From assembly GCA_017626055.1 (NCBI GenBank), contig JAGAJM010000004.1, positions 62,001 through 126,000 of the forward strand: a stretch of DNA of 64,000 nt, written 5' to 3'. Both the position numbers and the translations under genes were made by a program. Position 1 is the stretch's first letter; the number at the start of each line of letters is the position of its first letter. The stretch comes from a bacterium (GTDB lineage: Bacteria; Cyanobacteriota; Vampirovibrionia; Gastranaerophilales; Gastranaerophilaceae). Shown here piece by piece: positions 1 through 64,000 of the stretch. The notes under the pieces are model-generated. The model did not search any database, was not told where the DNA came from, and saw only the letters and a program-made list of their open reading frames with translations.

Positions 1-1050
1 GATGCACTAGATTTACAAGATATTAGCGAGGATTCAGTTTTAGACTCTGAACATGATGCGATTAATTATATGAATGTTGATATTTCAACAGATAATATTG
101 AAGACATTGTAACATCAAAAATGGGTGATAAAGTGAATCCGGAAGATATCTACATGCTTCATAGCATGGATGAAGAACCGGATCCAAATGATTTAGAATT
201 GCCTAAAAATGTTGCAATTGATGATCCTGTAAGATTATACTTGCGTGAAATTGGTAGAATTAAATTATTATCTGCCAATGAAGAAATTGAATTAGCAAGA
301 AAAATTTTAGAAGGTGGTACACCTGGTGCTATCGCTAAAAGAAAACTTGTTCAAGCTAACTTACGTTTAGTTGTAAGTATTGCTAAAAAATATGTTGGAC
401 GTGGAATGTTGTTCTTAGACCTTATCCAAGAAGGTAACTTAGGTCTAATTCGTGCAGCTGAAAAATTTGATCACGAAAGAGGTTTCAAATTCTCAACTTA
501 TGCTACTTGGTGGATTAGACAAGCAATTACTCGTGCAATTGCTGACCAAGCTAGAACAATCAGAATTCCTGTTCACATGGTTGAAACAATCAACAAATTG
601 AAAAAAGTTACAAGAAAATTGGCTCAAGACTTGTCAAGAAAACCAACCGAAGATGAATTGGCAGCAGAAATGAACGTTTCTATTCCAAAACTTCGTGAAA
701 TTATCAAAATTGCTCAAGAACCTCTTTCTTTAGAAACTCCGATTGGTAAAGAAGAAGATTCTAGACTAGGTGATTTCATCGAAGATAAAGAAGCTGATGC
801 TCCAGTTAAAATGGTTGCTTCTGAATTATTAAAAGAAGACTTGGCTGAAGTTCTTTGCACATTATCACCAAGAGAACGTGATGTATTGAGATTGCGTTTT
901 GGTATGGATGATGGTCGTCAAAGAACATTAGAAGAAGTAGGTCAATTATTCGGTGTTACTCGTGAACGTATCAGACAAATTGAAGCAAAAGCTTTGAGAA
1001 AATTACGTCATCCAAATCGTAAAAAACGTTTAGAAGAATACGTTGAGTAA
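1..1050 (+). CDS. rpoD: Primary sigma factor RpoD/SigA, 5' end cut by window edge
   Basis: This is the housekeeping sigma subunit of RNA polymerase, which recognises -35/-10 promoters. The reading frame is open from base 1, so the gene begins before the window and the first visible ATG (70) is not its start. Visible regions in order are region 1.2 ([11 protein letters not shown]), region 2 with the RpoD signature ([40 protein letters not shown]), region 3, and region 4.2 helix-turn-helix ([20 protein letters not shown]) near the C-terminus. The full set of conserved regions 1.2 to 4.2 separates it from alternative sigma factors, which usually lack region 1.2 or diverge in region 2. A strong hairpin terminator follows. 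Confidence 0.97.
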
Positions 1051-1064
1051 TAGATTTAAAAATG

Positions 1065-1096
1065 AGAGCTCCTAAAAAGGAGCTTTTATTTTTTCT
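1065..1096 (+). terminator. Rho-independent terminator of rpoD
   Basis: A 7-bp perfect stem AGCTCCT/AGGAGCT (1067-1073 and 1078-1084) with an AAAA loop is followed by a T-rich run. It sits 15 bases after the rpoD stop codon. Confidence 0.9.
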
Positions 1097-1104
1097 AATG
1101 TTTG

Positions 1105-1113
1105 TGTTACTAT
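1105..1113 (+). promoter_or_regulatory. Extended -10 promoter of the L,D-transpeptidase gene
   Basis: TGT (1105-1107) directly followed by TACTAT (1108-1113) matches an extended -10 element. The predicted start of transcription is about 1120, three bases before the ATG at 1123, so the mRNA would be almost leaderless. No good -35 is seen. Confidence 0.55.
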
Positions 1114-1122
1114 GGAAATCTA

Positions 1123-1842
1123 ATGAATATACCACGAATTTCGGGTTTAAGAACTGGCTTGGGATTAGCAATTGTGGCAGGTGCACTTACCCTAACTGCT
1201 CCAACAAAGGCCGAAAGTAAAATAGAAACCCTGCAAGAAGACAAATTTGAATATTTTTATGAAAAGCAAACCTCTAGTCCAGATTTTAAAACTAAATTAA
1301 AAAGATGGGCGATAAGAAGTTTTTCTGAAGAAGTTGCATTACCTCCTCCAAAAGGAAGTGCGGCAGATTCTATATTGGCTTTTGCTCCAGATCCATATGT
1401 AACAGTTCAAGGTCAACAAAAAACTCTGACTTTTGTTGTTGATGTTACTAATAATATTCTTTATCATTACGACAAAAATGGAAATCCACTTAAAGGTTAT
1501 AGAATTGCTAGTGGCAAACTAGATCCTGAAAATCAAACAGATGAAGGGCTAAGAGTTGTTTCTCATGTGGAAACATATCCATATAAAACTGCGCCATCTC
1601 ATACAAAACGTAGTCAAAACCCATCTGATTATGGTCCAAGGTGTATAATTTTAGATACATTAGATCCTACCACTGGTGCAAAAGGAGTTACTGGTGAATT
1701 TATCCATGGAAACAGAAATGCATCAAGCATTGGTAAACACGCATCAAAAGGTTGTATGCGTATGGATAATTCAGTCATAAAAGAACTTGCCAAAATCGTC
1801 AAACGTGGGGATTTGGTAATGATAATAAGACGTATTCGATAA
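1123..1842 (+). CDS. L,D-transpeptidase (YkuD family), exported
   Basis: This is a peptidoglycan-modifying enzyme that makes 3-3 cross-links or attaches proteins to the wall through an active-site cysteine. The N-terminus has a signal-like hydrophobic stretch (about residues 8-25) ending near TKAES. The catalytic motif HASKGCMRM, with Cys about residue 211, matches the YkuD S/T-x-G-C-x-R signature, and an upstream HGN fits the catalytic His region. I chose the ATG at 1123 over the in-frame TTG at 1102 because the promoter -10 lies between them and the signal peptide starts there. The gene is monocistronic and converges on the RHH gene five bases away. Which cross-link or partner it serves cannot be told from sequence. 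Confidence 0.88.
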   Translation: MNIPRISGLRTGLGLAIVAGALTLTAPTKAESKIETLQEDKFEYFYEKQTSSPDFKTKLKRWAIRSFSEEVALPPPKGSAADSILAFAPDPYVTVQGQQKTLTFVVDVTNNILYHYDKNGNPLKGYRIASGKLDPENQTDEGLRVVSHVETYPYKTAPSHTKRSQNPSDYGPRCIILDTLDPTTGAKGVTGEFIHGNRNASSIGKHASKGCMRMDNSVIKELAKIVKRGDLVMIIRRIR

Positions 1843-1847
1843 GAAAG

Positions 1848-2036
1848 TTAGCTCAAAATTTCATCTAAAATTTCAGCATTTTTAGATGCGTTTTGAAGTT
1901 GTTGTTTTGAAATTCTACGCATGTAATTTCTTAAAGCTTCTCTGATTAATTCGCTTCTTGAACAACTTTCCTTATCTGCAAGACCATCTACCTTATTTAA
2001 AAAATCATCAGGCATGGTAACCAAAATTTTAGCCAT
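1848..2036 (-). CDS. Ribbon-helix-helix (CopG/NikR-type) DNA-binding protein, 62 aa
   Basis: This small dimeric transcription-factor fold shows a beta strand (KILVTMPDDFLNKVD), a serine-rich turn (CSRSELIREALRNYM) and a C-terminal basic/glutamine-rich helix. Length and pattern fit the CopG/MetJ-Arc antitoxin and metal-regulator class. There is no toxin gene next to it: the downstream neighbour is the convergent L,D-transpeptidase and the upstream neighbour is divergent. A stand-alone regulator is therefore more likely than an antitoxin. It has a near-consensus promoter of its own. The target genes are unknown. Confidence 0.82.
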   Translation of the reverse strand: MAKILVTMPDDFLNKVDGLADKESCSRSELIREALRNYMRRISKQQLQNASKNAEILDEILS

Positions 2037-2060
2037 ATAACTAACCCTTTCTTTGACATG

Positions 2061-2089
2061 ATTATAGCATGTCTATATTCTTTTATCAA
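2061..2089 (-). promoter_or_regulatory. Promoter of the ribbon-helix-helix gene
   Basis: On the minus strand TTGATA (2084-2089) and TATAAT (2061-2066) are separated by exactly 17 bases, close to the sigma-70 consensus. The -10 lies 25 bases upstream of the ATG. Confidence 0.8.
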
Positions 2090-2177
2090 GATGAAATTAC
2101 CTGATTTGGCTTGTCTAGTTCGATATTGTTAAAACTTCTTAAATAAATAAAATTAAATCGAAGAAAGGAGTTCAAAT

Positions 2178-2720
2178 ATGGAAGAAAATCAAAACAATGA
2201 ACACAAAACTATTAATGAAAATTACCATTATTCAACTTGTGATAGGCATCCGTTTTGGAAAGCATTTCTGATAGGGTTGATGACGTTTTTGGGCGCATTT
2301 TGTGCTTTTTATGTTGTTTCAGATTGGCATTTTAAACGAATGATGCATCCACCAATTGGTAAAATTGATAGGATGATGAGAAACCAAATGCGAGATATGG
2401 ATAATATGTTTAAGGCTGAAAGAGAATTTTCGGCACGTGCTTCTAATGTTATTCATCTAGAGCAAGGTAAAAATGCTTATACAATTTTAATTGATTTAAG
2501 AGCGTTTGATAATGATGAAAACAATGTAAAAGTGGGTTCAAACGGAAACATCCTAACGATAAATGGTCAATCTATTAAAAAATCAAAAAGAAATCAGCAG
2601 ATTTCTGAATTTCAACAAAGTTATATGTTCGGTGATAATGTAAATTTAAAGGAAATGACAAAAGAAGTTAAAGGTCATTTTTATATAATTACAATTCCGA
2701 CTACCGAAATGGATGATTAG
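2178..2720 (+). CDS. Membrane-anchored Hsp20/alpha-crystallin-like protein
   Basis: The protein has a short cytoplasmic tail, one transmembrane helix (about residues 29-48, FLIGLMTFLGAFCAFYVV), a Met/Arg-rich linker and a C-terminal beta-rich domain. That domain reads like an alpha-crystallin domain: a YTILIDLRAF strand, then VKVGSNGNILTINGQ (matching the small heat-shock V-x-V-x-x-x-x-L-x-I-x-G pattern), then a strand ending YIITIP. Small heat-shock proteins are normally soluble, so a TM anchor is unusual. A strong ribosome site (AAAGGAG) supports the start at 2178. The TM topology suggests the domain sits outside the cytoplasm or at the membrane surface. The assignment to the family is by pattern only and no function has been shown. 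Confidence 0.6.
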   Translation: MEENQNNEHKTINENYHYSTCDRHPFWKAFLIGLMTFLGAFCAFYVVSDWHFKRMMHPPIGKIDRMMRNQMRDMDNMFKAEREFSARASNVIHLEQGKNAYTILIDLRAFDNDENNVKVGSNGNILTINGQSIKKSKRNQQISEFQQSYMFGDNVNLKEMTKEVKGHFYIITIPTTEMDD

Positions 2721-2730
2721 GGGAATTTAA

Positions 2731-2813
2731 GTGTCTAAGCAGCTATGCGGCTAAGTAATTGGAGTAATTAAGCAAGTGAAAAGCCCAACTTCTTAGCTGC
2801 ATAGCTTCTTCAC
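2731..2813. repeat. Long imperfect inverted repeat between the Hsp20-like gene and ruvC
   Basis: The arms 2731-2756 and 2789-2813 are complementary over about 25 bases with a few mismatches (cores AGCTATGCGGCTAAG and CTTAGCTGCATAGCT). The loop is about 32 bases. There is no clean U-run, so it is not a standard terminator. It may be a transcript-stabilising structure or a remnant of a palindromic repeat. Confidence 0.6.
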
Positions 2814-2828
2814 TTCCTTATTTATTAA

Positions 2829-2837
2829 TGTTAATAT
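2829..2837 (+). promoter_or_regulatory. Extended -10 promoter of ruvC (leaderless)
   Basis: TGT (2829-2831) followed by TAATAT (2832-2837) puts the expected transcription start on the ruvC ATG at 2844. No Shine-Dalgarno sequence precedes that ATG. Confidence 0.5.
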
Positions 2838-2843
2838 ATAGGT

Positions 2844-3323
2844 ATGAAGATTTTAGGTATAGACCCAGGAATGGCAATAGTTGGTTATAGTATTTTAGAG
2901 TTTGATGGAAAAAACATCGAGCTTTTACATTCAGGTTCTATTCAAACAAAAAAAGGTGAAAGAGAGTCCGCTAGGCTTTTAGAAATTTTTGAAGATATGA
3001 ATTGTATTGTCGAAAAATATCAACCTGATGTTTGTGCGATAGAAAAATTATTTTTCTTTAGAAATACAACAACAGTTATGCCAGTTGCTCATGCGAGAGG
3101 TGTGATTATGACTGTGTTGGAAAAATTTGGTGTACCGATTTATGAATATACCCCAATTCAAGTAAAACAAACATTAACAGGTTATGGCAGGGCTGATAAA
3201 AAAGAAGTTGAACAGATGGTAAAAGTAAGTTTAGGTGTTGATAAATTACCAAAACTTGATGATACTGTGGATTCAATTGCTATTGCGATTACATATACAA
3301 GGAGTGCAGAAGGGTTGCAATAG
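2844..3323 (+). CDS. ruvC: Holliday junction resolvase RuvC
   Basis: RuvC cleaves Holliday junctions symmetrically together with RuvAB during recombinational repair. The acidic catalytic residues of the RNase H fold are visible: Asp7 (GIDPG), Glu67 (AIEKLFF) and Asp140/Asp143 (DDTVDSIAIA). The QVKQTLTGYGRADK segment is the usual conserved central region. The 159-residue length is normal for the family. ruvA and ruvB are not in the window, so the gene is unlinked to them here. An extended -10 sits just before the ATG and no ribosome site is seen, suggesting leaderless translation. Confidence 0.95.
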   Translation: MKILGIDPGMAIVGYSILEFDGKNIELLHSGSIQTKKGERESARLLEIFEDMNCIVEKYQPDVCAIEKLFFFRNTTTVMPVAHARGVIMTVLEKFGVPIYEYTPIQVKQTLTGYGRADKKEVEQMVKVSLGVDKLPKLDDTVDSIAIAITYTRSAEGLQ

Positions 3324-3420
3324 TTGAATTTTTAAAATATATTCAAATTGTAAAAGGAATTGTTAAAAGAGTTGATATAAAAGACGGGGTAGAGTCATAT
3401 ATCACTAGAGGCGAGTAAAA

Positions 3421-4137
3421 ATGTTTAATATTTTTCAAACAAGGGCGAAACGAGGTTTCACATTAGCAGAGGTTTTAATTACTCTTGGTATTATTGGTAT
3501 TGTTGCAGCGATGACAATTCCTGGATTAATTACTAAATACCAAAAACATGTTGCGGCTACCCAGTTAAAAAAACAGTATTCTCAATTGAATCAAGTGTTA
3601 TTACGTATATCTGATGATCCAGGGTTAGATGTATTGGATGCAAAGGCTACTGTTTTTGTTCCTCAATATATTCAGCCGCATTATGCAGGTTCAACCTATT
3701 TTAAACCGAATTCAGATCACAAAAAAACTATGTGTTGGAACCCTGAAAATTATTATTTAGGCGCAAAGACTAAAGATTCTCAGTATGCTTCTATTGATAA
3801 AAAAGGTTTGAGTTCTGGGTATATTCAAACACCATTTTTGCCTAAACAAACTGCATCAATTATGTTACAAGACGGTTCTTGTATTGGGTTTAATGATAAA
3901 ATTATTAATAATACTGATCGAGCAACAATATTTGTTGATATCAATGGTAGTCATGTTCCACCTAATAGGTTAGGTAGAGATTTGTTCTGGTTTTATGTTG
4001 ACCAAGTAAAATATACGGTTGTGCCAACTGATGCTGGTGGTAAATATGATGTTTTTGACTTTCCAGGTTTAAAAATTGGTGTTGAAAGAATAAAGAATGC
4101 AGGTTGGACAATACCTAAAGATTATCCTTGGAAATAA
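3421..4137 (+). CDS. Type IV pilin-like / pseudopilin with prepilin N-methylation signal
   Basis: The protein starts with a short basic leader followed by a class III signal, KRGFTLAEVLITLGIIGIV: G before F at the cleavage site, Glu at +5, then a long hydrophobic helix. This is the hallmark of type IV pilins and type II secretion pseudopilins processed by prepilin peptidase. The C-terminal 190 residues are a globular domain with a few cysteines (MCWNPENYY, GSCIGF) and are not recognised. No prepilin peptidase or pilus assembly ATPase is adjacent. The ribosome site is a weak GAGGCGAG. This leader style recurs in gut relatives of Cyanobacteria (recalled, not searched). Confidence 0.85.
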   Translation: MFNIFQTRAKRGFTLAEVLITLGIIGIVAAMTIPGLITKYQKHVAATQLKKQYSQLNQVLLRISDDPGLDVLDAKATVFVPQYIQPHYAGSTYFKPNSDHKKTMCWNPENYYLGAKTKDSQYASIDKKGLSSGYIQTPFLPKQTASIMLQDGSCIGFNDKIINNTDRATIFVDINGSHVPPNRLGRDLFWFYVDQVKYTVVPTDAGGKYDVFDFPGLKIGVERIKNAGWTIPKDYPWK

Positions 4138-4138
4138 T

Positions 4139-4167
4139 TTGAAATTTCTTTGTGTGAATGTTAAAAT
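4139..4167 (+). promoter_or_regulatory. Promoter of the membrane protein at 4179
   Basis: TTGAAA (4139-4144), a 17-base spacer and TAAAAT (4162-4167), with TGT immediately before the -10, form a good promoter. It lies downstream of the ATG at 4158, so translation most likely begins at the ATG at 4179, about five bases after the expected transcription start. Confidence 0.7.
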
Positions 4168-4178
4168 GCTCAAAAGAT

Positions 4179-4670
4179 ATGGATAAATTTGTTGTAAAAA
4201 ATATAATAATTTTTAGTTTGATGTTGGGCTTAATTTTAGGATTATTAGCTCCAATTCCATATGTTGGAACATTTATCTTATTTGTGGCGTTATTATTATC
4301 TGCGCCGATAATTATGCTTTATTTAATTATGGATAATAGACTTGAATTAACAACAACAAAAGATAGTATTATAACTGGTGCAATAGTTGGATTTGTTGTT
4401 AATATTTCATTCTCAATTGCATATGCTTCAGTGATGGCAATATTAGCTAAATTTATAAATTACAGTTCAAATTTTATTTTAACTACAATGATTGTAAATT
4501 CTCCGATTTGGTTATTGGGAGTGTTTATAATTTTCATTGGAGTTCTTTGTGCAACAACAAATTCATTTAGTGGATTTGTTACGTACTATATTATAAACTT
4601 TATTCGTGATATGTATGAAAAACAACTTCCTAAAAATAAGGAAGATGATGATTTTACACTACAAAAATAA
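4179..4670 (+). CDS. Unrecognised multi-pass membrane protein
   Basis: No family is recognised. The sequence has four to five hydrophobic segments (starting IIIFSLMLGLILGLLA, then FILFVALLLSAPIIMLYLI, GAIVGFVVNISFSIAYASVMA, LLGVFIIFIGVLCATT) and a short acidic C-terminal tail (NKEDDDF). The start at 4179 is preferred over 4158 because the promoter -10 overlaps the earlier ATG. It sits between the pseudopilin and mtnA, and the mtnA ribosome site follows 20 bases after its stop, so the two may be co-transcribed. No functional clue is visible. Confidence 0.7.
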   Translation: MDKFVVKNIIIFSLMLGLILGLLAPIPYVGTFILFVALLLSAPIIMLYLIMDNRLELTTTKDSIITGAIVGFVVNISFSIAYASVMAILAKFINYSSNFILTTMIVNSPIWLLGVFIIFIGVLCATTNSFSGFVTYYIINFIRDMYEKQLPKNKEDDDFTLQK

Positions 4671-4689
4671 ATAAAAAAGGATAATAAAA

Positions 4690-5748
4690 ATGGCAGAATT
4701 TACATCAAAAATCAGAACAATTCAGTGGGTAGATAATGTTTCAAGAATGGTTGATCAAACAAAATTCCCAGAAAAATTTGAATATATCGATATTAAAACT
4801 GGGGATGAAATGTTTGATGCAATTAGAACAATGATTGTTCGTGGTGCTCCAGCAATTGGTATTGGTGGTGCTCATGGTGTTGTTTTATACGCATTAGAGG
4901 GTGCTGAAAAATTTGATTCAAGAGAAGAATTTGTAAATTGGTTAATTGAAAAAGCTGAATATATGAAAACTTCTCGCCCGACTGCAGTTAATTTGATGTG
5001 GGCTGTTGAGAAACAAATTGAAGTTATCAGAAATTCAAAATCTGATATTAAAGGTTTGATTGAAGAATTAAAAGTTAATGGTATCAAGTTAGAAAACGAA
5101 GATATCGAAATCAATAAAAAAATTGGTGATTATGGTGCAGAAGTTGTTCCAAAAGGTGCAACAATTTTAACTCATTGTAATGCTGGGGCTTTGGCTACTG
5201 TTGGTTATGGTACTGCGCTAGGTGTTGTTCGTTCAGCTTTTGCGAAAGATAATACAGTTCAAGTTTTTGCTGATGAAACAAGACCACGACAACAAGGTGC
5301 AAGAATTACTACCCTTGAACTTACAATGGATGGAATTCCAACAACATTGATTACTGATGGTATGTGTTCCTATTTTATGAAAAAAGGTATGATTGATATG
5401 GTATGTGTTGGAGCAGATAGAATTGCTGCAAATGGTGATGCTGCAAACAAAATCGGAACATATACTGTTGCGATTGCTGCAAAATATCATAATATTCCGT
5501 TCTATGTTGCGGCTCCACTTTCTACGATCGATACAAGTATTAAATCTGGGGATGAAATTGTAATTGAAGAAAGATCTCGTGAAGAAGTTACACATATTAA
5601 CGGCAAAACAATTTGTGCAGAAGGTGTAAATATAATTAATCCAGGATTTGATGTTACTCCACACGAATTGATTGCGGGTATAATTACAGAGAAAGGTATT
5701 TTAAGACCAGATTATAACAAATCAATTGCAGAAGCGTTTAAAAAATAA
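4690..5748 (+). CDS. mtnA: S-methyl-5-thioribose-1-phosphate isomerase
   Basis: This enzyme converts methylthioribose 1-phosphate to methylthioribulose 1-phosphate in methionine salvage. The conserved RGAPAIG (residues 51-57), the catalytic-Cys segment THCNAGALAT, ETRPRQQGARIT and the GADRIAANGD...NKIGTY block, which carries the catalytic Asp, are all present. Length (352) matches the family. The close relatives are eIF2B subunits and ribose-1,5-bisphosphate isomerases, but the NAGALAT and ETRPRQQG segments fit MtnA. No other salvage genes (mtnK, mtnB) lie nearby. Confidence 0.93.
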   Translation: MAEFTSKIRTIQWVDNVSRMVDQTKFPEKFEYIDIKTGDEMFDAIRTMIVRGAPAIGIGGAHGVVLYALEGAEKFDSREEFVNWLIEKAEYMKTSRPTAVNLMWAVEKQIEVIRNSKSDIKGLIEELKVNGIKLENEDIEINKKIGDYGAEVVPKGATILTHCNAGALATVGYGTALGVVRSAFAKDNTVQVFADETRPRQQGARITTLELTMDGIPTTLITDGMCSYFMKKGMIDMVCVGADRIAANGDAANKIGTYTVAIAAKYHNIPFYVAAPLSTIDTSIKSGDEIVIEERSREEVTHINGKTICAEGVNIINPGFDVTPHELIAGIITEKGILRPDYNKSIAEAFKK

Positions 5749-5765
5749 TTTTGTTTGTGTATAAT
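5737..5765 (+). promoter_or_regulatory. Promoter of the small exported protein
   Basis: TTTAAA (5737-5742), 17 bases, then a perfect TATAAT (5760-5765). The predicted transcript starts near 5772 and includes the strong AGGAGG site before the ATG at 5806. The -35 overlaps the mtnA 3' end. Confidence 0.65.
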
Positions 5766-5805
5766 AGAAATATATTTTTTAGGGCATGAAATTCAGGAGG
5801 GAAGT

Positions 5806-6093
5806 ATGAAAAAATTATTTGCATCATTGTTAGTTTTATCAATGTTATCAATGGGTGTTCCAGCATTTGCGTCAGGTACACATGGTGTTGATGGTGATGT
5901 ATCAGGTAGATCAGTTGGGGCTGCTTGCTTATCATTATTAGTATGGCCAGGTATTGGACAAGCTGTTAACAAAAACACTAAAGAAAAAAATGTAACTCAC
6001 GCAGTTTTAGGTTTGACTGGTGTATTTAGACTTTGGTCTTTCTATGATGCATTAGTTGATAGAAAAGGCGGAGTTTGGAAAAACAGAATTTAG
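5806..6093 (+). CDS. Small exported or membrane protein with signal peptide, 95 aa
   Basis: The ATG at 5806 follows a near-perfect AGGAGG and opens a textbook signal peptide (MKKLFASLLVLSM to VPAFA). The mature part has a hydrophobic turn (LSLLVWPGIGQAV) and a second hydrophobic stretch (HAVLGLTGVFRLWSFYDAL), ending in a basic tail. The earlier in-frame start at 5755 is rejected because it precedes the -10. The family is not recognised. It is terminated by the first copy of a duplicated hairpin at 6114-6155. Confidence 0.75.
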   Translation: MKKLFASLLVLSMLSMGVPAFASGTHGVDGDVSGRSVGAACLSLLVWPGIGQAVNKNTKEKNVTHAVLGLTGVFRLWSFYDALVDRKGGVWKNRI

Positions 6094-6113
6094 TTCTTGG
6101 CTAAATTTGAAAG

Positions 6114-6155
6114 TTTTATAAATAGAGTGGGCATTTTGTTCACTCTATTTTATTT
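6114..6155 (+). repeat. Direct repeat copy 1 containing a terminator hairpin
   Basis: These 42 bases recur exactly at 6740-6781. Inside is a stem AATAGAGTG/CACTCTATT followed by TTTATTT, a Rho-independent terminator for the gene ending at 6093. The stop codon of the minus-strand gene at 6150 lies inside the repeat. Confidence 0.92.
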
Positions 6156-6368
6156 AATAATTTCCACTAATTCTCTTAACGTTTTTGTTATGATTTCTGT
6201 TTTTCGTATAATCTTTTGTAGTTCTTGTTTTTTGTAATTTGATATTTTCATTGATTTATTAAAAATTGGGGTTGCACAGAATTCGATGATGCTATCTCCT
6301 TTGTATATGAGAGAAGTTACATTCTCTTTATAGTATTCCATTTGTTCTTTTGCAATTCTTAAAAACAT
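6150..6368 (-). CDS. Small unrecognised protein, 72 aa, divergent from an XRE regulator
   Basis: A good ribosome site (GGAGG, seven bases upstream) supports this short gene. The protein is rich in Lys, Ile and Glu with a predicted helical C-terminal half (NYKKQELQKIIRKTEIITKTLRELVEIIK region) and contains no cysteine motif or hydrophobic segment. It is transcribed away from the XRE gene, from a shared intergenic region of about 80 bases. A regulated partner of that regulator is possible, but no known toxin, antitoxin or immunity family is recognised. Confidence 0.6.
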   Translation of the reverse strand: MFLRIAKEQMEYYKENVTSLIYKGDSIIEFCATPIFNKSMKISNYKKQELQKIIRKTEIITKTLRELVEIIK

Positions 6369-6447
6369 TTTACCTCCAATTAAAATGCACTATTAAGGTT
6401 CTATGTGTAGGACACCCATTTTGGATTTTATCATTAGAATTCTATAT

Positions 6448-6723
6448 ATGCAACCAAAATTTTCTAAAAAAGAACAACTTATATTATCAGCATTAGGTAA
6501 TGTTGTTATTAACAAGCGAAAAGAATTAGAGAAATCTCAAAGGATGTTTGCTTTCGAGAATGATTTTCAAAAGTCTATGATTAGCCGTTTTGAACATGGT
6601 GCAAATGAACCAAAATTGTTTTCATTGTGGAGATTAGCAAATGCTTGTGATATGAAATTATCAGAATTCATTAAATTAATAGAAGATGATATTGGTGAAG
6701 ATATAGATTTAATTGATAAGTAA
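6448..6723 (+). CDS. XRE-family helix-turn-helix regulator
   Basis: The central 55 residues read as a Cro/CI-type helix-turn-helix (LGNVVINKRKELEKSQRMF, then MISRFEHGANEPKLFSLWRLANACDM), followed by a short acidic tail. The likely start is the ATG at 6448. An in-frame ATG at 6403 would add 15 hydrophobic residues, which is atypical for the family. The gene and its divergent neighbour are bracketed by exact 42-bp repeats, so the pair may have been inserted or duplicated as a unit. Its target is probably the shared intergenic region, as is common for divergent XRE genes. Confidence 0.8.
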   Translation: MQPKFSKKEQLILSALGNVVINKRKELEKSQRMFAFENDFQKSMISRFEHGANEPKLFSLWRLANACDMKLSEFIKLIEDDIGEDIDLIDK

Positions 6724-6739
6724 AATTTTAAAGTATAGT

Positions 6740-6781
6740 TTTTATAAATAGAGTGGGCATTTTGTTCACTCTATTTTATTT
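6740..6781 (+). repeat. Direct repeat copy 2 containing a terminator hairpin
   Basis: Identical over 42 bases to 6114-6155 and placed 16 bases after the XRE stop codon, where it should act as that gene's terminator. Confidence 0.92.
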
Positions 6782-6798
6782 GTATTTTCCCCCCTTTG

Positions 6799-6807
6799 TG
6801 TTATAGT
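6799..6807 (+). promoter_or_regulatory. Extended -10 promoter of leuS
   Basis: TGT (6799-6801) plus TATAGT (6802-6807) lies about 31 bases before the leuS ATG. This supports the ATG at 6838 rather than the in-frame TTG at 6796, which is upstream of the -10. Confidence 0.6.
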
Positions 6808-6837
6808 AAATTTGAGGATAAATGGAGTAAAAATAAG

Positions 6838-9336
6838 ATGAAAGAAAGTTATTTTCCACAAGAAATAGAAAAAAAATGGCAAGCAGTTTGGGAAGAAACT
6901 AAAGCATTCAAAACTTTAGATGAATCTGACAAACCTAAATATTATGCACTTTCTATGTTCCCATATCCATCAGGAAAACTTCACATGGGACACGTTAGAA
7001 ACTATACAATTACAGACGTAATTGCAAGATTTAAAAAGGCAAATGGATTTAATGTTTTACATCCAATCGGATGGGATAGTTTTGGTTTACCTGCAGAAAA
7101 CGCTGCAATGAAACACAATGCTGATCCTGAAACTTGGACAGATGAAAACATTGCATATATGACAAAACAATTAAAAATGTTGGGTCTTTCTTATGATTGG
7201 GACAGAGAAGTTACAACTTGCAAACCTGATTATTACAAATGGACTCAATGGTTGTTCTTACAACTTTATAAAAAAGGCTTAGTTTATAAAAAAGAAGCTG
7301 CCGTAAACTGGTGTAATGAATGTGGCACAGTTCTTGCAAATGAACAAGTTATCGATGGCAAATGCTGGAGATGTGATAATGTTGTTGAGAAAAAATACTT
7401 ATCTCAATGGTTTATCAAAATTACAGAATATGCTGATGTATTACTTGAAGATTTGGATAAACTTCTAGGTTGGGGTGATAACGTTAAAACAATGCAAGCT
7501 AACTGGATTGGAAAATCAAAAGGTGCAATTTTCAAATTCCCTGTAATTGATGCTCCAAGTGGTGAAGAAATGTATGTTCCAGTTTATACAACAAGACCAG
7601 ATACAGTATTTGGAATTACTTATCTTGTTGTTGCACCTGAATACAAAGATATTGAAAAACTTACAACTGCTGAAAATTCTCAAGCCGTTGAAGAATATAG
7701 AGCAAATGCTCGTAAAATGTCTGAAATTGAAAGACTTTCAACTGATAGAGTTAAAACAGGTGTTCCTCTAGGAACTCACTGTCGCAACCCATTTAATGGT
7801 GAAATTTTCCCATTATGGACTGCAGATTATGCTTTAGTTGAATATGGTACTGGTGCAGTTATGGCAGTTCCAACTCACGATACACGTGACTTTGATTTCG
7901 CTAAAAAGTACGAATTGCCAATGAAAGTTGTTATCGAAAATCCTGAAAATCCATCAGATTGTAAAGATGCAGCTTACACTGACCCTGGTGTGTTGGTAAA
8001 TTCTGGTGAATTTAACGGAATGAAAAATGAACAAGCAAAACAAGCAATTACAAAATGGGCTGTTGATAAAGGTTTTGGTGAATTCAAGACTCAATACAGA
8101 CTTCGTGATTGGTTAATTTCTCGTCAAAGATATTGGGGAGCTCCAATTCCTGTTGTTTATTGCGAAAAATGCGGTATTCAACCAATTCCAGAAGATCAAC
8201 TTCCAGTATTGTTACCAAAAGATGTTGACTTTAAAGTTGTTGGTAAATCACCAATTACAACTTCTGAAACATTTAAGCATACAACTTGTCCAGTTTGTGG
8301 TGGACAAGCTACTCGTGAAACAGATACAATGGATACATTTGTTTGCTCAAGCTGGTACTATTTAAGATATGCTGATGCAAATAATTCAGACAAATGCTTC
8401 GATAGAGATACAGTAAACCACTGGTTACCTGTAGATCAGTATGTTGGCGGTATTGAACACGCAATTTTACACTTGTTGTACTCAAGATTCTTTACAAAAG
8501 CATTGAGAGATTGCGGTTTGTTAGACTTTGATGAACCATTCAAAAACCTACTTACTCAAGGTATGGTATTAAAAGATGGTGCTAAAATGTCAAAATCTAA
8601 AGGTAATACTGTTGATCCTGATGAAATTTTTGAAAATTATGGTGCAGATACTGCAAGATTATTTATTCTTTCAGATTCACCTCCAGCAAGAGATTTTGAC
8701 TGGTCAGATGCAGGGGTTGAAGGTTGCTACAAATTCTTAAACAGAGTTTGGAGATTAATTTCAACAAATGCTGATAATATCACTTTAGATTATAAATTGA
8801 ACTTCCCATTAGAAAAATCAAATGATGATTTAGTGAGAACTGTTCATATTGCAATCAAAGGTATTACAAATGACATTTCAAATGACTTCCAATTCAATAC
8901 AGTAATTTCAAAATACAGAGAATTGACTAACGCAATCTATGATTGGCAAGGGGGTAAATGTAAAGATGGCTCCGAACTTAGCGATGAAGACAAACAAGTT
9001 CTAAGTTTTGCAGTTGTATCATTGATGAAATTGATGTCACCTGTTGCAGTTCACTTAACTGAAGAAGCTTGGAGTGAATTAGGTGGTGTTGGTTCAATTC
9101 ATGAACAAGATTGGTGTGCTTGGGATGAAAATTTGGCTAAATCAAGTTCAATTACTTTAGTTGTTCAAATCAATGGTAAAGTTAAAGATAAAATTGAAGT
9201 TGATGAAGGCTTGGATCAAGAACAAATGAAACAAGTTGCTCTTGATAGTCCAAAAATCAAAGCACAAATCGAAGGAAAAACAGTTGTTAAAACAATTGTA
9301 GTTCCAGGAAAGTTGGTAAACATAGTAGTTAAGTAA
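6838..9336 (+). CDS. leuS: Leucyl-tRNA synthetase
   Basis: This class I aminoacyl-tRNA synthetase charges tRNA-Leu. The HIGH motif is HMGH (49-52) and the KMSKS motif is at 583-587. A zinc-type insertion (CNEC...CWRC) and the CP1 editing domain with its threonine-rich TTRPDTVFG segment follow between them, then the anticodon-binding domain and a C-terminal QINGKVKDKIEV domain. The 832-residue length fits the bacterial enzyme. The start is the ATG with GGAG upstream, downstream of the -10. The gene appears monocistronic. Confidence 0.97.
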   Translation: MKESYFPQEIEKKWQAVWEETKAFKTLDESDKPKYYALSMFPYPSGKLHMGHVRNYTITDVIARFKKANGFNVLHPIGWDSFGLPAENAAMKHNADPETWTDENIAYMTKQLKMLGLSYDWDREVTTCKPDYYKWTQWLFLQLYKKGLVYKKEAAVNWCNECGTVLANEQVIDGKCWRCDNVVEKKYLSQWFIKITEYADVLLEDLDKLLGWGDNVKTMQANWIGKSKGAIFKFPVIDAPSGEEMYVPVYTTRPDTVFGITYLVVAPEYKDIEKLTTAENSQAVEEYRANARKMSEIERLSTDRVKTGVPLGTHCRNPFNGEIFPLWTADYALVEYGTGAVMAVPTHDTRDFDFAKKYELPMKVVIENPENPSDCKDAAYTDPGVLVNSGEFNGMKNEQAKQAITKWAVDKGFGEFKTQYRLRDWLISRQRYWGAPIPVVYCEKCGIQPIPEDQLPVLLPKDVDFKVVGKSPITTSETFKHTTCPVCGGQATRETDTMDTFVCSSWYYLRYADANNSDKCFDRDTVNHWLPVDQYVGGIEHAILHLLYSRFFTKALRDCGLLDFDEPFKNLLTQGMVLKDGAKMSKSKGNTVDPDEIFENYGADTARLFILSDSPPARDFDWSDAGVEGCYKFLNRVWRLISTNADNITLDYKLNFPLEKSNDDLVRTVHIAIKGITNDISNDFQFNTVISKYRELTNAIYDWQGGKCKDGSELSDEDKQVLSFAVVSLMKLMSPVAVHLTEEAWSELGGVGSIHEQDWCAWDENLAKSSSITLVVQINGKVKDKIEVDEGLDQEQMKQVALDSPKIKAQIEGKTVVKTIVVPGKLVNIVVK

Positions 9337-9358
9337 GTAAAAGTATGGTTTACCAAAG

Positions 9359-9386
9359 AAGAGTCTCAGAAATGGGGCTCTTTTTC
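9359..9386 (+). terminator. Rho-independent terminator of leuS
   Basis: The stem AAGAGTCTC/GGGGCTCTT (9359-9367 and 9374-9382, with G-T pairs) is followed by TTTTTC. Confidence 0.8.
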
Positions 9387-9390
9387 ATTT

Positions 9391-9424
9391 GCCCTCTCTT
9401 AAGGAGAGGGGTAGGGATAAGGTT
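9391..9424 (+). repeat. REP-like element of the CCCTCTC...GAGAGGG type
   Basis: A 7-bp perfect stem CCCTCTC/GAGAGGG (9392-9398, 9404-9410) is followed by TAGGGATAAGG. Related degenerate copies lie at 48381-48423 and 60904-60935. All three are just upstream of a start codon. Confidence 0.7.
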
Positions 9425-9435
9425 CACTTTATTCG

Positions 9436-9444
9436 TGTTAAAAT
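9436..9444 (+). promoter_or_regulatory. Extended -10 promoter of rsmD (leaderless)
   Basis: TGT (9436-9438) with TAAAAT (9439-9444) predicts transcription starting on the ATG at 9451. No ribosome site is present upstream of that ATG. Confidence 0.55.
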
Positions 9445-9450
9445 AATTCT

Positions 9451-9981
9451 ATGAATATTACTGCTGGAAAATACAAAGGTCAAAAAATTATTGCACCTGA
9501 TGAAAATATTACTCGTCCAACTTTATCAAAAGTTAGGATGAGTGTGTTTAATACTTTGCAGGCAATGATTGATTTTGAGGGAAGTAGCTTTTTAGATATG
9601 TTTGCTGGCTCTGGAATTATGGGGCTAGAAGCGATGTCTAGAGGCTTTGATAAAGTTGTAATGATTGAAAAAAATAAGAAGGTTTTCAATGTTATCAAAT
9701 CGAATTTAAAAAAATACGAAAAAGATAATGATATCAAACTTATTTTGGGTGATAGCCTGAAAGTTTGTGAAAAGTTTGAAAATACATATAGTCCTGATAT
9801 TGTTTATATTGATCCACCTTATTTTGCAGGGGTTTATGAGCAAAGTTTAGAAGTTGCTACAAAGATTTGTGGTGGAATTATTATATTAGAACATGTTATA
9901 GAGCTAGATTTGGCAAAATATACCATATTAAAACAGAAAAAATATGGTGATAAATATATTACATTTATCTCTGTTAAGTAA
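9451..9981 (+). CDS. rsmD: 16S rRNA (guanine966-N2)-methyltransferase RsmD family
   Basis: This SAM-dependent enzyme methylates guanine 966 of 16S rRNA in 30S assembly. The family opening TAGKYKGQKI, a TRP(T)...VRMSVFN segment, the SAM-binding motif DMFAGSGIMGLEA and the catalytic DPPY at residues 121-124 are all present. The 176 residues fit RsmD. In many bacteria rsmD pairs with coaD. That gene is not adjacent here. The promoter suggests a leaderless mRNA. Confidence 0.92.
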   Translation: MNITAGKYKGQKIIAPDENITRPTLSKVRMSVFNTLQAMIDFEGSSFLDMFAGSGIMGLEAMSRGFDKVVMIEKNKKVFNVIKSNLKKYEKDNDIKLILGDSLKVCEKFENTYSPDIVYIDPPYFAGVYEQSLEVATKICGGIIILEHVIELDLAKYTILKQKKYGDKYITFISVK

Positions 9982-10051
9982 ATTTTTAACAATATAGACT
10001 ATTATTATATGTTAGCGTATAATTACAAATGTCAGATACGGGAGCTATTTT

Positions 10052-11155
10052 ATGGAAGAAATGGAAAAAGTAGAAATTTCTGAATCAGTTGAAAATGTTC
10101 AGCATGAAGAAGATACAGAAAAGAAAAAAGTTTTACTTATTAAATTATCATCATTAGGTGATGTAGTTTTTAATATTCCATTAGCAAATGCTCTAAAAGA
10201 TGCAGGGTATGAGGTTACTTGGCTTGTATCTGAACGTGGAATTCAAGTAGTTGAAGGTAATCCTTGCGTTGATAAAGTTGTTTTAGCTCCTGTTCAAAAA
10301 TGGAGAAAAAGAGGGTTAAAATTAGAGAATTTTAAAGAATATTTTGCTCTTATCAAACAACTTCGTGAAGAAAAATTTGATATTGCAATTGATTCCCAAA
10401 TGATATTAAAAAGTATGGTTTGGACAATGTTTTGTGGTGCAAAGCGTAGAATTATTGCAAAAGATGCTCGTGAGGGGTCAATAATTGGTGGTAACGAGTG
10501 GATTGAAAAAATCTTTGATAAAGAAACGCCAATTGTTTTGAATTATTTGAAATTTGCAACCCATTTGGATTGTTTCCCTAAAGATATCAAAGTTTCTTTG
10601 CCCCCAAGAAGTGAAATGGTTGTAAAAAAAGTGGATAATCTGCTTGCAGAAGTTGATAAAACTAAACCTTTGGCAGTAATTGCTCCTGCGACAACTTGGG
10701 TTGCGAAACATTGGAACAAAGATCATTGGAGAAATGTTGTAAATGAAATTGAGGATAATTACAGTATAGTGTTTACTGGTGGTCCAAATGATGCGGAATT
10801 AGTTGATTATATTAGAAATGGCAAACATATTAGTCTTGCTGGTAAAACTGATATGATGGATTTGGTTGAAGTATTTTCAAGGGCAAAAGTTGTAATTTCT
10901 CCAGATAGTGGGAGTGCACATTTAGCTTGGGCATCTGGGAACCCAGCAGTTGTAACTATTTTCACTTGTACTCCAAAGGGGCTTTTAGCTCCTTATGGTG
11001 ATAAGAAAAAGTATATTGCAGTTGGCGGAGAGGGGTTAGCGTGTCAACCATGTTTTAGAAGAAAATGTACACGACGTAGAAATAAAAATATTTGTACAGA
11101 TTTTCCTTGTCCAAATGATGTTGTAAAAGTCGTACAGGGCTTGAAATTGTTATAA
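10052..11155 (+). CDS. Family 9 glycosyltransferase (heptosyltransferase-like)
   Basis: GT9 enzymes transfer heptose from ADP-heptose to lipopolysaccharide inner core. After a 25-residue acidic N-terminal extension the GT9 start appears (VLLIKLSSLGDVVFNIPLA), then the second Rossmann domain with APATTWVAKHWNKDHW, a SLAGKTDMMDLVEV segment and the nucleotide-binding ISPDSGSAHLA. A cysteine-rich tail (CQPCFRRKCTRRRNK) follows, which also occurs in GT9 members. Its presence argues for an outer membrane with LPS or a related glycan. The exact sugar and position cannot be deduced. Confidence 0.85.
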   Translation: MEEMEKVEISESVENVQHEEDTEKKKVLLIKLSSLGDVVFNIPLANALKDAGYEVTWLVSERGIQVVEGNPCVDKVVLAPVQKWRKRGLKLENFKEYFALIKQLREEKFDIAIDSQMILKSMVWTMFCGAKRRIIAKDAREGSIIGGNEWIEKIFDKETPIVLNYLKFATHLDCFPKDIKVSLPPRSEMVVKKVDNLLAEVDKTKPLAVIAPATTWVAKHWNKDHWRNVVNEIEDNYSIVFTGGPNDAELVDYIRNGKHISLAGKTDMMDLVEVFSRAKVVISPDSGSAHLAWASGNPAVVTIFTCTPKGLLAPYGDKKKYIAVGGEGLACQPCFRRKCTRRRNKNICTDFPCPNDVVKVVQGLKLL

Positions 11156-11169
11156 ATAAGTGTTATAAT
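11141..11169 (+). promoter_or_regulatory. Promoter of the GGDEF/HD-GYP-like gene
   Basis: TTGAAA (11141-11146), 17 bases and TATAAT (11164-11169) preceded by TGT form a near-consensus extended promoter. It begins inside the end of the glycosyltransferase gene and leaves a 5' leader of about 64 bases. Confidence 0.85.
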
Positions 11170-11239
11170 GGGTTGTTACTGTCGATTATCTAGGCAGTGT
11201 AAGGAAATTTCATAGCTCTGAATAAGAAAAAGGTCGTTA

Positions 11240-13147
11240 ATGGGTTTATTTGACAAGTTCAAGGAGATTACCAGAAAGGTCTCTGAGGTCGAAAGCAACA
11301 TTTATCATGAAAAGCGTGATTATTTAGAAATATATGAACGCAATATTGAGCTGGAAAAAGAGATTGCTGAACGTACTGAAGAGTTGAATGACGCAAATAA
11401 ACGTATGTTCACTCTGCAACATATCTGGGATATGATGAATTCCTCAACTCCATTAGAAAATGTTCTGGAAGCTATTGTTAATAGTACTCAAGGTGAATTG
11501 GGTTACATGCACTGTGCAATCATCAGAAAATATGAAGATGAAGAGGGTGAATTTCTTAGAATTATTGCACAATCAAATGATAATTTAATTGATAGGTTAA
11601 ACAATATCATTGGTGGTCCAGGAATTCAAACTCGTCGTTTAAACTATTCAAAAGATAGTATTTATGCAGATTCGATGCGACAAAGAACCATTATTCAATC
11701 TACTTCAATTGATATATCATTAGCAGGGATTTTACCAGAAGTTCCAAAAGAGGTTATAGATAAAGTAAATTCAAATCAACCTGTTCGTTCAATAATTGTT
11801 GTTCCATTGATTGCTCAGAAAAAAGAATTTGGTTGGTTCTGTGTATTTTCGGCTAGAGAAGAATTAGCTGGAGCTGAAATGGACTTTTTGGGTCTGTTTG
11901 CAAAACAAATTGAAATGGCAATTACAATTGCCGATTTGTTCCAAGCTGTAAGAGAACAAGCGGTTACCGATTCTTTAACTGGGCTTTATAATAGAAGATA
12001 CTTTGAAGAGGCTTTGGAAAAAGAAGTTCAACGTGCAAAACGTCAAAAACAACCTTTCTCTGTTATAGGTATCGATTTAGATTATCTTAAAAAGATTAAT
12101 GACACATATGGTCATAATTTTGGGGATATTGCGATTAAAACTATTGCAGAAGTACTAAAATCTAACGCTCGTTCTGTCGATGTGGCAGCTCGAATGGGTG
12201 GGGAAGAATTTAACGTATTATTACCTGGTATCAATACTGATGGTGCAATGGTTGCGGCAGAAAGAATTCGTAAGTCAATAGAGGCTGTCGAAATTGACAC
12301 TATTGGTCATATTACTGGAAGTTTGGGGGTTGCAACATATTTTGAACATACAGATAATGTAGATGAACTTTTAGAATTAACTGACCAAGCAATGTACACT
12401 TCAAAACGAGATGGTCGTAACAGAGTTACTATTGCTAAACCTATTTCTGAAACTAATTGGCAAGAAATTGCAGTTAATACATTCTTAGATATTCTTTCTA
12501 AAAATCGTATTCCAAAAGCAAAACATTTATCTAAAGAGTTATGTAAGAAACTAAAAGCCCCTGCAAATAAAGATGAACGTACAAAAGAGTCATTGTATAT
12601 GGTTGCAGATATGTTGACTAAATTGTATAATCCAATGCATACTTCAGGTGTTGTGAAAAATAAAGTTCTAATGGCTGTTAGTCTGGCTAAGAGATTTGAT
12701 TTACCAAAAGAAGAGATTGATAATTTAAGAGTTGCGGTATTACTTTATGATATTGGTAATTTGATGTTGCCAGACGAGTTGTTGCAAAAAGCCACTCCGT
12801 TAACTGATGATGAACGTGATACAATCAAAAATCACCCAGTTATTGCTGCTCGAGAAATTTTAAAACCAATTTCTTATGTTCAAGATGTTTTACCAATTAT
12901 CGAACATCACCATGAAAACTGGGATGGTTCGGGCTATCCGAATAAAATGTCTAAGGAAGAAATTCCACTAACATCACAAATTATTTTGATTTTAGATCAA
13001 TATTTTGCACTGATTGAACCTCGTCCATATCGTGCAAAATTATCAACACGTGATGCTTTGGAAATTGTGAAAGCTGATGCTGGTAAAAAATGGAATAATA
13101 CTTTAGTTAATGAATTTATTTCCTTGATTGAGCATGATATAGTTTAG
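11240..13147 (+). CDS. GAF-GGDEF-HD-GYP-like cyclic-di-GMP signalling protein
   Basis: The order is an N-terminal coiled coil (residues about 10-60), a GAF-like sensor (about 65-235), a GGDEF domain with GGEEF at 320-324, and a C-terminal HD-GYP-like domain. The GGDEF motif is intact, so diguanylate cyclase activity is plausible. The HD-GYP part keeps HHHE (556-559) and DGSGYP plus RPYR, but the metal-binding HD pair is replaced by Tyr503-Asp504 in YDIGN. Phosphodiesterase activity may be lost. There is no membrane segment, so it acts in the cytoplasm. thiL begins three bases after its stop and ispD overlaps thiL, suggesting one transcript. Confidence 0.87.
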   Translation: MGLFDKFKEITRKVSEVESNIYHEKRDYLEIYERNIELEKEIAERTEELNDANKRMFTLQHIWDMMNSSTPLENVLEAIVNSTQGELGYMHCAIIRKYEDEEGEFLRIIAQSNDNLIDRLNNIIGGPGIQTRRLNYSKDSIYADSMRQRTIIQSTSIDISLAGILPEVPKEVIDKVNSNQPVRSIIVVPLIAQKKEFGWFCVFSAREELAGAEMDFLGLFAKQIEMAITIADLFQAVREQAVTDSLTGLYNRRYFEEALEKEVQRAKRQKQPFSVIGIDLDYLKKINDTYGHNFGDIAIKTIAEVLKSNARSVDVAARMGGEEFNVLLPGINTDGAMVAAERIRKSIEAVEIDTIGHITGSLGVATYFEHTDNVDELLELTDQAMYTSKRDGRNRVTIAKPISETNWQEIAVNTFLDILSKNRIPKAKHLSKELCKKLKAPANKDERTKESLYMVADMLTKLYNPMHTSGVVKNKVLMAVSLAKRFDLPKEEIDNLRVAVLLYDIGNLMLPDELLQKATPLTDDERDTIKNHPVIAAREILKPISYVQDVLPIIEHHHENWDGSGYPNKMSKEEIPLTSQIILILDQYFALIEPRPYRAKLSTRDALEIVKADAGKKWNNTLVNEFISLIEHDIV

Positions 13148-13149
13148 GT

Positions 13150-14073
13150 ATGAGGGAAAAAGAATTTATATCAACGATAAAAACAATGTTAAACTCCAAT
13201 TATATTGGAGATGATTGTGCGTATTTGCCTGATTTGGGTATAGTTGTAACTCAAGATAGTTTGGTTGAAGGAGTTCATTTTTCGCTAGATTATATGACAC
13301 CTTATCAATTGGGTTATAAATCTGTTATGGTAAACCTTTCGGATGTTGCTTCAAGTGGTGCAAATCCTAAATATTTAACTATTGCACTTTCTTTGCCTAC
13401 AAATATTGATAAAAATTTCATTGAAGAGTTCTATAAAGGGGCTCAAGAGGCTTGTGGACGTGAAATTAAAATTGTCGGTGGTGATATTACAGGAGCTGAC
13501 AAGGTTTATGTTTCAGTGAGTGCGATTGGGGCAACTGAATATAGAAAAATTGCCTCTCGTAAAAATGCAAAAGTTGGTTATAAAGTTGTTGTAGCAGGGT
13601 TACATGGTTCTAGTGCCGCTGGGTTAAGACAACTTTTGTCAGGCAATAAATCAGAAAACAATTTTACAAAAGCTCATTTAGAACCTGTTGCTCAAGTTGA
13701 GTTTGGCAAAAACATAGGTAAAAATATTCAAGTAGATTATGCAATGATGGACACTTCAGATGGTTTAATGGATGCATTATCAACAATTGCCAATGAAAGT
13801 GGAGTTTTATTAGAAGTTTATTTTGATAAAATTCCGTACGATTATCATCTTGTAAATTTTGAAGATATTCAAGATTTAGTTTTATTTGGTGGTGAGGATT
13901 ATGGTATTGTTGCAGTTGTTCCAAAAGACCTTGAATGTGGTGGTGTTGAAATTGGCGAAGTAAAAAAAGGCTTAGGTGTTGATTTAAGATTTGGGCAGAA
14001 TGTTACTCACTATTCAAAAGAAGATGTAGAAAACAAAATTTATAATCATTTTGAGGGTAAAAATGAAATTTAG
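13150..14073 (+). CDS. thiL: Thiamine-monophosphate kinase
   Basis: ThiL phosphorylates thiamine monophosphate to the active diphosphate. The AIR-synthase-like fold motifs are present: GDDCAYLPD at the N-terminus, TQDSLVEGVHF, VNLSDVASSGANP, GGDITGAD and DTSDGLMDAL. Length 307 is normal. It starts two bases after the GGDEF gene and overlaps ispD by 11 bases, so the three are likely translationally coupled. No other thiamine genes are nearby. Confidence 0.94.
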   Translation: MREKEFISTIKTMLNSNYIGDDCAYLPDLGIVVTQDSLVEGVHFSLDYMTPYQLGYKSVMVNLSDVASSGANPKYLTIALSLPTNIDKNFIEEFYKGAQEACGREIKIVGGDITGADKVYVSVSAIGATEYRKIASRKNAKVGYKVVVAGLHGSSAAGLRQLLSGNKSENNFTKAHLEPVAQVEFGKNIGKNIQVDYAMMDTSDGLMDALSTIANESGVLLEVYFDKIPYDYHLVNFEDIQDLVLFGGEDYGIVAVVPKDLECGGVEIGEVKKGLGVDLRFGQNVTHYSKEDVENKIYNHFEGKNEI

Positions 14074-14716
14074 TGCAATAATTACAGCTGGTGGAACATC
14101 TTCAAGATTTGGTGATTCTAATAAATTGTTAGAAAAAATCAATGGGAAAGAAATCATAAAATATACTATTGATGCATTTGTAAATGCTGATGTTGAAGAC
14201 ATTGTGATTTGTGCTAATTTATCAATAATGGATGTTCTAAGAGAGATTTTTAAATCATATCAAAATGTACGAATTGTTGAAGGTGGTTCTACTCGTCAAA
14301 AGTCAGTTTTCAATGGATTAAATGCAGTAAGTTGCGATTATGTCTTAATCCATGATGGTGCAAGGCCTATGATTACTCCAGAAATTATCAAGAAAACAAT
14401 GGATGAAGTTGTATCTAAAAAGGCTATTTCTGTTATGACTAAAACTGTTGATACAATAAAAAAAGTTGATGAAAATGGCAAAATTATTACCACAATTGAT
14501 AGATCTCAACTTTATAACACCCAAACCCCGCAAGCATTTGAGTATAATTTGATAAAATCAGTTCACGAAAAATATGTTGATGAAAATTTTACTGATGATG
14601 CTGGAATGGTGGAAGCAGGTGGGGTTGATGTTTATATTGTTGAGGGAGATTATCGCAATATAAAAGTTACAACAAAATCAGATTTAGCTTTGGCAGAAGT
14701 GTATTTGTCTGAGTAG
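14063..14716 (+). CDS. ispD: 2-C-methyl-D-erythritol 4-phosphate cytidylyltransferase
   Basis: IspD makes CDP-methylerythritol from MEP and CTP in the non-mevalonate isoprenoid pathway. The N-terminal CTP-binding IITAGGTSSRFG, a VEGGSTRQKSVFNGL segment, HDGARPMIT and NTQTPQAF are visible. The ATG at 14063, preceded by GAGGG, is preferred over the frame's first codon at 14051. It overlaps the 3' end of thiL. ispF lies 35 kb away rather than fused or adjacent, so the pathway is dispersed. Confidence 0.95.
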   Translation: MKFSAIITAGGTSSRFGDSNKLLEKINGKEIIKYTIDAFVNADVEDIVICANLSIMDVLREIFKSYQNVRIVEGGSTRQKSVFNGLNAVSCDYVLIHDGARPMITPEIIKKTMDEVVSKKAISVMTKTVDTIKKVDENGKIITTIDRSQLYNTQTPQAFEYNLIKSVHEKYVDENFTDDAGMVEAGGVDVYIVEGDYRNIKVTTKSDLALAEVYLSE

Positions 14717-14810
14717 AATGTAAACTCATGTTACAAAAATAAAGTTTTCTGAAATCCAAACAATTAAAATCTTTTTATATTTATATGAGAGATTAACAAG
14801 GAGAGTAACT

Positions 14811-15194
14811 ATGGCTGATAACGTAGAAGATATTAAATCGATAGATGAGCTTCGCAAAGCACAGGCTGCTGCACAGGCCCAGGGAACTAATATTACCAAT
14901 TATCAACAATGGGAACAAATCCTTGAGGATTTAGAAACCGCTGGTGTTGAATCAACTGGAACATTCAATGGTGATGTTAAACTTCATGCTCAAGTGATGG
15001 AAAAAATTGCACAGTTTATTGAAGAAACTCAAGCTGCACAAAAACATCAAGAGCAAAATCCTAAAAATGATGAAACTCAAAAAGTAAATAATGTTACAGC
15101 ACAAGATAAAGAACACGTTGTAAAAGCTAATCTTGCCAATGGTACAAGTTCTGTTATTATGGCAGATTATATGAAATATTATCATATGCTTTAA
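14811..15194 (+). CDS. Unrecognised soluble protein, 127 aa
   Basis: A strong ribosome site (AAGGAGAG) precedes the ATG. The sequence is glutamine-, alanine- and asparagine-rich with helical stretches (IDELRKAQAAAQAQG; KLHAQVMEKIAQFIEETQAAQ) and a tail ending in YMKYYHML. It has no signal peptide, TM helix or cysteines. Its last four bases overlap the end of lepB on the other strand. No family is recognised. Confidence 0.7.
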   Translation: MADNVEDIKSIDELRKAQAAAQAQGTNITNYQQWEQILEDLETAGVESTGTFNGDVKLHAQVMEKIAQFIEETQAAQKHQEQNPKNDETQKVNNVTAQDKEHVVKANLANGTSSVIMADYMKYYHML

Positions 15195-15985
15195 TTTTCA
15201 GTGTTATTTTCCAATCGAGGTAATGTTTTGGTTCTTTTTATTGGCCAAAATACTGCAACGGCACGCCCAACAATGTCTTTGCTTTTTATTGTACCCCAAT
15301 AACGGCTATCGTATGAACTTCCACGATTATCACCCATCATAAAATAGCTATCTTCTGGTATTGTGATTGGCCCGCATTTTACTGCGCTTTCTGGCATTAA
15401 ACTAATAGTGTTTTCGTCAGAACAAGGTGAAAATTCGTAAATGCTTTTTACGTACTCTTCTTCGTATTTTTCATCATTGATATAAACATATGCTGAATTA
15501 TCTTTATTGAATTTAATTTCAAGCTTATCCCCAGGGAGCCCAATTACTCGCTTAATATATGCAACATCTTTGCATTTGATACCAGTTAATCTTGCTAAAA
15601 GTGGAAGAGGTTTTCTTGATAATTTTGTTGATGGTGGGTAGAATACAATGATATCACCTCGTTTTGGAGTTGTGAAAAATCTTGAGTATCTTTCAACAAT
15701 AATTCTGTCACCTTCAACAAGAGTTGGTTTCATCGAACCAGATGGAATCCAACGTATTTCACCAACATAAAATCTTATGATAATAACCATAACAAGTACA
15801 AATACGATAGTTTCAATAATTTCGCATAAGGCAGTTTCTTTGTATTCTTTGTACCAGTCTTCAAATTTATCTAAAGAGTTTTGAGTGTTTTCTGGTAATT
15901 TAGATTTAAAGTTCATCCAAGATGCATCTTGTTTTTCTTTTAATCTAGCTTTAAAATTTTCCCAATTTTTTCTTATCTTAAACAT
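15191..15985 (-). CDS. lepB: Signal peptidase I
   Basis: LepB cleaves signal peptides from exported proteins at the outer face of the inner membrane. A soluble N-terminal region of about 50 residues precedes one TM helix (about 53-72). The catalytic serine is Ser84 in PSGSMKP and the general-base lysine is Lys145 in YIKRVIGLPGD. The C-terminal GDNRGSSYDSR box is present. The gene overlaps the end of the polyprenyl synthase gene by eight bases and is the last gene of the murC operon. Confidence 0.95.
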   Translation of the reverse strand: MFKIRKNWENFKARLKEKQDASWMNFKSKLPENTQNSLDKFEDWYKEYKETALCEIIETIVFVLVMVIIIRFYVGEIRWIPSGSMKPTLVEGDRIIVERYSRFFTTPKRGDIIVFYPPSTKLSRKPLPLLARLTGIKCKDVAYIKRVIGLPGDKLEIKFNKDNSAYVYINDEKYEEEYVKSIYEFSPCSDENTISLMPESAVKCGPITIPEDSYFMMGDNRGSSYDSRYWGTIKSKDIVGRAVAVFWPIKRTKTLPRLENNTEN

Positions 15986-16859
15986 TGTTTAATAGCTCCA
16001 AAAACTCTTCAAGTGCTTTTTTATACTCATTATCAGGAAGTGATGTCACTTGTTGTTTAGCACTTTGTAAATAATTATTCAATAAAACTTTCGTTTTTTC
16101 AATACCTGAAGCGTAGTTATCAGACTTATTTCCAAGGATAATTGGTGCGGTATAAATTCCATCCTCAAAATCGTTGTTTGAAGGTTTTGATGTATCAGAA
16201 TTTGTCATGTTAATCAAGTCATCTCGAATTTGGAAGGCTATTCCAATATTTAAGCCAAGTTCACTGATTTCTTGCAAATCATGTTGATTAGTGCTTAATC
16301 TAACACAACCAGTTAACGCAATTTCAAATAAATGAGCGGTTTTGTTCTTTGTTTTTTCGATATAATCTTCAATTGAACCGATTTTAAATCTGTCAAAATT
16401 CTGATTGATTTCACCGATACACATTTGTCGGATGGTTTGTGAAAAATCTTTGATAAGTTCTATATTTCCAACTTCAGAAAGTTTTTCCATTGAAAGAGCA
16501 AGAATATAATCTCCAGAAATTACCGCAAGTTTGTTGTCAAAATCAGCGTTGATTGTTTCTTTACCACGTCTTATTTTGCTTTCGTCAATAATATCATCGT
16601 GAATTAGAGAAGCGTTGTGAACCATTTCGACAACTGTTAAATGTTCAAGTTGTTGTTGGTTAAGTTCTTCACCTAGAGCTTTAATGTATAGAATTGCCAA
16701 AAGTGGTCGAATTCTTTTTGCAGGAGCTAATAAAAATTTTCTAAGAGAAATTTTCAATGGTTCACGTATGTTAATTTGTGAAACCATATTTTCTTCAATT
16801 GTTGCCAATTCTCTCAGTGCTAAATTTTTTATTCTGTTGTATCTTTCGTTAAAATTCAT
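15978..16859 (-). CDS. trans-Polyprenyl diphosphate synthase
   Basis: This enzyme elongates isoprenoid chains for quinones or carriers. The first aspartate-rich motif is DDIID (88-92). The second is DDLIN (213-217), where the usual third Asp is Asn. LLAPAKRIRPLL fits the family's substrate-binding KRxRP region. At 293 residues it is a little shorter than most octaprenyl synthases. Position between ftsQ and lepB in a wall/division operon is unusual, and the product chain length cannot be read from sequence. It starts one base after the ftsQ stop codon. Confidence 0.88.
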   Translation of the reverse strand: MNFNERYNRIKNLALRELATIEENMVSQINIREPLKISLRKFLLAPAKRIRPLLAILYIKALGEELNQQQLEHLTVVEMVHNASLIHDDIIDESKIRRGKETINADFDNKLAVISGDYILALSMEKLSEVGNIELIKDFSQTIRQMCIGEINQNFDRFKIGSIEDYIEKTKNKTAHLFEIALTGCVRLSTNQHDLQEISELGLNIGIAFQIRDDLINMTNSDTSKPSNNDFEDGIYTAPIILGNKSDNYASGIEKTKVLLNNYLQSAKQQVTSLPDNEYKKALEEFLELLNNV

Positions 16860-16860
16860 A

Positions 16861-17769
16861 TTATTTTGATTTTTGTAGTTTTAAGTAATTTACTCTATCC
16901 CAACTTAAGTCAATATATTTGATTTTATTATCTACTTCTGAAATTTGAGGTAGAATTGTGTAAATTCTTTTTATTCGTTCGTAAATAGTGTTGTCTAGTG
17001 TTCCAAGTCGGATGCTTGTTGTTTTAATTTTAACAAATACATCGTTTGGTTTTCTCATATCAATATATTCAACTTGTTCGTCTGAATATGTTTCAACTGC
17101 TTGAACAATTTTTTCGATTTCTTGATATTTTTCAAATGGAATATCTTTTTGTAGGTTTTTAGAAGAAGTTAGAATTTTTAATAACTTCGGTTCTACACTA
17201 GAGATATTCATATAACGTTTGTTTGTTACAAGAACGCCGTCTGTTGTATAAAATGCTAGAGGCTGTTTTGCGTTAATATCTGTTTTTATAATTGCAATTG
17301 GAACTCTTTCTCTAACGATAATTTGTATTCTTGCAGGAAATCCATAACGTCTAACATAAACCTTTTTCATCATTGGAATTTGATAAAGCTCTTTTTTGAC
17401 AGGGGTTACACTTGTCATAAATATAGGCAACTTAGAAACTTCCAAATCTTTTAGTTCGTTTTGGATAACGTATGTTGGTACAATTTTGTTATTTATTATA
17501 TCAACCCTTTCAGACATTGGGTTAGAAAAAGTGTCTTCTGGTAAATACCACTGTGGGAGTTTGAAAAACTCATAACCTCCAATTACAAGGAGAATAAGTA
17601 ACGCAGACGATAAGAAAGTCTTTAGATGATTAACTTTTTTACGTTTTTTTCTAAGTTTTCTTTCTGTTTGTTTGCGTTTTACAGTATGTTTCACCGATGT
17701 AAATTCATCGTGATTTTCTTCTTCTTCTTCAATATGGTGATGTTTTTTATGGTATTTATCTGCCATCAT
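16861..17769 (-). CDS. ftsQ: Cell division protein FtsQ/DivIB-like
   Basis: This bitopic divisome protein has a long, very basic His/Glu/Lys-rich cytoplasmic tail (residues 1-48), one TM helix (about 51-66) and a periplasmic part with a POTRA-like region (VSKLPIFMTSVTPVKKELYQIPMMKKVYV) and FtsQ-type sequence (RRYGFPARIQIIVRERVPIAII; FYTTDGVLV). Gene order murC-murB-ddl-ftsQ is typical of division-wall clusters. The stop of ddl and its start share one base. ftsA and ftsZ do not follow; a polyprenyl synthase gene does. Confidence 0.88.
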   Translation of the reverse strand: MMADKYHKKHHHIEEEEENHDEFTSVKHTVKRKQTERKLRKKRKKVNHLKTFLSSALLILLVIGGYEFFKLPQWYLPEDTFSNPMSERVDIINNKIVPTYVIQNELKDLEVSKLPIFMTSVTPVKKELYQIPMMKKVYVRRYGFPARIQIIVRERVPIAIIKTDINAKQPLAFYTTDGVLVTNKRYMNISSVEPKLLKILTSSKNLQKDIPFEKYQEIEKIVQAVETYSDEQVEYIDMRKPNDVFVKIKTTSIRLGTLDNTIYERIKRIYTILPQISEVDNKIKYIDLSWDRVNYLKLQKSK

Positions 17770-18719
17770 TATTTGTTTAATCCTGCTCCATTTAAGATAA
17801 TTTGTACCAAGTTGTCGTAATTTATACCCATGGCATTTGCTTGAGCTGGTAAATCACTTGTTTCTGTCATCCCAGGAGATGTATTGATTTCAAGAACATA
17901 TGGGATATCATTAACAATTAAGAAATCTACTCTTGAAACCCCTTTACAACCAGCAATATCAAAAGCTTTAATGGCAATTTCTTTCACTTGTTTTGTCATA
18001 TTATCTGATAATTCAGCAGGTAAAATAAATTCTGTCATACCTTTTGTATATTTTGCTTCGTAATCATACCATTCATTTTTTGGTCTAAGTTCAAGAATTT
18101 CTGTTGCAAAAAGTCCATCTTCGCCTTCTAAAATACCAACAGTTGCACAAATCCCAACTAAATATTCTTCGATTAAAACATCATCATTATATTTAATTGC
18201 ATCTTGGTATGCTTTTTCTAACTCATCAGGAGTATTTACCTTTGTCATTCCAAAACTAGAACCCTCAGAAACTGGTTTTGTGATAAGTGGGTATTTTAAA
18301 TCTTTAGTTTTTTCTTTAACGTCTTCCCCTTTTTTAACAAAAGCAGATTTAATAAGTGGGATATCTGGGCAAGTTGAAAGAATACGTTTTGTATATTCCT
18401 TGTTCATACAAACCGCAGATGCCATAACACCACAACCTGTGTATGGAATTTGTAGAGTTTCTAAAATGCCTTGGATACAACCATCTTCACCATATTTGCC
18501 GTGAAGTGCGTTATATGCGTAATCGTAATTTCCTTCTTTTAACTTTTGAGCAATATTTGTATCAACTTCGATTAGTTCCACATTTGTGTAACCAAGTCTT
18601 TTTAACGCTTCATAGCAACCTTTCCCAGAGCGTCTTGAAACTTCAGCTTCTGAAGATAAACCTCCTGATAGTACTGCTATTTTTGCATCTTTTCCTATTT
18701 TTTGTATAACGTTTTGCAT
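17769..18719 (-). CDS. ddl: D-alanine--D-alanine ligase
   Basis: Ddl makes the D-Ala-D-Ala dipeptide for peptidoglycan. The ATP-grasp features are present: LSGGLSSEAEVSRRSG at the N-terminus, HGKYGEDGCIQG, KPVSEGSSFGM, and the metal-binding EINTSPGMTETSDLP. Length 316 fits. The start overlaps murB by 25 bases, implying coupled translation. Confidence 0.96.
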   Translation of the reverse strand: MQNVIQKIGKDAKIAVLSGGLSSEAEVSRRSGKGCYEALKRLGYTNVELIEVDTNIAQKLKEGNYDYAYNALHGKYGEDGCIQGILETLQIPYTGCGVMASAVCMNKEYTKRILSTCPDIPLIKSAFVKKGEDVKEKTKDLKYPLITKPVSEGSSFGMTKVNTPDELEKAYQDAIKYNDDVLIEEYLVGICATVGILEGEDGLFATEILELRPKNEWYDYEAKYTKGMTEFILPAELSDNMTKQVKEIAIKAFDIAGCKGVSRVDFLIVNDIPYVLEINTSPGMTETSDLPAQANAMGINYDNLVQIILNGAGLNK

Positions 18720-19597
18720 ATTTCGTTTTCCCTTTTATTATTTCCGCCCAAAAATCTTATTTCTGGTTCTAATTCTATATTATATCTTTCTTTTACTTTA
18801 GTGTACATTGTATTCATCAATTCAAGTACATCTAAAGAATTTCCGCTTTTGTAGTTAACAATAAAGTTTGCGTGATGTTCCCAGATCTTAGCTCCACCGA
18901 AAGTTAAACCCTTAGCTCCAACGGCTTCTATCATTCTGCCTGCAGAATCTCCTTGAGGATTTTTGAAAATGCTTCCACAATTTGGCATTGAAAGAAGTGG
19001 CTGATGTGATTTTCTAAATTTTAAACATTCATCCATTTTTGCTTGGACTTCTTCTTTTGTTTTCTGTGTGAGTTCAAATTCTGCTTGAAGAACGATTAAA
19101 TCTTCATTTTGGCAACGAGAAGTTCTATAACCAAAATTCATCTCATCTTTTGATAATTTTATAATTCCATTTTCTGAAGAATAGCAAGTTACTGAGATCA
19201 AAGTGTCGCTAATAGCTTGAGAATTAGCTGATGCGTTCATACAAACTTCGCCACCAATTGACCCTGGAAAGCCTATCATAAATTCAAATCCAGATAGCCC
19301 ACTTTTACAAACTTTTTGTGCAAGCATTGGACCTTTGACACCCGCATCTGCAACGACTTTTGTTCCATCAATTTGGATATTATTCATTTTTGTAGTTAGA
19401 ATGATTTTTCCGTTGTAGCCGTCTGATGAAATCAAAGTGTTTGAAAGGTTTCCAAAAACTTTTATCCCTTTATTTTCTTTTAAAATTTGTTCAAATTCTT
19501 CAATATTTTCAGGGAAAAATACTTCTTTAATAACCCCACCCATTTTGAATGAAGTTAGTGTTTTAATATCAAAGTTTTTTTCAGAAGCTGTTGTCAA
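18695..19597 (-). CDS. murB: UDP-N-acetylenolpyruvoylglucosamine reductase
   Basis: MurB uses FAD and NADPH to form UDP-MurNAc. Conserved segments are TSFKMGG near the N-terminus, FEFMIGFPGSIGGEVCMNA for FAD binding, FGYRTSRCQ, and the catalytic-serine region CGSIFKNP followed by AGRMIEAVGAKG. The layout is that of the shorter type II (Gram-positive-like) MurB. It starts six bases after murC. Confidence 0.96.
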   Translation of the reverse strand: MTTASEKNFDIKTLTSFKMGGVIKEVFFPENIEEFEQILKENKGIKVFGNLSNTLISSDGYNGKIILTTKMNNIQIDGTKVVADAGVKGPMLAQKVCKSGLSGFEFMIGFPGSIGGEVCMNASANSQAISDTLISVTCYSSENGIIKLSKDEMNFGYRTSRCQNEDLIVLQAEFELTQKTKEEVQAKMDECLKFRKSHQPLLSMPNCGSIFKNPQGDSAGRMIEAVGAKGLTFGGAKIWEHHANFIVNYKSGNSLDVLELMNTMYTKVKERYNIELEPEIRFLGGNNKRENEICKTLYKK

Positions 19598-19603
19598 TGA
19601 AGT

Positions 19604-20995
19604 TTACTCCTTGTTTAGCATAAGTAATTCTTTACCTAAATTTGTGATTGTTCCTGCACCTAAGCCGATAACAATATCGCCAGATTTTAGTGTAGGATAA
19701 AGTTTTTGAGCAACTTCTTGAATACTGCCAGAGTATTGTTCACAAGGAATTTCGATTTTTTCTTTTAATTCGTTTGTGAAAGCAATAGAATTTACACCCT
19801 CAATTGGATCTTCGCTTGCTGCGTAAACATCAGTTACGATTACTCTATCAACGTCGCCAAATGCACCCATAAATTCATTCCAAAGATTTGATAATCTTGT
19901 GTATCTGTGTGGTTGGAAAACCGCAATAACATTTCTTTCTTTGAAAGATTTTGAAGATGATAATGTTGCTTTAATTTCTGTTGGATGATGAGCGTAATCG
20001 TCATAGATTGTGATTCCGTCAAATTCCCCAACTTTTTGGAAACGTCTTCCCATACCTGTAAAAGTTGCAAAGTGTGGATTTACTAAACTCATTTCAATTC
20101 CTGCTATATGCAAACTTGCCCATACTGCAAGTGAGTTGTAAACGTTATGAACACCTTTCAAGCAAATTTTTAAATTAGTTTGAACTTCACCTTTATAAAC
20201 AATATCAAATGTTGTAAAATCTTCGCCATAGTGGATGTTTTTAGCTGAATAATCAGTATTCCCACCAATTGAATAAGTTACAAACTGAGCGTTGTTAGCT
20301 AGTTCATGTTCTGTGTAGTATTTCACAAGTCTTTTAACACCATCATTGTCAGTGTTAGCTAAAATTATTCCGTTTGGACGAATATTTGATAAGAATTTTT
20401 CAAAAGTTTCTAAAATAGAATCCAAACCATTTTTATAGAAATCTAAGTGGTCAGGTTCTAAGTTGTTTACTACAACTAGATTTGCACTATATTTAACAAT
20501 TGTGCCGTCACTTTCGTCAAGTTCTGCGATAAAATATTTGTCATTTGTAGCGTTTGCATTTGTGTCGATTTCTGGCAGTAAACCTCCAACAACGTAAGAT
20601 GGTTTTAATCCTGCAAGTTCCATAACATATGAGCATAAGCCACTGGTTGTTGTTTTTCCATGAGTTCCAGAATATCCAATAAAATATTCTTCGTTTTCAG
20701 AAATTTCTGCCAACAAATCTGAGCGGTGCCAAATAGGTAAGCCTAAACGTTTTGCTTTTTGAATTTCTGGGTTGTTGTCACGGATTGCTGTACTAGCAAT
20801 AACTACACAATCGTCTGGTAAATTATTCTCATCGTGTCCAATGAAAACTTTTGCACCTAATTTTTTAACTTTTTGAACATATTTACTATCGTTTATGTCA
20901 GAGCCAGATACTTCAAAACCCTTTTGTAACAAGAATTTTGCTAGTCCGCTCATCCCTACTCCGCCAATTGCTATAAAATGATATTTCTTTTTCAA
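19604..20995 (-). CDS. murC: UDP-N-acetylmuramate--L-alanine ligase
   Basis: MurC adds the first amino acid of the peptidoglycan stem. The Rossmann start (FIAIGGVGMSGLAKFL), the ATP-binding GTHGKTTTSGL, NLEPDHLDFY, DDYAHHPTEI and the C-terminal FQPHRYTRL segments are all present. The reading frame starts with TTG, eight bases after a TAGGGAT ribosome site; there is no ATG nearby that would keep the nucleotide-binding strand. It is the first gene of a six-gene minus-strand operon. A weak -10 (TATAAT, 21036-21041) lies upstream. Confidence 0.96.
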   Translation of the reverse strand: MKKKYHFIAIGGVGMSGLAKFLLQKGFEVSGSDINDSKYVQKVKKLGAKVFIGHDENNLPDDCVVIASTAIRDNNPEIQKAKRLGLPIWHRSDLLAEISENEEYFIGYSGTHGKTTTSGLCSYVMELAGLKPSYVVGGLLPEIDTNANATNDKYFIAELDESDGTIVKYSANLVVVNNLEPDHLDFYKNGLDSILETFEKFLSNIRPNGIILANTDNDGVKRLVKYYTEHELANNAQFVTYSIGGNTDYSAKNIHYGEDFTTFDIVYKGEVQTNLKICLKGVHNVYNSLAVWASLHIAGIEMSLVNPHFATFTGMGRRFQKVGEFDGITIYDDYAHHPTEIKATLSSSKSFKERNVIAVFQPHRYTRLSNLWNEFMGAFGDVDRVIVTDVYAASEDPIEGVNSIAFTNELKEKIEIPCEQYSGSIQEVAQKLYPTLKSGDIVIGLGAGTITNLGKELLMLNKE

Positions 20996-21128
20996 AATCT
21001 TATCCCTACTATTTATAATCTCTACTTCTTTCTTAATTATAATACCAAAATAGCTTTTCGTCTTTAATATTATTATTTTTTAACAATGTTTTGAGCAAAA
21101 TTTTTCATGTTTGGAATTAAATATAGTT

Positions 21129-21689
21129 ATGAGAATTCTCGGTTTAAAATATCCACCAATAAAACCCAAAGCACTCCCAGAACATTTGATTTATCATCAA
21201 GCAACAAACAGGCATGAACTCACTGACGAAATCATTGATAGATTTGTTATGTTTTCTACCAAAAAAGGTGAAGAGAAAGTAAAAGCCTATATGGAATGTA
21301 TGAAAACCACTGTTGAAAGAGATGGGGTCAAAAATGTTCCGTCTGTTTATGTTAAATATTTGATGTCCCCAGATTCAGGTTTAGGTTTAGGAACAGATTT
21401 TTTAAATTTCGTACAAGCATATAGTAAGAAAAAAGGATGTAAGGGGTATTTCCACCTTTATGCAAGTGCTAGTTATACCCCAACTCGAATTCCACATATT
21501 TTTTATCGTAAGTATGGGATGAATACAGAAAATGCGAATATAAATCGCAGACTGGATAAATTTATAGCAAAAGGTAAAAATGCTGATTATTACGATTTTT
21601 CTGATGTAAATATGTTTTATCCGCCTATTAAAAAACCGAAAACAGGTTGGCAAATATTTTTAGATTTTCTTGGATTGGGAGGGAAATAA
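21129..21689 (+). CDS. GNAT-like protein, first of a tandem paralogous pair
   Basis: No named family is recognised. The segment GLGTDFLNFVQAYSKKKGCKG, followed by HLYASA and PHIFYRKYGM, has the layout of acetyl-CoA binding motif A and motif B in GNAT acetyltransferases (G-x-G-T, then F/YYRKxGF). The N-terminal third (PEHLIYHQATNRH) aligns with its neighbour's PERLIYKSPNTLR. The start is taken as the ATG at 21129; a TTG at 21111 is the alternative. Its stop overlaps the next start by one base. The substrate is unknown. Confidence 0.65.
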   Translation: MRILGLKYPPIKPKALPEHLIYHQATNRHELTDEIIDRFVMFSTKKGEEKVKAYMECMKTTVERDGVKNVPSVYVKYLMSPDSGLGLGTDFLNFVQAYSKKKGCKGYFHLYASASYTPTRIPHIFYRKYGMNTENANINRRLDKFIAKGKNADYYDFSDVNMFYPPIKKPKTGWQIFLDFLGLGGK

Positions 21690-22288
21690 TGAGGACAAGG
21701 TCGATATTATTTTCAAAACCAATTAAGGATTTTCCAGAAAGACTTATTTATAAAAGTCCAAATACTTTAAGGGCATATGATGGGGTGAATGGCGGTAAAA
21801 CATATGTTTATACATATAAAATGTATGACACCAAAGCAAAAGCTGTTGTAGGATTGATGAAAGCTGGTCCTGTTAATTATAAAAATAAGCGTTGTAAAGT
21901 TTATCCAATGGATACTCCATATAATTCGTTTTATATTTCTTATTTGGAAACAGCAGATAGTGGCTATAACTATGGAACAGATTTTATAAATTTAGCAAAA
22001 AGTGAAAGTTTGCATACCTACTGTGAAGGTAGAGTTCATTTAGTCGCTAGTAGAACCTTTTCCCCTAGAAGACCGCCTCACCTTTTTTATCGTAAATTGG
22101 GATTTCAAACAAATTCATCATTTTTAAATGATGTTATGGATTTTTATATTTCTATAGGTGAACAAATTCCTTGGGAATATTCAGGTAATGTTATGATGTA
22201 TGCACCAGTGGCTATTAAACACCCTAAGAAGAGGTCAATATTTTCTTTTATGGTAAATTTCTTTAAAGAAAAGTTTACTAAAAAGTAG
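21689..22288 (+). CDS. GNAT-like protein, second of a tandem paralogous pair
   Basis: Paralogue of the preceding gene. Shared features in the same order are PERLIYKSP, SYLETADSGYNYGTDFINLA, HLVASRTFSPRRPPHLFYRKLGF and a proline-rich end (MYAPVAIKHPKK). The overlap TAATG with the upstream stop and GGGAGGG before it indicates coupled translation. The C-terminal tail is strongly basic and aromatic (FSFMVNFFKEKFTKK), which may bind membrane. The GNAT assignment rests on motif layout only. Confidence 0.65.
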   Translation: MRTRSILFSKPIKDFPERLIYKSPNTLRAYDGVNGGKTYVYTYKMYDTKAKAVVGLMKAGPVNYKNKRCKVYPMDTPYNSFYISYLETADSGYNYGTDFINLAKSESLHTYCEGRVHLVASRTFSPRRPPHLFYRKLGFQTNSSFLNDVMDFYISIGEQIPWEYSGNVMMYAPVAIKHPKKRSIFSFMVNFFKEKFTKK

Positions 22289-22302
22289 TTTTCTTATATC
22301 AT
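22274..22302 (+). promoter_or_regulatory. Promoter of holA (leaderless)
   Basis: TTTACT (22274-22279), a 17-base spacer and TATCAT (22297-22302) place the transcription start at about the ATG at 22309, with no ribosome site. Confidence 0.55.
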
Positions 22303-22308
22303 ATAAGT

Positions 22309-23280
22309 ATGATTTATTTTTTCTATGGGGACGAAGAATTTAATATATCAAATGAAATCAAGAAGTTTAGAAGCAAACTTGATAAAGATTTTATTGAAAT
22401 GAGTTATAAGTATTTCAACAATCCAAAATTCCCAGATTTGGTTGCTGCGATAAAATCTCAACCAATGATGTTTGGGAAAATGCTTATCGAAATCAATTGT
22501 CTTTCTTATTTAAGTGGAAAGACTTCAGAAGACAAGGGTTTTGATGATAAACAATTAGCTCAAATTACAGAGGCTTTAGAGGGTGCTAGTGAAAATGTTG
22601 ATATAATCTTTGTTGCTCAAATTCCGCCAGATAGTCAGAAAAAAATTGATAAGCGTAAAAAGTTTTTTAAATTATTGTCAAAATTTAATGCTCAAGAGTT
22701 TGTACAAATTCCGTCATATAAAACTGCAGAATTAGAGGCGTGGATTAAAAATCAAGCGAAAACTAAGGATTTAAAACTGACTGATGAAATTGCTTCAACA
22801 ATTCTTATTCAAATTGGTTCAAATTTGAGAATGTTGGATTCTGAATTGGAAAAATTGAAAATTTATGCAGGTGATAAGCCTATTACAAAAGATATGGTTA
22901 AAGAAATTTGTGTCACAAATGAAGATTTGTTTGTGTTTGCAGATTATTTGATTTGTGATGAAAAAGTAAAAGCAATGGAAGAATTTCAAAAATTGTTGGT
23001 TAAAAAACATCCGTTAGAAATTCTTTCTGTTTTACATACATTATTACATGGTAAAATCCAAATTAAAGCTAATGCATCAAAGTATTCGGCAGACGAGATT
23101 GCAAAAATAATCAATATGCACCCTTATCGTGTGAAACTTGAGATGCAAAAATTGAAAAATGTTTCATTAAAAAATCTTGTTAAGTTGAAAGAGAATTTAA
23201 CTAACGCAGAATATAGGATTAAATCAGGGCAAGCAACAATGGATGTTGAAAGAGAGGTTGAATATGCAATATTACAATAA
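22309..23280 (+). CDS. holA: DNA polymerase III delta subunit
   Basis: The delta subunit opens the sliding clamp within the clamp loader. The start MIYFFYGDEEF matches the usual delta opening (F-x-G-x-E), the central IPSYKTAELEAWIKNQAK and LRMLDSELEKLKIYAGD segments are typical, and the length (323) fits. It overlaps the delta-prime gene by 17 bases. Confidence 0.9.
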   Translation: MIYFFYGDEEFNISNEIKKFRSKLDKDFIEMSYKYFNNPKFPDLVAAIKSQPMMFGKMLIEINCLSYLSGKTSEDKGFDDKQLAQITEALEGASENVDIIFVAQIPPDSQKKIDKRKKFFKLLSKFNAQEFVQIPSYKTAELEAWIKNQAKTKDLKLTDEIASTILIQIGSNLRMLDSELEKLKIYAGDKPITKDMVKEICVTNEDLFVFADYLICDEKVKAMEEFQKLLVKKHPLEILSVLHTLLHGKIQIKANASKYSADEIAKIINMHPYRVKLEMQKLKNVSLKNLVKLKENLTNAEYRIKSGQATMDVEREVEYAILQ

Positions 23281-24169
23281 TGAAATCTCTCAAAAATATC
23301 CAAAATTATTAGAATATTTTTCTGGAGGAATAACAGACGAGAATAAAAATATAAGTCACTGCTTATTGTTTTGGGGACCAGATATTACTTCGCAATGCGA
23401 ATTAGCTCTTGAAGTTGCAAGACTTTTGAATTGTTCAGAGGATAAATCTCAAAATTGTAATTGTTTGAATTGTCGTTGGGTGAAAGAACAGACTCATCCT
23501 GCGGTGAAAATTTATACCCGTTTAGATTTTAAAGAGGCTGGTGGAAGTTCTGATGATGATGATTCTACAAAAGGTAAGAAAAACATCAATATTGGTCAAG
23601 CAAAAGCAATTATCAATGAACTTGCGGTAACAAGTGATTATCATAGAGTGTATATTTTCTGTGATAGAGATGAAGACGGAAATCTTTTACCGCTAAATCA
23701 AATGAATTTCCCAGAAGCAACATCAAATGCACTTTTGAAAACTTTTGAGGAGCCTCCAAAAAATACAACATTTATCTTTTTGACAAAGGATAAATCTGAT
23801 GTGATTTCTACTGTTGTTTCTCGTGCTCAAGCATTTTTTGTTTCTGGGGTGTTAGAAGAAGATTTAGATTATTCATTAGTAGAAGGTGTGTTAGACAATT
23901 ATTGGACAATTGCTAGAAACGATGTCTTAGATTTTGAAAATAATTTATTGAAACTTGTTGTTGAAAATGAACCAAAAGAAATTTTGACGCAAATTCAAAA
24001 TTATATGCTCGCAACAATCAAATCAAATTTAGAGAATAAACATTTGTATTATAGATTAATGGAAGATTTGGGTTATGTTGAAGATGCAAAACGTCAAATT
24101 TCTTTAACTCCTGCGATGAATCTTCAAACAGTTGTTGAGAATTTGAGTTTTAAAATGATTTTAAAATAA
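23264..24169 (+). CDS. holB: DNA polymerase III delta-prime-like subunit
   Basis: This is the clamp-loader stator subunit. It has an AAA+ N-terminal fold with a degenerate P-loop (LLFWGPDITSQ lacks GKT), a zinc-like cysteine cluster (CNCLNC), INELAVTSDYHRVYIF and the sensor region NALLKTFEEPPKNTTFIFLT. Loss of the ATP-binding lysine is normal for delta-prime. The ATG at 23264 is preferred because GAGAGG precedes it. Only here in the window are holA and holB adjacent and overlapping. Confidence 0.88.
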   Translation: MQYYNNEISQKYPKLLEYFSGGITDENKNISHCLLFWGPDITSQCELALEVARLLNCSEDKSQNCNCLNCRWVKEQTHPAVKIYTRLDFKEAGGSSDDDDSTKGKKNINIGQAKAIINELAVTSDYHRVYIFCDRDEDGNLLPLNQMNFPEATSNALLKTFEEPPKNTTFIFLTKDKSDVISTVVSRAQAFFVSGVLEEDLDYSLVEGVLDNYWTIARNDVLDFENNLLKLVVENEPKEILTQIQNYMLATIKSNLENKHLYYRLMEDLGYVEDAKRQISLTPAMNLQTVVENLSFKMILK

Positions 24170-24198
24170 TTGCCAATAAATAGGCAAAATGTTATAAT
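24170..24198 (+). promoter_or_regulatory. Promoter of plsY
   Basis: TTGCCA (24170-24175), 17 bases, TATAAT (24193-24198) with TGT before it. It gives a leader of about 28 bases containing a GGGAG ribosome site. Confidence 0.85.
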
Positions 24199-24232
24199 AC
24201 CCCCATAAGAGAAGATAGGGAGAATTAAGGAT

Positions 24233-24850
24233 ATGGATTACGTTGAAATTTTTAAACAGTTGGCGATTGTAGCGGCTGTGGCATACTTAGTAGGTTCAAT
24301 TCCTACTGGTTATATTGTTGTGAAATTATTTACTGGGCAAGATATTAGAACGATTGGTTCTGGTTCTACTGGTGCAACAAATGTAAAACGAGTAATGGGC
24401 AAAAAATGGTTCTTTACTGTAATGATTTTAGATGCAATTAAAGGTATTTTACCAGTGTTATTTGCAGGATATTATGGTACTGTTCTTACTCATTCTGGCT
24501 TGTTGTCAGTTGTAGCCTCAATTTGTGTTATTTTAGGTCATAGCAAGTCTATTTTTCTAGGTTTTACAGGTGGAAAATCTGTTGCAACAGGGGTTGGAAC
24601 ATTGTTGGCTCTTAGTTGGCAAGCAGGTTTGTTAATTGCAGTTATGTGGGCATCAATAACTTGGATTACAAGATATGTTTCAGTTGGTTCAATGGTAGCT
24701 TTGGCATTGGCACCAATTTTTATGGCATTATTAAGTGCTCCTCCAGCTTACACTGCTTATGCGGTTATTGCTGCAATTTATGTAATCTATTTGCATAGAG
24801 AAAATATCAAAAGACTTATTGATGGCAACGAAAATAAAATTAGAGAATAA
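24233..24850 (+). CDS. plsY: Acyl-phosphate glycerol-3-phosphate acyltransferase
   Basis: PlsY is the integral membrane enzyme that makes lysophosphatidic acid from acyl phosphate. Family motifs are GSIPTGY near the N-terminus, the glycerophosphate-binding GSGSTGATNVKR, and GHSKSIFLGFTGGKSVATGVG. Five or so membrane helices and the 205-residue length are typical. A strong terminator follows. Confidence 0.95.
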   Translation: MDYVEIFKQLAIVAAVAYLVGSIPTGYIVVKLFTGQDIRTIGSGSTGATNVKRVMGKKWFFTVMILDAIKGILPVLFAGYYGTVLTHSGLLSVVASICVILGHSKSIFLGFTGGKSVATGVGTLLALSWQAGLLIAVMWASITWITRYVSVGSMVALALAPIFMALLSAPPAYTAYAVIAAIYVIYLHRENIKRLIDGNENKIRE

Positions 24851-24870
24851 AAGTATAATCAAGAAGATAA

Positions 24871-24912
24871 AAAGAGAGGATGTTTAGAACATCCTCTCTT
24901 TTTAGTTTTTTA
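24871..24912 (+). terminator. Strong terminator after plsY
   Basis: A 14-bp perfect stem AAAGAGAGGATGTT/AACATCCTCTCTTT (24871-24884, 24888-24901) has a three-base loop and a T-rich run on the plus side. It lies between convergent plsY and mutL and may work in both directions. Confidence 0.93.
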
Positions 24913-24945
24913 TCGGCTTAGCAACATATCTTTCTAGCTGTTTTA

Positions 24946-26724
24946 TTATTTATTCCTTTGGAAAAATCCCGCAAGTTCTTTATGTGGAATCATCCTTGAA
25001 ATTGGACGTCCGTGTGGGCAAGTGTATGGCATTTTTGTAGTTCGCCATTTTTTGATGATTTCTTGCATTTGCCAGATTGATAATTTTGTATTTGCCTTAA
25101 CTGATGCTTTGCAAGAGGTTGTAATTAGAATTTTTTCTTCCAAATTATCAATATCACCATCAATATTTTCTAAGATGTCTGCTAAGATGTCTTTTGGATT
25201 AGCTTTAGCCAATAGCTGTGGGACTTTGCGGAAGATTATTTCAGTATCTTTTAGAAACTCTATTCCATAACCAAAACGTTCGAATTTATCTAGATTTTCT
25301 TTGATTAATTCACTTTCAGAAGATGAAATTTCAATGACGTCTGAAACAAATAACATTTGTGAAATAACATTTTTTTCTGATTTTAATTTTTCATAGATGT
25401 AGCGTTCTTCAGCAATATGTTGGTCCACAATTTCTAAACCTTCATCAGTGTCGATAAGGATGTAAGTGTCGTTGTATTGACCGATAATTTTTTCCTCAGG
25501 TTCTTGTGGTTGAACTTGTTGAGGGGTGAAAATTTGTTTTTGCTCAGGGTCTGACACATTTGGTGTTTCAAACTTATCAATTGCACTATCTGAGATAAAC
25601 ATTGTGTCAGAGTCTTTATCAACATAAAATTCTTTTTGTACTGTTGGGAATTGAATTACACTTTGCTCAGGTGCAGGTGTTTCAACTGATGATTCTTCTG
25701 GTTTTTGAGAGTATATAGGAGTGTAATTTTTTTCAACATAGTTTGATAAACCAGCTTCAACTGATGAGTAAATAAAGTTGAATATTTGGTTTGGATTTTT
25801 GTAACGTACTTCTTTCTTTGTTGGGTGAACGTTTACATCAACATCGTGTGTTGGGATTTCTAGATTTAAGACAACAAACGGGTATTTGTTGTTTGCAGTA
25901 AGGTTTCTATATACAGTATCAATTGCTTTTTGGAATACTGGACATTTTACGCTACGAGAATTGATGTACAAATGATAACTCTTTTTACTTGAACGAGTGT
26001 AATCTGGTGTGCTTACAAACCCTGACATTTTTAGTCCAGAAAGTTCGTCTGTCTTTAGAACCTCTTTCAAGTTGTTTGTTACATCAGATGAATAAATTTC
26101 TTTAATTGTTTGAGTTAAATTACCTTGACCAGTGGTTTTTAGAACAGTTTTGCCTAATTTTTTTAACTCAATTGAAACCTCTGGATGAGATAGCGCAAGC
26201 GATTGAATGATTTCTTGAATATATGAAAATTCTGTATTTGAATTTTTCAAAAATTTTAAGCGAACTGGAACATTGTAGAATAAATCTTTGATGTCCATAA
26301 TTGTTCCAACTGCACAACCTGTTTCAACTTGAGAAACTTCAGAGTTTTCACATTTTACTTTTGTCCCAGTTTCAAAATCTTTTGTTCTTGTTGTACAAGT
26401 TAGTTTAGAGATGGAGATTATGCTGGCAAGAGCTTCCCCACGGAAGCCGAGGGTTTTGATATCAAATAAATCTTCATCTTCTTGAAGTTTGCTTGTTGCG
26501 TGTTTGGAAAAAGCAAGTAAAATATCGTCAGGATGAATCCCACAACCATTGTCTGCTACTCGAATATCACGACAGTCGTTATTGATTTCTACGCTAACTT
26601 TTGTTGCTCCAGCATCAATTGAGTTTTCTGTTAATTCTTTTACAACAGATGCTGGGCGTTCGATAACTTCGCCTGCTGCGATTTGATTAATTAAGTGTTT
26701 TGATAATTGTTTTATTCTTGCCAT
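24946..26724 (-). CDS. mutL: DNA mismatch repair protein MutL
   Basis: MutL couples mismatch recognition by MutS to strand removal. The GHKL ATPase N-terminus is clear (IAAGEVIERPASVVKELTENS, then DNGCGIHPDD and TLGFRGEALASI). The C-terminal dimerisation domain carries the metal-binding endonuclease motif as DQH-I-A-E-E (about residue 434) and the conserved CPHGRP. This is the endonuclease-competent type found in bacteria without MutH. A proline/glutamine-rich linker joins the halves. mutS is not in the window. Confidence 0.95.
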   Translation of the reverse strand: MARIKQLSKHLINQIAAGEVIERPASVVKELTENSIDAGATKVSVEINNDCRDIRVADNGCGIHPDDILLAFSKHATSKLQEDEDLFDIKTLGFRGEALASIISISKLTCTTRTKDFETGTKVKCENSEVSQVETGCAVGTIMDIKDLFYNVPVRLKFLKNSNTEFSYIQEIIQSLALSHPEVSIELKKLGKTVLKTTGQGNLTQTIKEIYSSDVTNNLKEVLKTDELSGLKMSGFVSTPDYTRSSKKSYHLYINSRSVKCPVFQKAIDTVYRNLTANNKYPFVVLNLEIPTHDVDVNVHPTKKEVRYKNPNQIFNFIYSSVEAGLSNYVEKNYTPIYSQKPEESSVETPAPEQSVIQFPTVQKEFYVDKDSDTMFISDSAIDKFETPNVSDPEQKQIFTPQQVQPQEPEEKIIGQYNDTYILIDTDEGLEIVDQHIAEERYIYEKLKSEKNVISQMLFVSDVIEISSSESELIKENLDKFERFGYGIEFLKDTEIIFRKVPQLLAKANPKDILADILENIDGDIDNLEEKILITTSCKASVKANTKLSIWQMQEIIKKWRTTKMPYTCPHGRPISRMIPHKELAGFFQRNK

Positions 26725-26850
26725 AACTTTCCCCTAAACCTCTATCTCAATCTACACCAAACACAAAATCATCTAAATGTTTGATTACAAATTTGAAACA
26801 TTTTTGTAAGCTAAGAGTGTAGAAAAGTATATACAGACGAGGGGACAATT

Positions 26851-27732
26851 TTGGTGAGAAGAGCTAATACAAATTTAAAATTACAACCAAAGAAACAGGC
26901 TGATTTACAAGTAGTAAAACAACCAGAGGTTAAAACTACAAAATATAGTGATATTAATTTGAAAAAATGGAAAGATTATGCTCACATTTTGACTGGAACT
27001 TTGTGGCAATTCCCATCAAGATTGAAACAACACGGACACTCAAACGAGTATCATGGCAACTATATTCCACAAATTGCTCAACAAATGTATGAAAGATATA
27101 CTAAAAAAGGTGATGTAGTTCTTGATTTATTCTTCGGTTCAGGAACTTCTGGTATTGAAGCAATCAATATGGAAAGACGTTGTATTGGTGTTGAATTGAA
27201 AGAAGATTTAGCAGAAAGTGTTTCTGAAAAATTTACTCCAAAGCAACTTGTAACTGATGTGAGAATTATTTGTGGTGATTCATCTTCAGAAGTCGTTAAA
27301 GATAAAATTCAAGCAGGTCTTGATATTTTGGGTGAAAAGAAAGCTCAGTTTTTGATGTTACACCCACCTTATGATGATATTATCAAGTTTTCAGATAAGA
27401 AAGAAGACTTATCTAACTGTGAATCAACAGAAGAATTCTATGATATGTTCGAAAAAGTTGCTAAAAATGGTTATGATATGCTTGAAAAAGGACGTTTTGC
27501 TTGTCTAATCATTGGTGATAGCTACAAAAATTCAGAAGTTCAGCCATTAGGTTTTGAGTGTATGAATAGAATGAGAAAATTAGGTTTTGTCTTGAAATCG
27601 ACAATTGTAAAAGATATTCAAGGTAATGAAAGAGGAAAAGGAAGAACTGCAAACTTGTGGCGTTATAGAGCTTTAGCAGGTGGTTTTAGTATTTTTACTC
27701 ACGAATATATTTTCGTATTCCAAAAAGTATAA
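26851..27732 (+). CDS. Orphan N6/N4-type DNA methyltransferase, HPPY variant
   Basis: The SAM-binding motif is LDLFFGSGTSGIEA and the catalytic motif IV is LHPPY (His171-Tyr174) where DPPY, NPPY or SPPY is usual. The FGSGT layout with motif IV after it fits the beta-class amino-methyltransferases. The N-terminal LTGTLWQFPSRLKQHGH region and C-terminal LWRYRALAGGFSIFTHEYIFVF resemble the end of other N4/N6 enzymes. No restriction endonuclease or specificity gene is adjacent, so it is an orphan. The start is TTG (26851) or GTG (26854) after GAGGGG. It may instead modify RNA. Confidence 0.78.
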   Translation: MVRRANTNLKLQPKKQADLQVVKQPEVKTTKYSDINLKKWKDYAHILTGTLWQFPSRLKQHGHSNEYHGNYIPQIAQQMYERYTKKGDVVLDLFFGSGTSGIEAINMERRCIGVELKEDLAESVSEKFTPKQLVTDVRIICGDSSSEVVKDKIQAGLDILGEKKAQFLMLHPPYDDIIKFSDKKEDLSNCESTEEFYDMFEKVAKNGYDMLEKGRFACLIIGDSYKNSEVQPLGFECMNRMRKLGFVLKSTIVKDIQGNERGKGRTANLWRYRALAGGFSIFTHEYIFVFQKV

Positions 27733-27737
27733 AATAT

Positions 27738-27804
27738 AGTCATTCTAAGTGAAGCGAAGAATCTCATAAAATTAAAAAAAGACCACTTTGTGTGGTCTTT
27801 TTTA
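27738..27804 (+). repeat. Intergenic repeat family 2, copy 1, ending in a bidirectional terminator
   Basis: The core CATTCT...AAGCGAAGAATC, then TCATAAAATTAAAA, then a hairpin AAAAAAGACCAC/GTGGTCTTTTTT (27775-27803). A second copy is at 30705-30779. The hairpin lies between convergent genes and has A-run and T-run on opposite sides, so it can stop both. Confidence 0.85.
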
Positions 27805-29562
27805 TGCTTCGTATCGCTTAAATCCTTTTTCAATAGCTTTCGATATAATACCTTTCGTCGTATCGTATTCGGTTGTTAGTGAAGAAATTTCAGTATCTAA
27901 GTTTTTCATTTTTAAATCGATGGTTTGTTCTTTGTTTTCGATTTTAGTTTTTTCTGTATTGTATTTAGCTTCAGCTTTTGCAATAGCTTCTTCATCAGCA
28001 ACTTCAAGGATATTTCTATCTGTTGTGTAATTTCCTTGGTAGTAGTAACCATCATCACTTATTGAAGAAATGTATGTCATACCAGATTTAAGCATTTCTG
28101 CCATATATTCTTGGTCATCGATTTGAGCATTTTCTGTCCAACCATTTAAACAGATTTGGTTGAATAATGTGTCATAGAAGTTTGCGTAAAGTTGTGAATC
28201 TCCTGTATCAACATCTGTTTCAGTAACGATTGTGAACATAAAATCACTCTTATCTGGATTATACATATTGCAATCGCTCAATTTACCTTTTTGCCATTCT
28301 AATTTAGAAGTGTTAATCCCTTCCATATATTGAACATATGAAGTTAAGAACGCTTGAGCAAGGTTGCTTAAACTGATATCAATTTGAGTTTGGTCTTTTT
28401 TATCTGTTGTCCAGAAGTCTCGTTTACTGTATGAATATGTGAAACCAACATAGTTATGTACATCTTTAGCATAGCTTTCTTTATATTCACGTTGTTTACG
28501 ACCTACATAGTAATTATGTGCAGCTAATTCGTCCATTGCATTTTTATAGTCTTTACCATTTTTGTTGTATGCAGTTCTTTTTGCAACATCACTACCGCCC
28601 ATACCATCTAGAGCGTTCAATGGGTCTAAGTCTATTTGAATTTTATCAGATGGATATAGTAAGTCGAAAACATTGTTATATGCGTATTGTAAAGCGGTAT
28701 CACTTGCACCAGTACCTCCAAGAATACTTGCAAATTGATCACACATCCAAGTTAGGAAGTTGGAACCGCCATCGCCTTCTTGACCAGCGAGTATGTTTTG
28801 TAAATATTGAGCACCTCTGATAGGAGTTTGTTCACCTTTTGCAGTTAAATAGCCTAAAGAATAATCTACGTTTGTATCTAACAATTGAGCAAGAGTAACG
28901 TTTCCACTTCGGTCATTTTTTGTTAGTTTACCTTCTTTAAGTGTATTGAAATATCTTGCACCTAAATCACCTTCACCCCAAGCATCAGATAACATAATGC
29001 CATAAGATTCGGTGTCAGTACAATTTGCTTGAATTAATTCAAGTAATTCATCATAAGTAATATCTGTTAAACCAGTTGAAGCTGAAGCTCCACTGCCAAG
29101 ACCCATTCCGTTATTATAAGTAACGCCTTGGATACCAACAGCTTGAGCTGGTGTAATAACGCCATAATTAGCTAATGATTCAACAAATGCGTTACGTACA
29201 TCAGATGATGGTGTACCCAACAAGCCTTCAGCTGGGATACCTGCAGCTCTTGCTGCTGCTGCATATGCTGAATTTAAAACAACTCTGTTTTTACTATCTG
29301 TAACTAATTTTGGATAATAATCATTATAAATTGATGGAGTCATTAATAATCCATAATTTAAAGCCATATCGCTATCGCCAGATCCATAATAATCATAAAC
29401 AAGTTTTGTTTGGTTTAATGCTTTTTGATATTCGCTAGACACATCTTCCATGCTACGAGAAAGTGCAAGCTTTTGGTGCGATAAATTCATCGACAAGAAT
29501 TCGCAGTCAGCTTTGCGGGCTGTTATGGTTAATAATCTAGCTTGTGATGCTGCTAATCCCAT
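27802..29562 (-). CDS. Large lineage-specific protein with coiled-coil C-terminus, 586 aa
   Basis: Function not recognised. The N-terminus (MGLAASQARLLTITARK) is amphipathic, with no signal peptide, and shares an ASQ-x-x-LLT signature with the coiled-coil protein at 42640. The middle is polar, rich in Gly, Asn, Tyr and Asp, with no clear domain. The last 60 residues form a coiled coil (AEAKYNTEKTKIENKEQT; LDTEISSLTTEYDTTKG), ending KGFKRYEA. Ribosome site AAAGGAAAG. Layout (structured termini, variable middle) recalls flagellin- or hook-associated proteins or a secreted filament protein, but no flagellar gene is in the window. Confidence 0.7.
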   Translation of the reverse strand: MGLAASQARLLTITARKADCEFLSMNLSHQKLALSRSMEDVSSEYQKALNQTKLVYDYYGSGDSDMALNYGLLMTPSIYNDYYPKLVTDSKNRVVLNSAYAAAARAAGIPAEGLLGTPSSDVRNAFVESLANYGVITPAQAVGIQGVTYNNGMGLGSGASASTGLTDITYDELLELIQANCTDTESYGIMLSDAWGEGDLGARYFNTLKEGKLTKNDRSGNVTLAQLLDTNVDYSLGYLTAKGEQTPIRGAQYLQNILAGQEGDGGSNFLTWMCDQFASILGGTGASDTALQYAYNNVFDLLYPSDKIQIDLDPLNALDGMGGSDVAKRTAYNKNGKDYKNAMDELAAHNYYVGRKQREYKESYAKDVHNYVGFTYSYSKRDFWTTDKKDQTQIDISLSNLAQAFLTSYVQYMEGINTSKLEWQKGKLSDCNMYNPDKSDFMFTIVTETDVDTGDSQLYANFYDTLFNQICLNGWTENAQIDDQEYMAEMLKSGMTYISSISDDGYYYQGNYTTDRNILEVADEEAIAKAEAKYNTEKTKIENKEQTIDLKMKNLDTEISSLTTEYDTTKGIISKAIEKGFKRYEA

Positions 29563-29664
29563 TGCTTTCCTTTCTTGATTTCGTAACTTTTAGTGCCTTT
29601 CATGTAGTATTACGGCATTTTAGGTATTAAACTTTAAAAAATAGAGGAGTTTTTGTTACAAAAG

Positions 29665-29693
29665 TTTACAGTTTTATAAATTAGATATTTAAT
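29665..29693 (+). promoter_or_regulatory. Probable promoter of the glucokinase gene
   Basis: TTTACA (29665-29670), 17 bases, TTTAAT (29688-29693). An overlapping alternative is TTGTTA with a 16-base spacer to TATAAA. The leader to the ATG at 29740 is about 40 bases. Confidence 0.5.
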
Positions 29694-29739
29694 GTATGAT
29701 TAATGTATAAGACTAGACTTATAAAGAAGAGGAAGAGAT

Positions 29740-30690
29740 ATGGTAAAAAGAATTGGTATTGATGTTGGTGGTACAAATGTTAAAATCGCATTAGTTGATG
29801 GCGAAGGTAAAATTATTTACTCTAATAGTGTTCCAACATATGCTCAAATGGGTTATGAATACACAGTAAATAATATTAAACAAGCAATTAAAGACTTGAT
29901 GAAAGAAACAAATACTGAAGCTAAAGATATTCAAGGTATTGGTTTTGACTTCCCAGGACAAGTTGATTGTAAAACTGGTGTTGTAAAAAATGCTCCAAAC
30001 ATCCCAGGTTGGGTAAATGTACCAATTGCTCAAATGATAGAAGACGAATTTCATATCCCAACTCGTATTGATAACGATGTAAGATGTGCAGCTTTAGGTG
30101 AATTAAAATTCGGTGCAGGTCGTGGTTGCGAAAACTTTGTATGTATCACTGTTGGTACAGGTATTGGTTCTGGTTTAGTAATCAATGGTAAAGTTGTTCG
30201 TGGTGCAGCTAATGCGGCTGGTGAAATTGGTCATATCAAACTTCAAATGGAAGATGGTCCTCTTTGTGGTTGTGGTGATAGTGGATGTTTAGAAGCGTTT
30301 GCTTCTGGTCCATCAATTGTTGCTATGGCTCAAGAATACTTAAAAGGTGGAAAATCAGCTAAGTTTAGAGAACTTGCTGGTGATGGTGAAATTACTCCAT
30401 ATATCGTTGCAAAAGCTGCTGAAGCTGGTGATCCTGTTGCAAAAAGAATTTTTGAAAAAATGGGTTACTATATCGGTATGGGCTTAACAAGTGTTATCAA
30501 TTTGCTTAACCCTGAAAAAATTATTATCGGTGGAGGTGTTGCTGAGTGTGGCGAGTTACTTCTTGACCCAATCAGAAGAACTATCAATGATAGAGCGATG
30601 AAAGTTCAACGTGAAGCGGTGGAAATTGTTCCTGCTGAACTTGGTAATAGTGCAGGTGTTATCGGTGCTTCTATGCTTGTAGAAGGGTAG
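29740..30690 (+). CDS. ROK-family glucokinase
   Basis: The enzyme phosphorylates glucose at entry to glycolysis. The phosphate-binding IGIDVGGTNVKIA opens the protein, the catalytic-base region is RIDNDVRCAALGE, and the ROK zinc signature CGCGDSGCLEA follows, with GxGxG nucleotide segments (TVGTGIGSG). Length 316 is normal. The ROK family also includes fructokinases and N-acetylmannosamine kinases and repressors. Absence of a helix-turn-helix rules out a repressor, and position before aldolase favours glucokinase. The repeat family 2 terminator follows. Confidence 0.88.
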   Translation: MVKRIGIDVGGTNVKIALVDGEGKIIYSNSVPTYAQMGYEYTVNNIKQAIKDLMKETNTEAKDIQGIGFDFPGQVDCKTGVVKNAPNIPGWVNVPIAQMIEDEFHIPTRIDNDVRCAALGELKFGAGRGCENFVCITVGTGIGSGLVINGKVVRGAANAAGEIGHIKLQMEDGPLCGCGDSGCLEAFASGPSIVAMAQEYLKGGKSAKFRELAGDGEITPYIVAKAAEAGDPVAKRIFEKMGYYIGMGLTSVINLLNPEKIIIGGGVAECGELLLDPIRRTINDRAMKVQREAVEIVPAELGNSAGVIGASMLVEG

Positions 30691-30704
30691 GGGTAAATAT
30701 ATAA

Positions 30705-30779
30705 AGTTATTATTCTGAGCAAGCGAAGAATTTCATAAAATTAAAAAGACCACTTTATAATAAATGTGGTCTTTTTATT
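30705..30779 (+). repeat. Intergenic repeat family 2, copy 2, ending in a terminator
   Basis: About 60 bases match 27738-27804, with the same AAGCGAAGAAT core and TCATAAAATTAAAA, and a hairpin AAAAAGACCAC/GTGGTCTTTTT (30743-30753, 30766-30776) whose loop is longer. It terminates the glucokinase gene. Confidence 0.85.
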
Positions 30780-30852
30780 TGTCTTGAAGTTTAGTTTTGT
30801 TTGTTATAGATTAGGCATGTGTAATATATTATACAAGAAGAAGGAGACTCAA

Positions 30853-31812
30853 ATGAGTGAAAGAAAATTAGTTGGAACAAATGAAATGTTCAAAAAAGCA
30901 TTAGAAGGCGGATACGCTATTGGTGCTTACAACGTTAACAACATGGAAATTTTACAAGGTATTGCTGAAGCAGCTGAAGAAACTCAATCACCTATTATTT
31001 TACAAGTTTCTGCAGGTGCTAGAAAATATGCTAACCAAACTTACTTAATTAAATTGGTTGAAGCTGCATTGGCTACAACAACTGTACCTATCGCTCTACA
31101 CTTAGACCATGGTGCAGATTTCGAAATTTGTAAAGCTTGTATCGATGGCGGTTTCTCATCAGTTATGATTGATGGTTCTAGATTCCCATTAGAAGAAAAT
31201 ATTGCTTTAACTAAAAAAGTTGTTGAATATGCTCACGAAAGAGGAGTTTCAGTTGAAGCTGAGTTAGGTAAATTAGCTGGTGTTGAAGATGACGTTAAAG
31301 TTTCTGCAGCTGATTCTACTTACACTGATCCTCAAGAAGCTGTAAGATTCGTTAAAGAAACAGGTTGTGACTCATTAGCAGTTGCTATCGGTACTTCTCA
31401 TGGTGCTTACAAATTCTCAGGTGAAGCTAAATTAGACTTCAAACGTTTAGAAGAAATCAAATCAGCTCTTGCTGAAGCTGGTTTCCCTAACTTCCCATTA
31501 GTATTACATGGTTCATCTTCAGTTCCTGCTGAATTTGTTGCAAAATGTAATCAATATGGTGGTAAATTACCTAACGCTCAAGGTGTTCCAGAAGATATGC
31601 TTAACTATGCTTCAAAACACGGCGTTGCAAAAATCAATATTGATACAGACTTAAGACTTGCAATGACTTCCACTATCAGAGAATTCTTCATAGAACATCC
31701 TGATAAATTCGATCCACGTGAATACATGGGACCAGGTAGAACTGCCGTTAAAGAAATGGTTATGCACAAAATGAGAGATGTATTAGGTACTGCTGGTCAC
31801 GCTCAAGACTAG
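30853..31812 (+). CDS. fba: Class II fructose-bisphosphate aldolase
   Basis: This zinc-dependent aldolase splits or forms fructose 1,6-bisphosphate. The zinc/active-site motifs are LHLDHGADFE, SVMIDGSRFPLEEN and EAELGKLAG; the nucleophile/ligand region LVLHGSSSVPAE and KINIDTDLRLA are also present. The ATG at 30853 with GAAGGAGA upstream is preferred over the frame's far-upstream ATG, which would add 29 hydrophobic residues. A 12-base inverted repeat and a strong terminator follow. Confidence 0.96.
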   Translation: MSERKLVGTNEMFKKALEGGYAIGAYNVNNMEILQGIAEAAEETQSPIILQVSAGARKYANQTYLIKLVEAALATTTVPIALHLDHGADFEICKACIDGGFSSVMIDGSRFPLEENIALTKKVVEYAHERGVSVEAELGKLAGVEDDVKVSAADSTYTDPQEAVRFVKETGCDSLAVAIGTSHGAYKFSGEAKLDFKRLEEIKSALAEAGFPNFPLVLHGSSSVPAEFVAKCNQYGGKLPNAQGVPEDMLNYASKHGVAKINIDTDLRLAMTSTIREFFIEHPDKFDPREYMGPGRTAVKEMVMHKMRDVLGTAGHAQD

Positions 31813-31870
31813 GGGTAAATGTAGTTTACCAATGACTTTGAAACTTGGTAAATTTCCTAAATCAAATTTG

Positions 31871-31907
31871 AAAATCCCGCTTCTTGTCAGAGGCGGGATT
31901 TTTATTG
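31871..31907 (+). terminator. Terminator after fba
   Basis: A 10-bp stem AAAATCCCGC/GCGGGATTTT (31871-31880, 31893-31902) followed by a T-rich run. It lies between convergent genes. Confidence 0.92.
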
Positions 31908-31915
31908 ATTTAAAC

Positions 31916-32365
31916 TTATTTACACCAACCAACGTCGGTTCTTTTATCATTATATAAATAACACATTATTGCACATTTACTTCCAGATAGAGTTTTTCCA
32001 TTTACTTTGATTTTGATTGGTGGGCATTGTGGGGTTCTTTTTTCTACAATTTGTGGGTCGCAATGACCTGTTACTTCTTCAAATGACATGAGTTTTCGGA
32101 ATTGGGCTTGCATTTCATTATCATTACGTTGTTCAGCAGCTTTCAACATTGCTCTTGCAATAGCATCGACTTTGGCTTTGTTTGAGGTTGGAACTTGAAT
32201 TTGGGTGGTTGTTGTAAGAGTGCTTGGACTTTTCACTGGAGTATAGCTCGGTGCAGAAGGATAAGTAACTTCTTTTTTATATTTATCTGATGGATTTCCT
32301 GTTGCGAGAGCAACATTTGTACATAATCCAATTGAGATAACTGATAATAGAATATATTTTTTCAT
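31916..32365 (-). CDS. Small secreted protein with C-terminal cysteine motif, 149 aa
   Basis: A signal peptide (MKKYILLSVISIGLCTNVALA) is followed by a Ser/Thr/Pro-rich linker, a helical segment (DAIARAMLKAAEQRNDNEMQ) and a Cys-containing domain ending CAIMCYLYNDKRTDVGWCK. The last 20 residues share a C-x-I-x-x-Y-x-Y...VG-x-CK pattern with the gene just upstream, so the pair is probably an ancient duplication. Ribosome site AGAGGAA. Function unknown; disulfides in the periplasm are likely. Confidence 0.72.
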   Translation of the reverse strand: MKKYILLSVISIGLCTNVALATGNPSDKYKKEVTYPSAPSYTPVKSPSTLTTTTQIQVPTSNKAKVDAIARAMLKAAEQRNDNEMQAQFRKLMSFEEVTGHCDPQIVEKRTPQCPPIKIKVNGKTLSGSKCAIMCYLYNDKRTDVGWCK

Positions 32366-32377
32366 ATGTTCCTCTTT

Positions 32378-32779
32378 TTATTTACAATTGCCAACTTCGT
32401 ACATTTCACCTTTGTATTCATAAGAAACTATTGTACAAACAGATTTATTTTCGTATTTTTTACCACCAATGATTACTGGAGGAAGAGTTTTTGCAAATTT
32501 TGGTTGGTAAGTTCTGGTGTCTATAACAATTTTTTTAGCACCAAATTCACGCATTTTATTGATAAATGGTTTTCTATTTTGTCCTGTCCTATTTAGAGTA
32601 ATGTTTGCAATTTCAAGACCAATTGTTTTAAATGGTTCTTTTGCAGCTTTGTAACCTGTTGAAATTGGTTGTATTGTCACAAGTTTTGAATATTTATGAC
32701 TGAAATTTTTATAACATATTCCAAATACAACACTTATAACTAACCATATGCTTAAAATTATTAAAATTTTCTTTTTCAT
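32378..32779 (-). CDS. Small membrane-anchored or secreted protein, paralogous C-terminus, 133 aa
   Basis: A hydrophobic N-terminus (KKKILIILSIWLVISVVFGI) acts as uncleaved anchor or signal. The body holds KKIVIDTRTYQPKFAKTLPPVIIGGKKY and ends in CTIVSYEYKGEMYEVGNCK, matching the C-terminal pattern of the next gene. A good AAAGGAG site precedes the ATG. The two genes are 12 bases apart and co-directional, so they probably form one operon. Family not recognised. Confidence 0.7.
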   Translation of the reverse strand: MKKKILIILSIWLVISVVFGICYKNFSHKYSKLVTIQPISTGYKAAKEPFKTIGLEIANITLNRTGQNRKPFINKMREFGAKKIVIDTRTYQPKFAKTLPPVIIGGKKYENKSVCTIVSYEYKGEMYEVGNCK

Positions 32780-32845
32780 AAAAGCTCCTTTTTATATAGG
32801 TAGTTTATCATATTTTTCTGCTTTTTAAAAGTCTGAATTTGTTTA

Positions 32846-32854
32846 TGGTAAAAT
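32846..32854 (+). promoter_or_regulatory. Extended -10 promoter of ffh
   Basis: TGG (32846-32848) plus TAAAAT (32849-32854), 32 bases before the ATG. The -35 is poor. An AAAGGG ribosome site lies in the leader. Confidence 0.5.
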
Positions 32855-32885
32855 TGCCTTATATAATATTTAAAGGGATATTCAG

Positions 32886-34262
32886 ATGTTTGATAATTTA
32901 AGTGAAAAATTACAAGGAATTATATCAAGAACTCATTCGCAAGAGTTGACACAAGATAATATGCAAGAGGCTTTGCGTGAAATTAGACGTGCATTATTAG
33001 AAGCTGACGTAAACTTGCGTGTTGTAAAAACTTTTATTTCATCTATTAAAGATAAAGCTGAGGGTGAAAATGTTTTACAAGGTGTTAACCCATCTCAACA
33101 GTTGGTTAAAATCGTTCATGATGAGTTGGTTGAGTTGCTGGGTAAAGAGTTAAAACCACTTGATTTATCAGGACATCCAAGTTTGATAATGATGTTAGGT
33201 TTGCAAGGTTCTGGTAAAACTACATCATCAGCTAAACTTGCGGTTAAACTTAAAAAAGAAGGGAAAAATCCACTTTTAGTTGCGTGTGACGTTTATCGTC
33301 CAGCTGCGATTACTCAGTTGAAAACTTTAGGTCAAGAGATTGGTTGTGAAGTTTTCTCAATTGATGGTTCAACTGATGTTCAAAACATTGTTCAATGTGC
33401 GATTAACTATGCAAAAGAAAATGGATTTAATGTAGTAATCCTTGATACTGCTGGTCGTTTGCAAATCGATACAGATATGATGGCTGAACTTTTGATTATT
33501 GATAGAGTTTTCAGACCTCACGAAAAACTTCTTGTAATCGATGCTATGACAGGTCAAGAGGCAGTCCATGTTGCAGAAAACTTTGATGCACAAATTGGTT
33601 TGACAGGTTTAATTTTAACGAAATTAGATGGTGATTCTCGTGGTGGTTCAGCTTTATCTGTTGTCCACTGTACTGGAAAACCTATCAAATTGACGGGTAC
33701 TGGTGAAAAATTAAATGCTTTAGAAGATTTTTATCCAGAACGTATGGTTACTCGTATCTTAGGTATGGGTGATATTGTTTCACTTGTGGAAAGAGCTCAG
33801 GAAGTTTTTGACGAAAAAGAAGCCTTGAAAATGCAAGAAAAAATGCAAAAAGCTGAATTTTCATTCAATGACTTTTTGAATATGAAAAAGCAAATGCAAA
33901 TGTTTGGTTCTATGGATCAAATTTTGGGTATGCTTCCTGGGGTGAATTTGAAACAAGCTGATAGAGAAAAGATTTCTCACGCAACAGATACGGAATTCAA
34001 AAAGATAGAAGTGTTTATCCAAAGTATGACCCCTGAAGAGCGTGAACATCCAGAATTGATGAATACATCTCGCAAAAAACGTATCGCAAAGGGTTGTGGT
34101 ATGGATATGCACACTGTGAATGTTTATGTTAAACAGTTTGAACAAATGCGTCAGATGATGGGCGGAATGAATAAAATGCAAAAAATGTTCGGTGGCTTTG
34201 GTAAGAAAAATGAAAAACAAGCTATGGTACAAGCCATGAAAATGATGCGTAAATTCAAATAA
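32886..34262 (+). CDS. ffh: Signal recognition particle protein Ffh
   Basis: Ffh binds signal sequences of nascent membrane proteins and docks with FtsY. The N domain, GTPase G1 (GLQGSGKTTSSAKLA), DVYRPAA, DTAGR, TKLDGDSRGG and the methionine-rich M domain (MNKMQKMFGGFGKK, KMMRKFK) are present. Length 458 is normal. The 4.5S RNA gene is not recognised in the window. Confidence 0.97.
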   Translation: MFDNLSEKLQGIISRTHSQELTQDNMQEALREIRRALLEADVNLRVVKTFISSIKDKAEGENVLQGVNPSQQLVKIVHDELVELLGKELKPLDLSGHPSLIMMLGLQGSGKTTSSAKLAVKLKKEGKNPLLVACDVYRPAAITQLKTLGQEIGCEVFSIDGSTDVQNIVQCAINYAKENGFNVVILDTAGRLQIDTDMMAELLIIDRVFRPHEKLLVIDAMTGQEAVHVAENFDAQIGLTGLILTKLDGDSRGGSALSVVHCTGKPIKLTGTGEKLNALEDFYPERMVTRILGMGDIVSLVERAQEVFDEKEALKMQEKMQKAEFSFNDFLNMKKQMQMFGSMDQILGMLPGVNLKQADREKISHATDTEFKKIEVFIQSMTPEEREHPELMNTSRKKRIAKGCGMDMHTVNVYVKQFEQMRQMMGGMNKMQKMFGGFGKKNEKQAMVQAMKMMRKFK

Positions 34263-34378
34263 GGATAAGGGGTAATATATAAAATCCTCCTATTTCTTTT
34301 GTAACATTTTTGTAAACACAACGACTTTTTATAATGCCTAATACCCAGATGTGATGAACTTTTTCAGCTTTGTCTAGT

Positions 34379-34406
34379 CCGTATTTTTACTTAAGTAAAA
34401 ATACGG
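34379..34406. promoter_or_regulatory. Perfect 28-bp palindrome
   Basis: CCGTATTTTTAC and its exact complement GTAAAAATACGG flank TTAA, itself palindromic, so all 28 bases are self-complementary. There is no T-run on either side. It lies 70 bases upstream of the ATG of the effector-like gene at 34477 and may be an operator for that island or a cruciform/transcript structure. Confidence 0.75.
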
Positions 34407-34476
34407 ATTTCCAAGTTGTAAAAAATATCTCATAATAAAATTTGTTGATACATATTTGAAATTTATGAGGTGTAAA

Positions 34477-35382
34477 ATGGCTAAATTAAGAGGTTTCTTT
34501 AATCAAATTTTGAAAAACAACAGAATATTTACGGCAGAAGATATTGGTGAAATGTCTTCTAAAGAATTTGGTGAAAATGAAAAAGCAATTGATTATCAGA
34601 CAGGAACTCTTGGGATACCATATAGAAGAGATTTACAAGATAATGATGATGTGGAATTTGTTAGTGGTTATACTAGAGCTGATGGCACACAAGTAAAAGC
34701 TCATTACAGGGCAAAATCAGATTCTGTTGCTAATCCTGCTCCAATACATAATGCTCCAACAGGCTTTGCAACTGGAGTTCAAAATAGTTATCAAGCGGAT
34801 TTTTCTAGTTTTTTGAAATCTAATCCTCTTGTTAATATTAATATGCATGAAAACAAAAATTACCCAAATGCTCAAGAAATGGCGAATATTTATTTAGTAA
34901 AACCAGAAAATGTCCCAAAAAGTAATGAATATAATTATATAGCTCCGAATTATGGTTTTGAACATTTGAATGGAAAGTATAGTTTAACTGGTAATAAGAG
35001 TATTCCAAAAGATTGGCCAGGTATTGTTTATAATGGAAATAGTTCAATGTCAAAAAACATATCAAATTCTCAAGAAATGCAAAATCAAATAAGGGCTCAA
35101 TTCGACAATTATAATAATAGATTTTCCAAGGATAAATTGGATATATCTTTCACTCAAGATCCTAATTTACATCGTTCAATTGCACATGGTACGATACTTG
35201 AACCTAAAATAGATTCTGAGGGGTATTTTACTGGATACTTGTATGATAAATATGATTTTGATTTTATGAAAGACTATGCATCAAATCCTAAACTAACTGC
35301 AGCTAACAATTTATTTGCACTGTTAGGTTTAGGTTCTAATCGAAATTATTATACAATTGCACCAGTAAAATTTAAATGGTAA
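34477..35382 (+). CDS. Unrecognised protein, possible effector, 301 aa
   Basis: Not recognised with certainty. The N-terminal IFTAEDIGEMSSKEFGENEKAI and the segment FVSGYTRADGTQVKAHYRAK recall sequences I have seen near phage structural genes and in polymorphic toxins, but this is from memory. The C-terminal 80 residues (HGTILEPKIDSEGYFTGYLY, YDFDFMKDYA, NYYTIAPVKFKW) look like a compact mixed domain. No signal peptide or TM helix is visible. The ATG at 34477 has GAGGTG upstream. Two AT-rich paralogous membrane proteins follow it directly, an arrangement like effector plus immunity genes. The island is AT-rich relative to its neighbours, suggesting transfer. Confidence 0.6.
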   Translation: MAKLRGFFNQILKNNRIFTAEDIGEMSSKEFGENEKAIDYQTGTLGIPYRRDLQDNDDVEFVSGYTRADGTQVKAHYRAKSDSVANPAPIHNAPTGFATGVQNSYQADFSSFLKSNPLVNINMHENKNYPNAQEMANIYLVKPENVPKSNEYNYIAPNYGFEHLNGKYSLTGNKSIPKDWPGIVYNGNSSMSKNISNSQEMQNQIRAQFDNYNNRFSKDKLDISFTQDPNLHRSIAHGTILEPKIDSEGYFTGYLYDKYDFDFMKDYASNPKLTAANNLFALLGLGSNRNYYTIAPVKFKW

Positions 35383-35413
35383 AATACTTGAAACTATAGA
35401 AAGGGTATATACT

Positions 35414-35974
35414 GTGCAAAAAATGAAAAAGGTTCTGTCAAAAGATATTTTAATAATAATTTTTGTAAATTTATTTTTAGCAAATATATATCCTCATGGT
35501 CTTTTTATTGCGGTATATTTTGCAACCCCTTTTTTATTTGAAGAAAGTGGAACTTTGACTCAGAAAATGATGTTTACTTTTGCATTATTTTTACCAGTAG
35601 TTAGATTATTTTGGCTTCCGATTTTATATGCTAGGATGGAAAAATATTCAAATAATGAACTGGTACAAAAGTTTATATCTAATTTGAAAAATAATAGTAA
35701 GTTTAGATGGAAAACATTATGCATAGTTGAAATTCCATTGATTTGTTATTGTTTATTTAAATTAATAAATGTTGTTTTAAATGGGTGGCAAATCGGTGCT
35801 GGTTTTAATTATACCGATTATAGTACAATAAATTGGATGTTTTATAAGAATCAATTATTAAATATTTCTTGTGAATTATTGATTTTGGTTTTAATGTTAA
35901 TGATATTTTTCGATTTGTTCGGAAGTTATATAGTATTATTTCTATGGTGGAAAATTCGCGGAGAATTGAAGTAG
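35414..35974 (+). CDS. Multi-pass membrane protein A of a paralogous pair
   Basis: About four hydrophobic segments (IIIFVNLFLANIYP; LFLPVVRLFWLPILY; CIVEIPLICYCLFKLIN; LLILVLMLMIFFDLFGSYI) and a basic ending WWKIRGELK. The start GTG at 35414 is chosen because AAAGGG is eight bases upstream; an ATG at 35423 is the alternative. Its last 24 codons are almost identical, DNA included, to those of the next gene. Very AT-rich. Located right after the effector-like gene, it could be an immunity protein, but no family is recognised. Confidence 0.62.
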   Translation: MQKMKKVLSKDILIIIFVNLFLANIYPHGLFIAVYFATPFLFEESGTLTQKMMFTFALFLPVVRLFWLPILYARMEKYSNNELVQKFISNLKNNSKFRWKTLCIVEIPLICYCLFKLINVVLNGWQIGAGFNYTDYSTINWMFYKNQLLNISCELLILVLMLMIFFDLFGSYIVLFLWWKIRGELK

Positions 35975-36002
35975 ATTTGATAAAAAGAAAAGGTAATTAT
36001 TA

Positions 36003-36548
36003 TTGAAAATAAATAATATGATAAAAACATTGGAAAAATATATAAATTGGCAAATACTATTAATTGTTTTTGTCAATCTTTTTCTTGCAAATTTAGTGCC
36101 ACATATTTTTTTCCCTACTCTTCTTTGGTGTTTTGCGGGATTTTTGGGAAAAGAGCTTTCAGAGCATGATTCTTTGATCTGTTATATTCTTTTGGGTTTT
36201 ATACTATTAAGGATTTATTGGCTACCTGTAATGTATAATATTTGTGAGCATAAATTTAAGAATGAGATTATGCAAGAGTTTATATATAAATTGAAAAACA
36301 ATAATAAATTTAGAAGGAAATTTTTATTTTGTATAGAATTACCATTGTTGATGTTTATGTTAGGGTCAATATTATATGAAATTTTTATAACGTGGGATGA
36401 GATAAAACCATTAATGCATCTTTCGTGGATATTTGATATAGTTATTTTCAATTTTATATTTTTATTAATAAGTATGATATTTTTTGATTTGTTCGGAAGT
36501 TATATAGTATTATTTCTATGGTGGAAAATTCGTGGGGAATTGAAGTAA
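36003..36548 (+). CDS. Multi-pass membrane protein B of a paralogous pair
   Basis: Paralogue of the preceding protein: FVNLFLANLVPH near the N-terminus, LLRIYWLPVMY in the middle, FLFCIELPLLMFML, and an identical ending IFFDLFGSYIVLFLWWKIRGELK region. The start is a TTG at 36003 with AAAGG nine bases upstream; the next ATG (36018) is too far from that site. A terminator follows. The 5' two thirds diverge strongly while the 3' ends are nearly identical, which points to gene conversion or a recent partial duplication. Confidence 0.62.
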   Translation: MKINNMIKTLEKYINWQILLIVFVNLFLANLVPHIFFPTLLWCFAGFLGKELSEHDSLICYILLGFILLRIYWLPVMYNICEHKFKNEIMQEFIYKLKNNNKFRRKFLFCIELPLLMFMLGSILYEIFITWDEIKPLMHLSWIFDIVIFNFIFLLISMIFFDLFGSYIVLFLWWKIRGELK

Positions 36549-36564
36549 TTTTGATAAAAAGAAA

Positions 36565-36590
36565 AGGCAGCTTTTAGGCTGCCTGTTTTA
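36565..36590 (+). terminator. Terminator at end of the AT-rich island
   Basis: The stem AGGCAGC/GCTGCCT (36565-36571, 36578-36584) is followed by GTTTTATC. It closes the three-gene plus-strand unit. Confidence 0.85.
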
Positions 36591-36624
36591 TCTAAACTAT
36601 CTCTCTTCTCATACCAATTTTATT

Positions 36625-37140
36625 CTATTGTAGAGATGTTCTCCACAAAGAATCGTTAAATTTGTTTTGTTGTGGAACTGTATCTGCTGATAATGTTACA
36701 TTGCTTGGAGCAAATACAAATACCAAATCCCCAACTTTTTTAGGTGTTCCGTTTAATGCTTGAGATGCACCACAAACAAAGTCAATTGTTCTTTGTGATT
36801 GTTCTTTGTCTAATAAGTACAAGTTAAGCATAACGATTTTTCTGTCTTTTAAGTGTTGAACGATTGTGGCAGCGTCATCAAATGAGCGAGGTTCAACAAC
36901 AATAACTTCACTTCCACCTCTGTTAATGCTTGGGTGATTTAAAACTTTTGATTCAGTATGTTTTTCTGGAACTTGTGCATATGCTGGGGCAATTTCTCTT
37001 AAAGCACTGCCAACTTCTTCATATTCATACTCATCATCATAACCTTCTTCATCATTAATATCTACAAAAGGATTTTCCCCACGGAATCCATCCATTACGA
37101 AATCATAAACTTTTCTCAAGCTATCTGTTATTGCTGCCAC
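36625..37140 (-). CDS. sepF: Cell division protein SepF
   Basis: SepF anchors and bundles FtsZ at midcell in Gram-positive bacteria and Cyanobacteria. The N-terminal amphipathic membrane-binding helix is near ITDSLRKVYDFVMD, followed by an acidic linker (DDEYEYEE) and the SepF fold (VEPRSFDDAATIVQHLKDRKIVMLNL; QRTIDFVCGASQALNG). Translation starts at GTG after GGAGG. It is 15 bases downstream of yggS, the standard pairing. Confidence 0.93.
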   Translation of the reverse strand: MAAITDSLRKVYDFVMDGFRGENPFVDINDEEGYDDEYEYEEVGSALREIAPAYAQVPEKHTESKVLNHPSINRGGSEVIVVEPRSFDDAATIVQHLKDRKIVMLNLYLLDKEQSQRTIDFVCGASQALNGTPKKVGDLVFVFAPSNVTLSADTVPQQNKFNDSLWRTSLQ

Positions 37141-37155
37141 TGACTTTTCCTCCGA

Positions 37156-37821
37156 TTATTTAAATAACTTTCTACCTACCCTTAACATTGTCGAACCTTG
37201 TTCTGCCGCAATTTTGTAATCTTGGCTCATACCCATTGAAATTTCTTTCAGTTCACAATTAAATTTTTTCTCTAGTTTATTTCGGATTTCTACTATTTCC
37301 GAAAATAGTTTAGCTAACTCTTCTTCATCTGCTCCAAATGGAGCCATATTCATTATCCCAACTATCTCAAGAGCTTCAAACTGTCTGATTTGATTAAAAG
37401 CCTCAAACACTTCATCTTCTGAAAATCCGAATTTTTGTTCTTCATTAGCATTATTCACTTGGATAAGCACTTTTTGAACTTTACCGATTTCTGATGAGTG
37501 TTGTGAGATGCTTTGAGCAAGTTTTACAGAATCTACCGAATGAATGTAATCAAAAACTTTTACTGCGTATTTCACTTTGTTGCTCTGAAGATGTCCAATA
37601 AGGTGAAATGTTGAGTTTTCTCTTACTTCTTGTGGCAAATTCTGAATCTTTTCAGAAGCCTCAATTACTCTTGATTCTCCGAAGTCACGCAAACCAGCAT
37701 TGTATGCTTGAATTATCGCTTCTCCGTCAAAATACTTGGTAACTGCAATTATTCTGGGTTTAGAAGGTGCGATTTCTTCTTGTATTTGTAAAAGATTCCT
37801 ACTAATTGTCTCAAACATCAT
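37156..37821 (-). CDS. PLP-binding homeostasis protein YggS/YlmE family
   Basis: This single-domain TIM-barrel protein controls free pyridoxal phosphate. The PLP-lysine segment IIAVTKYFD, the GESRVIEA segment (GENRVQE in most), FHLIGHLQSNKVK, IMNMAPFG and SMGMSQDYKIAAEQGSTMLRVGRKLF are all visible. It is the first gene of the yggS-sepF operon and has a consensus-like promoter. Confidence 0.94.
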   Translation of the reverse strand: MMFETISRNLLQIQEEIAPSKPRIIAVTKYFDGEAIIQAYNAGLRDFGESRVIEASEKIQNLPQEVRENSTFHLIGHLQSNKVKYAVKVFDYIHSVDSVKLAQSISQHSSEIGKVQKVLIQVNNANEEQKFGFSEDEVFEAFNQIRQFEALEIVGIMNMAPFGADEEELAKLFSEIVEIRNKLEKKFNCELKEISMGMSQDYKIAAEQGSTMLRVGRKLFK

Positions 37822-37862
37822 TTAACCTCTACAAGAAAACTACTCAAACTGAGCATGATTTA

Positions 37863-37891
37863 ATTGTACCTTAGTTTTTCGGCATGTCCAA
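37863..37891 (-). promoter_or_regulatory. Promoter of yggS-sepF
   Basis: On the minus strand TTGGAC (37886-37891), 17 bases and TACAAT (37863-37868) lie about 42 bases before the yggS ATG. Confidence 0.75.
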
Positions 37892-37929
37892 AATATTTAT
37901 TTGCTGTAATAATTACAAAAAACAAACAT

Positions 37930-37962
37930 GGCTGAAACCATGTCGCTGACATGATTTCAGCC
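37930..37962 (-). terminator. Hairpin after the DUF2023 gene
   Basis: GGCTGAAA (37930-37937) pairs with TTTCAGCC (37955-37962), with an inner ATGT/ACAT stem. Read on the minus strand it is followed by TTTGTTTTTTG, so it should end the transcript from the gene at 38106-38438. Confidence 0.7.
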
Positions 37963-38105
37963 GTATTCAAGTTTTGGTTTGTGTGTTTACATATCTTAAT
38001 AATCAAAAAAAGATGTAGGGTCTAAAGCCTTGTTATTATTAAAGAGCATGCTATTTTCTAGCGAAACATCAATAAAGTGGTTGAGTGAATGATTTTTACA
38101 AAAAG

Positions 38106-38438
38106 TTACCAGCAAGTTTTTTGTGGGGTTATTTTCCCTAGAAGCCTGTTATATTGCTCGTTTCGAGAATAACCCAGCATTATCCCTAATATAAAATCCT
38201 CATATGGCGTTAATCTGTCCAGATTTTTACTTGAAAATCCTCGTATTATTTTAAGGCATGGGTTGGAACCAAAGTATATGTTGATTTTCCCCTCTCCAAG
38301 ATTATCTATATGATATTGTATTTTCATTTTTTGCAAAATTTCTGTAAGTATTTGTTTATCACTGCTTTCGCAGGTGTATAATGCTAAATCTTTCACCCCT
38401 TTTTTGTATTCGTAAATTAAATGTTTAAATAATTCCAT
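38106..38438 (-). CDS. DUF2023 family protein
   Basis: The sequence matches the DUF2023 pattern I know: MELFKHLIYEYKKGVKDLALYT opening, a central IQYHIDNLGEGKINIYFG, a conserved Cys in NPCLKIIRGF, and LTPYEDFILGIMLGYSRNEQ near the end. Length 110 is normal. The ATG at 38438 with GAGGG upstream is preferred over the longer frame. It is divergent from a ZIP metal transporter 91 bases away. The family's biochemical role is not established. Confidence 0.85.
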   Translation of the reverse strand: MELFKHLIYEYKKGVKDLALYTCESSDKQILTEILQKMKIQYHIDNLGEGKINIYFGSNPCLKIIRGFSSKNLDRLTPYEDFILGIMLGYSRNEQYNRLLGKITPQKTCW

Positions 38439-38498
38439 ATTTCCCTCTTTCTCTCTTCTTATATTGTTAGACGTATAGGTCATGAAAAAGTTTCTTTG

Positions 38499-38507
38499 TG
38501 GTAGTAT
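38499..38507 (+). promoter_or_regulatory. Extended -10 promoter of the ZIP transporter
   Basis: TGG (38499-38501) and TAGTAT (38502-38507) predict a start near 38514, which leaves the AAAGGA ribosome site intact and supports the ATG at 38530 over the one at 38482. Confidence 0.5.
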
Positions 38508-38529
38508 TAAATGTGCAAAGGATGTATTT

Positions 38530-39336
38530 ATGAATATTCAAAATAACTTTGGAATTGCATTTAGCTTAACAATGTTGGCAGGTTTAACAACTGCTATTGG
38601 TGGTGCGATTGCGTTTATTACTCGTAAAGATAATTTAAAAACTCTATCAGTGGGTTTAGGGTTTTCTGCTGGGGTAATGATTTTCATATCCTTTGTTGAT
38701 ATTATTCCAGGTTGTGAAACCTTATTGAAAGCGAACTTTCCAAATATTTATCAATGGTTAGTATTTATTGGTTTTATTGTTGGGTTAGTTGTTTCAATTC
38801 TGATTGACTATTTCTTGCCTGATCACGTTGATACAGAAGAATTGTTAAATCCAGATAGCCCAGAGATGAGTTCTCACAACCATTACAAATTGAAAAGAGC
38901 TGGTTTTATGACGGCTATTGCAATTTGTATTCATAATTTCCCAGAAGGTATGGCAACGTTTTTAACTACTACTCAAGATTTAGCCTTGGGTATGTCTGTT
39001 GCATTTGCGATAGCTATTCACAATATTCCAGAAGGGATTGCGGTTGCATTGCCTGTTTATCACGCGACTGGCAAAAAGCGTTATGCAATGCTTTATGCAG
39101 CATTATCTGGGATAACTGAGCCTATTGGGGCTTTAGTTGGGATGGTAATTTTTGGATTATTTGTTCCTCATATTATGGTGGGCGTTTTAATGGCTGCTGT
39201 TGCGGGGATTATGACATATATTTCATTTGATACTTTGTTGCCGTTGGCTAAAGAGTATGGCAATTGGCACTTATCAATTATTGGTATAATCTCTGGTATT
39301 TTGTTTATCTGGTTAAGTTTAATCCTATTAGGTTAA
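38530..39336 (+). CDS. zupT: ZIP-family zinc transporter (ZupT-like)
   Basis: Inner-membrane importer of zinc and other divalent metals. Eight hydrophobic segments are predicted, with the metal-binding helices IHNFPEGMATF and IHNIPEGIAVALP in TM4 and TM5. A short histidine-bearing loop (SSHNHYKLK) sits between TM3 and TM4. The ATG at 38530 gives 268 residues, close to E. coli ZupT. No zinc-regulator site is recognised in the divergent intergenic region. Confidence 0.92.
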   Translation: MNIQNNFGIAFSLTMLAGLTTAIGGAIAFITRKDNLKTLSVGLGFSAGVMIFISFVDIIPGCETLLKANFPNIYQWLVFIGFIVGLVVSILIDYFLPDHVDTEELLNPDSPEMSSHNHYKLKRAGFMTAIAICIHNFPEGMATFLTTTQDLALGMSVAFAIAIHNIPEGIAVALPVYHATGKKRYAMLYAALSGITEPIGALVGMVIFGLFVPHIMVGVLMAAVAGIMTYISFDTLLPLAKEYGNWHLSIIGIISGILFIWLSLILLG

Positions 39337-39371
39337 TCTATTACTGAATTTTAACAATTTAGCGAAAACTA

Positions 39372-39400
39372 TCGACAAATAAGTATTTTTGTTGTATGTT
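39372..39400 (+). promoter_or_regulatory. Promoter of rplI
   Basis: TCGACA (39372-39377), 17 bases, TATGTT (39395-39400). The leader to the ATG is about 34 bases with AAAGGAG. Confidence 0.65.
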
Positions 39401-39440
39401 AGGGCTACATGCAGAAATATAAATACAAAGGAGAATAAAA

Positions 39441-39938
39441 ATGCAAGTTATATTGAAGAAAGAAGTTCAAAACTTAGGCGAAGTAGGCGATGTAGTAAAT
39501 GTTAAAGATGGTTATGCAAGAAACTTCTTGTTACCACAAGGTGCTGCTGAAGTTGCAACAGCTGGTGCTTTAGAAAATAGAGAAAAAAATATCGCTAGAA
39601 TTAAAGCTAAACAAGAAAAATTACACCAAGAAGCTCTAGCTAAAGCTGAAGCTATCGAAAAATTCGGTAAATTAGAATTGTCAGCAAAAGCTGGTGAATC
39701 TGGTAAATTATTCGGTACAATTACAACTAAAAAATTAACTGAAGAATTACAAGCTCAAGCTGGTATTGAAGTTGATAGAAAATCAGTTTCTCTAAACGCT
39801 CCTATCAACAAAATCGGCGAATACAAAATGCTTATCAAATTAACTTCTAAAGTTAAATGCGAATTAGCAATTTCAGTTTCAGCTTCTGAAGTAGTTAAAG
39901 AATCTATCGAAGAAGTAGTTGAAGAATCTGCTGAATAG
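39441..39938 (+). CDS. rplI: 50S ribosomal protein bL9
   Basis: bL9 has an N-terminal rRNA-binding domain (QVILKKEVQNLGEVGDVVNVKDGYARNFLLPQGA pattern, seen here in order), a long central helix (KAKQEKLHQEALAKAEA) and a C-terminal domain with LFGTITTKKL. The 165 residues exceed the usual 148 because of an acidic Val/Glu-rich tail. rpsR and rpsF, common neighbours, are absent; a one-carbon gene group follows 23 bases later. Confidence 0.97.
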   Translation: MQVILKKEVQNLGEVGDVVNVKDGYARNFLLPQGAAEVATAGALENREKNIARIKAKQEKLHQEALAKAEAIEKFGKLELSAKAGESGKLFGTITTKKLTEELQAQAGIEVDRKSVSLNAPINKIGEYKMLIKLTSKVKCELAISVSASEVVKESIEEVVEESAE

Positions 39939-39961
39939 TATAGATATTAAAGGGAGTGTGG

Positions 39962-41038
39962 ATGAATCAGAGTTCTAATTTAAAACTACAAGCACTTGCG
40001 ATTGGTTCACTACCTCACGATAATGTTGAAGAAGCTATGTTGTTGGTTAAAAAGGATTTTTCAGAAATTCCATTTTTCCCACAACTTGCAAATATTAACA
40101 AAAGCGAAGACATGACATTTCAATTTTTGGAAGGATTGCCTTCGTTTTTGTATTCTAAGCTAGAAAATTTTTCTATTGATTCAGAAAGCGATGAGTTCTT
40201 TGAAGCATTAGAAGAATTTTTTATAGACTATGAAGAAATTATTTCTGATATAAATTCAGAAAAACTTGAAAAATACGGAATTAGTGAACAGTTTTCATCA
40301 TCGTTTCCTGTTTTTGAACAGATAATTAGGGAAACTAAACCAAAATTTGCTAAAGGACAAATTATTGGACCATTTACTTTAGCATCTATTTTGAATGATA
40401 AAAACGGCAAGAGTGCCTTGTACGACGAAACTTTGCGTGAAGTAGTTGTTAAACTTTTGACTCTAAAGGCTCTTTGGCAAATTAAACATATAAAAGATGC
40501 AAATCCAGATACTACGCCAATTATTTTTATGGATGAACCATCGATTTCTCAACTTGGGACTTCTGCATATTTGACAATTGGAGATTATGAAGTAGCAGAT
40601 ATGTTGAGAGAGATCAGTGATATTATCAAAGAGAATGGCGCAATGAGTGCAATTCACTGTTGTGGGAAGTGTGATTGGGTTTTACCGATTGCAGTCGGGG
40701 TTGATATTATTAACTTTGATGCTTATGCTTATTTAGAACATTTTTCACTTTTTAGAAAAATAATTGAGAAATATCTAAATAATGGTGGGAAAATTGCTTG
40801 GGGTTTAGTTCCAACACTAGATAGTGTGGCGTTAGAGAAGATTACACTTGAAGAATTGGTTCAAAATTTTGAAAATTCCGTTAAATATTTGACTAAAAAA
40901 GGTATTGATGAGAAACTTATTATAGATAATTCGCTAGTGACACCATCTTGCGGTGCTGGATCATTGAGTGTTGAGATGGCTGAAAAGGCAATGGATTTGG
41001 TTTGTGAATTGTCAAATGAGTTAAGGAAGAGGTTTTAA
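39962..41038 (+). CDS. MetE/MtaA/UROD-superfamily zinc methyltransferase-like protein
   Basis: A (beta/alpha)8 barrel of the cobalamin-independent methionine synthase / uroporphyrinogen decarboxylase superfamily. Zinc-ligand candidates are His232 and Cys234 in IHCCGKC and Cys330 in TPSCGAG, the H-x-C...C pattern of MetE and of methylcobamide:CoM methyltransferases. It lacks the N-terminal MetE domain (358 residues), as in core-only methionine synthases. MDEPSI and GLVPTLDS segments fit the barrel. AGGGAG precedes the ATG at 39962. It is followed at once by a CooC-like ATPase and folD, suggesting one-carbon or corrinoid chemistry. Substrate unknown. Confidence 0.75.
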   Translation: MNQSSNLKLQALAIGSLPHDNVEEAMLLVKKDFSEIPFFPQLANINKSEDMTFQFLEGLPSFLYSKLENFSIDSESDEFFEALEEFFIDYEEIISDINSEKLEKYGISEQFSSSFPVFEQIIRETKPKFAKGQIIGPFTLASILNDKNGKSALYDETLREVVVKLLTLKALWQIKHIKDANPDTTPIIFMDEPSISQLGTSAYLTIGDYEVADMLREISDIIKENGAMSAIHCCGKCDWVLPIAVGVDIINFDAYAYLEHFSLFRKIIEKYLNNGGKIAWGLVPTLDSVALEKITLEELVQNFENSVKYLTKKGIDEKLIIDNSLVTPSCGAGSLSVEMAEKAMDLVCELSNELRKRF

Positions 41039-41040
41039 TT

Positions 41041-41793
41041 TTGACTGTAAAACTTGCAATCACAGGTAAGGGCGGAAGCGGAAAAACTACAATAGTAAAG
41101 GCTTTTATGCAGATTTTTAGGGAAATGTTTCCAGAAAAATCTATTTTGCTTTTTGATAATGATCTTGCAAGTGAATTAGGTCACAGTTTCGGTTTAGATA
41201 TTAGAAATACAATTTATGGTATTAGGAGTGGTAAACACGAGTACAAAACTGGTATTCCAGAAGATATGTCTAAACAGGAATATATTGAATGGGCAATGGA
41301 AGATATTTTAGTATCAATTGATGATAATGTTGATATTATTGTTTCTTGGTTTGTGGGTTCAAAAGACTGTCGTTGCCCTGTAACTAAGTTGATAAATGAT
41401 GCTGTAATTAAATTGATTAGTCGCTATGATTTGGTGATTTTTGATTGTGAATTCGATTTGAAATATTTAAATCAACTTGTTGATACTGAAATTGATTCAA
41501 CAATTATTGTAGGAAATCCAAGTGAAGAATCTGCTCATTTGGCAAAACGTATCGAAGAATTTAGTTCAAAATATGCTGCTGGTAATCAATTGGGTGTTGT
41601 TATTAATAAGGTTAATAATAAAGACATGTCATCTGTTTATGAACTTTTGAAAAAATATGATTTAGATATTTTGGGTGTGATTCCTTATGATGAAGAGTTG
41701 GCACAGAACCCTATTTCAAGAGATTCAAAAGTTATACAAGATGCAATTAAGGAATTCTATTTTAGACTAAATCTTCCACAAGCAAAACAGTAG
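41041..41793 (+). CDS. CooC-like P-loop ATPase (deviant Walker A, MinD/ParA type)
   Basis: CooC proteins help insert nickel into carbon monoxide dehydrogenase or activate corrinoid proteins. The deviant Walker A is GKGGSGKTT (9-17), followed by a LLFDNDLASELGHSFG switch region, a CRCPVTKL cysteine pair and VIFDCEFDL. The start is TTG at 41041, two bases after the previous stop, with AAGAGG upstream. Lacking the carbon monoxide dehydrogenase gene in the window, its client protein is not known. A nitrogenase-type or general MinD-like ATPase is less likely because of the CxC. Confidence 0.78.
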   Translation: MTVKLAITGKGGSGKTTIVKAFMQIFREMFPEKSILLFDNDLASELGHSFGLDIRNTIYGIRSGKHEYKTGIPEDMSKQEYIEWAMEDILVSIDDNVDIIVSWFVGSKDCRCPVTKLINDAVIKLISRYDLVIFDCEFDLKYLNQLVDTEIDSTIIVGNPSEESAHLAKRIEEFSSKYAAGNQLGVVINKVNNKDMSSVYELLKKYDLDILGVIPYDEELAQNPISRDSKVIQDAIKEFYFRLNLPQAKQ

Positions 41794-41801
41794 GTGAATA
41801 A

Positions 41802-42635
41802 ATGACACAGATTTTAGATGGTAAAAAGTTAAGAGAAAAACTTTTGACAGATTTGAAGCAGAAAATCGATAGGTTTCAAACAAAGCCTACGCTTGTTGTG
41901 ATTTTGGTGGGAGAAAACCCTGCAAGCAAAATTTATGTGAACAACAAGAAAAAAACCGCAGAAGAACTTGGAATAAATTCGCAAGTGATAAATTATCCAG
42001 CTAATATTTCAGAAGAAGAACTTTTGGCAAAGATTGAGGAATTAAATAACAAAAAGGATGTAACTGCAATTTTGGTTCAGTTGCCATTACCTGAGCATAT
42101 TTCAAAAGAGAATGTGATAAATGCAATTGCTCCAGAAAAAGATGTTGATGGTTTCACTCCATATAACTTCGGAAAATTATTTTCTGGTGAAATTCCAACA
42201 GTTTATCCATGCACACCAAAGGGAATTTTATTGCTATTAGATGAATATGGTATTGAATTAGAAGGTAAGCACGTTGTTGTTGTAGGTCGTTCTAATATTG
42301 TTGGAAGACCTTTATCCCAAATGTTATTAAATAGAAATGCAACAGTTACAGTTTGTCATAGTAAAAGTAACCTAGACATAATAAAAACTGCTGATGTAGT
42401 TATTTCAGCAGTGGGAAAAAATATTATAGAAGGGGAAATGTTAAAATTGGGTTCAGTAGTTGTAGATGTTGGGATTTTCAAAGATGAGAACGGGAAAACT
42501 CGAGGAGACGTGAACTTTGAAAGTGCATCCCAAGTTACATCGTACATCTCACCAGTTCCTGGAGGTGTTGGACCAATGACAATTGCGTCATTGATGTTGA
42601 ACACAGTTGAACTGTTTGAACGAAATCTATTGTAA
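41802..42635 (+). CDS. folD: Bifunctional methylenetetrahydrofolate dehydrogenase/cyclohydrolase
   Basis: FolD interconverts methylene-, methenyl- and formyl-tetrahydrofolate. Family motifs are VGENPASKIYVNNKKKTAEELG, VQLPLPEH, PEKDVDGF, TPKGILLLL, the NADP-binding VVVVGRSNIVGRPLSQMLL and the C-terminal PVPGGVGPMTIASL. Length 277 is typical. Together with the two preceding genes it forms an apparent three-gene one-carbon operon. Confidence 0.97.
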   Translation: MTQILDGKKLREKLLTDLKQKIDRFQTKPTLVVILVGENPASKIYVNNKKKTAEELGINSQVINYPANISEEELLAKIEELNNKKDVTAILVQLPLPEHISKENVINAIAPEKDVDGFTPYNFGKLFSGEIPTVYPCTPKGILLLLDEYGIELEGKHVVVVGRSNIVGRPLSQMLLNRNATVTVCHSKSNLDIIKTADVVISAVGKNIIEGEMLKLGSVVVDVGIFKDENGKTRGDVNFESASQVTSYISPVPGGVGPMTIASLMLNTVELFERNLL

Positions 42636-42639
42636 TTTA

Positions 42640-42966
42640 CTATGAACCTAATAAGTTCAATGTACAGCTTGACTTGATGTTGTTGTTTACCATTGTTTTC
42701 AAGCCTGAAATTTCGTTTTCAATTGCTGTAATTTGTGAATCAAGCGAATCTTTTTCTGTTTCTAATTGTTCACTTAAATCTTCATAGTAAATGAAACTTG
42801 CATCTTCTGTGCAATCTTCATCAGTTGCAGCATATTCTCTTTCGATTGCTGTCATTTGTGATGTTGCATAGTTGATTTGATTTTGAATTGAAATGTGTTG
42901 GAATTGTAAAAAACTTTTTTGTAAAGTCAATAAACTTTTTTGACTTGCTAATGCTAAAAATGCCAT
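42640..42966 (-). CDS. Small coiled-coil protein with ASQ-x-x-LLT N-terminus, 108 aa
   Basis: The N-terminus (ALASQKSLLTLQKSFLQFQ) shares the ASQ-x-x-LLT signature of the large protein at 27802. The rest is a heptad-like coiled coil (LSEQLETEKDSLDSQITAIE), with two Cys and a tail CTLNLLGS. A clear AAGGAG site precedes the ATG. It may be exported by the same route as the large protein, or form a filament or scaffold. Convergent with folD, four bases apart. Confidence 0.68.
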   Translation of the reverse strand: MAFLALASQKSLLTLQKSFLQFQHISIQNQINYATSQMTAIEREYAATDEDCTEDASFIYYEDLSEQLETEKDSLDSQITAIENEISGLKTMVNNNIKSSCTLNLLGS

Positions 42967-43151
42967 GTTCTCGTCTCCTTATTTTTTAAAAATCTCTCAC
43001 CTATATAAAGTTTTTTGAAAAAGGTCAATTTCAATAAGTGGGTTTTTTGTTACATTTGTTAACAATTGTATGTAAACATCTGTGTTAAATAGTTGCCTAG
43101 GGGTGTAAATGTAATGTATTATAGAATTGTGTAGGGAGGAATCGGGATATA

Positions 43152-44372
43152 ATGCCGAAATTAGCAAGACAATATGATGACAGATATTATTCTGACTTCC
43201 GAGTTTCGTCTAATACATCAAGAACAAGTAATTACGGATATACTCGTTATGAGCGTTCCGATATTCGTTATGATTATTATGGCAATCCTATAAATCAACA
43301 GCCTGTTAGACGTAGAAAGCCAAAAAATCGTAAGAAAAAAGGGATTCTTCAACCTTTGATTGTTTCGGGCTTGTTGGCATTAGTGTTTTTAAGTGCTTTA
43401 CCTTTTTCGTTTAATAATATAACTAAGGCGATGTTTGTCCCAACTCCATATCAGGGAATTCAAGCTGATATGCAAGATATAGGTTTCCCAACGCATAATT
43501 ATTTATCAAATAATTGGTTTTTAGGTCGTAGGGGCTTTAGTTATTCTGCGGACGAAAAACATGCTCAAATGACTCCATTAAAAGAAAATGTTAAAATGCC
43601 AGTTTTAACTCAATCTTTGATGAATTTGATGGAGAATTACAAAACAGTTAAACCTGCGGTTTTTGTTTGGGATTATGATACTCAAAATTATGTAGATATA
43701 AATGCTTCTGAGATTTATGCAACTGCAAGTATTATTAAAATTCCTGTTTTAATTGATGTATTCAAGTCTATTGAGGCAGGTCAGATGTCTTTAGAAGATA
43801 CAATGCCATTGACTGAGTATTATAGAACTGAAGGTTCTGGAAGTTTACAATTTAAGGCTCATAACTCTGAATATACGATTGATGAATTGGCAAATCGTAT
43901 GATTACAGAATCAGATAATTCTGCAACAAATATGTTGATGGCTAAAGTGGGTTCTATGACTGATGTTAACCAAGCAATTAGAGATTGGGGTTTGAAAGAT
44001 ACTTATGTTCAAACCTGGTTACCTGATTTGACTGGTACTAACAAAACTACTGCTCGTGATATGGCTACTATGCTTTATAATATCGATGAGAACGATAAGT
44101 TCTTGACAGAAGAATCAAGAGCAAAAATTTTAAATTACATGGGGCATGTTCACAACAATCGTTTAATTCATGCTGGCTTAGGACCTGGGGCAGTATTTTT
44201 ACATAAAACAGGTGATATTGGTAAAATGTTAGGGGATGCAGGTATTGTAATTGCACCAAATGGCAAGAAATACATTGTGGTAATTCTTGCAAATCGTCCT
44301 CACAATTCTATTGCAGGAAAAGAATTTATTGTAAAAGCATCTGAAATTATTTATAACTATATGGTAAGATAG
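43152..44372 (+). CDS. Class A beta-lactamase-fold serine hydrolase, membrane-anchored
   Basis: A Tyr/Arg/Ser-rich cytoplasmic tail (residues 1-72) is followed by one TM helix (LIVSGLLALVFLSALPF) and a periplasmic domain. The three active-site motifs are SIIK with Ser193/Lys196, SDN at 254-256 and KTG at 352-354. The omega-loop Glu-x-x-x-Asn of true class A enzymes is not visible in the TWLPDLTGTNKTTARD stretch. A role in peptidoglycan turnover is more likely than antibiotic hydrolysis, as in related cyanobacterial proteins. A promoter TTGCCT-18-TATTAT lies in the intergenic region. Confidence 0.85.
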   Translation: MPKLARQYDDRYYSDFRVSSNTSRTSNYGYTRYERSDIRYDYYGNPINQQPVRRRKPKNRKKKGILQPLIVSGLLALVFLSALPFSFNNITKAMFVPTPYQGIQADMQDIGFPTHNYLSNNWFLGRRGFSYSADEKHAQMTPLKENVKMPVLTQSLMNLMENYKTVKPAVFVWDYDTQNYVDINASEIYATASIIKIPVLIDVFKSIEAGQMSLEDTMPLTEYYRTEGSGSLQFKAHNSEYTIDELANRMITESDNSATNMLMAKVGSMTDVNQAIRDWGLKDTYVQTWLPDLTGTNKTTARDMATMLYNIDENDKFLTEESRAKILNYMGHVHNNRLIHAGLGPGAVFLHKTGDIGKMLGDAGIVIAPNGKKYIVVILANRPHNSIAGKEFIVKASEIIYNYMVR

Positions 44373-44381
44373 TTACTGGAT

Positions 44382-44984
44382 ATGGATATCTTTTATTTAA
44401 AGAAAAGTGAATTTTTAAAGGCTATTAACAGAGAAAGTTTAGAGTATTTTTCTGATAATAGAAATTATGCTTCTGACGATAAGTATATAGAGCATCTATT
44501 AGGCTTGTTTTTGACAAAATATATAGCAAAACATTTTTATAATATTTATGATTTAGAAATTGAGAGAAAGAATGATAAACCATTTTTTAAAGAAGGGAAA
44601 GTGTGTTTTAGTATTTCTCATTCAAAGGATGTTGTTCTTGTTGCATTTAACAACAAAAATATTGGGGTAGATGTTGAATATATCTCTGAAAGAAAAAATT
44701 TTAAAGCTATAATGGAACGTTTTGGTGAAAAGGTCGAAAATCCTACTTGCGAAGAATTTTATAGATTTTGGACCTTATATGAAGCAGAGGTAAAATTGAA
44801 TGAAGATATAAAATCGTTGTTTGTTGTTAAGTTGGAAAAAGATTATATGCTTTCATGTGTATCTGCTGATGTTTTGGTAAGTGATTTCTGTGTAAAAAAA
44901 CTGATTTGCGATAGTGATGTGGTGGATTTAGTAAAAGAGTTTGAGTGTCCTAAAAATTGTAAATTAATTACGTCAGTTGAATAA
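44382..44984 (+). CDS. 4'-phosphopantetheinyl transferase (Sfp type)
   Basis: These enzymes transfer the phosphopantetheine arm from CoA to carrier proteins. The Sfp motifs are KPFF...CFSISHSKDVVLVAF, GVDVEYISERKNF (metal-binding D-x-E) and FYRFWTLYEAEVKL (W-T-x-x-E-A-x-x-K). At 200 residues it is compact. No synthase gene is adjacent; it sits between a serine hydrolase and glmU. Probably the holo-ACP maturation enzyme of the cell. Confidence 0.9.
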   Translation: MDIFYLKKSEFLKAINRESLEYFSDNRNYASDDKYIEHLLGLFLTKYIAKHFYNIYDLEIERKNDKPFFKEGKVCFSISHSKDVVLVAFNNKNIGVDVEYISERKNFKAIMERFGEKVENPTCEEFYRFWTLYEAEVKLNEDIKSLFVVKLEKDYMLSCVSADVLVSDFCVKKLICDSDVVDLVKEFECPKNCKLITSVE

Positions 44985-45039
44985 TTATTATATTTTTGGG
45001 ATATTAGTATCAAAGTTAATAACAAGTGAGGGTAATAAT

Positions 45040-46326
45040 ATGGATATTAAAGCCGTAATTTTGGCAGCTGGTAAGGGTACAAGGATGAAATCTGAAACTA
45101 CGCCTAAGGTTTTACATGAAATTATGGGTAAAACTTTATTAGGGTATGTAATGGATAATGTGAAGAATTTTGTGTCTGAACAATTTGTAATTGTTGGGCA
45201 TCACGCTGAAGCTGTTGAAAAGTTTGTGCAAAATAATTACGAAAACTCAAAAACAGTTTTACAATCGCCACAATTGGGAACAGGGCATGCGGTTTCTATG
45301 GTTTGTCCAAGTTTAGAGAATTTTGATGGTTTAGTGTTGATTTTATGTGGTGATACTCCTTTAGTTAGAGAAGAAACATTGAAAGCATTTGTTGAATACC
45401 ACAAATCTAGTAATTCTGATTTAACAGTAATGAGTACAATTTTCGATAACCCAACAAATTACGGCAGAATTATCAGAGAAGATGATAATTCTCTAAAATG
45501 TATTGTTGAAGAAAAAGATGCAACGACAGAACAAAAAGCCGTAAAAGAAGTTAACGCTGGAATTTATTGTTTAAATTGGGCAAAATTTAAATCTTCTTTT
45601 GGGCAGTTGCAAAGTAACAATGCGCAAGGAGAGTATTATTTAACAGATATTATTTCTTGGGGTAAGGCTCAAGGTTTGAGTGTTAATGCTTATATTCTAG
45701 ATAACAGTGATGAAATTTATGGTATCAATTCACGTTTAAATCTGGCAGAAGCAACAAAAATGATGAATCGCCGTAACTTAGAAAGATATATGGTTGAAGG
45801 GGTTACAATTGTTGACCCTGATTCAACTTGGATTAGTGAAGATACTGAAATTGGTCAAGATACAATAATTTATCCTGCAACTTATATTGAGGGTAAGAAT
45901 AAAATTGGTAAAAACTGTAAAATTGGACCTTGCGCACATTTAAGAGGTGGCGTTGAAGTTTGTGATAATGTTAAAGTTGGTAATTTTGTAGAAGTTAAAA
46001 AGGCAAAAATATCTTCAAATACAAATGTTGGACATTTATCTTACATTGGCGATGCTGAGTTAGGTGAAAATGTAAATATTGGGGCAGGAACAATTACTGC
46101 TAATTACAATCCACTAACAAAAACTAAATCAAAAACAGTTATTGGTGATAATGTAAAAATCGGTTCTAATTCAGTTCTTGTTGCTCCTGTGGAATTGCAA
46201 GAAGGTGCAAATGTTGGAGCTGGTGGAGTTATTACAAAAACAGTTCCTGCGTGGGCTTTAGCGATTACTCGTTCCCCATTGAAAGTTTTGGAAAATTGGG
46301 TAAAAAGACAAACTTCTGAAAAATAG
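45040..46326 (+). CDS. glmU: Bifunctional GlmU
   Basis: GlmU makes UDP-N-acetylglucosamine: acetylation of glucosamine 1-phosphate and uridylation. The pyrophosphorylase signature AAGKGTRMKS and LCGDTPLV precede hexapeptide repeats (IGKNCKIGPCAHLRGGVEV to GAGTITANYNP) typical of the C-terminal acetyltransferase. The ATG at 45040 follows GAGGG; an upstream frame extension is not supported. Length 428. Feeds the murC operon with substrate. Confidence 0.97.
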   Translation: MDIKAVILAAGKGTRMKSETTPKVLHEIMGKTLLGYVMDNVKNFVSEQFVIVGHHAEAVEKFVQNNYENSKTVLQSPQLGTGHAVSMVCPSLENFDGLVLILCGDTPLVREETLKAFVEYHKSSNSDLTVMSTIFDNPTNYGRIIREDDNSLKCIVEEKDATTEQKAVKEVNAGIYCLNWAKFKSSFGQLQSNNAQGEYYLTDIISWGKAQGLSVNAYILDNSDEIYGINSRLNLAEATKMMNRRNLERYMVEGVTIVDPDSTWISEDTEIGQDTIIYPATYIEGKNKIGKNCKIGPCAHLRGGVEVCDNVKVGNFVEVKKAKISSNTNVGHLSYIGDAELGENVNIGAGTITANYNPLTKTKSKTVIGDNVKIGSNSVLVAPVELQEGANVGAGGVITKTVPAWALAITRSPLKVLENWVKRQTSEK

Positions 46327-46330
46327 AATT

Positions 46331-46357
46331 AAGGCGGTTTAAATAACCGCCTTTTTT
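46331..46357 (+). terminator. Terminator after glmU
   Basis: A 9-bp stem AAGGCGGTT/AACCGCCTT (46331-46339, 46345-46353) followed by TTTTT. Confidence 0.93.
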
Positions 46358-46412
46358 ATGCTTTACTTTTTTTCTTCAAGGTTTATCATAGTAATAAGGG
46401 AGATTAAGAGAA

Positions 46413-47834
46413 ATGTATAATCCGAAATCGTCGATAGCAGAAGAGTTTATAAATCATGAAGAAGTTTTGGCATCATTAGAATACGCTAGTGCCAATAAAA
46501 ATAATGTTGAATTAATCGATAAAATTTTAGAAAAAGCAAGATTGGGAAAAGGCTTATCTCATAGAGAAGCTGCGGTTTTACTAGACTGTGAAATTGAAGA
46601 AAAAAATCAAGAAATTTTTGAACTTGCGAAAAAGATTAAACAGGATTATTACGGAAACAGAATTGTTCTTTTTGCTCCGTTATATTTATCAAATTACTGT
46701 GTGAATGGTTGTGTATATTGCCCATATCATGTGACAAATACAACAATTCCACGCAAAAAAATGACCCAAGAAGAAATCAAAGAAGAAGTTATAGCTCTTC
46801 AGGATATGGGACATAAGCGTTTGGCTATTGAAACAGGCGAAGACCCTGTTAACAATCCAATTGAATACGTTTTAGAGTCATTAAAAACTATTTATTCTAT
46901 TCATCATAAAAATGGTGCAATTAGACGCGCAAACGTTAATATTGCAGCAACTACTGTTGAAAATTATAGAAAATTAAAAGAAGCAGGTATCGGAACTTAT
47001 ATTTTATTCCAAGAAACTTATAATAAAGAAACTTACGAAAGACTTCACCCAACAGGACCAAAACATAATTACAAATACCATACAGAAGCTATGGATAGAG
47101 CGATGCAAGGTGGTATTGATGATGTTGGTTTGGGTGTATTGTTTGGTTTAGAATTGTACAGATATGAATTTTCAGCACTTTTAATGCATGCTGAACACTT
47201 AGAAGCAGTTTTTGGTGTTGGGCCTCATACAATTTCTGTTCCTCGTATTAGACGTGCGGATGATATTGACCCAAGTAAGTTTGATAATGGTATAGATGAT
47301 GATACTTTTGCAAAAATCGTTGCTTGTATTAGAATTTCTGTTCCATATACTGGCATGATTATCTCAACTCGTGAATCTAAAAAATGTAGAGAAAGAGTTT
47401 TAGAACTTGGTGTTTCTCAAATTAGTGGGGGTTCAAAAACAAGTGTTGGCGGTTATGCTCACCCAGAAGAAGAATCAGAAGAAGACACTGCTCAATTTGA
47501 AGTTGAAGATAGAAGAACTCTGGATGAAATTTTAAAATGGCTTATGGAACTTGGGTATGTGCCTAGTTTCTGTACTGCGTGCTATCGTGAAGGCAGAGTG
47601 GGGGATAGATTTATGGAAATCTGTAAAGACCAACAAATCCATAATTTCTGTCATCCAAATGCAATTATGACATTGAAAGAATACTTAGAAGATTATGCTT
47701 CGCCTGAAACCAAAAAAGTTGGGGAAGAACTTATCCAAAAAGAATTGCATATGCTAAAAAATAAAAAAATCGAATGTATTGTTGAACAAAACCTTGAAAA
47801 AATAGAACAAGGTGAACGTGACTTCCGTTTTTAG
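46413..47834 (+). CDS. hydG: [FeFe]-hydrogenase maturase HydG
   Basis: HydG is the radical SAM tyrosine lyase that makes CO and cyanide ligands for the H-cluster. The radical SAM motif is CVNGCVYC (Cys96, Cys100, Cys103). A C-terminal C-x2-C-x22-C set (Cys387, Cys390, Cys413) binds the second iron-sulfur cluster and separates HydG from ThiH. Length 473 fits. Neither the hydrogenase itself nor hydE is in the window; hydF is about 9 kb away on the other strand. Confidence 0.94.
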   Translation: MYNPKSSIAEEFINHEEVLASLEYASANKNNVELIDKILEKARLGKGLSHREAAVLLDCEIEEKNQEIFELAKKIKQDYYGNRIVLFAPLYLSNYCVNGCVYCPYHVTNTTIPRKKMTQEEIKEEVIALQDMGHKRLAIETGEDPVNNPIEYVLESLKTIYSIHHKNGAIRRANVNIAATTVENYRKLKEAGIGTYILFQETYNKETYERLHPTGPKHNYKYHTEAMDRAMQGGIDDVGLGVLFGLELYRYEFSALLMHAEHLEAVFGVGPHTISVPRIRRADDIDPSKFDNGIDDDTFAKIVACIRISVPYTGMIISTRESKKCRERVLELGVSQISGGSKTSVGGYAHPEEESEEDTAQFEVEDRRTLDEILKWLMELGYVPSFCTACYREGRVGDRFMEICKDQQIHNFCHPNAIMTLKEYLEDYASPETKKVGEELIQKELHMLKNKKIECIVEQNLEKIEQGERDFRF

Positions 47835-47837
47835 ATG

Positions 47838-47846
47838 TGTTATGGT
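47838..47846 (+). promoter_or_regulatory. Extended -10 promoter of the Nudix gene
   Basis: TGT (47838-47840) and TATGGT (47841-47846) predict transcription from about 47853, five bases before the ATG at 47858. Confidence 0.5.
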
Positions 47847-47857
47847 AACATCAGAAT

Positions 47858-48412
47858 ATGAATTTTGAAGAAAAAACATTAAATTCTAAGGTCGTTTATG
47901 ATGGTAAGGTTATTACCGTAATTAAAGATGATGTTGAAGTTGCTGATGGTCACAAATCTTTTCGTGAAGTGATATTGCACAGTGGCGGAGTTGTAGTTGT
48001 TGCATTGAAAGATGCTGAAACCATTTTGCTTGTTAAACAATATCGTTATCCATTGAAAGAGGTTGTATTAGAACTTCCAGCGGGAAAACTTGAAATTGGG
48101 GAAGATCCTGATGAGGCTTGCAAAAGAGAGCTTGAGGAAGAAACGGGATACAAAGCAAGTACGTGGAAATCTTTGGGTTATATTAATACAACACCTGGGA
48201 TTTGTACAGAAAAATTGTATTTATACTTGGCATCTGATTTGGAATTTGTTGGTGAACATCCTGATGAGGGTGAAATTATCAAATGTTATGAATATAAATT
48301 AGCTGATGTTTTTGAGATGATTCAGTCTGGTAAAATAAATGATGCAAAAACGATTTGTGCATTATCAAGAGCGTTTTGTATATCTCCTCGCCCATATATG
48401 GGAGAGGGCTAG
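47858..48412 (+). CDS. Nudix hydrolase, ADP-ribose pyrophosphatase-like
   Basis: The Nudix box is complete: G at GKLEIGEDPDEACKRELEEETGY (G-x5-E-x7-R-E-x-x-E-E-x-G). The upstream VKQYRYPLKEVVLELPAG is typical of ADP-ribose pyrophosphatases. Length 184. The last eight residues (PRPYMGEG) and the stop codon come from an intergenic repeat-like sequence. Likely substrates are ADP-ribose or other nucleoside diphosphate sugars. Confidence 0.88.
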   Translation: MNFEEKTLNSKVVYDGKVITVIKDDVEVADGHKSFREVILHSGGVVVVALKDAETILLVKQYRYPLKEVVLELPAGKLEIGEDPDEACKRELEEETGYKASTWKSLGYINTTPGICTEKLYLYLASDLEFVGEHPDEGEIIKCYEYKLADVFEMIQSGKINDAKTICALSRAFCISPRPYMGEG

Positions 48413-48423
48413 GGTGAGGGCTT
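48381..48423 (+). repeat. REP-like element overlapping the Nudix 3' end
   Basis: CTCCTCGCCCATATATGGGAGAGG-type dyad followed by GCTAGGGTGAGGG. It is related to 9391-9424 and 60904-60935. It encodes the end of the Nudix protein and is five bases from the next start codon. Confidence 0.68.
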
Positions 48424-48427
48424 AATT

Positions 48428-49225
48428 ATGATTAAGATGATTGCAACCGATATTGATGGAACAATTTTTGAATGGGGTAAAGGTTTTAGTCCCGCTGTTA
48501 TGGATTGTATGGCAAGATTGAAAAAAGCTGGTGTGAAAGTTGTTTTGGTTACTGGTAGGATGCATCGTTCGGCATTGCATGCCGCAGATGAACTTAACCT
48601 TGGCACCCCTGTCATTTCATATCAAGGGGCGTTAATTAAGGATTGTGATAACAAAACATTATTCCAAAAAACTTTACCTGTTGATTATGCCAAAAATCTC
48701 ATTAAATGGGCGAGAGAAAATAAAGTCCATATAAATCTTTACTTGGATGATAATTTATTTGTTGAAGAAGATAATGAGATTATAAAATTTTATACAGATG
48801 GGAAACATATTCCATATACTGTCTGCAATTTTGATGACTTAGAAATAAAAGATGTTAATAAAATCCTTGCGATTGATTTGAAAGATGCAGATAGGGTTAC
48901 AGGTTGGGTAAATGAACTTAAAAAAGTTTATCCAGATTTGTATATTGTAAAATCAACTCCGTATTTTTGTGAAATTTGCTCAGGAGAAGCTAAAAAATCA
49001 TTAGGGGTTGAACATCTGTGCAAAATGTGGGGTTTGAAAAAAGAAGAAATTTTGACTATTGGTGATCAGAATAATGACATTGATTTAGTTCAAGCTGGTG
49101 GAATTGGTGTTTCTATGGGTAATGGGACACCTGAATTGAAGGCTTGTGCTGATTATATTACTGATACTGTTGAAAATGATGGATTTGTAAAAGCTGTTGA
49201 GAAATTTGTTCTAACTGAGGAATAA
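48428..49225 (+). CDS. Cof-type HAD-superfamily phosphatase
   Basis: Cytoplasmic sugar- or nucleotide-phosphate phosphatase of the Cof subfamily. Motif I is ATDIDGTIF, motif II is VTGRMHRSA, and motif III/IV is KSLGVEHLC...LTIGDQNNDIDLVQAGGIGVSMGNGTPELK. The alpha/beta cap sits between. Length 265 is typical. Its 3' end overlaps the convergent zinc-ribbon gene by 15 bases. The substrate is unknown. Confidence 0.93.
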   Translation: MIKMIATDIDGTIFEWGKGFSPAVMDCMARLKKAGVKVVLVTGRMHRSALHAADELNLGTPVISYQGALIKDCDNKTLFQKTLPVDYAKNLIKWARENKVHINLYLDDNLFVEEDNEIIKFYTDGKHIPYTVCNFDDLEIKDVNKILAIDLKDADRVTGWVNELKKVYPDLYIVKSTPYFCEICSGEAKKSLGVEHLCKMWGLKKEEILTIGDQNNDIDLVQAGGIGVSMGNGTPELKACADYITDTVENDGFVKAVEKFVLTEE

Positions 49226-49525
49226 TTCTGTACCACATTTAGGGCAAATTGGGTCTTTCTTTTTATCATAATAGAATGTGTGTCTGCATTTTGGACATTT
49301 ATATTTTTTCCTGAAAAATATGAAATAGTAAAATAGTCCTGAACCGATAAAACTGACAACAAGAGCAATTATCCCCAGTATAATAAATGTCATTGCAAAT
49401 TGTAGGTTAAAATAGTAATAAAAAGGTAATCCTTCTGGCATTTCGTATTGAGTAGGTTGTTCTACTGTTTCTACTACTTTACGTTGGACAAATACGCCGT
49501 TTAAGTTGTTATTTGCAATCTTCAT
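49211..49525 (-). CDS. Small membrane protein with C-terminal zinc ribbon, 104 aa
   Basis: After a polar N-terminus (MKIANNNLNGVFVQRKVVE) there is a hydrophobic segment (FAMTFIILGIIALVVSFIGSGLFYYFIFF), probably one long or two short TM helices, and a C-terminal zinc ribbon CPKCRHTFYYDKKKDPICPKCG. Start at 49525 is fixed by the -10 (TATAAT, 49532-49537 on the minus strand), six bases before the ATG; the longer frame would cross the promoter. The mRNA should be leaderless. Family not recognised. Confidence 0.72.
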   Translation of the reverse strand: MKIANNNLNGVFVQRKVVETVEQPTQYEMPEGLPFYYYFNLQFAMTFIILGIIALVVSFIGSGLFYYFIFFRKKYKCPKCRHTFYYDKKKDPICPKCGTELFLS

Positions 49526-49531
49526 ATTGGG

Positions 49532-49563
49532 ATTATAACATATATTGAAAAATATGTTATAAT
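49532..49563. promoter_or_regulatory. Perfectly palindromic bidirectional promoter
   Basis: ATTATAACATAT (49532-49543) and ATATGTTATAAT (49552-49563) are exact inverted copies around the eight bases ATTGAAAA. Each arm holds a full extended -10 (TGTTATAAT), one facing the zinc-ribbon gene and one facing ispF. Confidence 0.8.
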
Positions 49564-49585
49564 ATAAAAAACGGAGTTTGAAAAA

Positions 49586-50077
49586 ATGTATAGAATTGGC
49601 ATTGGATACGATATTCATAAATTAATTGAAGGCAGAGATTTAATTATCGGCGGGGTAAAAATTACCCACGAAATGGGACTTTTGGGTCATTCTGATGCTG
49701 ATGTTTTAATTCATGCATTGATTGATGCAATGCTTGGGGCATTAGCGTTAGATGATATCGGTACACTTTTCCCTGATACAGATCCTCAATATAAGGGAAT
49801 TGATAGTACGATTTTATTAAAAAAGGTTTATGAATATGTGCAAGATAAAGGTTATGCAATAGTAAATATTGATAGTAATATCATTGCGCAGGCTCCAAAG
49901 ATGATGCCTTATATTCCTAAAATGAAAGAAGTTTTATGTAGAATCTTAGATGTAAAACCAGAAGATTTATCAATTAAAGCAAAAACAAAAGAAAAACTAG
50001 ATGCAGTAGGTCAAAAACTTGCAATTGAAGCTAATGCAGTTGTTATGCTTCAAAAACGTATGAAAAAAATGTACTAA
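49586..50077 (+). CDS. ispF: 2-C-methyl-D-erythritol 2,4-cyclodiphosphate synthase
   Basis: IspF cyclises CDP-methylerythritol phosphate in the MEP pathway. Zinc ligands Asp9 and His11 are in GYDIH, followed by GHSDADVLIHALIDA, LFPDTDPQY and the C-terminal IKAKTKEKLDAVGQ. Length 163 fits. It shares the palindromic promoter with the divergent zinc-ribbon gene and overlaps the next convergent gene by four bases. Confidence 0.96.
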   Translation: MYRIGIGYDIHKLIEGRDLIIGGVKITHEMGLLGHSDADVLIHALIDAMLGALALDDIGTLFPDTDPQYKGIDSTILLKKVYEYVQDKGYAIVNIDSNIIAQAPKMMPYIPKMKEVLCRILDVKPEDLSIKAKTKEKLDAVGQKLAIEANAVVMLQKRMKKMY

Positions 50078-50580
50078 CCTCTAAATCTGTCGTTGACATA
50101 ACTCAAAATTGCACCGCCGATTTCTTCGTTTGGGTCAAATAATTGGTTTGGATTATGTGGTTGCATTGAGTTTTGAATAAGCATTTTTACAAGTGGCCCA
50201 AATGCGTCTGGGACTTGGATTTTTCTGTAAATTCCAGCTAAAAAAGTTTGAATATTAGGAGATGTTGTATTGTTAAATCTTGCAAAAATGGGGTACAATT
50301 TGTCAATTCCTTTTGTTCCATCATCAATCATTCTATCCATAATATAAAGAGTTTCTGTGATTTGGGCTTCATTGTTAGAATGGGCTAAAATGTCTGTCAA
50401 ATAAGGCAGAGCATTTTCTTTTTGTTTAACGAAATAATCAACTTCGTTTTTATCATAGATACAATAATTTCTCTCTGGTGTTGGTAATTGGCAGGATGTA
50501 CACGCATAATACGGTACTTGTTGATTTGGTGCAACAAGTTGCGGATGTTGTGGTTGTGTGTATTGAATAGGTTGTATCAT
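50074..50580 (-). CDS. Unrecognised protein, third gene of a three-gene operon, 168 aa
   Basis: Begins with a Gln/Pro-rich tail (MIQPIQYTQPQHPQLVAP), a Cys pair (YACTSCQLPTPERNYC) and then all-helical sequence (NEAQITETLYIMDRMID; FGPLVKMLIQNSMQPH) resembling HEAT-like short repeats. The ATG at 50580 has AGGA upstream. It follows the large membrane protein gene by 22 bases and shares an operon with it. Likely cytoplasmic. The Cys pair may bind zinc with partners from the operon. Confidence 0.68.
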   Translation of the reverse strand: MIQPIQYTQPQHPQLVAPNQQVPYYACTSCQLPTPERNYCIYDKNEVDYFVKQKENALPYLTDILAHSNNEAQITETLYIMDRMIDDGTKGIDKLYPIFARFNNTTSPNIQTFLAGIYRKIQVPDAFGPLVKMLIQNSMQPHNPNQLFDPNEEIGGAILSYVNDRFRG

Positions 50581-50602
50581 TTGTGAATCCTGTCTTTTGA
50601 TT

Positions 50603-52105
50603 TTATGAATATACAAATGGAGGTCCGTTTTTGATTTCAAATAGAACATTTTCAGCCATTGATTTAAGTTCGGCTTTTGATTTTTGACCGCTATCTACTT
50701 GTTTATAAAATTCTTCAACAAGAGGTTGAATAGCGGCATCTTTTTTAGATTTGAAGTTGCGAAGTTCGGTTGAAACTAATCGTTTTTGTAAGTCTAACTC
50801 AGTTTCTGCGTTAATCTTTTTCACTTGAACTTCTTTAATTGCTTCCCCTGCTAAAGTTCCACCATAACTGATTGCAGTGATGCCTGTAATTCCTAAAAAC
50901 AGTTGTTTAAATTGAGGATTTGCAGTATCAAGTAGCCAGTTGTAGAAAAATGCACGATAATCGTCAACAAATGAATTGAATGCAGGTTTTGGAGTTCCAT
51001 CACCACCAATATTTGGGTTTACTTTTGTTGTTGATGTGCGGATTTTTTTCAAAATTTTGTTGATGAATATTTCTTTTTCTTCGTCAGTTCCCCATTTCAA
51101 AAGTCCTACTTGTTCTCTGACAAAATCTTCAGAAGCATCAGTTGAGACAAACATATGTTGAAGATTGTATTTGTCGGTTTCCATTGTTTCAGTTGTTGAA
51201 TTTTTTACAATGGTTTTAATTGCGTTTTTAGCACCTTCCAAGCCTTCTTGGATATTTAGTTTACTTTTTGATAGATTTCTCAAAGATAAAAATCCAAGTC
51301 CAACAATTCCTATAACTGTACCAATACCTAAGATGATGTTCCCTGTGCTAAATTTCTTTTCATCTGGTTGTTTTTTATCTGAGGTGAATGGGATTGTTGA
51401 GAATTTGTTTTTACCAAAATTTGGTAAAATTGGTTCATCATCTGGTGTTATGTATTTTTCAAAATCTGTTGCGTATTTTGACAGCATACTTCTAATAATT
51501 TGCATTTTTCCAGAGAAAGATTGAGTTTCAACTGCAACAAGATTTTCTTGTAAATTCTTTTGAATATTTGCTTCTTTACGTTTTACCCAAACGTCTTTAT
51601 ACCCATCAAAGAAAGTTTTGCCCATAAATGCCATAGCAGAAAGAGTTAGAACCCCACTTCCTGCAATGAATGTTTTTCTTCCTGGGCTTTGTATCATTTG
51701 ATAAATTACTTGGAAAGTTTCATTGCTTAATTGAACGTTTCTGGTTACCGCAGGAAGCCATTTTTCTTCTGCTAAGTTACGTGCAATCTTTGCACTACGA
51801 TTTACAAAGCCAGTCATTAGAGCAACTGCACCCATTACCCCAAGAGCGATTGCGCTTAGTGGTACAAGTTTTTTGTCAATGATTTTTTTATCTTCATACA
51901 ATTCTGTTGGCATTGGTACATCGTCAGAAATCATATAAGAATCTTTTGTGTCGCATAATGTGATGCAGTCTTTACATTCTTTATCTTTTACAAGGTTATT
52001 AACTAACACACCCTCTTTTGTAGAAACACTGTTTTTACGTTGAGAGTTTGTTAGGTTGCGTTGTTGGCGTCTGTTTTCCGCATCGTTTAACGGATTAATG
52101 TGCAT
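50603..52105 (-). CDS. Large multi-pass membrane protein, second gene of the operon, 500 aa
   Basis: A basic Asn/Arg/Gln-rich N-terminus with a CKDCITLC cluster (residues about 44-51) leads into hydrophobic segments: LVPLSAIALGVMGAVALMTGF, TFIAGSGVLTLSAMAFMG, ILGIGTVIGIVGLGFLSL and LFLGITGITAISYGG. Between them are long polar stretches, and the C-terminal 90 residues are helical and charged. The start overlaps the first gene of the operon by 11 bases. No transporter or enzyme family is recognised. Confidence 0.7.
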   Translation of the reverse strand: MHINPLNDAENRRQQRNLTNSQRKNSVSTKEGVLVNNLVKDKECKDCITLCDTKDSYMISDDVPMPTELYEDKKIIDKKLVPLSAIALGVMGAVALMTGFVNRSAKIARNLAEEKWLPAVTRNVQLSNETFQVIYQMIQSPGRKTFIAGSGVLTLSAMAFMGKTFFDGYKDVWVKRKEANIQKNLQENLVAVETQSFSGKMQIIRSMLSKYATDFEKYITPDDEPILPNFGKNKFSTIPFTSDKKQPDEKKFSTGNIILGIGTVIGIVGLGFLSLRNLSKSKLNIQEGLEGAKNAIKTIVKNSTTETMETDKYNLQHMFVSTDASEDFVREQVGLLKWGTDEEKEIFINKILKKIRTSTTKVNPNIGGDGTPKPAFNSFVDDYRAFFYNWLLDTANPQFKQLFLGITGITAISYGGTLAGEAIKEVQVKKINAETELDLQKRLVSTELRNFKSKKDAAIQPLVEEFYKQVDSGQKSKAELKSMAENVLFEIKNGPPFVYS

Positions 52106-52802
52106 CCTGTTCTATGTCCTTTTCGTCTTCTCCTTTGAGTTTTTTATACAGTTTGTGTATAAAGGTTTTTAATTCAAAGGTTCTTTTTGCTTCATCGATT
52201 TTTTTGTCTTCGTCATCGGTTTCTTGTGTTCCGAAAACAAAGAAGAGAGATTTTAGTTTCTTTTTGGTTTCAGTGAAGAATTTAGATACTTTTTCTTCTA
52301 CTGCGGCTTTTAATTCGCCATATACTGCTGCTAACTTATCTGAAATTTCTGCAAATTTTTGGCTAACCATTTGTGTAAAGTTTGCGATTGTTGTTGGAAG
52401 ATTTTGGATTACTGTTAAAACTCTACCAACAATCTGAGTTAGCACAAAGTTTACTGGTTTTGCAATTATTGCAGGCATTGTGTTATTAATCATTGTTGCA
52501 AATTCAACAAGTCTTTGGTGCGTATTTGCGATGTTTTTTTGAAAGTTAGCAAGTGCTTGTAGGTGGTTTTGTTGTGCTTGTTGAGCTTGTGCTCTAGCGT
52601 GCTTTTGTGCTCTTAGCATAGCTCCTATTGCAGCACATTGGTTGTATGACATTTCACCTACATTTCTTGGTGTGTCCCTTTTAGTAGTAGAATTTCCTCC
52701 TGCCATTCCGTTACAGATTGGGCAAGCCCCAAGCGGAAGTCCGTGTGGACATGTTCCAACTTTTGCACTATGTGGACGTACTGCTGTTGATCCTAATGAC
52801 AT
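52095..52802 (-). CDS. Zinc-ribbon-leading coiled-coil protein, first gene of the operon, 235 aa
   Basis: The N-terminal CPHGLPLGACPICNG is a compact C-x8-C-x2-C type zinc-binding motif with a His. A Gln/Ala-rich helix (AQKHARAQAQQAQQNH) and a long apparently amphipathic helical region (VNFVLTQIVGRVLTVIQNL; FAEISDKLAAVYGELKAAV) follow, ending in an acidic/basic tail. It has no TM helix. A promoter with a dyad over the -35 and a hairpin leader precede it. Function unknown; the co-transcribed second gene is a membrane protein. Confidence 0.72.
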   Translation of the reverse strand: MSLGSTAVRPHSAKVGTCPHGLPLGACPICNGMAGGNSTTKRDTPRNVGEMSYNQCAAIGAMLRAQKHARAQAQQAQQNHLQALANFQKNIANTHQRLVEFATMINNTMPAIIAKPVNFVLTQIVGRVLTVIQNLPTTIANFTQMVSQKFAEISDKLAAVYGELKAAVEEKVSKFFTETKKKLKSLFFVFGTQETDDEDKKIDEAKRTFELKTFIHKLYKKLKGEDEKDIEQDAH

Positions 52803-52803
52803 T

Positions 52804-52831
52804 AAAAAATCCTCTAGCTATTCTTAGAGGA
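52804..52831 (-). promoter_or_regulatory. Attenuator-like hairpin with sequestered ribosome site
   Basis: On the minus strand TCCTCTA (52825-52831) pairs with TAGAGGA (52810-52816) and is followed by TTTTTTA and then the ATG. The structure looks like a Rho-independent terminator, and its 3' arm is also the Shine-Dalgarno of the gene at 52802. A 26-codon ORF (52854-52934, GTG start) precedes it. Confidence 0.72.
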
Positions 52832-52953
52832 CACTTCAAGAAATTTTTGCGTTCTATCCAAAATGCACGTGGATGAGACATTTTCTTTGAGTGTTCCGAC
52901 TTTTACGGCTGCGGCGACAGTTGAAGATATTCACTTCATTTCCTCTTGTTATG

Positions 52954-52988
52954 ATAGTAATTTAAGCATGGTTCTACGTCAAACCATG
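52954..52988 (-). promoter_or_regulatory. Promoter with a dyad over the -35, upstream of the three-gene operon
   Basis: TTGACG (52977-52982) and TACTAT (52954-52959) are 17 bases apart on the minus strand. CATGGTT (52967-52973) and AACCATG (52982-52988) form a perfect dyad centred on the -35, a likely repressor operator. The transcript would have a leader of about 145 bases. Confidence 0.72.
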
Positions 52989-53010
52989 TTGGGGTTTTGA
53001 AACGATTTTG

Positions 53011-54312
53011 TTACATATTAAATTCTTTGATAAATTCGTTTACCCATTTGATTAATTGTGGAATTTCGTATGGCTTTGGTAAGTACAAATCTGCACCTGT
53101 GTTTAGAACTAATTCTTTATCATGAATAATTGATGTTGCAATGATTTTTGAAGATTTAAACTTTTCTTGTTGTTTTAATTGGTAGCAAAGATTTAATCCA
53201 TTTTTCTTTTCTAAATCACCAGCATCAACAACAATTAGTGCTGGAATTTCTTCATCTTCTGGAATTGCGTATTTGTCTATAATTTTTGTTTGGTAACCTT
53301 GAAGATTTAGGATTGTATGAAGAAGTGTACTTAGAGCTTCGTCGGTTTCAAAAATCATAATTTTGTTATTGTATTCTCTTTCGAAAATTGAATTTTCTCC
53401 AACAATTTGAGGGCGTTCCATTAGGTAATTTGAACGACAAGGGACATCTGCCATTGTATGGATATGAATTAGTGAATTTAGAACTTGGGTTGTGTCTTTG
53501 TATTGTGAAAATTCGTTTGTAATTACACTAATTGTTGAGTGAACAAAATTTGCTCTGCGACCTGCGTATTCATCCCCTTGTAAAATCATATAACCTCTGT
53601 CAAGGTCGTGTTCTGCATAAAATTTATTTGCAACAGAATCAAATGCGAAGATTAAAAATCTAGCTAAACGTTCAGCTTTTAGAGTGTCTGTGATTACAAA
53701 GAAAATGTTTTCTGAGATTTCTCCAATGTAATCGTTTTCGTTTAGTGAAGCCTTAATAATGGCACTGTATGTTTGCAATAGTTTGTCAGATGCTAGTTGA
53801 GTGTATGCTTGTTTATAGCTTTCAAAATTTTCGATACTAATATAAAGCATCGCCCATTGGCTATCTTCAGAAAGTTTTCTTTTGATAGCTCTCATTGTAT
53901 AATTTTTATTTGGTAATTCTTGTTTCGAATCTAAGTTTGATTCGTATTCACGACGAAGATGAGCGGTCATTCTAACTTTAAATTCTTCAGAATTTACAGG
54001 TTCTGATAGAAAATCATCCGCACCGCTTTCAAGAACTTTGATTCTATCATTAAAATCTGCGGATTTTGACATTGCAACAATAATTGGTCGCATGTTGTAA
54101 GTTAATGCACGAACCTGTTTGCAAAAATCAGACAAATCATCGTCAAAACTATCTGAAATGATTATCAAATCAGGTTCTTTATCCTGAATAAGTTTGATAG
54201 AAGTTATCAAATCTTTTGAGATAATAACTTTGTTTGTTTCAGATTCAAGAAGTTTTTTATATTTTGTAGAAAGTTCTAACCTTTTGTCGATGATAAGTGT
54301 TACTGATTGCAT
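53011..54312 (-). CDS. Double-receiver response regulator with degenerate GGDEF-like middle
   Basis: The N-terminal 125 residues form a receiver domain (DLIIISDSFDD, then KPV-type switch at FLSEPVNSEEF), the middle about 180 residues look like a degenerate GGDEF domain (RAIKRKLSEDSQWAMLYISIENF, with ISENIFFVITD where GGDEF should be), and a second receiver (ALIVVDAGD, YLPKPYE) ends the protein. Loss of the GGDEF signature suggests no cyclase activity. Encoded just after a histidine kinase with a 13-base overlap, so it is probably its partner. Confidence 0.8.
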   Translation of the reverse strand: MQSVTLIIDKRLELSTKYKKLLESETNKVIISKDLITSIKLIQDKEPDLIIISDSFDDDLSDFCKQVRALTYNMRPIIVAMSKSADFNDRIKVLESGADDFLSEPVNSEEFKVRMTAHLRREYESNLDSKQELPNKNYTMRAIKRKLSEDSQWAMLYISIENFESYKQAYTQLASDKLLQTYSAIIKASLNENDYIGEISENIFFVITDTLKAERLARFLIFAFDSVANKFYAEHDLDRGYMILQGDEYAGRRANFVHSTISVITNEFSQYKDTTQVLNSLIHIHTMADVPCRSNYLMERPQIVGENSIFEREYNNKIMIFETDEALSTLLHTILNLQGYQTKIIDKYAIPEDEEIPALIVVDAGDLEKKNGLNLCYQLKQQEKFKSSKIIATSIIHDKELVLNTGADLYLPKPYEIPQLIKWVNEFIKEFNM

Positions 54313-55046
54313 TTTATCCTCGCTTGTTCTTCGATATTTAATATCGGGAATTTTAGTGTGAATGTGATTTGAGCAAGTTCACTGTTGTTTTCTAGTGGTG
54401 TAGATTCAACAGAAATTTCGCCTCTCATTTTTTCAACAAGGCTCTTTGTAATGTATAATCCTAGTCCACTTCCTTGGACTTTTCTTGTCAGAGGGTTATC
54501 AATTCTTGCAAATTTTGTGAAAATTTTTTCATAATCTTCTTGTGCGATTGAGATTCCTATATTAGAAATTTTAATTTCAACATTGTTATTGTTTATCCCT
54601 GTTGTGATTAGAGTTTTGAAAATCTGAGTGGAATATTTTGCACTGTTTTCGATTAGATTTGTCAGAATTTGTTGAAACTTGTCTTTATCAACATAAATGT
54701 TTGGGACATTTGGATTGTGCTCAAATTCAAAAACTTGTGTTGGATATTGAGTTTTGATTATCGAAATAACTTGTTCGATTGCAGATTTTGTACTAAGTTC
54801 ATTAAATACAAAGTGGTTGTTTACCCCTTGTAATTTAGTTACAGAAAGCATATTTTCAACTAAGTGAATAAGCCTATTGGATTGTTCTTCGATGATTTTA
54901 AGGAACTTTTTTTTGCTTTCATCATCTAATTTATCCCAAGAAGAAAGCATAGTTTGAGAGAACCCTCGAATAGAAGTTAAAGGAGTTCTTAATTCGTGGC
55001 TCACTGTTGAAATAAAATCTTCGTAATTTTGCTCAATGTTATCCAT
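54300..55046 (-). CDS. Sensor-less cytoplasmic histidine kinase
   Basis: HisKA is present at the N-terminus with the H-box FISTVSHELRTPLTSIRGFS, followed by the HATPase N-box (LTNLIENSAKYS) and G2 motif (VQGSGLGLYITKSL). There is no TM helix and no input domain. The first glycine box reads ISNIGISIA where DNGxGI is usual, so the adenine-binding Asp is Asn. It may still bind ATP weakly, or need a partner. It overlaps the double-receiver gene downstream. Confidence 0.85.
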   Translation of the reverse strand: MDNIEQNYEDFISTVSHELRTPLTSIRGFSQTMLSSWDKLDDESKKKFLKIIEEQSNRLIHLVENMLSVTKLQGVNNHFVFNELSTKSAIEQVISIIKTQYPTQVFEFEHNPNVPNIYVDKDKFQQILTNLIENSAKYSTQIFKTLITTGINNNNVEIKISNIGISIAQEDYEKIFTKFARIDNPLTRKVQGSGLGLYITKSLVEKMRGEISVESTPLENNSELAQITFTLKFPILNIEEQARIKCNQ

Positions 55047-55092
55047 ATTCTCATTATAGCAAAATTTTTAAAAAATATAGAAAAATTTATTA

Positions 55093-55413
55093 TTATTTAA
55101 TTTTCCCTCTAAGAAGAAGAGTTAATCCTGCAACAAGAGCAATTCCAGCTGCAGATACAAGACCCATTACTAAAGAGGTGATTGCAGATTTTTTCTTAAG
55201 ATTTTTTTCGTAATCAGCAACAGTCATTTGTCCATCCCAAAAACCACCCTCTTTAGTTCTTCCACCAATAGGGATAGTTCCGTTTTTTGCGATAGCATTT
55301 GCTTGAGCTATTGCAGCTTTATTAACTTTTGATTGAGCATAATAAGATAACCCTGCTCCACCAACTAAACCTGCACCTGCCATAATCGAAACACACTTTG
55401 CAACACTTACCAT
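55093..55413 (-). CDS. Small membrane protein ending in RGKIK, 106 aa
   Basis: Two hydrophobic segments (SIMAGAGLVGGAGLSYYA and ITSLVMGLVSAAGIALVAGLTLLL) flank a polar loop that holds GRTKEGGFWDGQ. The protein ends LTLLLRGKIK, a motif shared with the proteins at 61702 and 62383. A perfect AGGAGG precedes the ATG. Function unknown. Confidence 0.72.
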   Translation of the reverse strand: MVSVAKCVSIMAGAGLVGGAGLSYYAQSKVNKAAIAQANAIAKNGTIPIGGRTKEGGFWDGQMTVADYEKNLKKKSAITSLVMGLVSAAGIALVAGLTLLLRGKIK

Positions 55414-55505
55414 TCAGACCTCCTAATCTTTCCCATATTAAAACAACTAAATCCAAAAATTTGCTAAAAATGTTACAATTCTAAACCTATAAACCCCATG
55501 ATAGC

Positions 55506-55534
55506 TTGCTTTTTTGGTATGTAAATCGTATTAT
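55506..55534 (+). promoter_or_regulatory. Promoter of the acyltransferase
   Basis: TTGCTT (55506-55511), 17 bases, TATTAT (55529-55534). Confidence 0.75.
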
Positions 55535-55587
55535 AAAAGGGTAGTTTTCTTAAACGCGTAAATACATTGATTTAGGGTAGTAGAGTT

Positions 55588-56412
55588 ATGGTTACTAAAG
55601 AAAAATTATATTCAGATGTTCCACCAACAAAATTAAGAAACAAAGAAGAGAAATTTAAACCAGCAAAAACAAGTCCGTTTTGGATCGCTGTTGCTAACTT
55701 CTTTTTCTTTAATATGCTTCAAAATCGTTTCTATGCGTTCCGTTATACTGGTGTAGAAAACTACAAAAATCGTGATGATAAGTATCCGACAATTCTTTTT
55801 GCTCCACATGCTAATTGGTGGGATGGAATTGTTTTATACAATATTTCTCACAGAATTTGTAAGAAAGAAATTCGTTTAATGGTTGAAGAATTGAATAGAT
55901 TTCCTCTCCTAAGACGTGGTGGTGCTTATTCAGTTAATAAAAAATCTGCTCAATCTGCAATGAAAGCGTTAAAATACTCTGTTGATTTGTTGAGTGATTT
56001 GAAAAACGTTCTATGTATTTTCCCTCAAGGGATTATCAGACCTCCTCATTATAGACCAATCGAATTTCAAACAGGTTTGGCTTATATTGCACAAAATGCA
56101 GCTAAAAAATATGGCAAAGTGAATTTAATCCCTGTTGCAATTGATTTTTGTTTCTTCAGAGATAATAGACCAGAAGTTGTTGTAGATTTCGGTGAACGTA
56201 TTGAAGTTACAAACGTTGAAGCGGATATTGATAGAAAAGAATATACTAATTTCTTGGCTGCAAAATTAACTGAAACTTGTGATAAACAATTTATGAAAAT
56301 TTCACAGGGGCAAGTTGAGGATTATGAATTCTTATTTAAACCAAAATTAAAATGGTACAGACGTATTGAACAACGTCTTAAACGTATTGATATACCAGAA
56401 TCTGGTGTGTAA
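55588..56412 (+). CDS. PlsC-like glycerolipid acyltransferase
   Basis: The first acyltransferase motif is H-x4-D: His74 and Asp79 in PHANWWDG. Later comes FPQGIIRPPHYRPIEFQTGLAYIA, which matches motif III with GI replacing EGTR, and IPVAIDF as motif IV. An N-terminal hydrophobic stretch (WIAVANFFFFNML) may lie at the membrane. Length 274. The acyl acceptor is uncertain: 1-acyl-glycerol-3-phosphate is likely, but related enzymes act on LPS or lipid A precursors. Confidence 0.82.
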   Translation: MVTKEKLYSDVPPTKLRNKEEKFKPAKTSPFWIAVANFFFFNMLQNRFYAFRYTGVENYKNRDDKYPTILFAPHANWWDGIVLYNISHRICKKEIRLMVEELNRFPLLRRGGAYSVNKKSAQSAMKALKYSVDLLSDLKNVLCIFPQGIIRPPHYRPIEFQTGLAYIAQNAAKKYGKVNLIPVAIDFCFFRDNRPEVVVDFGERIEVTNVEADIDRKEYTNFLAAKLTETCDKQFMKISQGQVEDYEFLFKPKLKWYRRIEQRLKRIDIPESGV

Positions 56413-56498
56413 TTGTTTCCATATGTAAAACTTTGGGCTTGAGATGGGCAAAAATCTTTTTTAGGGGCTTTTATAACCTTGAAAAGGAGAATTTATCT

Positions 56499-56942
56499 AT
56501 GCAAATTTCAGCGATTACCCCAAATTATAACTGTTCAGTAAGTAATAATATGAAAAGAAACAATGTTTCTCAACCTTCATTCCAAGGTGGTTTAAATAAG
56601 CTTGAAGTGGACGTTGTATTGCAACGTTTGGCAAAAGTTAATGATGAAGTTTTTGAAAGTTTCAGTATGCCAAAATTAAGAGAAGTTATTGATTACCTTG
56701 TTAAAAGATATGAGTGTTTGGGTACTCGTTCTTGTGGTATTCAGGTTGTAGGTAATGATGATTTACCAAAATTATTAGGTAAAGATGTGGCTGCAAAATA
56801 TGATTTGAAAGATAAAATTGGTCTATGCGTAGCAGTTGGTGATAAATATGGTCCGATTGAGAAAATGACGAATATTTATCAGGCAAAAACATTCTTGCTA
56901 TACCCAAAAGAATTGGAAAAAATGAATCAAGCGGTTTCTTAA
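56499..56942 (+). CDS. Unrecognised protein with PSFQG N-terminal tag, 147 aa
   Basis: The N-terminus (MQISAITPNYNCSV...VSQPSFQGG) is polar and ends in a PSFQGG segment before a helical domain (EVDVVLQRLAKVNDEVFE; LREVIDYLVKRYE). A CGIQVVG and LGKDVAAKYDLKDKIGLCVAV part follows, without catalytic motif. No signal peptide. AAGGAG precedes the ATG at 56499. The stop codon lies in the loop of the terminator. Short N-terminal F-x-G tags recur in related lineage-specific proteins in my memory, but this was not searched. Confidence 0.65.
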   Translation: MQISAITPNYNCSVSNNMKRNNVSQPSFQGGLNKLEVDVVLQRLAKVNDEVFESFSMPKLREVIDYLVKRYECLGTRSCGIQVVGNDDLPKLLGKDVAAKYDLKDKIGLCVAVGDKYGPIEKMTNIYQAKTFLLYPKELEKMNQAVS

Positions 56943-56956
56943 AAACCGCTTTTTTA
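56929..56956 (+). terminator. Terminator overlapping the stop codon of the PSFQG gene
   Basis: AAGCGGTTT (56929-56937) pairs with AAACCGCTT (56943-56951), then TTTTTAG. The TAA stop (56940-56942) is in the loop. Confidence 0.9.
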
Positions 56957-56959
56957 GTG

Positions 56960-58156
56960 TTATTTCCTAAAAACGTTTAATGCTCTATCTAAAATGCCTA
57001 AGCAATATGAGATGGTGATTCCGTAATTTGTCATTGGAACTTGTTTTTGTGATGAAATCAAAATTCTTGAAAGAATTTCTCTGCGGTTTGTCATACAAGC
57101 TCCGCAGTGTATGATTAAACTATATTGACTAATTTCAGGGAAATCGTGTCCTGAATAATGTTCAATGACAAGCTCTTTTCCTGTTTTTTGTTTCAAAAGT
57201 CGTGGAATTTTAACTTTTCCAATATCATCTTCGATTGCGTGGTGTGTGCAACTCTCAAGGATAAGAACTTTATCTCCGTCTTTTAAGTTTTCAATAGCTT
57301 TTGCACCTTTTTCAAACTCGGATAAATCACCTTTTAATCTTGCAAAAAGAATTGAAAAAGATGTTAGCGGAATTTCTTTTGGGACAATTGCATCAACTGT
57401 TTTAAACGCTTGAGAATCTGTTATAACAAGACTCGGTGGATTTTTAAGATTACCCAGTGTATCTTGTAATTCAGATTCTTTAACTACGATTGTTATACAG
57501 TTTGAATCAAGCAAATCCCTGATTGTCTGAACTTGAGGTAAAATAAGTCTGCCTTTTGGTGCTTCTTTATCGATTGGTGTAACTAAAATTACTGTACTTT
57601 TTTCTGGAATTAAATCACCTGCAATCTTTGGTGAATTTACAAATTCTTCAGGTAATAATTTTACTAAAACCTCTTTAAATCTATGAGTTAAATTATCATC
57701 AGTTTTTGCTGATGTAATTAAAATATGAGGACAAATATTGTTTAATTCAGCTAAAGTATTATCATTTACCCTTTTGATATCTATTTTGTTAACTACAATT
57801 ATAAATGGTATTTTTAACTCATTAAATTTTTCGATTAAGTCTTTTTCGAAATCATCTATGCCGTTATAGTCGCAGATAATTACGGCAACATCTGTTCTGT
57901 TCAAAACTTTTAGAGTTTTTTCTACACGATCTTTACCGAGTTCTGATAAGTCATTAATTCCTGCTGTATCTAAAAATGTCACAGGTCCAATAGGTAAAAG
58001 TTCCATTGATTTTTCGACAACATCTGTTGTTGTTCCTGCAATATCTGACACAATAGAAATATCTTGATTGGTAATTCTATTTAAAAATGATGACTTACCA
58101 ACATTTGTTTTCCCCAAAATACCGATATGAAGACGCATAGATTTTAGTGATTTCAT
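56960..58156 (-). CDS. hydF: [FeFe]-hydrogenase maturation GTPase HydF
   Basis: HydF is the scaffold GTPase on which the H-cluster subcluster is assembled. The N-terminal GTPase has GILGKTNVGKSSFLN, GTTTDVVEKSMEL, FLDTAG and NKID. The C-terminal cluster site is visible as the C-x-H...C-x2-C pattern (ESCTHHAIEDD, HCGACMTNRRE). Length 398 is typical. ATG follows GAGGG. Together with hydG it shows that the organism builds an [FeFe]-hydrogenase. Confidence 0.94.
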   Translation of the reverse strand: MKSLKSMRLHIGILGKTNVGKSSFLNRITNQDISIVSDIAGTTTDVVEKSMELLPIGPVTFLDTAGINDLSELGKDRVEKTLKVLNRTDVAVIICDYNGIDDFEKDLIEKFNELKIPFIIVVNKIDIKRVNDNTLAELNNICPHILITSAKTDDNLTHRFKEVLVKLLPEEFVNSPKIAGDLIPEKSTVILVTPIDKEAPKGRLILPQVQTIRDLLDSNCITIVVKESELQDTLGNLKNPPSLVITDSQAFKTVDAIVPKEIPLTSFSILFARLKGDLSEFEKGAKAIENLKDGDKVLILESCTHHAIEDDIGKVKIPRLLKQKTGKELVIEHYSGHDFPEISQYSLIIHCGACMTNRREILSRILISSQKQVPMTNYGITISYCLGILDRALNVFRK

Positions 58157-58172
58157 AATAACCCTCTTATTG

Positions 58173-58202
58173 AAAAAGACCGACCTTGTAAGGTCGGTCT
58201 TT
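58173..58202 (-). terminator. Terminator of rpsO
   Basis: The perfect stem AAAGACCGACCTT/AAGGTCGGTCTTT (58175-58187, 58190-58202) has a minimal loop. On the minus strand a T-run follows. Confidence 0.92.
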
Positions 58203-58218
58203 CAAAAGTTTTATCAGA

Positions 58219-58488
58219 TTAACCTCTGATACCTAATTTTTTAATCAATTCTCTGTATTCGTCAAGGTTTTGAGATTTGATGTAAGCAAGTAATCTTTTT
58301 CTTTTACCTACCATCATCAAAAGACCTCTTTTTGTAGCGAAATCTTTTTTGTTAGATTTTAAGTGTTCTGTAAGTTCGCTGATTTTTTGAGTCATCATAG
58401 CAACTTGAACTGCTGATGAACCAGTGTCTTTTTCATTCTTGCCGAATTTTTTAACAAGTTCTTGTTTGTTTTTTAAGTTAATTGACAT
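58219..58488 (-). CDS. rpsO: 30S ribosomal protein uS15
   Basis: uS15 is a primary 16S rRNA binder. The family core is present: GSSAVQVAMMTQKISELTEHLKSNKKDFA, then RGLLMMVGKRKRLLAYI and the C-terminal RYRELIKKLGIRG-type end (here EYRELIKKLGIRG). Length 89 is normal. No pnp gene follows; hydF does, behind a strong terminator. Its leader is about 50 bases after the promoter and may hold an autoregulatory structure (GAGTG/CACTC pairing near 58510-58535). Confidence 0.97.
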   Translation of the reverse strand: MSINLKNKQELVKKFGKNEKDTGSSAVQVAMMTQKISELTEHLKSNKKDFATKRGLLMMVGKRKRLLAYIKSQNLDEYRELIKKLGIRG

Positions 58489-58544
58489 ATTAGTTTTTCC
58501 TTTTCTTGTTGAGTGATTATTGGCGTAAGCACTCTACAAGATGA

Positions 58545-58573
58545 ATAATAATATGAGCATGCCAAAAAATCAA
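58545..58573 (-). promoter_or_regulatory. Promoter of rpsO
   Basis: On the minus strand TTGATT (58568-58573), 17 bases and TATTAT (58545-58550). The -10 is 57 bases from the ATG, giving a leader of about 50 bases. Confidence 0.7.
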
Positions 58574-58631
58574 GGGGGTTGTAATAATCCCGAAACCTTT
58601 TGTAATCATGCTTTACATGATTTCCAAAAGA

Positions 58632-58657
58632 AACCTCCGACTCTTTGGTCGGAGGTT
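58632..58657 (-). terminator. Terminator after the Gly-zipper protein gene
   Basis: AACCTCCGAC/GTCGGAGGTT (58632-58641, 58648-58657) is a 10-bp perfect stem with a six-base loop, followed on the minus strand by TCTTTTGG. Confidence 0.85.
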
Positions 58658-58752
58658 ATAAGATTACTACACTACTTTTCTAACCTACTTTGATCTTTCA
58701 CATATATATTGAGGAATTGTTTATTAAATTTTTTTATCGACTTGTTGGTTGT

Positions 58753-59979
58753 TTAACCCCAGATTAAGCTTTTTACAAAGCCTACTCCTGCGCCGATAAC
58801 AGCACCGACTGCAGTACCTACGCCTGGAACTACTGAGCCAATAGCTGCACCGATTGCGGCACCTGATGCTGTTGATACAACTTTATCAGTATGGTCTTTT
58901 GATTCTTTTTTGTTTCCGCCATCTTTTGTTGTTGCTGTATCATATGGTTGACCTTCAGCTTCAGCTATGATTTTTACGATGTTGTCATAGTTTTTGTATA
59001 CATCGTTATTTACATATACCCAGCTATTTAGTTCTCTATCGATCGCAGCGAAGTCTTCTTTACATTTATGAAGTACGCCAGCTTCTCTAGCTCTAATCAT
59101 TAAGGCGTTCTTAATATGTTTACCAAGTTCTAGTTTTTGTGATCTAGTTGCATCGTACATAAATGCGTGCATAAATGTTTCACCGTGTTCTGCTGAGTGC
59201 ATTTCATTATATGCTAACATTACGTCAATAACATTTTCAGGTGTGATGTTTTTACAAACTTCTTCGAATGCGGCATCGTCTGTACCTGGGCCTTCTACTG
59301 CATTGTAGAATTGCTCAGCCATAAGTAAGCCCTCATCTGAGAATGTTGCATAGTCTGCAAGACCATCGCCATCTTCATCATTTTCAACTACTGTATTTCC
59401 GTTTTCGTCAACTGTTTTTCCGCCTGTTGTTTTTGGAGCTTCACCAGGTGCACCTACTTTTGAGATATCAGCGATGATTGCTCGGATATTTTTCTCGATA
59501 GCCGCAGCTTTTTTGTATAAATCAGATGGTTTTAAGTTTGTTTCTGCTGATAGATCATTTAGTTTTGTTTCTTCTTCAGTTAGTCTATCAATAAGTTTAT
59601 TAATTACTTGTTGTTGTTGTTTAGTATAGCCGTCATCTAATAACATTGAATTTAGGCGTTGTTTAGCCATTGCAATTGTTTGCAAGTTTGTATTGATTGT
59701 TTGGGCAGCAAGGTTACCAGATACTCTTTCACCTGTTTGTTGCATACCTGTCATAAATGGGTTATTTGTGCTTGGAGTGTAACCCCAGTTGTTAAGAATT
59801 GGTTGATTGTAAGCACCATTTAGTACTGCTAATCCTTGTGGATTTAGAGCACAACCGATTGGTGCAGTCGATTGTGGATCTATTGTGAAAATTTGAGTGT
59901 CGCCACCGAAATTTGTAACGCCCATTGGTAAGTATGGATAAAATGGTACGTTTGCTTGTGAAATGTGATCAATTGTCAT
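58753..59979 (-). CDS. Lineage-specific surface-type protein with annexin-like and glycine-zipper segments, 408 aa
   Basis: Residues 1-66 form a conserved cap (VPFYPYLPMG, FGGDTQIFTIDPQS, APIGCALN) shared with the next upstream gene. A helical region (about 80-175) precedes DEDGDGLADY (201-210), a calcium-type D-x-D-x-D-G loop. Next is an annexin-like stretch, GPGTDDAAFEEVCKNI (230-245), and LAYNEMHSAEHGETF. The end (about 365-403) is a glycine zipper, ASGAAIGAAIGSVVPG...VGAVIGAGVG, likely to insert in a membrane. There is no signal peptide. GGGGA ribosome site. Whether it is a membrane or secreted factor is unknown. Confidence 0.7.
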   Translation of the reverse strand: MTIDHISQANVPFYPYLPMGVTNFGGDTQIFTIDPQSTAPIGCALNPQGLAVLNGAYNQPILNNWGYTPSTNNPFMTGMQQTGERVSGNLAAQTINTNLQTIAMAKQRLNSMLLDDGYTKQQQQVINKLIDRLTEEETKLNDLSAETNLKPSDLYKKAAAIEKNIRAIIADISKVGAPGEAPKTTGGKTVDENGNTVVENDEDGDGLADYATFSDEGLLMAEQFYNAVEGPGTDDAAFEEVCKNITPENVIDVMLAYNEMHSAEHGETFMHAFMYDATRSQKLELGKHIKNALMIRAREAGVLHKCKEDFAAIDRELNSWVYVNNDVYKNYDNIVKIIAEAEGQPYDTATTKDGGNKKESKDHTDKVVSTASGAAIGAAIGSVVPGVGTAVGAVIGAGVGFVKSLIWG

Positions 59980-60038
59980 AATTATATTCCCCGTGTTGTG
60001 TAAATTGTTCTCGTTATAATATATTATTACTGTTTGTT

Positions 60039-60290
60039 TTAGCAGTAATATCCGTATCCTAAACCAATATTGTAACTATATGGATTGTTTATCCCCCAGT
60101 TATTAACTATGGGTTGGTTAAACCAACCATTAACTGCGAGTTGACCTCCAGTATTCAGTGCGCAACCAATCGGTGCGAATGATTGTGGATCTATTGTAAA
60201 GATTTGTCTGTCTCCGCCAAAATTTGTTGTTCCCATTGGAAGCCAAGGCCAATATGGAACGTTAGCTATTGATACTGGATCAGTTGCCAT
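60039..60290 (-). CDS. Short cap-domain protein, paralogue of the 58753 N-terminus, 83 aa
   Basis: Contains almost only the cap seen in the neighbour: ANVPYWPWLPMGTTNFGGDR, IFTIDPQSFAPIGCALN, then NQPIVNNWGINNPYS and a Gly/Tyr ending GLGYGYYC. It is 59 bases upstream of the larger paralogue and co-directional, so both may be made together. The ribosome site (CGGGGA) and the spacing ATT-ATG are the same in both genes, supporting local duplication. Function unknown; the cap may be a targeting or assembly domain. Confidence 0.68.
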   Translation of the reverse strand: MATDPVSIANVPYWPWLPMGTTNFGGDRQIFTIDPQSFAPIGCALNTGGQLAVNGWFNQPIVNNWGINNPYSYNIGLGYGYYC

Positions 60291-60473
60291 AATTCTTTTC
60301 CCCGTTTTGAATTTTTATTCCCCGTACTTATATAAAAAATTTTCGCTTTGGAAAATTGCATGTCCAACCAGATTTAGCATGGTTTTTCGGCTTTTGGGAT
60401 GGTTGAAACTCAATTAAAATCTATGTTTTACGCTATGTAACATTTCTTAACAATTAGGATGTTTTATAGTTTA

Positions 60474-60482
60474 TGCTATGAT
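60474..60482 (+). promoter_or_regulatory. Extended -10 promoter of the HTH/zinc-ribbon gene (leaderless)
   Basis: TGC (60474-60476) and TATGAT (60477-60482) predict a transcription start exactly at the ATG at 60489. Confidence 0.55.
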
Positions 60483-60488
60483 ATTTTT

Positions 60489-60893
60489 ATGAAAACATTG
60501 GCAAGATTTATACAATTAAAAAGGGAAGAATTGGGCTTAACCCAGAAGGGGCTTGCAATTGCGGCAAATGTTCCATTATCTATTGTGGAAGAAGTTGAGG
60601 CTGGAAAAGAATTGTTTTTGGCTGTTACGGTAAGGCAAGCCTTAGCAAAAGTTTTAAAATGTGAGCCTGATGAGATAAAAGTTTTAGAAAAAGATATAGT
60701 GAACGATATTGTGTCGCCAGAAATTATTGAGAGTTTGAAAAAACTTATCTTAAATGGTGCTGGCGGTTTAAAATGTCCAAAATGTGGAGCTTTATTAGAT
60801 ACGAGAATTGCTAGGATGTATGATTTGGAAGATAATCTTATTTTGCATCCAAAGGCTCATTGTACAAAATGTCCGTTCCAAATTCTTTCATAA
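60489..60893 (+). CDS. Helix-turn-helix regulator with C-terminal zinc ribbon, 134 aa
   Basis: An XRE-type helix-turn-helix (LARFIQLKREELGLTQKGLAIAANVPLSIVEEVEAG pattern) is followed by a helical region and a zinc ribbon (CPKCGALLDTR...CTKCPF). The start at 60489 fits the -10; the longer frame is upstream of it. A REP-like element and tyrA follow. The target is unknown. Confidence 0.83.
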   Translation: MKTLARFIQLKREELGLTQKGLAIAANVPLSIVEEVEAGKELFLAVTVRQALAKVLKCEPDEIKVLEKDIVNDIVSPEIIESLKKLILNGAGGLKCPKCGALLDTRIARMYDLEDNLILHPKAHCTKCPFQILS

Positions 60894-60903
60894 TTAATAT
60901 TTT

Positions 60904-60935
60904 CCCAATCATAAGAGAGGGCTGAGAGAGGGTTC
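60904..60935 (+). repeat. REP-like element upstream of tyrA
   Basis: CCCAATCATAAGAGAGGGCTGAGAGAGGG-type sequence, a degenerate relative of 9391-9424 and 48381-48423. It sits directly before the tyrA ATG and its AGAGGG supplies the ribosome site. Confidence 0.55.
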
Positions 60936-60936
60936 A

Positions 60937-61689
60937 ATGAAAATAGGTGTTGTTGGTTTAGGTTTAATAGGTGGGTCGATATTCAAGGATTTAAAAGCTC
61001 TTGGATATGAGGTTATTGCTGTTTCTAAATCTCAAGATGGTGAAAATATTTATAAAAATTACGAAGTTCTAAAAGATTGTAATCTTGTATTTGTTTGTTC
61101 TGCTATGAATAAGACTCTTGAGATTTTAGATAAATTAGAAGAAATTTTAGCTCCAGAAACGATTGTTACAGATGTTTGCTCTTTGAAACAGTTTGTTTGT
61201 CAAAAGAATCGTTTATATAGATTTGTGCCATCTCACCCAATGGCAGGGACTGAACACAAAGGTTTTGAAAACTCTTTTGAGGGTTTGTTTAAGGGTGCAA
61301 AATGGGTGATTACACCTGTTTTTGGTGAATCAGTTGAACTTATAGGAATTATTGAAAAATTAGGTGCAAAACCTGTAATTACAACTCCAGAAAAGCATGA
61401 TGAGGCTGTTGCATTGATTTCTCATATGCCTATGGTTGTTGCTCAAGCTATTTTTAAAACTGCAAAAGATAATGATTTAGCTTTGGAAATTGCAGCATCA
61501 GGTTTTCGTGACATGACAAGACTTGCTATGTCTAATACTGAAATGGCAAATGATATGGTTCAGATGAACGCAGATAATATCCAAATGAGTTTGTTAAAAT
61601 TATACAAATCAATTGGCGATTTAACTAGCTCAGATTATCTTGCTCAGATAGAAGAGATTAAGTCAAATCGCCAATCGATGTTTTTATAA
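60937..61689 (+). CDS. tyrA: Prephenate dehydrogenase
   Basis: TyrA oxidatively decarboxylates prephenate (or arogenate) on the route to tyrosine. The NAD(P)-binding GLGLIGGS is at residues 7-14, and SHPMAGTEHKGF is the substrate-binding signature. AAIS-like C-terminal LISHMPMVVAQA and ASGFRDMTRLAMSN follow. At 250 residues it is the short monofunctional type. A DAHP synthase gene lies 1.8 kb away on the other strand, so aromatic synthesis genes are near but not in one operon. Confidence 0.94.
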   Translation: MKIGVVGLGLIGGSIFKDLKALGYEVIAVSKSQDGENIYKNYEVLKDCNLVFVCSAMNKTLEILDKLEEILAPETIVTDVCSLKQFVCQKNRLYRFVPSHPMAGTEHKGFENSFEGLFKGAKWVITPVFGESVELIGIIEKLGAKPVITTPEKHDEAVALISHMPMVVAQAIFKTAKDNDLALEIAASGFRDMTRLAMSNTEMANDMVQMNADNIQMSLLKLYKSIGDLTSSDYLAQIEEIKSNRQSMFL

Positions 61690-61701
61690 ATTTAGTTTAG
61701 C

Positions 61702-62175
61702 TTATGGAGTTGGGGTAGCTGGAGCTTTTGTGAAGAAGTTCTTAACTGCGTCCCAAGCTTTGCCTGCGAATTTTTTAACTGCTTCGAAGCCATTTTTAAC
61801 ACCATCTGTTACAGTTTTTACTACACCAGAGTTTTTAACTGCTGTCCATTTACCTGAAATCCAATTTCCTACATTTCTTAAAGCTGGTAATACTTTATTC
61901 GCTACAAATGGAATTTTTGCGATTTTACCACGGAAGATAAATGCTAGAGCTGCTGCTGCAACTGTTGCACCTAATGCAATCAAACCGCCTTTACCTTTTT
62001 TCTCTTGTTTTTCTGGATCATAAATACCAGGTTTAATAGTTGTAAATTCACCAGTTTTTGGATCGATGAAAATTGCATCTTTATGAGGATTAATTTTTCT
62101 ATCACTTGTAAATGTTGCTGCTGGAGCATAAGCTGTTGAATAACCATAACCTGTTGGAGCTACAAATAATGTCAT
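61702..62175 (-). CDS. Lineage-specific membrane protein with RGKI motif, 157 aa
   Basis: A polar N-terminus ends in IDPKTGEFTTIKPGIYDP, then a hydrophobic helix GLIALGATVAAAALAFIF, then RGKIAKIPFVANKVLPAL and a lysine-rich amphipathic helical end (VKNGFEAVKKFAGKAWDAVKNFF). The order DP-K...YDP...TM...RGKI-x-x-IPF is the same as in the neighbour at 62383. AAAGGA before the ATG. No signal peptide. Function unknown. Confidence 0.7.
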   Translation of the reverse strand: MTLFVAPTGYGYSTAYAPAATFTSDRKINPHKDAIFIDPKTGEFTTIKPGIYDPEKQEKKGKGGLIALGATVAAAALAFIFRGKIAKIPFVANKVLPALRNVGNWISGKWTAVKNSGVVKTVTDGVKNGFEAVKKFAGKAWDAVKNFFTKAPATPTP

Positions 62176-62327
62176 AATACACTTTTCCTTTCTAACCTTA
62201 TCAATAATTTAAATAAAAAAATTTTAACCTACATGTATATAAAGTCATGTGCCTCGGCAGAATTGACATGTTTGGTGGGAATTGTAATAAAAGTTAACAT
62301 TCTTATAAATACTGATTTAACAAGCGA

Positions 62328-62359
62328 AACGGCGATTTATGTACACATAAATCGCCGTT
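62328..62359 (-). terminator. Hairpin after the collagen-like repeat gene
   Basis: AACGGCGATTTATG/CATAAATCGCCGTT is a 14-bp perfect stem (62328-62341, 62346-62359). The U-run on the minus strand is weak (TTTCGCTTGTT). Confidence 0.72.
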
Positions 62360-62382
62360 CTATAAACTAAGGGATATAATTG

Positions 62383-63321
62383 TTATGCTGTTAAATTTAA
62401 TCTTGCTCTTTCCAATGCAGCTAGTGATGATTCATCTACATTATTTTGAATTTGTCTTGAAATAGCACTTGCTCGATTGGACTCAGCATTAATTCTTCGA
62501 ATTGCTGCAGCTTGTTCTGTTGTTGGTGCTTGGTATCGATGAGCTCGATTGTACGCTAATTGTTCTGCATCTGTAACAACATCATCAAGAGATCTTTGTA
62601 CCATTTGTCTGTTGTGACTATCTCGAACATGTTTAAGGTCAATACCTTTTAGTTCTTCTGGTGTTACTTTAGTTCGGACTGCAGTTGAACCTCCAGATTT
62701 AATAGTGTTAGTTGCTACTGTCGAAGTTGTATTCGTTGTTGGTGCTGGAAGTAACAATTGTGGTTTACCTCCATTTGGTGCTGGTAGCTGTAATACTGGC
62801 TTGCCTCCGTTTGGAGCTGGAAGTTGTAGTACAGGTTTACCTCCATTTGGTGCAGGGAGTTGCAATTGTGTTGGATTGTTAGGTCCAATTGGTACATTAG
62901 GTCCTATTGGTCCGTTAGGTCCAACTGGACCATTCGGTCCTGGTGTTTTTCCTTTCCCAAATAGTTTTTTGAACCAATCTACAATTTTTTGTCCAAAAGG
63001 TTTTATTTTATTTGTCCAAAATCCTTTTAACCAAGTTCCTGCATTTTTTATAAATGGTATATTCTTGATTTTACCTCTTGTTAAGAATAATAATGCTGCT
63101 GTGGCTACTGCGGTGCCTGCTGCAATAATGTTTCTTTTTGTATTATCTTTTTTTACTTTTCTATTTGGATCATAAAGACTAGGATCCCACCAAGCGATAT
63201 TTGCGCTTTTTGGATCTACGCAAAGATTACCATTTTTTGGTTTCGCTCTTTCTGCCTGTGTTGTTCCACTATTGGCTATATACTGAGAATAGCCGTAACT
63301 GCTTAAACTATCAACTGCCAT
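62383..63321 (-). CDS. RGKI-motif membrane protein with GPN and LPAPNGGKP repeats, 312 aa
   Basis: Shares with 61702 the N-terminal VDPKS...YDPN, a TM helix (IIAAGTAVATAALLFL), RGKIKNIPFIKNAG, and a basic amphipathic segment. It then has a collagen-like region (GPNGPVGPNGPIGPN) and 12-residue repeats (LQLPAPNGGKPV) encoded by 36-bp units at 62741-62860. The last 100 residues are helical and charged. The ATG at 63321 follows AAAGGG; the longer frame is not supported. Presumed surface-exposed or scaffold protein of unknown function. Confidence 0.7.
   Translation of the reverse strand: MAVDSLSSYGYSQYIANSGTTQAERAKPKNGNLCVDPKSANIAWWDPSLYDPNRKVKKDNTKRNIIAAGTAVATAALLFLTRGKIKNIPFIKNAGTWLKGFWTNKIKPFGQKIVDWFKKLFGKGKTPGPNGPVGPNGPIGPNVPIGPNNPTQLQLPAPNGGKPVLQLPAPNGGKPVLQLPAPNGGKPQLLLPAPTTNTTSTVATNTIKSGGSTAVRTKVTPEELKGIDLKHVRDSHNRQMVQRSLDDVVTDAEQLAYNRAHRYQAPTTEQAAAIRRINAESNRASAISRQIQNNVDESSLAALERARLNLTA
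62741..62860. repeat. 36-bp tandem repeats encoding 12-residue units
   Basis: Three nearly full units and a partial one begin at 62741, 62777, 62813 and 62849. They encode LPAPNGGKP-type units in the minus-strand gene. Differences are mostly at third positions. Confidence 0.88.
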
Positions 63322-63411
63322 AACAGTTTCCCTTTCTATCTTTCCCCTGTGTACTTTAATAAAGTATTTTTTTATTTCAAAATTGCTTAGATGTTGAAAT
63401 TTGAATAGAAA

Positions 63412-63445
63412 AAAAGGCTTGAAATTAAATAAAATCAAGCCTTTT
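63412..63445 (-). terminator. Terminator after the DAHP synthase gene
   Basis: AAAAGGCTTGA/TCAAGCCTTTT (63412-63422, 63435-63445) is an 11-bp perfect stem, followed on the minus strand by a T-run. Confidence 0.9.
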
Positions 63446-63473
63446 ACTAATTGTTAACAAAAATTAATATATG

Positions 63474-64000
63474 CTATTCAACATTTGAAACTGTTGTACT
63501 TTTTTCTAGATGTAGAGTTTCAATTAATGAATTTAACCTAGTGAAAACTTCTTTAAATTGTGGGATTGAAAGACTTTGCTTACCATCACTTAGAGCTTTT
63601 GATGGATTGTGGTGAACTTCAACCATAACTCCGTCTGCTCCAACAACTAAGCCCGCTTTTGCCATTGGTTCAATTAAATATCTTTGACCTGTGCCATGGC
63701 TTGGGTCAACAATTATTGGTAAATGTGAGTATTTTTTAATAACTGGAACGGCTGAAATATCAAGTAAGTTCCTAGTAAATGCACTATCAAAACTTTTTAA
63801 TCCACGTTCGCAAAGGATAACTTTTTCGTTTCCGTTGTACATAATGTGTTCTGCTGCAAGTAAAAATTCTCTAATTGTACTTGATGCTCCACGTTTTAGG
63901 ATAACTGGTTTATCACATTGACCAACAGCTTTTAATAGTTTGAAATTTTGCATATTTCTTGCGCCGATTTGAATAACATCAGCGTATTTGCACACAAGTT
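63474..64000 (-). CDS. 3-deoxy-7-phosphoheptulonate synthase, start beyond the window edge
   Basis: DAHP synthase joins PEP and erythrose 4-phosphate at the first step of aromatic amino acid synthesis. The visible C-terminal part shows CDKPVILKRGASSTIREFLLAAE, LCERGLKSFDSAFTRN, LPIIVDPSHGTGQR and GADGVMVEVHHNPSKALSDGKQSL, typical of the AroF/KDO8P-like type I-beta family. The frame is open to the window edge, so the start lies beyond it and the GTG at 63995 is not a start. It lies near tyrA but on the opposite strand. Confidence 0.94.
   Translation of the reverse strand, partial: LVCKYADVIQIGARNMQNFKLLKAVGQCDKPVILKRGASSTIREFLLAAEHIMYNGNEKVILCERGLKSFDSAFTRNLLDISAVPVIKKYSHLPIIVDPSHGTGQRYLIEPMAKAGLVVGADGVMVEVHHNPSKALSDGKQSLSIPQFKEVFTRLNSLIETLHLEKSTTVSNVE

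Follow-up and report, generated by a model that had tools for sequence, protein, structure and literature searches.

A putative compact cobalamin riboswitch preceding a conserved three-gene operon in Gastranaerophilales

The operon and its conservation

The window, that is, the whole stretch of 64,000 nucleotides that was analysed, carries three consecutive genes on its minus strand, and we refer to the genes and their products as P1, P2 and P3.

52095-52802, minus strand: P1, the first gene, 235 aa, with a CPHGxPxGACPIC motif and relatives in 106 of 117 genomes of the order
50603-52105, minus strand: P2, 500 aa, with two clear hydrophobic segments and no family assignment
50074-50580, minus strand: P3, 168 aa from a conserved Met (the ORF opens at 50649), predicted to consist of HEAT/ARM-like helices

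The CPHGxPxGACPIC motif of P1 is N-terminal and its Cys56 is invariant; judging from the C-x-H...C-x-x-C pattern, the motif could bind a metal. P2 has many invariant residues in its C-terminal part, and its structure model is poor (pTM 0.37). The model of P3 consists of HEAT/ARM-like helices (pTM 0.75) and matched no PDB entry at E 0.001. Family profile searches with the three proteins, which included the known B12 importer families, gave nothing above the cut-off, and no transporter fold was recognised among them by profiles, solved structures or folds. Weak Pfam matches for single P1 members were set aside.

The gene order P1-P2-P3 is kept in 78 of 80 related loci, whose flanking genes differ. 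In the window, the operon is preceded at 53011-55046 (minus strand) by genes for a histidine kinase and a receiver-GGDEF-receiver protein, which adjoin the operon in some relatives only. Further away, at 56960-58156 (minus strand), lies HydF, the [FeFe] hydrogenase maturation GTPase (TIGR03918, 542 bits). A record titled Muribaculaceae (L112, 5501-6151) contains the operon at 70% identity to the P1 of the window, reflecting either a mis-binned contig or a transfer.

The Rfam family RF01689 (AdoCbl-II), which also matches the leader of the window, accompanies the operon throughout the order. Among the matches listed, 108 of the 117 genomes have an RF01689 match, above the cut-off in 91, and the presence of P1 and that of RF01689 are associated (Fisher P = 0.0003, with the genomes taken as independent and kinship ignored). 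At least 98 of 110 P1 places have a same-strand match less than 600 nt upstream. Beyond the matches listed, the aptamer is visible by eye in L165 (genome G061) and L164 (genome G006). Long insertions in the aptamer loops, which hid some riboswitches from the family search, occur in the P6 loop of L165, L119 and L122 and in the P4 loop of L164.

In excerpts of the literature on Gastranaerophilales, Melainabacteria or Vampirovibrionia with B12, and of that on RF01689, no B12 riboswitch upstream of P1-P2-P3 is mentioned. Literature searches combining Gastranaerophilales with riboswitch or with ribonucleotide reductase found nothing, and an excerpt of PMC4040986 has nothing on B12 use.

The leader and its aptamer

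The leader and its promoter contain the following elements, in which helices named P3 to P13 are parts of the RNA.

52967-52988, minus strand: dyad CATGGTT (52988-52982) / AACCATG (52973-52967) over the -35 element, exact at 7/7 positions in the window
52954-52982, minus strand: predicted sigma-70-type promoter, TTGACG (52982-52977), 17-nt spacer, TACTAT (52959-52954)
52882-52960, minus strand: cobalamin riboswitch aptamer, RF01689 AdoCbl-II, 40.9 bits against a gathering score of 36.5
52941-52947, minus strand: aptamer strand AAGAGGA, whose GAG pairs with CUC (52891-52889) in helix P3; its AGAGGA is a copy of the Shine-Dalgarno (SD) sequence and can pair with the anti-SD strand (helix Y)
52909-52920, minus strand: P5-L5, the kissing partner of L13, with covarying L5-L13 pairs in 67 leaders
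52856-52874, minus strand: P13-L13 hairpin, AUCCA-CGUGCAUUU-UGGAU, with both-sided changes at all five P13 pairs in relatives
52831-52843, minus strand: 3' strand of helix X (UUUCUU..AGUGU), which pairs with ACACUC..AAAGAAA at 52894-52882
52804-52831, minus strand: SD-masking, terminator-like hairpin, anti-SD UCCUCU (52831-52826), SD AGAGGA (52815-52810), U6 (52809-52804)

The promoter and the leader of about 145 nt that had been read here in the earlier note are present, with transcription predicted to start near 52947 and the P1 ATG at 52802. Upstream of the aptamer, 73 of 80 relatives have TTGAC within 70 nt, at a spacing of 17 in 69 of those 73, and in the 73 the distance from the end of the -10 element to the aptamer GAGG is 7-14 nt. 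Taken by itself, the leader folds with an unremarkable energy (z = -1.15).

RF01689 was the one match above threshold in an Rfam search of the whole window (E 1.2e-8 when the region was searched alone). Given that this match exceeds the gathering score, the leader described in the earlier note is, near certainly, a riboswitch as judged by family membership. The outer closing pairs of the family (model positions 1-6 with 76-81) are incompletely formed, two of the six being non-standard, and their 5' side overlaps the predicted -10 element. These outermost Rfam pairs fall on the -10 element and are probably not transcribed, provided that the predicted start holds. Among the 80 P1 leaders the closing stem measures 3 bp (74 leaders) or 4 bp (6 leaders), as compared to a range of 2-12 bp for the 18 riboswitches examined elsewhere in the order (from 21 rows, L151, L154 with two matches, and L158 were excluded and L002 was added). 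Such a short stem fits a strand that needs to be easily released. In the leader alignment, 99.0% of the cells of helix P3 are paired.

The kissing contact between L5 and L13, a mark of corrinoid riboswitches, is found by covariation in 67 leaders and is weak in the window itself, where two of the four pairs are standard, namely the inner G-C and C-G. Mutual information between the loops of the 67 leaders is highest for two antiparallel pairs that adjoin each other (0.48 and 0.42). The covariation of the four-pair kissing helix was 0.180, against 0.085 after shuffling (0/500) and at most 0.092 when the helix was slid along. This alignment of 67 rows was made from the 80 leaders by removing 6 near-duplicates (95% rule) and the leaders with large inserts (L079, L098, L099, L109, L119, L135 and L138), and the window replaces L063.

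The form of cobalamin that is sensed could differ from that in the family name. According to an excerpt of PMC11260477, class IIb (AdoCbl-selective) cobalamin riboswitches are distinguished by a UCU motif in J6/3. This UCU is absent from J6/3 in all 80 leaders, which have AACAC (56), AAUGC (18), AAUAC (4) or AACGC (2). The persistence of P1 and its riboswitch in genomes that lack the adenosyltransferase CobA is the sole hint toward class IIa, with its preference for methyl- or hydroxocobalamin, and raises the possibility that the switch senses a non-adenosyl cobalamin.

In the earlier note the remaining features made up two of up to three layers of control, the third being the SD hairpin. Spelled out, these two would be repression through the -35 dyad and attenuation, sensed by way of arginine tRNA, through an Arg-rich leader peptide. 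All three are readable in the window, and the third is conserved, as described below. The other two fare differently. The dyad is indeed exact in the window; among the 73 relatives, it is 7/7 in one, as compared to 4.7% of base-shuffled controls. Being unconserved, at or below the shuffled rate, it was rejected as an operator and is probably a chance feature. The 26-codon ORF (52934-52854, minus strand) has the GTG start and the length claimed for it; however, it encodes five Arg and two Lys rather than seven Arg. Its GTG sits within the conserved P4/L4 of the aptamer and recurs at that position in 79 of 80 relatives. The length of the ORF in these ranges between 1 and 279 codons, with 26 codons in 5 of the 79. 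A short ORF with regulatory codons is thus not conserved, and a leader peptide or attenuator was rejected; on this comparison of leaders we regard the ORF as a by-product of the aptamer. Threefold control is therefore highly improbable. What had been observed is partly confirmed and the interpretation partly supported, and the regulation appears better explained by one device, a cobalamin riboswitch, which had not been recognised.

The SD hairpin and a proposed strand exchange

The arms of the SD hairpin are UCCUCUA and UAGAGGA (52831-52825 and 52816-52810); the 3' arm is the SD itself, followed by U6 and the start codon. This GC-containing hairpin with a subsequent U-run has the layout of an intrinsic terminator, and the description given in the earlier note proved accurate. 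We searched relatives for hairpins of at least 6 bp with 3 GC, 5 U of 7 thereafter, and no more than 40 nt to the start, with dinucleotide shuffles as controls. Such a hairpin with a U-run was found in 72 of 80 relatives, where shuffling gave 4.8; for the divergent loci the figures are 11 of 21 and 1.9. Two of those 11, in G112 and G076, lie 34-39 nt from the start, have long loops and may be chance. Of 80 P1 genes, 75 have T5 no more than 9 nt from the start, as compared to 2 of 67 ORFs of the window (one being P1 itself), 0 of 73 P2 starts and 0 of 54 P3 starts.

Covariation of the hairpin, the check that had been proposed for it, was not detected within the main clade, where both arms are near invariant; the sequence barely varies there, which accounts for this result. 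In divergent genera, on the other hand, the arms are replaced, and the hairpin, the U-run and their position are retained. The hairpin ends 6-8 nt upstream of the start in G084, G103, G094, G105, G091 and G081. For G006 and G012 this distance is 20-21 nt, which leaves a separate SD, so that the terminator stands apart from the SD.

RNAalifold, run on the leader alignment without a given structure, paired GAGGA of the aptamer strand with UCCUC of the anti-SD, which is helix Y. Because helix Y uses the GAG of helix P3 and the CCUC of the SD hairpin, it excludes both, as a switch requires. When transcripts of the window were folded, the probability of helix Y was ~1.0 in those ending before the SD, and the SD hairpin reached at least 0.9 after the SD had emerged. 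In truncated leaders of the 80 relatives, the probability of helix Y exceeded 0.5 in 74 and 0.9 in 65. Forcing helix P3 lowered the openness of the SD below that of the free fold in 78 of 80 leaders, 69 of these with P3 correctly placed (the P3 strand was misplaced in 11 of the 80). At equilibrium, full-length free leaders mostly close the SD (median probability of an open SD 0.06), and the ON state would therefore need kinetic control. The adjoining helix X shows modest covariation in its ACAC/GUGU part (0.312 against 0.273 shuffled, 1/500).

From the computed elements, namely the aptamer, P13 with its covarying L5-L13 pairs, and the SD hairpin with its U-run, we infer the following strand exchange between an ON and an OFF state. 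Without cobalamin, AAGAGGA, the copy of the SD, would pair with the anti-SD UCCUCU directly upon transcription of the latter; helix X would form beside helix Y, and the SD would remain open. When cobalamin is bound, GAG would be drawn into helix P3 (GAG/CUC) and L5 would kiss L13. The freed anti-SD strand would then close the SD hairpin, blocking ribosomes and probably also causing termination at U6. Since cobalamin would thus switch the leader off, P1-P2-P3 are proposed to be made only under corrinoid scarcity. The OFF logic is likely, as is a combination of ribosome-site masking with termination, and strand exchange through helix Y is plausible from the folding models. Taken together, we hold with good confidence that this RNA is an OFF riboswitch of the AdoCbl-II (RF01689) kind that senses cobalamin. 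With helix Y, it would be a compact switch in which a strand of the aptamer mimics the SD.

The same riboswitch might instead be purely translational, with P13 and the kissing loop as its working parts; helix Y would then be a coincidence of two purine-rich motifs and the U-run a spacer. P13 and the kissing loop are the best-supported elements of the leader, and the E. coli btuB and env8 riboswitches act through P13 and a ribosome-binding-site hairpin, as described in an excerpt of PMC10653944. Helix Y, in turn, gave no detectable covariation in the leader alignment, and part of the GAGG-CCUC complementarity follows of necessity from the SD and from the purine-rich core of the aptamer. Among eight divergent leaders folded before the 3' arm, Y-like pairing formed in two (G105 and G081), which confines helix Y to part of the family; the leaders of G006 and G012 pair their terminator arm with the P13/L13 region. 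Against a purely translational switch, P13 and the SD hairpin share no bases here and would have to be linked by a further strand, the U-run is much more frequent than in the background, and in G006 and G012 the terminator is separate from the SD. We consider this alternative the less likely, and favour the strand exchange through helix Y.

B12 physiology, operon function and known systems

A second RF01689 match in the genome of the window, at a sub-threshold 35 bits, lies directly upstream of an nrdD-like gene (L002 1501-1581; G000:C20:236157-236237, plus strand), suggesting that B12 probably represses a B12-independent ribonucleotide reductase there. Elsewhere in the order, RF01689 riboswitches precede nrdD, metE and BtuB-like genes, the usual targets of B12 OFF switches according to an excerpt of PMC3766115; these genes fell below the family cut-offs because only gene fragments were scanned. 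One such riboswitch stands before a BtuB-like gene with a FecCD permease gene ~2 kb further on (L149, G007:C4:134077-136155), in a genome that also has P1.

The need for B12 was surveyed in 21 genomes, comprising that of the window, 12 others of its genus and 8 of the order. NrdJ, the B12-dependent ribonucleotide reductase, is present in 19 of the 21 (732 bits in the genome of the window; 11 of 13 in the genus), and the adenosyltransferase CobA in 18. The genome of the window has two CobA/BtuR copies (G000:C23:24353-24880 and G000:C5:60195-60716), and most relatives have two as well. Neither a PduO-type adenosyltransferase nor the MetH B12-binding_2 domain was found in any of the 21, and PF02310 gave no more than weak matches in the genome of the window. 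A BtuC-type FecCD permease was detected in 3 of 21 genomes (2 over the cut-off) and a TonB plug likewise in 3 (2 over the cut-off), and the corrin-ring enzyme CbiC in 2; none of these was found in the 13 genomes of the genus. By this gene content, the species appears to use AdoCbl and not to make it, and to do without the best-known importer parts, as far as the FecCD permease and the TonB plug show.

Given that B12 appears to be needed and the known importers sought were not found, the three proteins are candidates for corrinoid acquisition. That they help the cell to acquire or handle corrinoid is a claim separate from the riboswitch and weaker than it, to which we give slightly less than an even chance. 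A fuller version is more doubtful still. It holds that P1-P2-P3 may be a previously undescribed corrinoid acquisition system of Gastranaerophilales, a membrane-associated complex that unites a protein with the C-x-H/C-x-x-C pattern, one of the membrane and one that is HEAT-like. This complex would replace BtuB/BtuCDF in bacteria that need B12 and cannot make it. The riboswitch in control of it would have no outer closing stem, and within its aptamer a decoy of the ribosome-binding site would compete for the same anti-SD strand.

Several observations count against uptake. CobA is lacking in 22 of the 117 genomes (G115 and G016 assigned by elimination), and P1 is kept in 18 of these 22, for example in G014, G042, G047, G084 and G089; P1 and CobA show no significant association (P = 0.22). 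G070 and G119 have no match to NrdJ or CobA, and G070 nevertheless has P1 and the riboswitch. The importer search covered the FecCD permease and the TonB plug, and importers of the ECF type may still be present. Conceivably, though at somewhat under even odds in our judgement, the operon is controlled by B12 and serves another purpose. It could provide a B12-independent substitute, handle cobalt or another metal, or fulfil an envelope function that is turned off when corrinoid is plentiful. B12 regulons also include isozymes, as nrdD and metE here, and, in an excerpt of PMC3766115, cobalt transporters; the C-x-H...C-x-x-C of P1 could bind metal, and the missing transporter fold and the persistence of P1 without CobA would be accounted for. 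However, with no match to CbiC in any of the 13 genomes of the genus, there would be no point in taking up cobalt to synthesise corrin there, NrdJ in 11 of the 13 calls for an import route, and P1-P3 bear no likeness to any enzyme family. Few functional clues from sequence are stronger than control by a B12 riboswitch, which here singles out three uncharacterised proteins encoded by an order-wide operon. B12 acquisition by these gut bacteria thereby becomes directly testable.

Import through BtuB and BtuCDF has counterparts in the order, as RF01689 riboswitches of G007 and G009 are followed by BtuB-like and FecCD genes, whereas P1-P2-P3 have no similarity to this importer or to other families. 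The riboswitch has in common with AdoCbl-II, or AdoCbl-variant, RF01689 (listed in an excerpt of PMC2864571) an aptamer above the gathering score, the P3-P6 core and the L5-L13 kissing contact. It differs from other RF01689 riboswitches in the narrow 3-4 bp range of its closing stem (2-12 bp in others of the order), in outer Rfam pairs that fall on the promoter, and in a separate SD/terminator hairpin downstream of P13. With the metE and ppe2 leaders of M. tuberculosis, as far as an excerpt of PMC11260477 describes them, it shares a B12 riboswitch, translational OFF control and a short leader ORF. The ORF is unconserved here, and it starts inside the aptamer, whereas the translated uORF of ppe2 lies downstream of it. 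Corrinoid riboswitches that combine P13 with a terminator or ribosome-binding-site hairpin, such as those of P. megaterium metE and E. coli btuB, have, in an excerpt of PMC10653944, in common with the present leader the OFF logic, a kissing loop that stabilises P13, and mutually exclusive platform helices; the leaders of G006 and G012 resemble the P13-antiterminator type described there. In contrast to these systems, the ON helix proposed for the main clade uses an aptamer strand that copies the SD, and a single hairpin would serve both as the terminator and as the mask of the SD.

Follow-up and report, generated by a model that had tools for sequence, protein, structure and literature searches.

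Does a gene of a gut bacterium from the Gastranaerophilales encode an annexin-type protein, and might that protein attach to membranes in response to calcium? Annexin repeats, which bind membranes in a calcium-dependent manner, are most familiar from animals and plants, and an earlier note on this DNA had read a calcium-type loop, an annexin-like repeat and a C-terminal glycine zipper in one predicted protein, from which calcium-regulated membrane binding or insertion was proposed. Here, the window, i.e. the whole stretch of 64,000 nucleotides that was analysed, was taken from a genome assembly of 1.87 Mb in 28 contigs, and predicted structures, profile comparisons and searches of related genomes were used to analyse the gene, its homologues and its neighbourhood.

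The open reading frame at 58753-59979, for which no strand had been given before, was found to lie on the minus strand; it is open from an ATG start codon and encodes 408 amino acids (Table 1). The full-length model of this protein, hereafter the window protein, reached a mean pLDDT of 74.4, with three long helices at residues 74-173, a confident part at residues 215-341 (10-residue blocks mostly at pLDDT 90 to 98) and values below 50 for residues 184-208 and 353-408. No genuine family assignment for the window protein emerged from NCBIfam, PHROGs or PADLOC, where the matches were weak or located on the zipper. By a hydropathy scan of the N-terminus, no signal peptide was evident. The best 12-residue mean was 2.62 in an OstA-like comparison protein versus at most 1.40 in 29 homologues; neither the window protein nor the proteins L003, L122 and L124-L127 described below have a hydrophobic N-terminal stretch comparable to that of the comparison protein.

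Table 1. Features of the annexin-like gene and its surroundings (positions of the window; residues of the window protein unless stated otherwise).
Feature	Position	Strand	Basis or remark
Whole protein, 408 aa	58753..59979	-	Order of parts: N-terminal domain; coiled coil of three helices; acidic linker; annexin-like repeat followed by two extra helices; tail with glycine zipper
N-terminal domain, residues 1-57, motif NFGGDxQ	59809..59979	-	Model and profile search
Three-helix antiparallel coiled coil, residues 74-173	59461..59760	-	Predicted structure
DEDGDGLADY, residues 201-210	59350..59379	-	Single D-x-D-x-D-G loop; surrounding linker mostly disordered
Annexin-like repeat, residues 214-300, helices A-E	59080..59340	-	Model, structure search, profile-profile comparison
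GPGTDD, residues 230-235, A/B loop	59275..59292	-	Fits annexin type II calcium motif GxGTD
D276 codon, D/E turn	59152..59154	-	Aligned with D of GDFSG in canonical repeats
Two extra conserved helices, residues 303-341	58957..59073	-	Outside the standard annexin repeat
Glycine-zipper tail, residues 365-408	58756..58887	-	
83-aa ORF just upstream, separate copy of the N-terminal domain with GYYC as last residues	60039..60290	-	
XRE-type helix-turn-helix gene, divergent	60489..60893	+	ORF listing begins at 60459; start is the second ATG by homologue comparison
Hairpin resembling a terminator, downstream of the annexin-like gene; stem of 10 pairs, loop of 6	58632..58657	-	

The N-terminal domain was detected only in the genus of the window, which corresponds to 4 of 78 genomes of the bacterial family and 1 of 41 genera in the sample searched. 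The small ORF upstream is 69% identical to residues 1-75 of the window protein and probably belongs to the same operon as the annexin-like gene. A small ORF of this type also precedes the main gene in some relatives. From the model, the coiled coil is a probable oligomerisation or spacer module.

The motif DEDGDGLADY stands at residues 201-210, as the earlier note stated, where it was likened to a thrombospondin-3/EF-type loop. Its pattern, D-x-D-x-D-G-x-x-[DE], is more than a chance match: it was present once among the 22,793 aa of the 107 window ORFs examined and not at all among the 119,268 aa of 726 ORFs from 28 related loci, and shuffling of the 39-residue linker yielded it in about 0.1% of the trials. 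The motif is present but is not supported as a general feature, since the D-x-D-x-D-G loop is peculiar to the window protein (1 of 29 homologues) and is modelled mostly at pLDDT below 50. An EF-hand or TSP3 family was not matched in the window protein by Pfam, and a polcalcin gave a weak phmmer match (E 0.018).

A similar picture was obtained for the glycine zipper. The last 44 residues contain five GxxxG steps, so that the zipper itself stood, but as a family feature it did not: the window protein is alone in carrying it among 29 homologues, and it is modelled as disordered (mostly pLDDT below 50). Two other homologues (L011 and L020) end in unrelated hydrophobic tails. None of the Pfam glycine-zipper families (YMGG, Omp, OmpA) was matched over its curated cut-off, the best score being 22.8 bits for YMGG-like Gly-zipper (cut-off 28.9), and there is a weak resemblance to bacteriocin IIc. 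The tail looks borrowed, because similar segments with 57% and 50% identity sit inside other proteins of two relatives, and it could well be cytoplasmic because no signal peptide is evident. The D-loop, the annexin-like repeat and the zipper are therefore not supported as one conserved device.

Computed homology of the C-terminal domain to annexin repeats

Modelled alone, the C-terminal domain reached a pLDDT of 93.4 and a pTM of 0.89. In the model, annexin helices A to E are represented by the helices at residues 215-229, 235-243, 250-265, 269-276 and 279-300, with GPGTD (230-234) in the loop between the first two and D276 as the last residue of the fourth; the conserved and confidently modelled helices at 303-317 and 325-341 are additional to this set. 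In a Foldseek search with the domain model, 46 of the 50 PDB rows listed were titled annexin, one giardin and three PDZ constructs. The PDZ constructs in the structure lists we take to be annexin A2 fusions, as was stated in the search output for several chains. Annexins came first with probabilities up to 1.00, yet no E-value was at or below 0.001 (best 0.033 and 0.044). With VIA, 49 of the 50 rows listed for the domain model were annexin, giardin or PDZ/p53-type constructs, the sole row without any of these or a complex thereof being astrotactin-2. Z-scores reached 9.1 (for example, Z 8.8 with an rmsd of 1.5 over 75 residues), and residues 214-294 of the full model were placed on annexin repeats with Z up to 8.7 and an rmsd of 1.4 over 75 residues, where a Z below about 13 may reflect a common helical arrangement. 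A BFVD fold search gave weak, mixed matches only. The comparison of a predicted structure with annexin, which the earlier note had named as the check, thus gave a fold not unrelated to annexin.

As such Z-scores are ambiguous for helical proteins, evidence was sought in the sequence. The GPGTD motif was found at residues 230-234, where the earlier note had placed G-x-GTD. In a family alignment of 28 rows, G232 and T233 are each kept in 25 and D234 in 23; the GTD is missing in three rows, in which the remainder of the domain is kept, and judged from this alignment it is a hallmark of the window family. Position 276 is acidic in all 28 rows (25 D, 3 E), and hhalign places D276 on the D of GDFSG, i.e. 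in the D/E turn of canonical repeats. When the window family was compared by hhalign with canonical repeats of the same phylum, an E-value of 2.1e-11 was obtained (97%); with a second alignment it was 1.9e-10, versus a best value of 0.011 for 60 column shuffles and 0.015 for the reversed alignment. The target consisted of twelve canonical repeats chosen by hand from Pfam Annexin loci of the phylum, mostly from the window's bacterial family.

Against Pfam Annexin (PF00191), the window domain scored 14.1 bits, under the cut-off of 25; among 28 family members, 4 were matched with an E-value no higher than 1, the lowest being 0.005. A same-genus homologue (L068), which matches the window family profile over its length (E 4.5e-103), scored 25.7 bits in one search and 28.3 in another and thereby passed this cut-off. 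Annexin E-values from hmmsearch sum over weak repeats and were for that reason not used as proof; the best single annexin repeat in the printed alignments had an i-E of 0.43, and the matches included designed helical repeat proteins. By model and profile, the window protein contains one repeat versus four in tandem in a canonical annexin. Because of the single repeat and the score below the Pfam cut-off, it was classed as annexin-like and not as an annexin, while the annexin-like repeat that had been claimed was borne out by the model, the Foldseek and VIA lists and the profile-profile comparison. By computation, the C-terminal domain of the window protein is homologous to annexin repeats.

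With eukaryotic annexins A2, A4, A5 and VI, the window domain shares the one-repeat fold (Z 8 to 9, rmsd 1.5 to 3.1 over 74 to 85 residues in the top VIA rows) and the type II site pattern. Unlike these, the window protein has one repeat instead of four, about four additional residues between helices C and D, and a coiled coil and tail. According to Kodavali et al. (2014, PMC3894181), bacterial annexins are rare and patchy, the 34 proteins coming from 17 species. No cyanobacterium is among these species in the available part of that text, which also covers the type II motif and the acidic D/E-turn residue. The window domain resembles these annexins, as presented there, in its five helices, the GxGTD between helices A and B and the single or fused occurrence. 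It differs from them in the two extra helices, in being preceded by a genus-specific N-terminal domain and a coiled coil, and in belonging to a lineage-wide set.

Annexin-type domains in the genus and the phylum

With the single protein as query no relatives were found, whereas an alignment as query retrieved 28 loci. A profile search of 59 relatives gave a match in 34 genomes, 33 of them among the 36 same-genus genomes (own genome included). From these searches, 29 homologues longer than 250 aa were extracted, one of which is cut by a contig end. The homologues share the NFGGDxQ N-terminal domain, the coiled coil, a low-complexity linker of varied composition and the GTD C-terminal domain.

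Across the phylum, the window-type domain was detected at 1e-10 in 84 of 386 genomes, all within the window's bacterial family. With profile A1, 61 of 146 genomes were positive at 1e-10 (counted by eye from the table), and the more permissive E of 1e-5 (77 of 146 genomes) was abandoned, since at this level an OstA-like protein encoded in the window's own genome matches the profile in a smaller search. This protein (G000:C23:57857-58057) gave an A1 match at 2.8e-5, or 1.6e-6 in a smaller search, apparently by chance. Pfam Annexin itself was matched at 0.001 in 22 of 386 phylum genomes, of which 11 pass the cut-off and 19 belong to the window's bacterial family.

A canonical four-repeat annexin of 686 aa (L061; genome G311, 454-2511) is encoded by a different genus within the window's bacterial family. 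It scored 186.9 bits to Pfam Annexin and matched annexin VI by phmmer with an E-value of 7.2e-38. Its first repeat matches the domain of the window family (E 1.6e-11) with GTDE and GDFSG colinear; it differs in its four-repeat tetrad and in being without a window-type N-terminal domain. An EF-hand-like stretch was seen in its N-terminal half.

Further relatives combine annexin-like domains with other modules. The cell-wall hydrolases L126 (747-3095) and L127 (854-3295) contain LysM, annexin-like, Amidase_3 and lysozyme domains and, like L122 (genome G182, 2771-8215), have no evident signal peptide. The latter, with 1815 aa, carries EF-hand, LysM and window-type annexin-like domains and a C-terminal Zeta_toxin, and L124 and L125 join EF-hand and LysM to an annexin-like domain; these architectures come from a chosen few proteins, and the EF-hand scores in L122, L124 and L125 lie under the cut-off. 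In the window's own genome, a cell-wall hydrolase of the Amidase_3 type (L003, 532-3210) with three weak annexin-like stretches is, from its sequence, a probable second annexin-like case. The LysM, Amidase_3, lysozyme and EF-hand domains in these relatives suggest an envelope setting.

Judged by titles and the beginnings of abstracts, no paper on a bacterial annexin gene in Gastranaerophilales or Melainabacteria was found, and the word annexin is absent from the available part of PMC4451040, which belongs to the literature on Gastranaerophilales secretion. The spread of annexin-type domains through this Gastranaerophilales family is thus apparently undescribed. Single-repeat and true four-repeat forms occur side by side in one family of gut relatives of cyanobacteria, and therefore the old question of whether annexins arose from a single-repeat ancestor can be addressed directly by structure and phylogeny. 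A far-reaching interpretation would be that this family harbours a wide prokaryotic annexin radiation, comprising the four-repeat annexin, single-repeat coiled-coil proteins, cell-wall amidases and a zeta-toxin protein, which may serve calcium-gated envelope targeting of proteins without signal peptides and could have been a source lineage for the origin of eukaryotic annexins; we offer it as a speculative and, on the whole, doubtful proposal.

Proposed function and competing explanations

Starting from the computed domain order, annexin-repeat homology and site conservation, we infer calcium and lipid binding, oligomerisation and anchoring. The reading that we favour as the simplest, and hold to be fairly probable, is that of a genus-specific single-repeat annexin-domain protein with calcium-dependent, reversible membrane attachment, multivalency by the coiled coil and a zipper anchor. 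The coiled coil (about residues 74-180) would carry the C-terminal annexin-like repeat, in which the GPGTD A/B loop and the carboxylate of D276 may together make up a type II calcium site. There, bound calcium would bridge to acidic phospholipid headgroups and thereby attach the protein reversibly to a membrane face. Multivalency, which in eukaryotic annexins comes from four repeats, would be provided by the coiled coil, and in this species a zipper tail, probably gained recently, would add a hydrophobic anchor. By analogy with known annexins, the window protein would thus bind membranes in a calcium-dependent manner, which points to a predicted calcium-dependent membrane attachment in a gut bacterium. 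The calcium supply is uncertain because no signal peptide is evident.

Alternatively, the annexin fold may have been kept with its calcium site unused, the domain being a protein-protein or structural module with the two extra helices as conserved surface. This would fit the near-invariant residues at fold or helix positions (F269, F273, A277, K282, G301) beside the site, the three alignment rows that retain the rest of the domain without GTD, and the conserved, confidently modelled helices at 303-341. We nevertheless consider it rather unlikely, as GT in 25 of 28 rows and an acidic residue 276 in all of them are hard to explain if calcium binding is dispensable. A convergent helical bundle with a chance GTD, sharing only a common helical arrangement with annexins, is very improbable and already disfavoured by the shuffle and reversal controls, the near-exclusive annexin lists and the score of L068 over the Pfam cut-off, even if the Foldseek E-values are not significant, middling Z-scores are common among helical proteins, designed helical repeats match the profile too and the OstA-like protein of the own genome matches A1 at 2.8e-5, which we read as false.

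It also appears improbable that the window protein is an effector or toxin-delivery component whose annexin-like domain and zipper act on another cell's membrane. Annexin domains do occur in injected toxins of other bacteria according to the available parts of PMC3482391 and PMC3894181, and the polymorphic toxins in the former (Zhang et al. 2012) are likewise bacterial multidomain proteins with one annexin domain. There, however, an enzymatic toxin domain follows the annexin domain, and the window protein is without one. The joining of LysM and Zeta_toxin to an annexin-like domain in L122 and the weak resemblance of the zipper to bacteriocin IIc would agree with such a role, while the zipper is restricted to 1 of 29 homologues and a contractile sheath (Phage_sheath_1), present in 7 of 40 related genomes, had no match in the own genome.

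Neighbourhood of the gene

About 200 bases upstream of the annexin-like gene, the helix-turn-helix gene is transcribed divergently from it, and in 22 of 28 related loci a homologue is located in the same way relative to the annexin-like gene or its small N-domain ORF. The encoded protein is a possible regulator. The intergenic region between the helix-turn-helix gene and the annexin-like operon (60291-60488) contains TTTATATAAGTAC and a GGGGA stretch near the start, conserved in 22 sequences. Sigma-70-like sites and the terminator-like site were no commoner than in shuffled sequences. A gene assigned from its sequence to ribosomal protein S15 follows the annexin-like gene, with the same orientation in 13 of the 28 loci and inverted in one. 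Also on the minus strand, the ORFs at 61702-62175 and 62383-63438 each encode a Gly/Tyr-rich N-terminus and a hydrophobic segment, and the protein from 62383-63438 contains tandem LQLPAPNGGKPV units.
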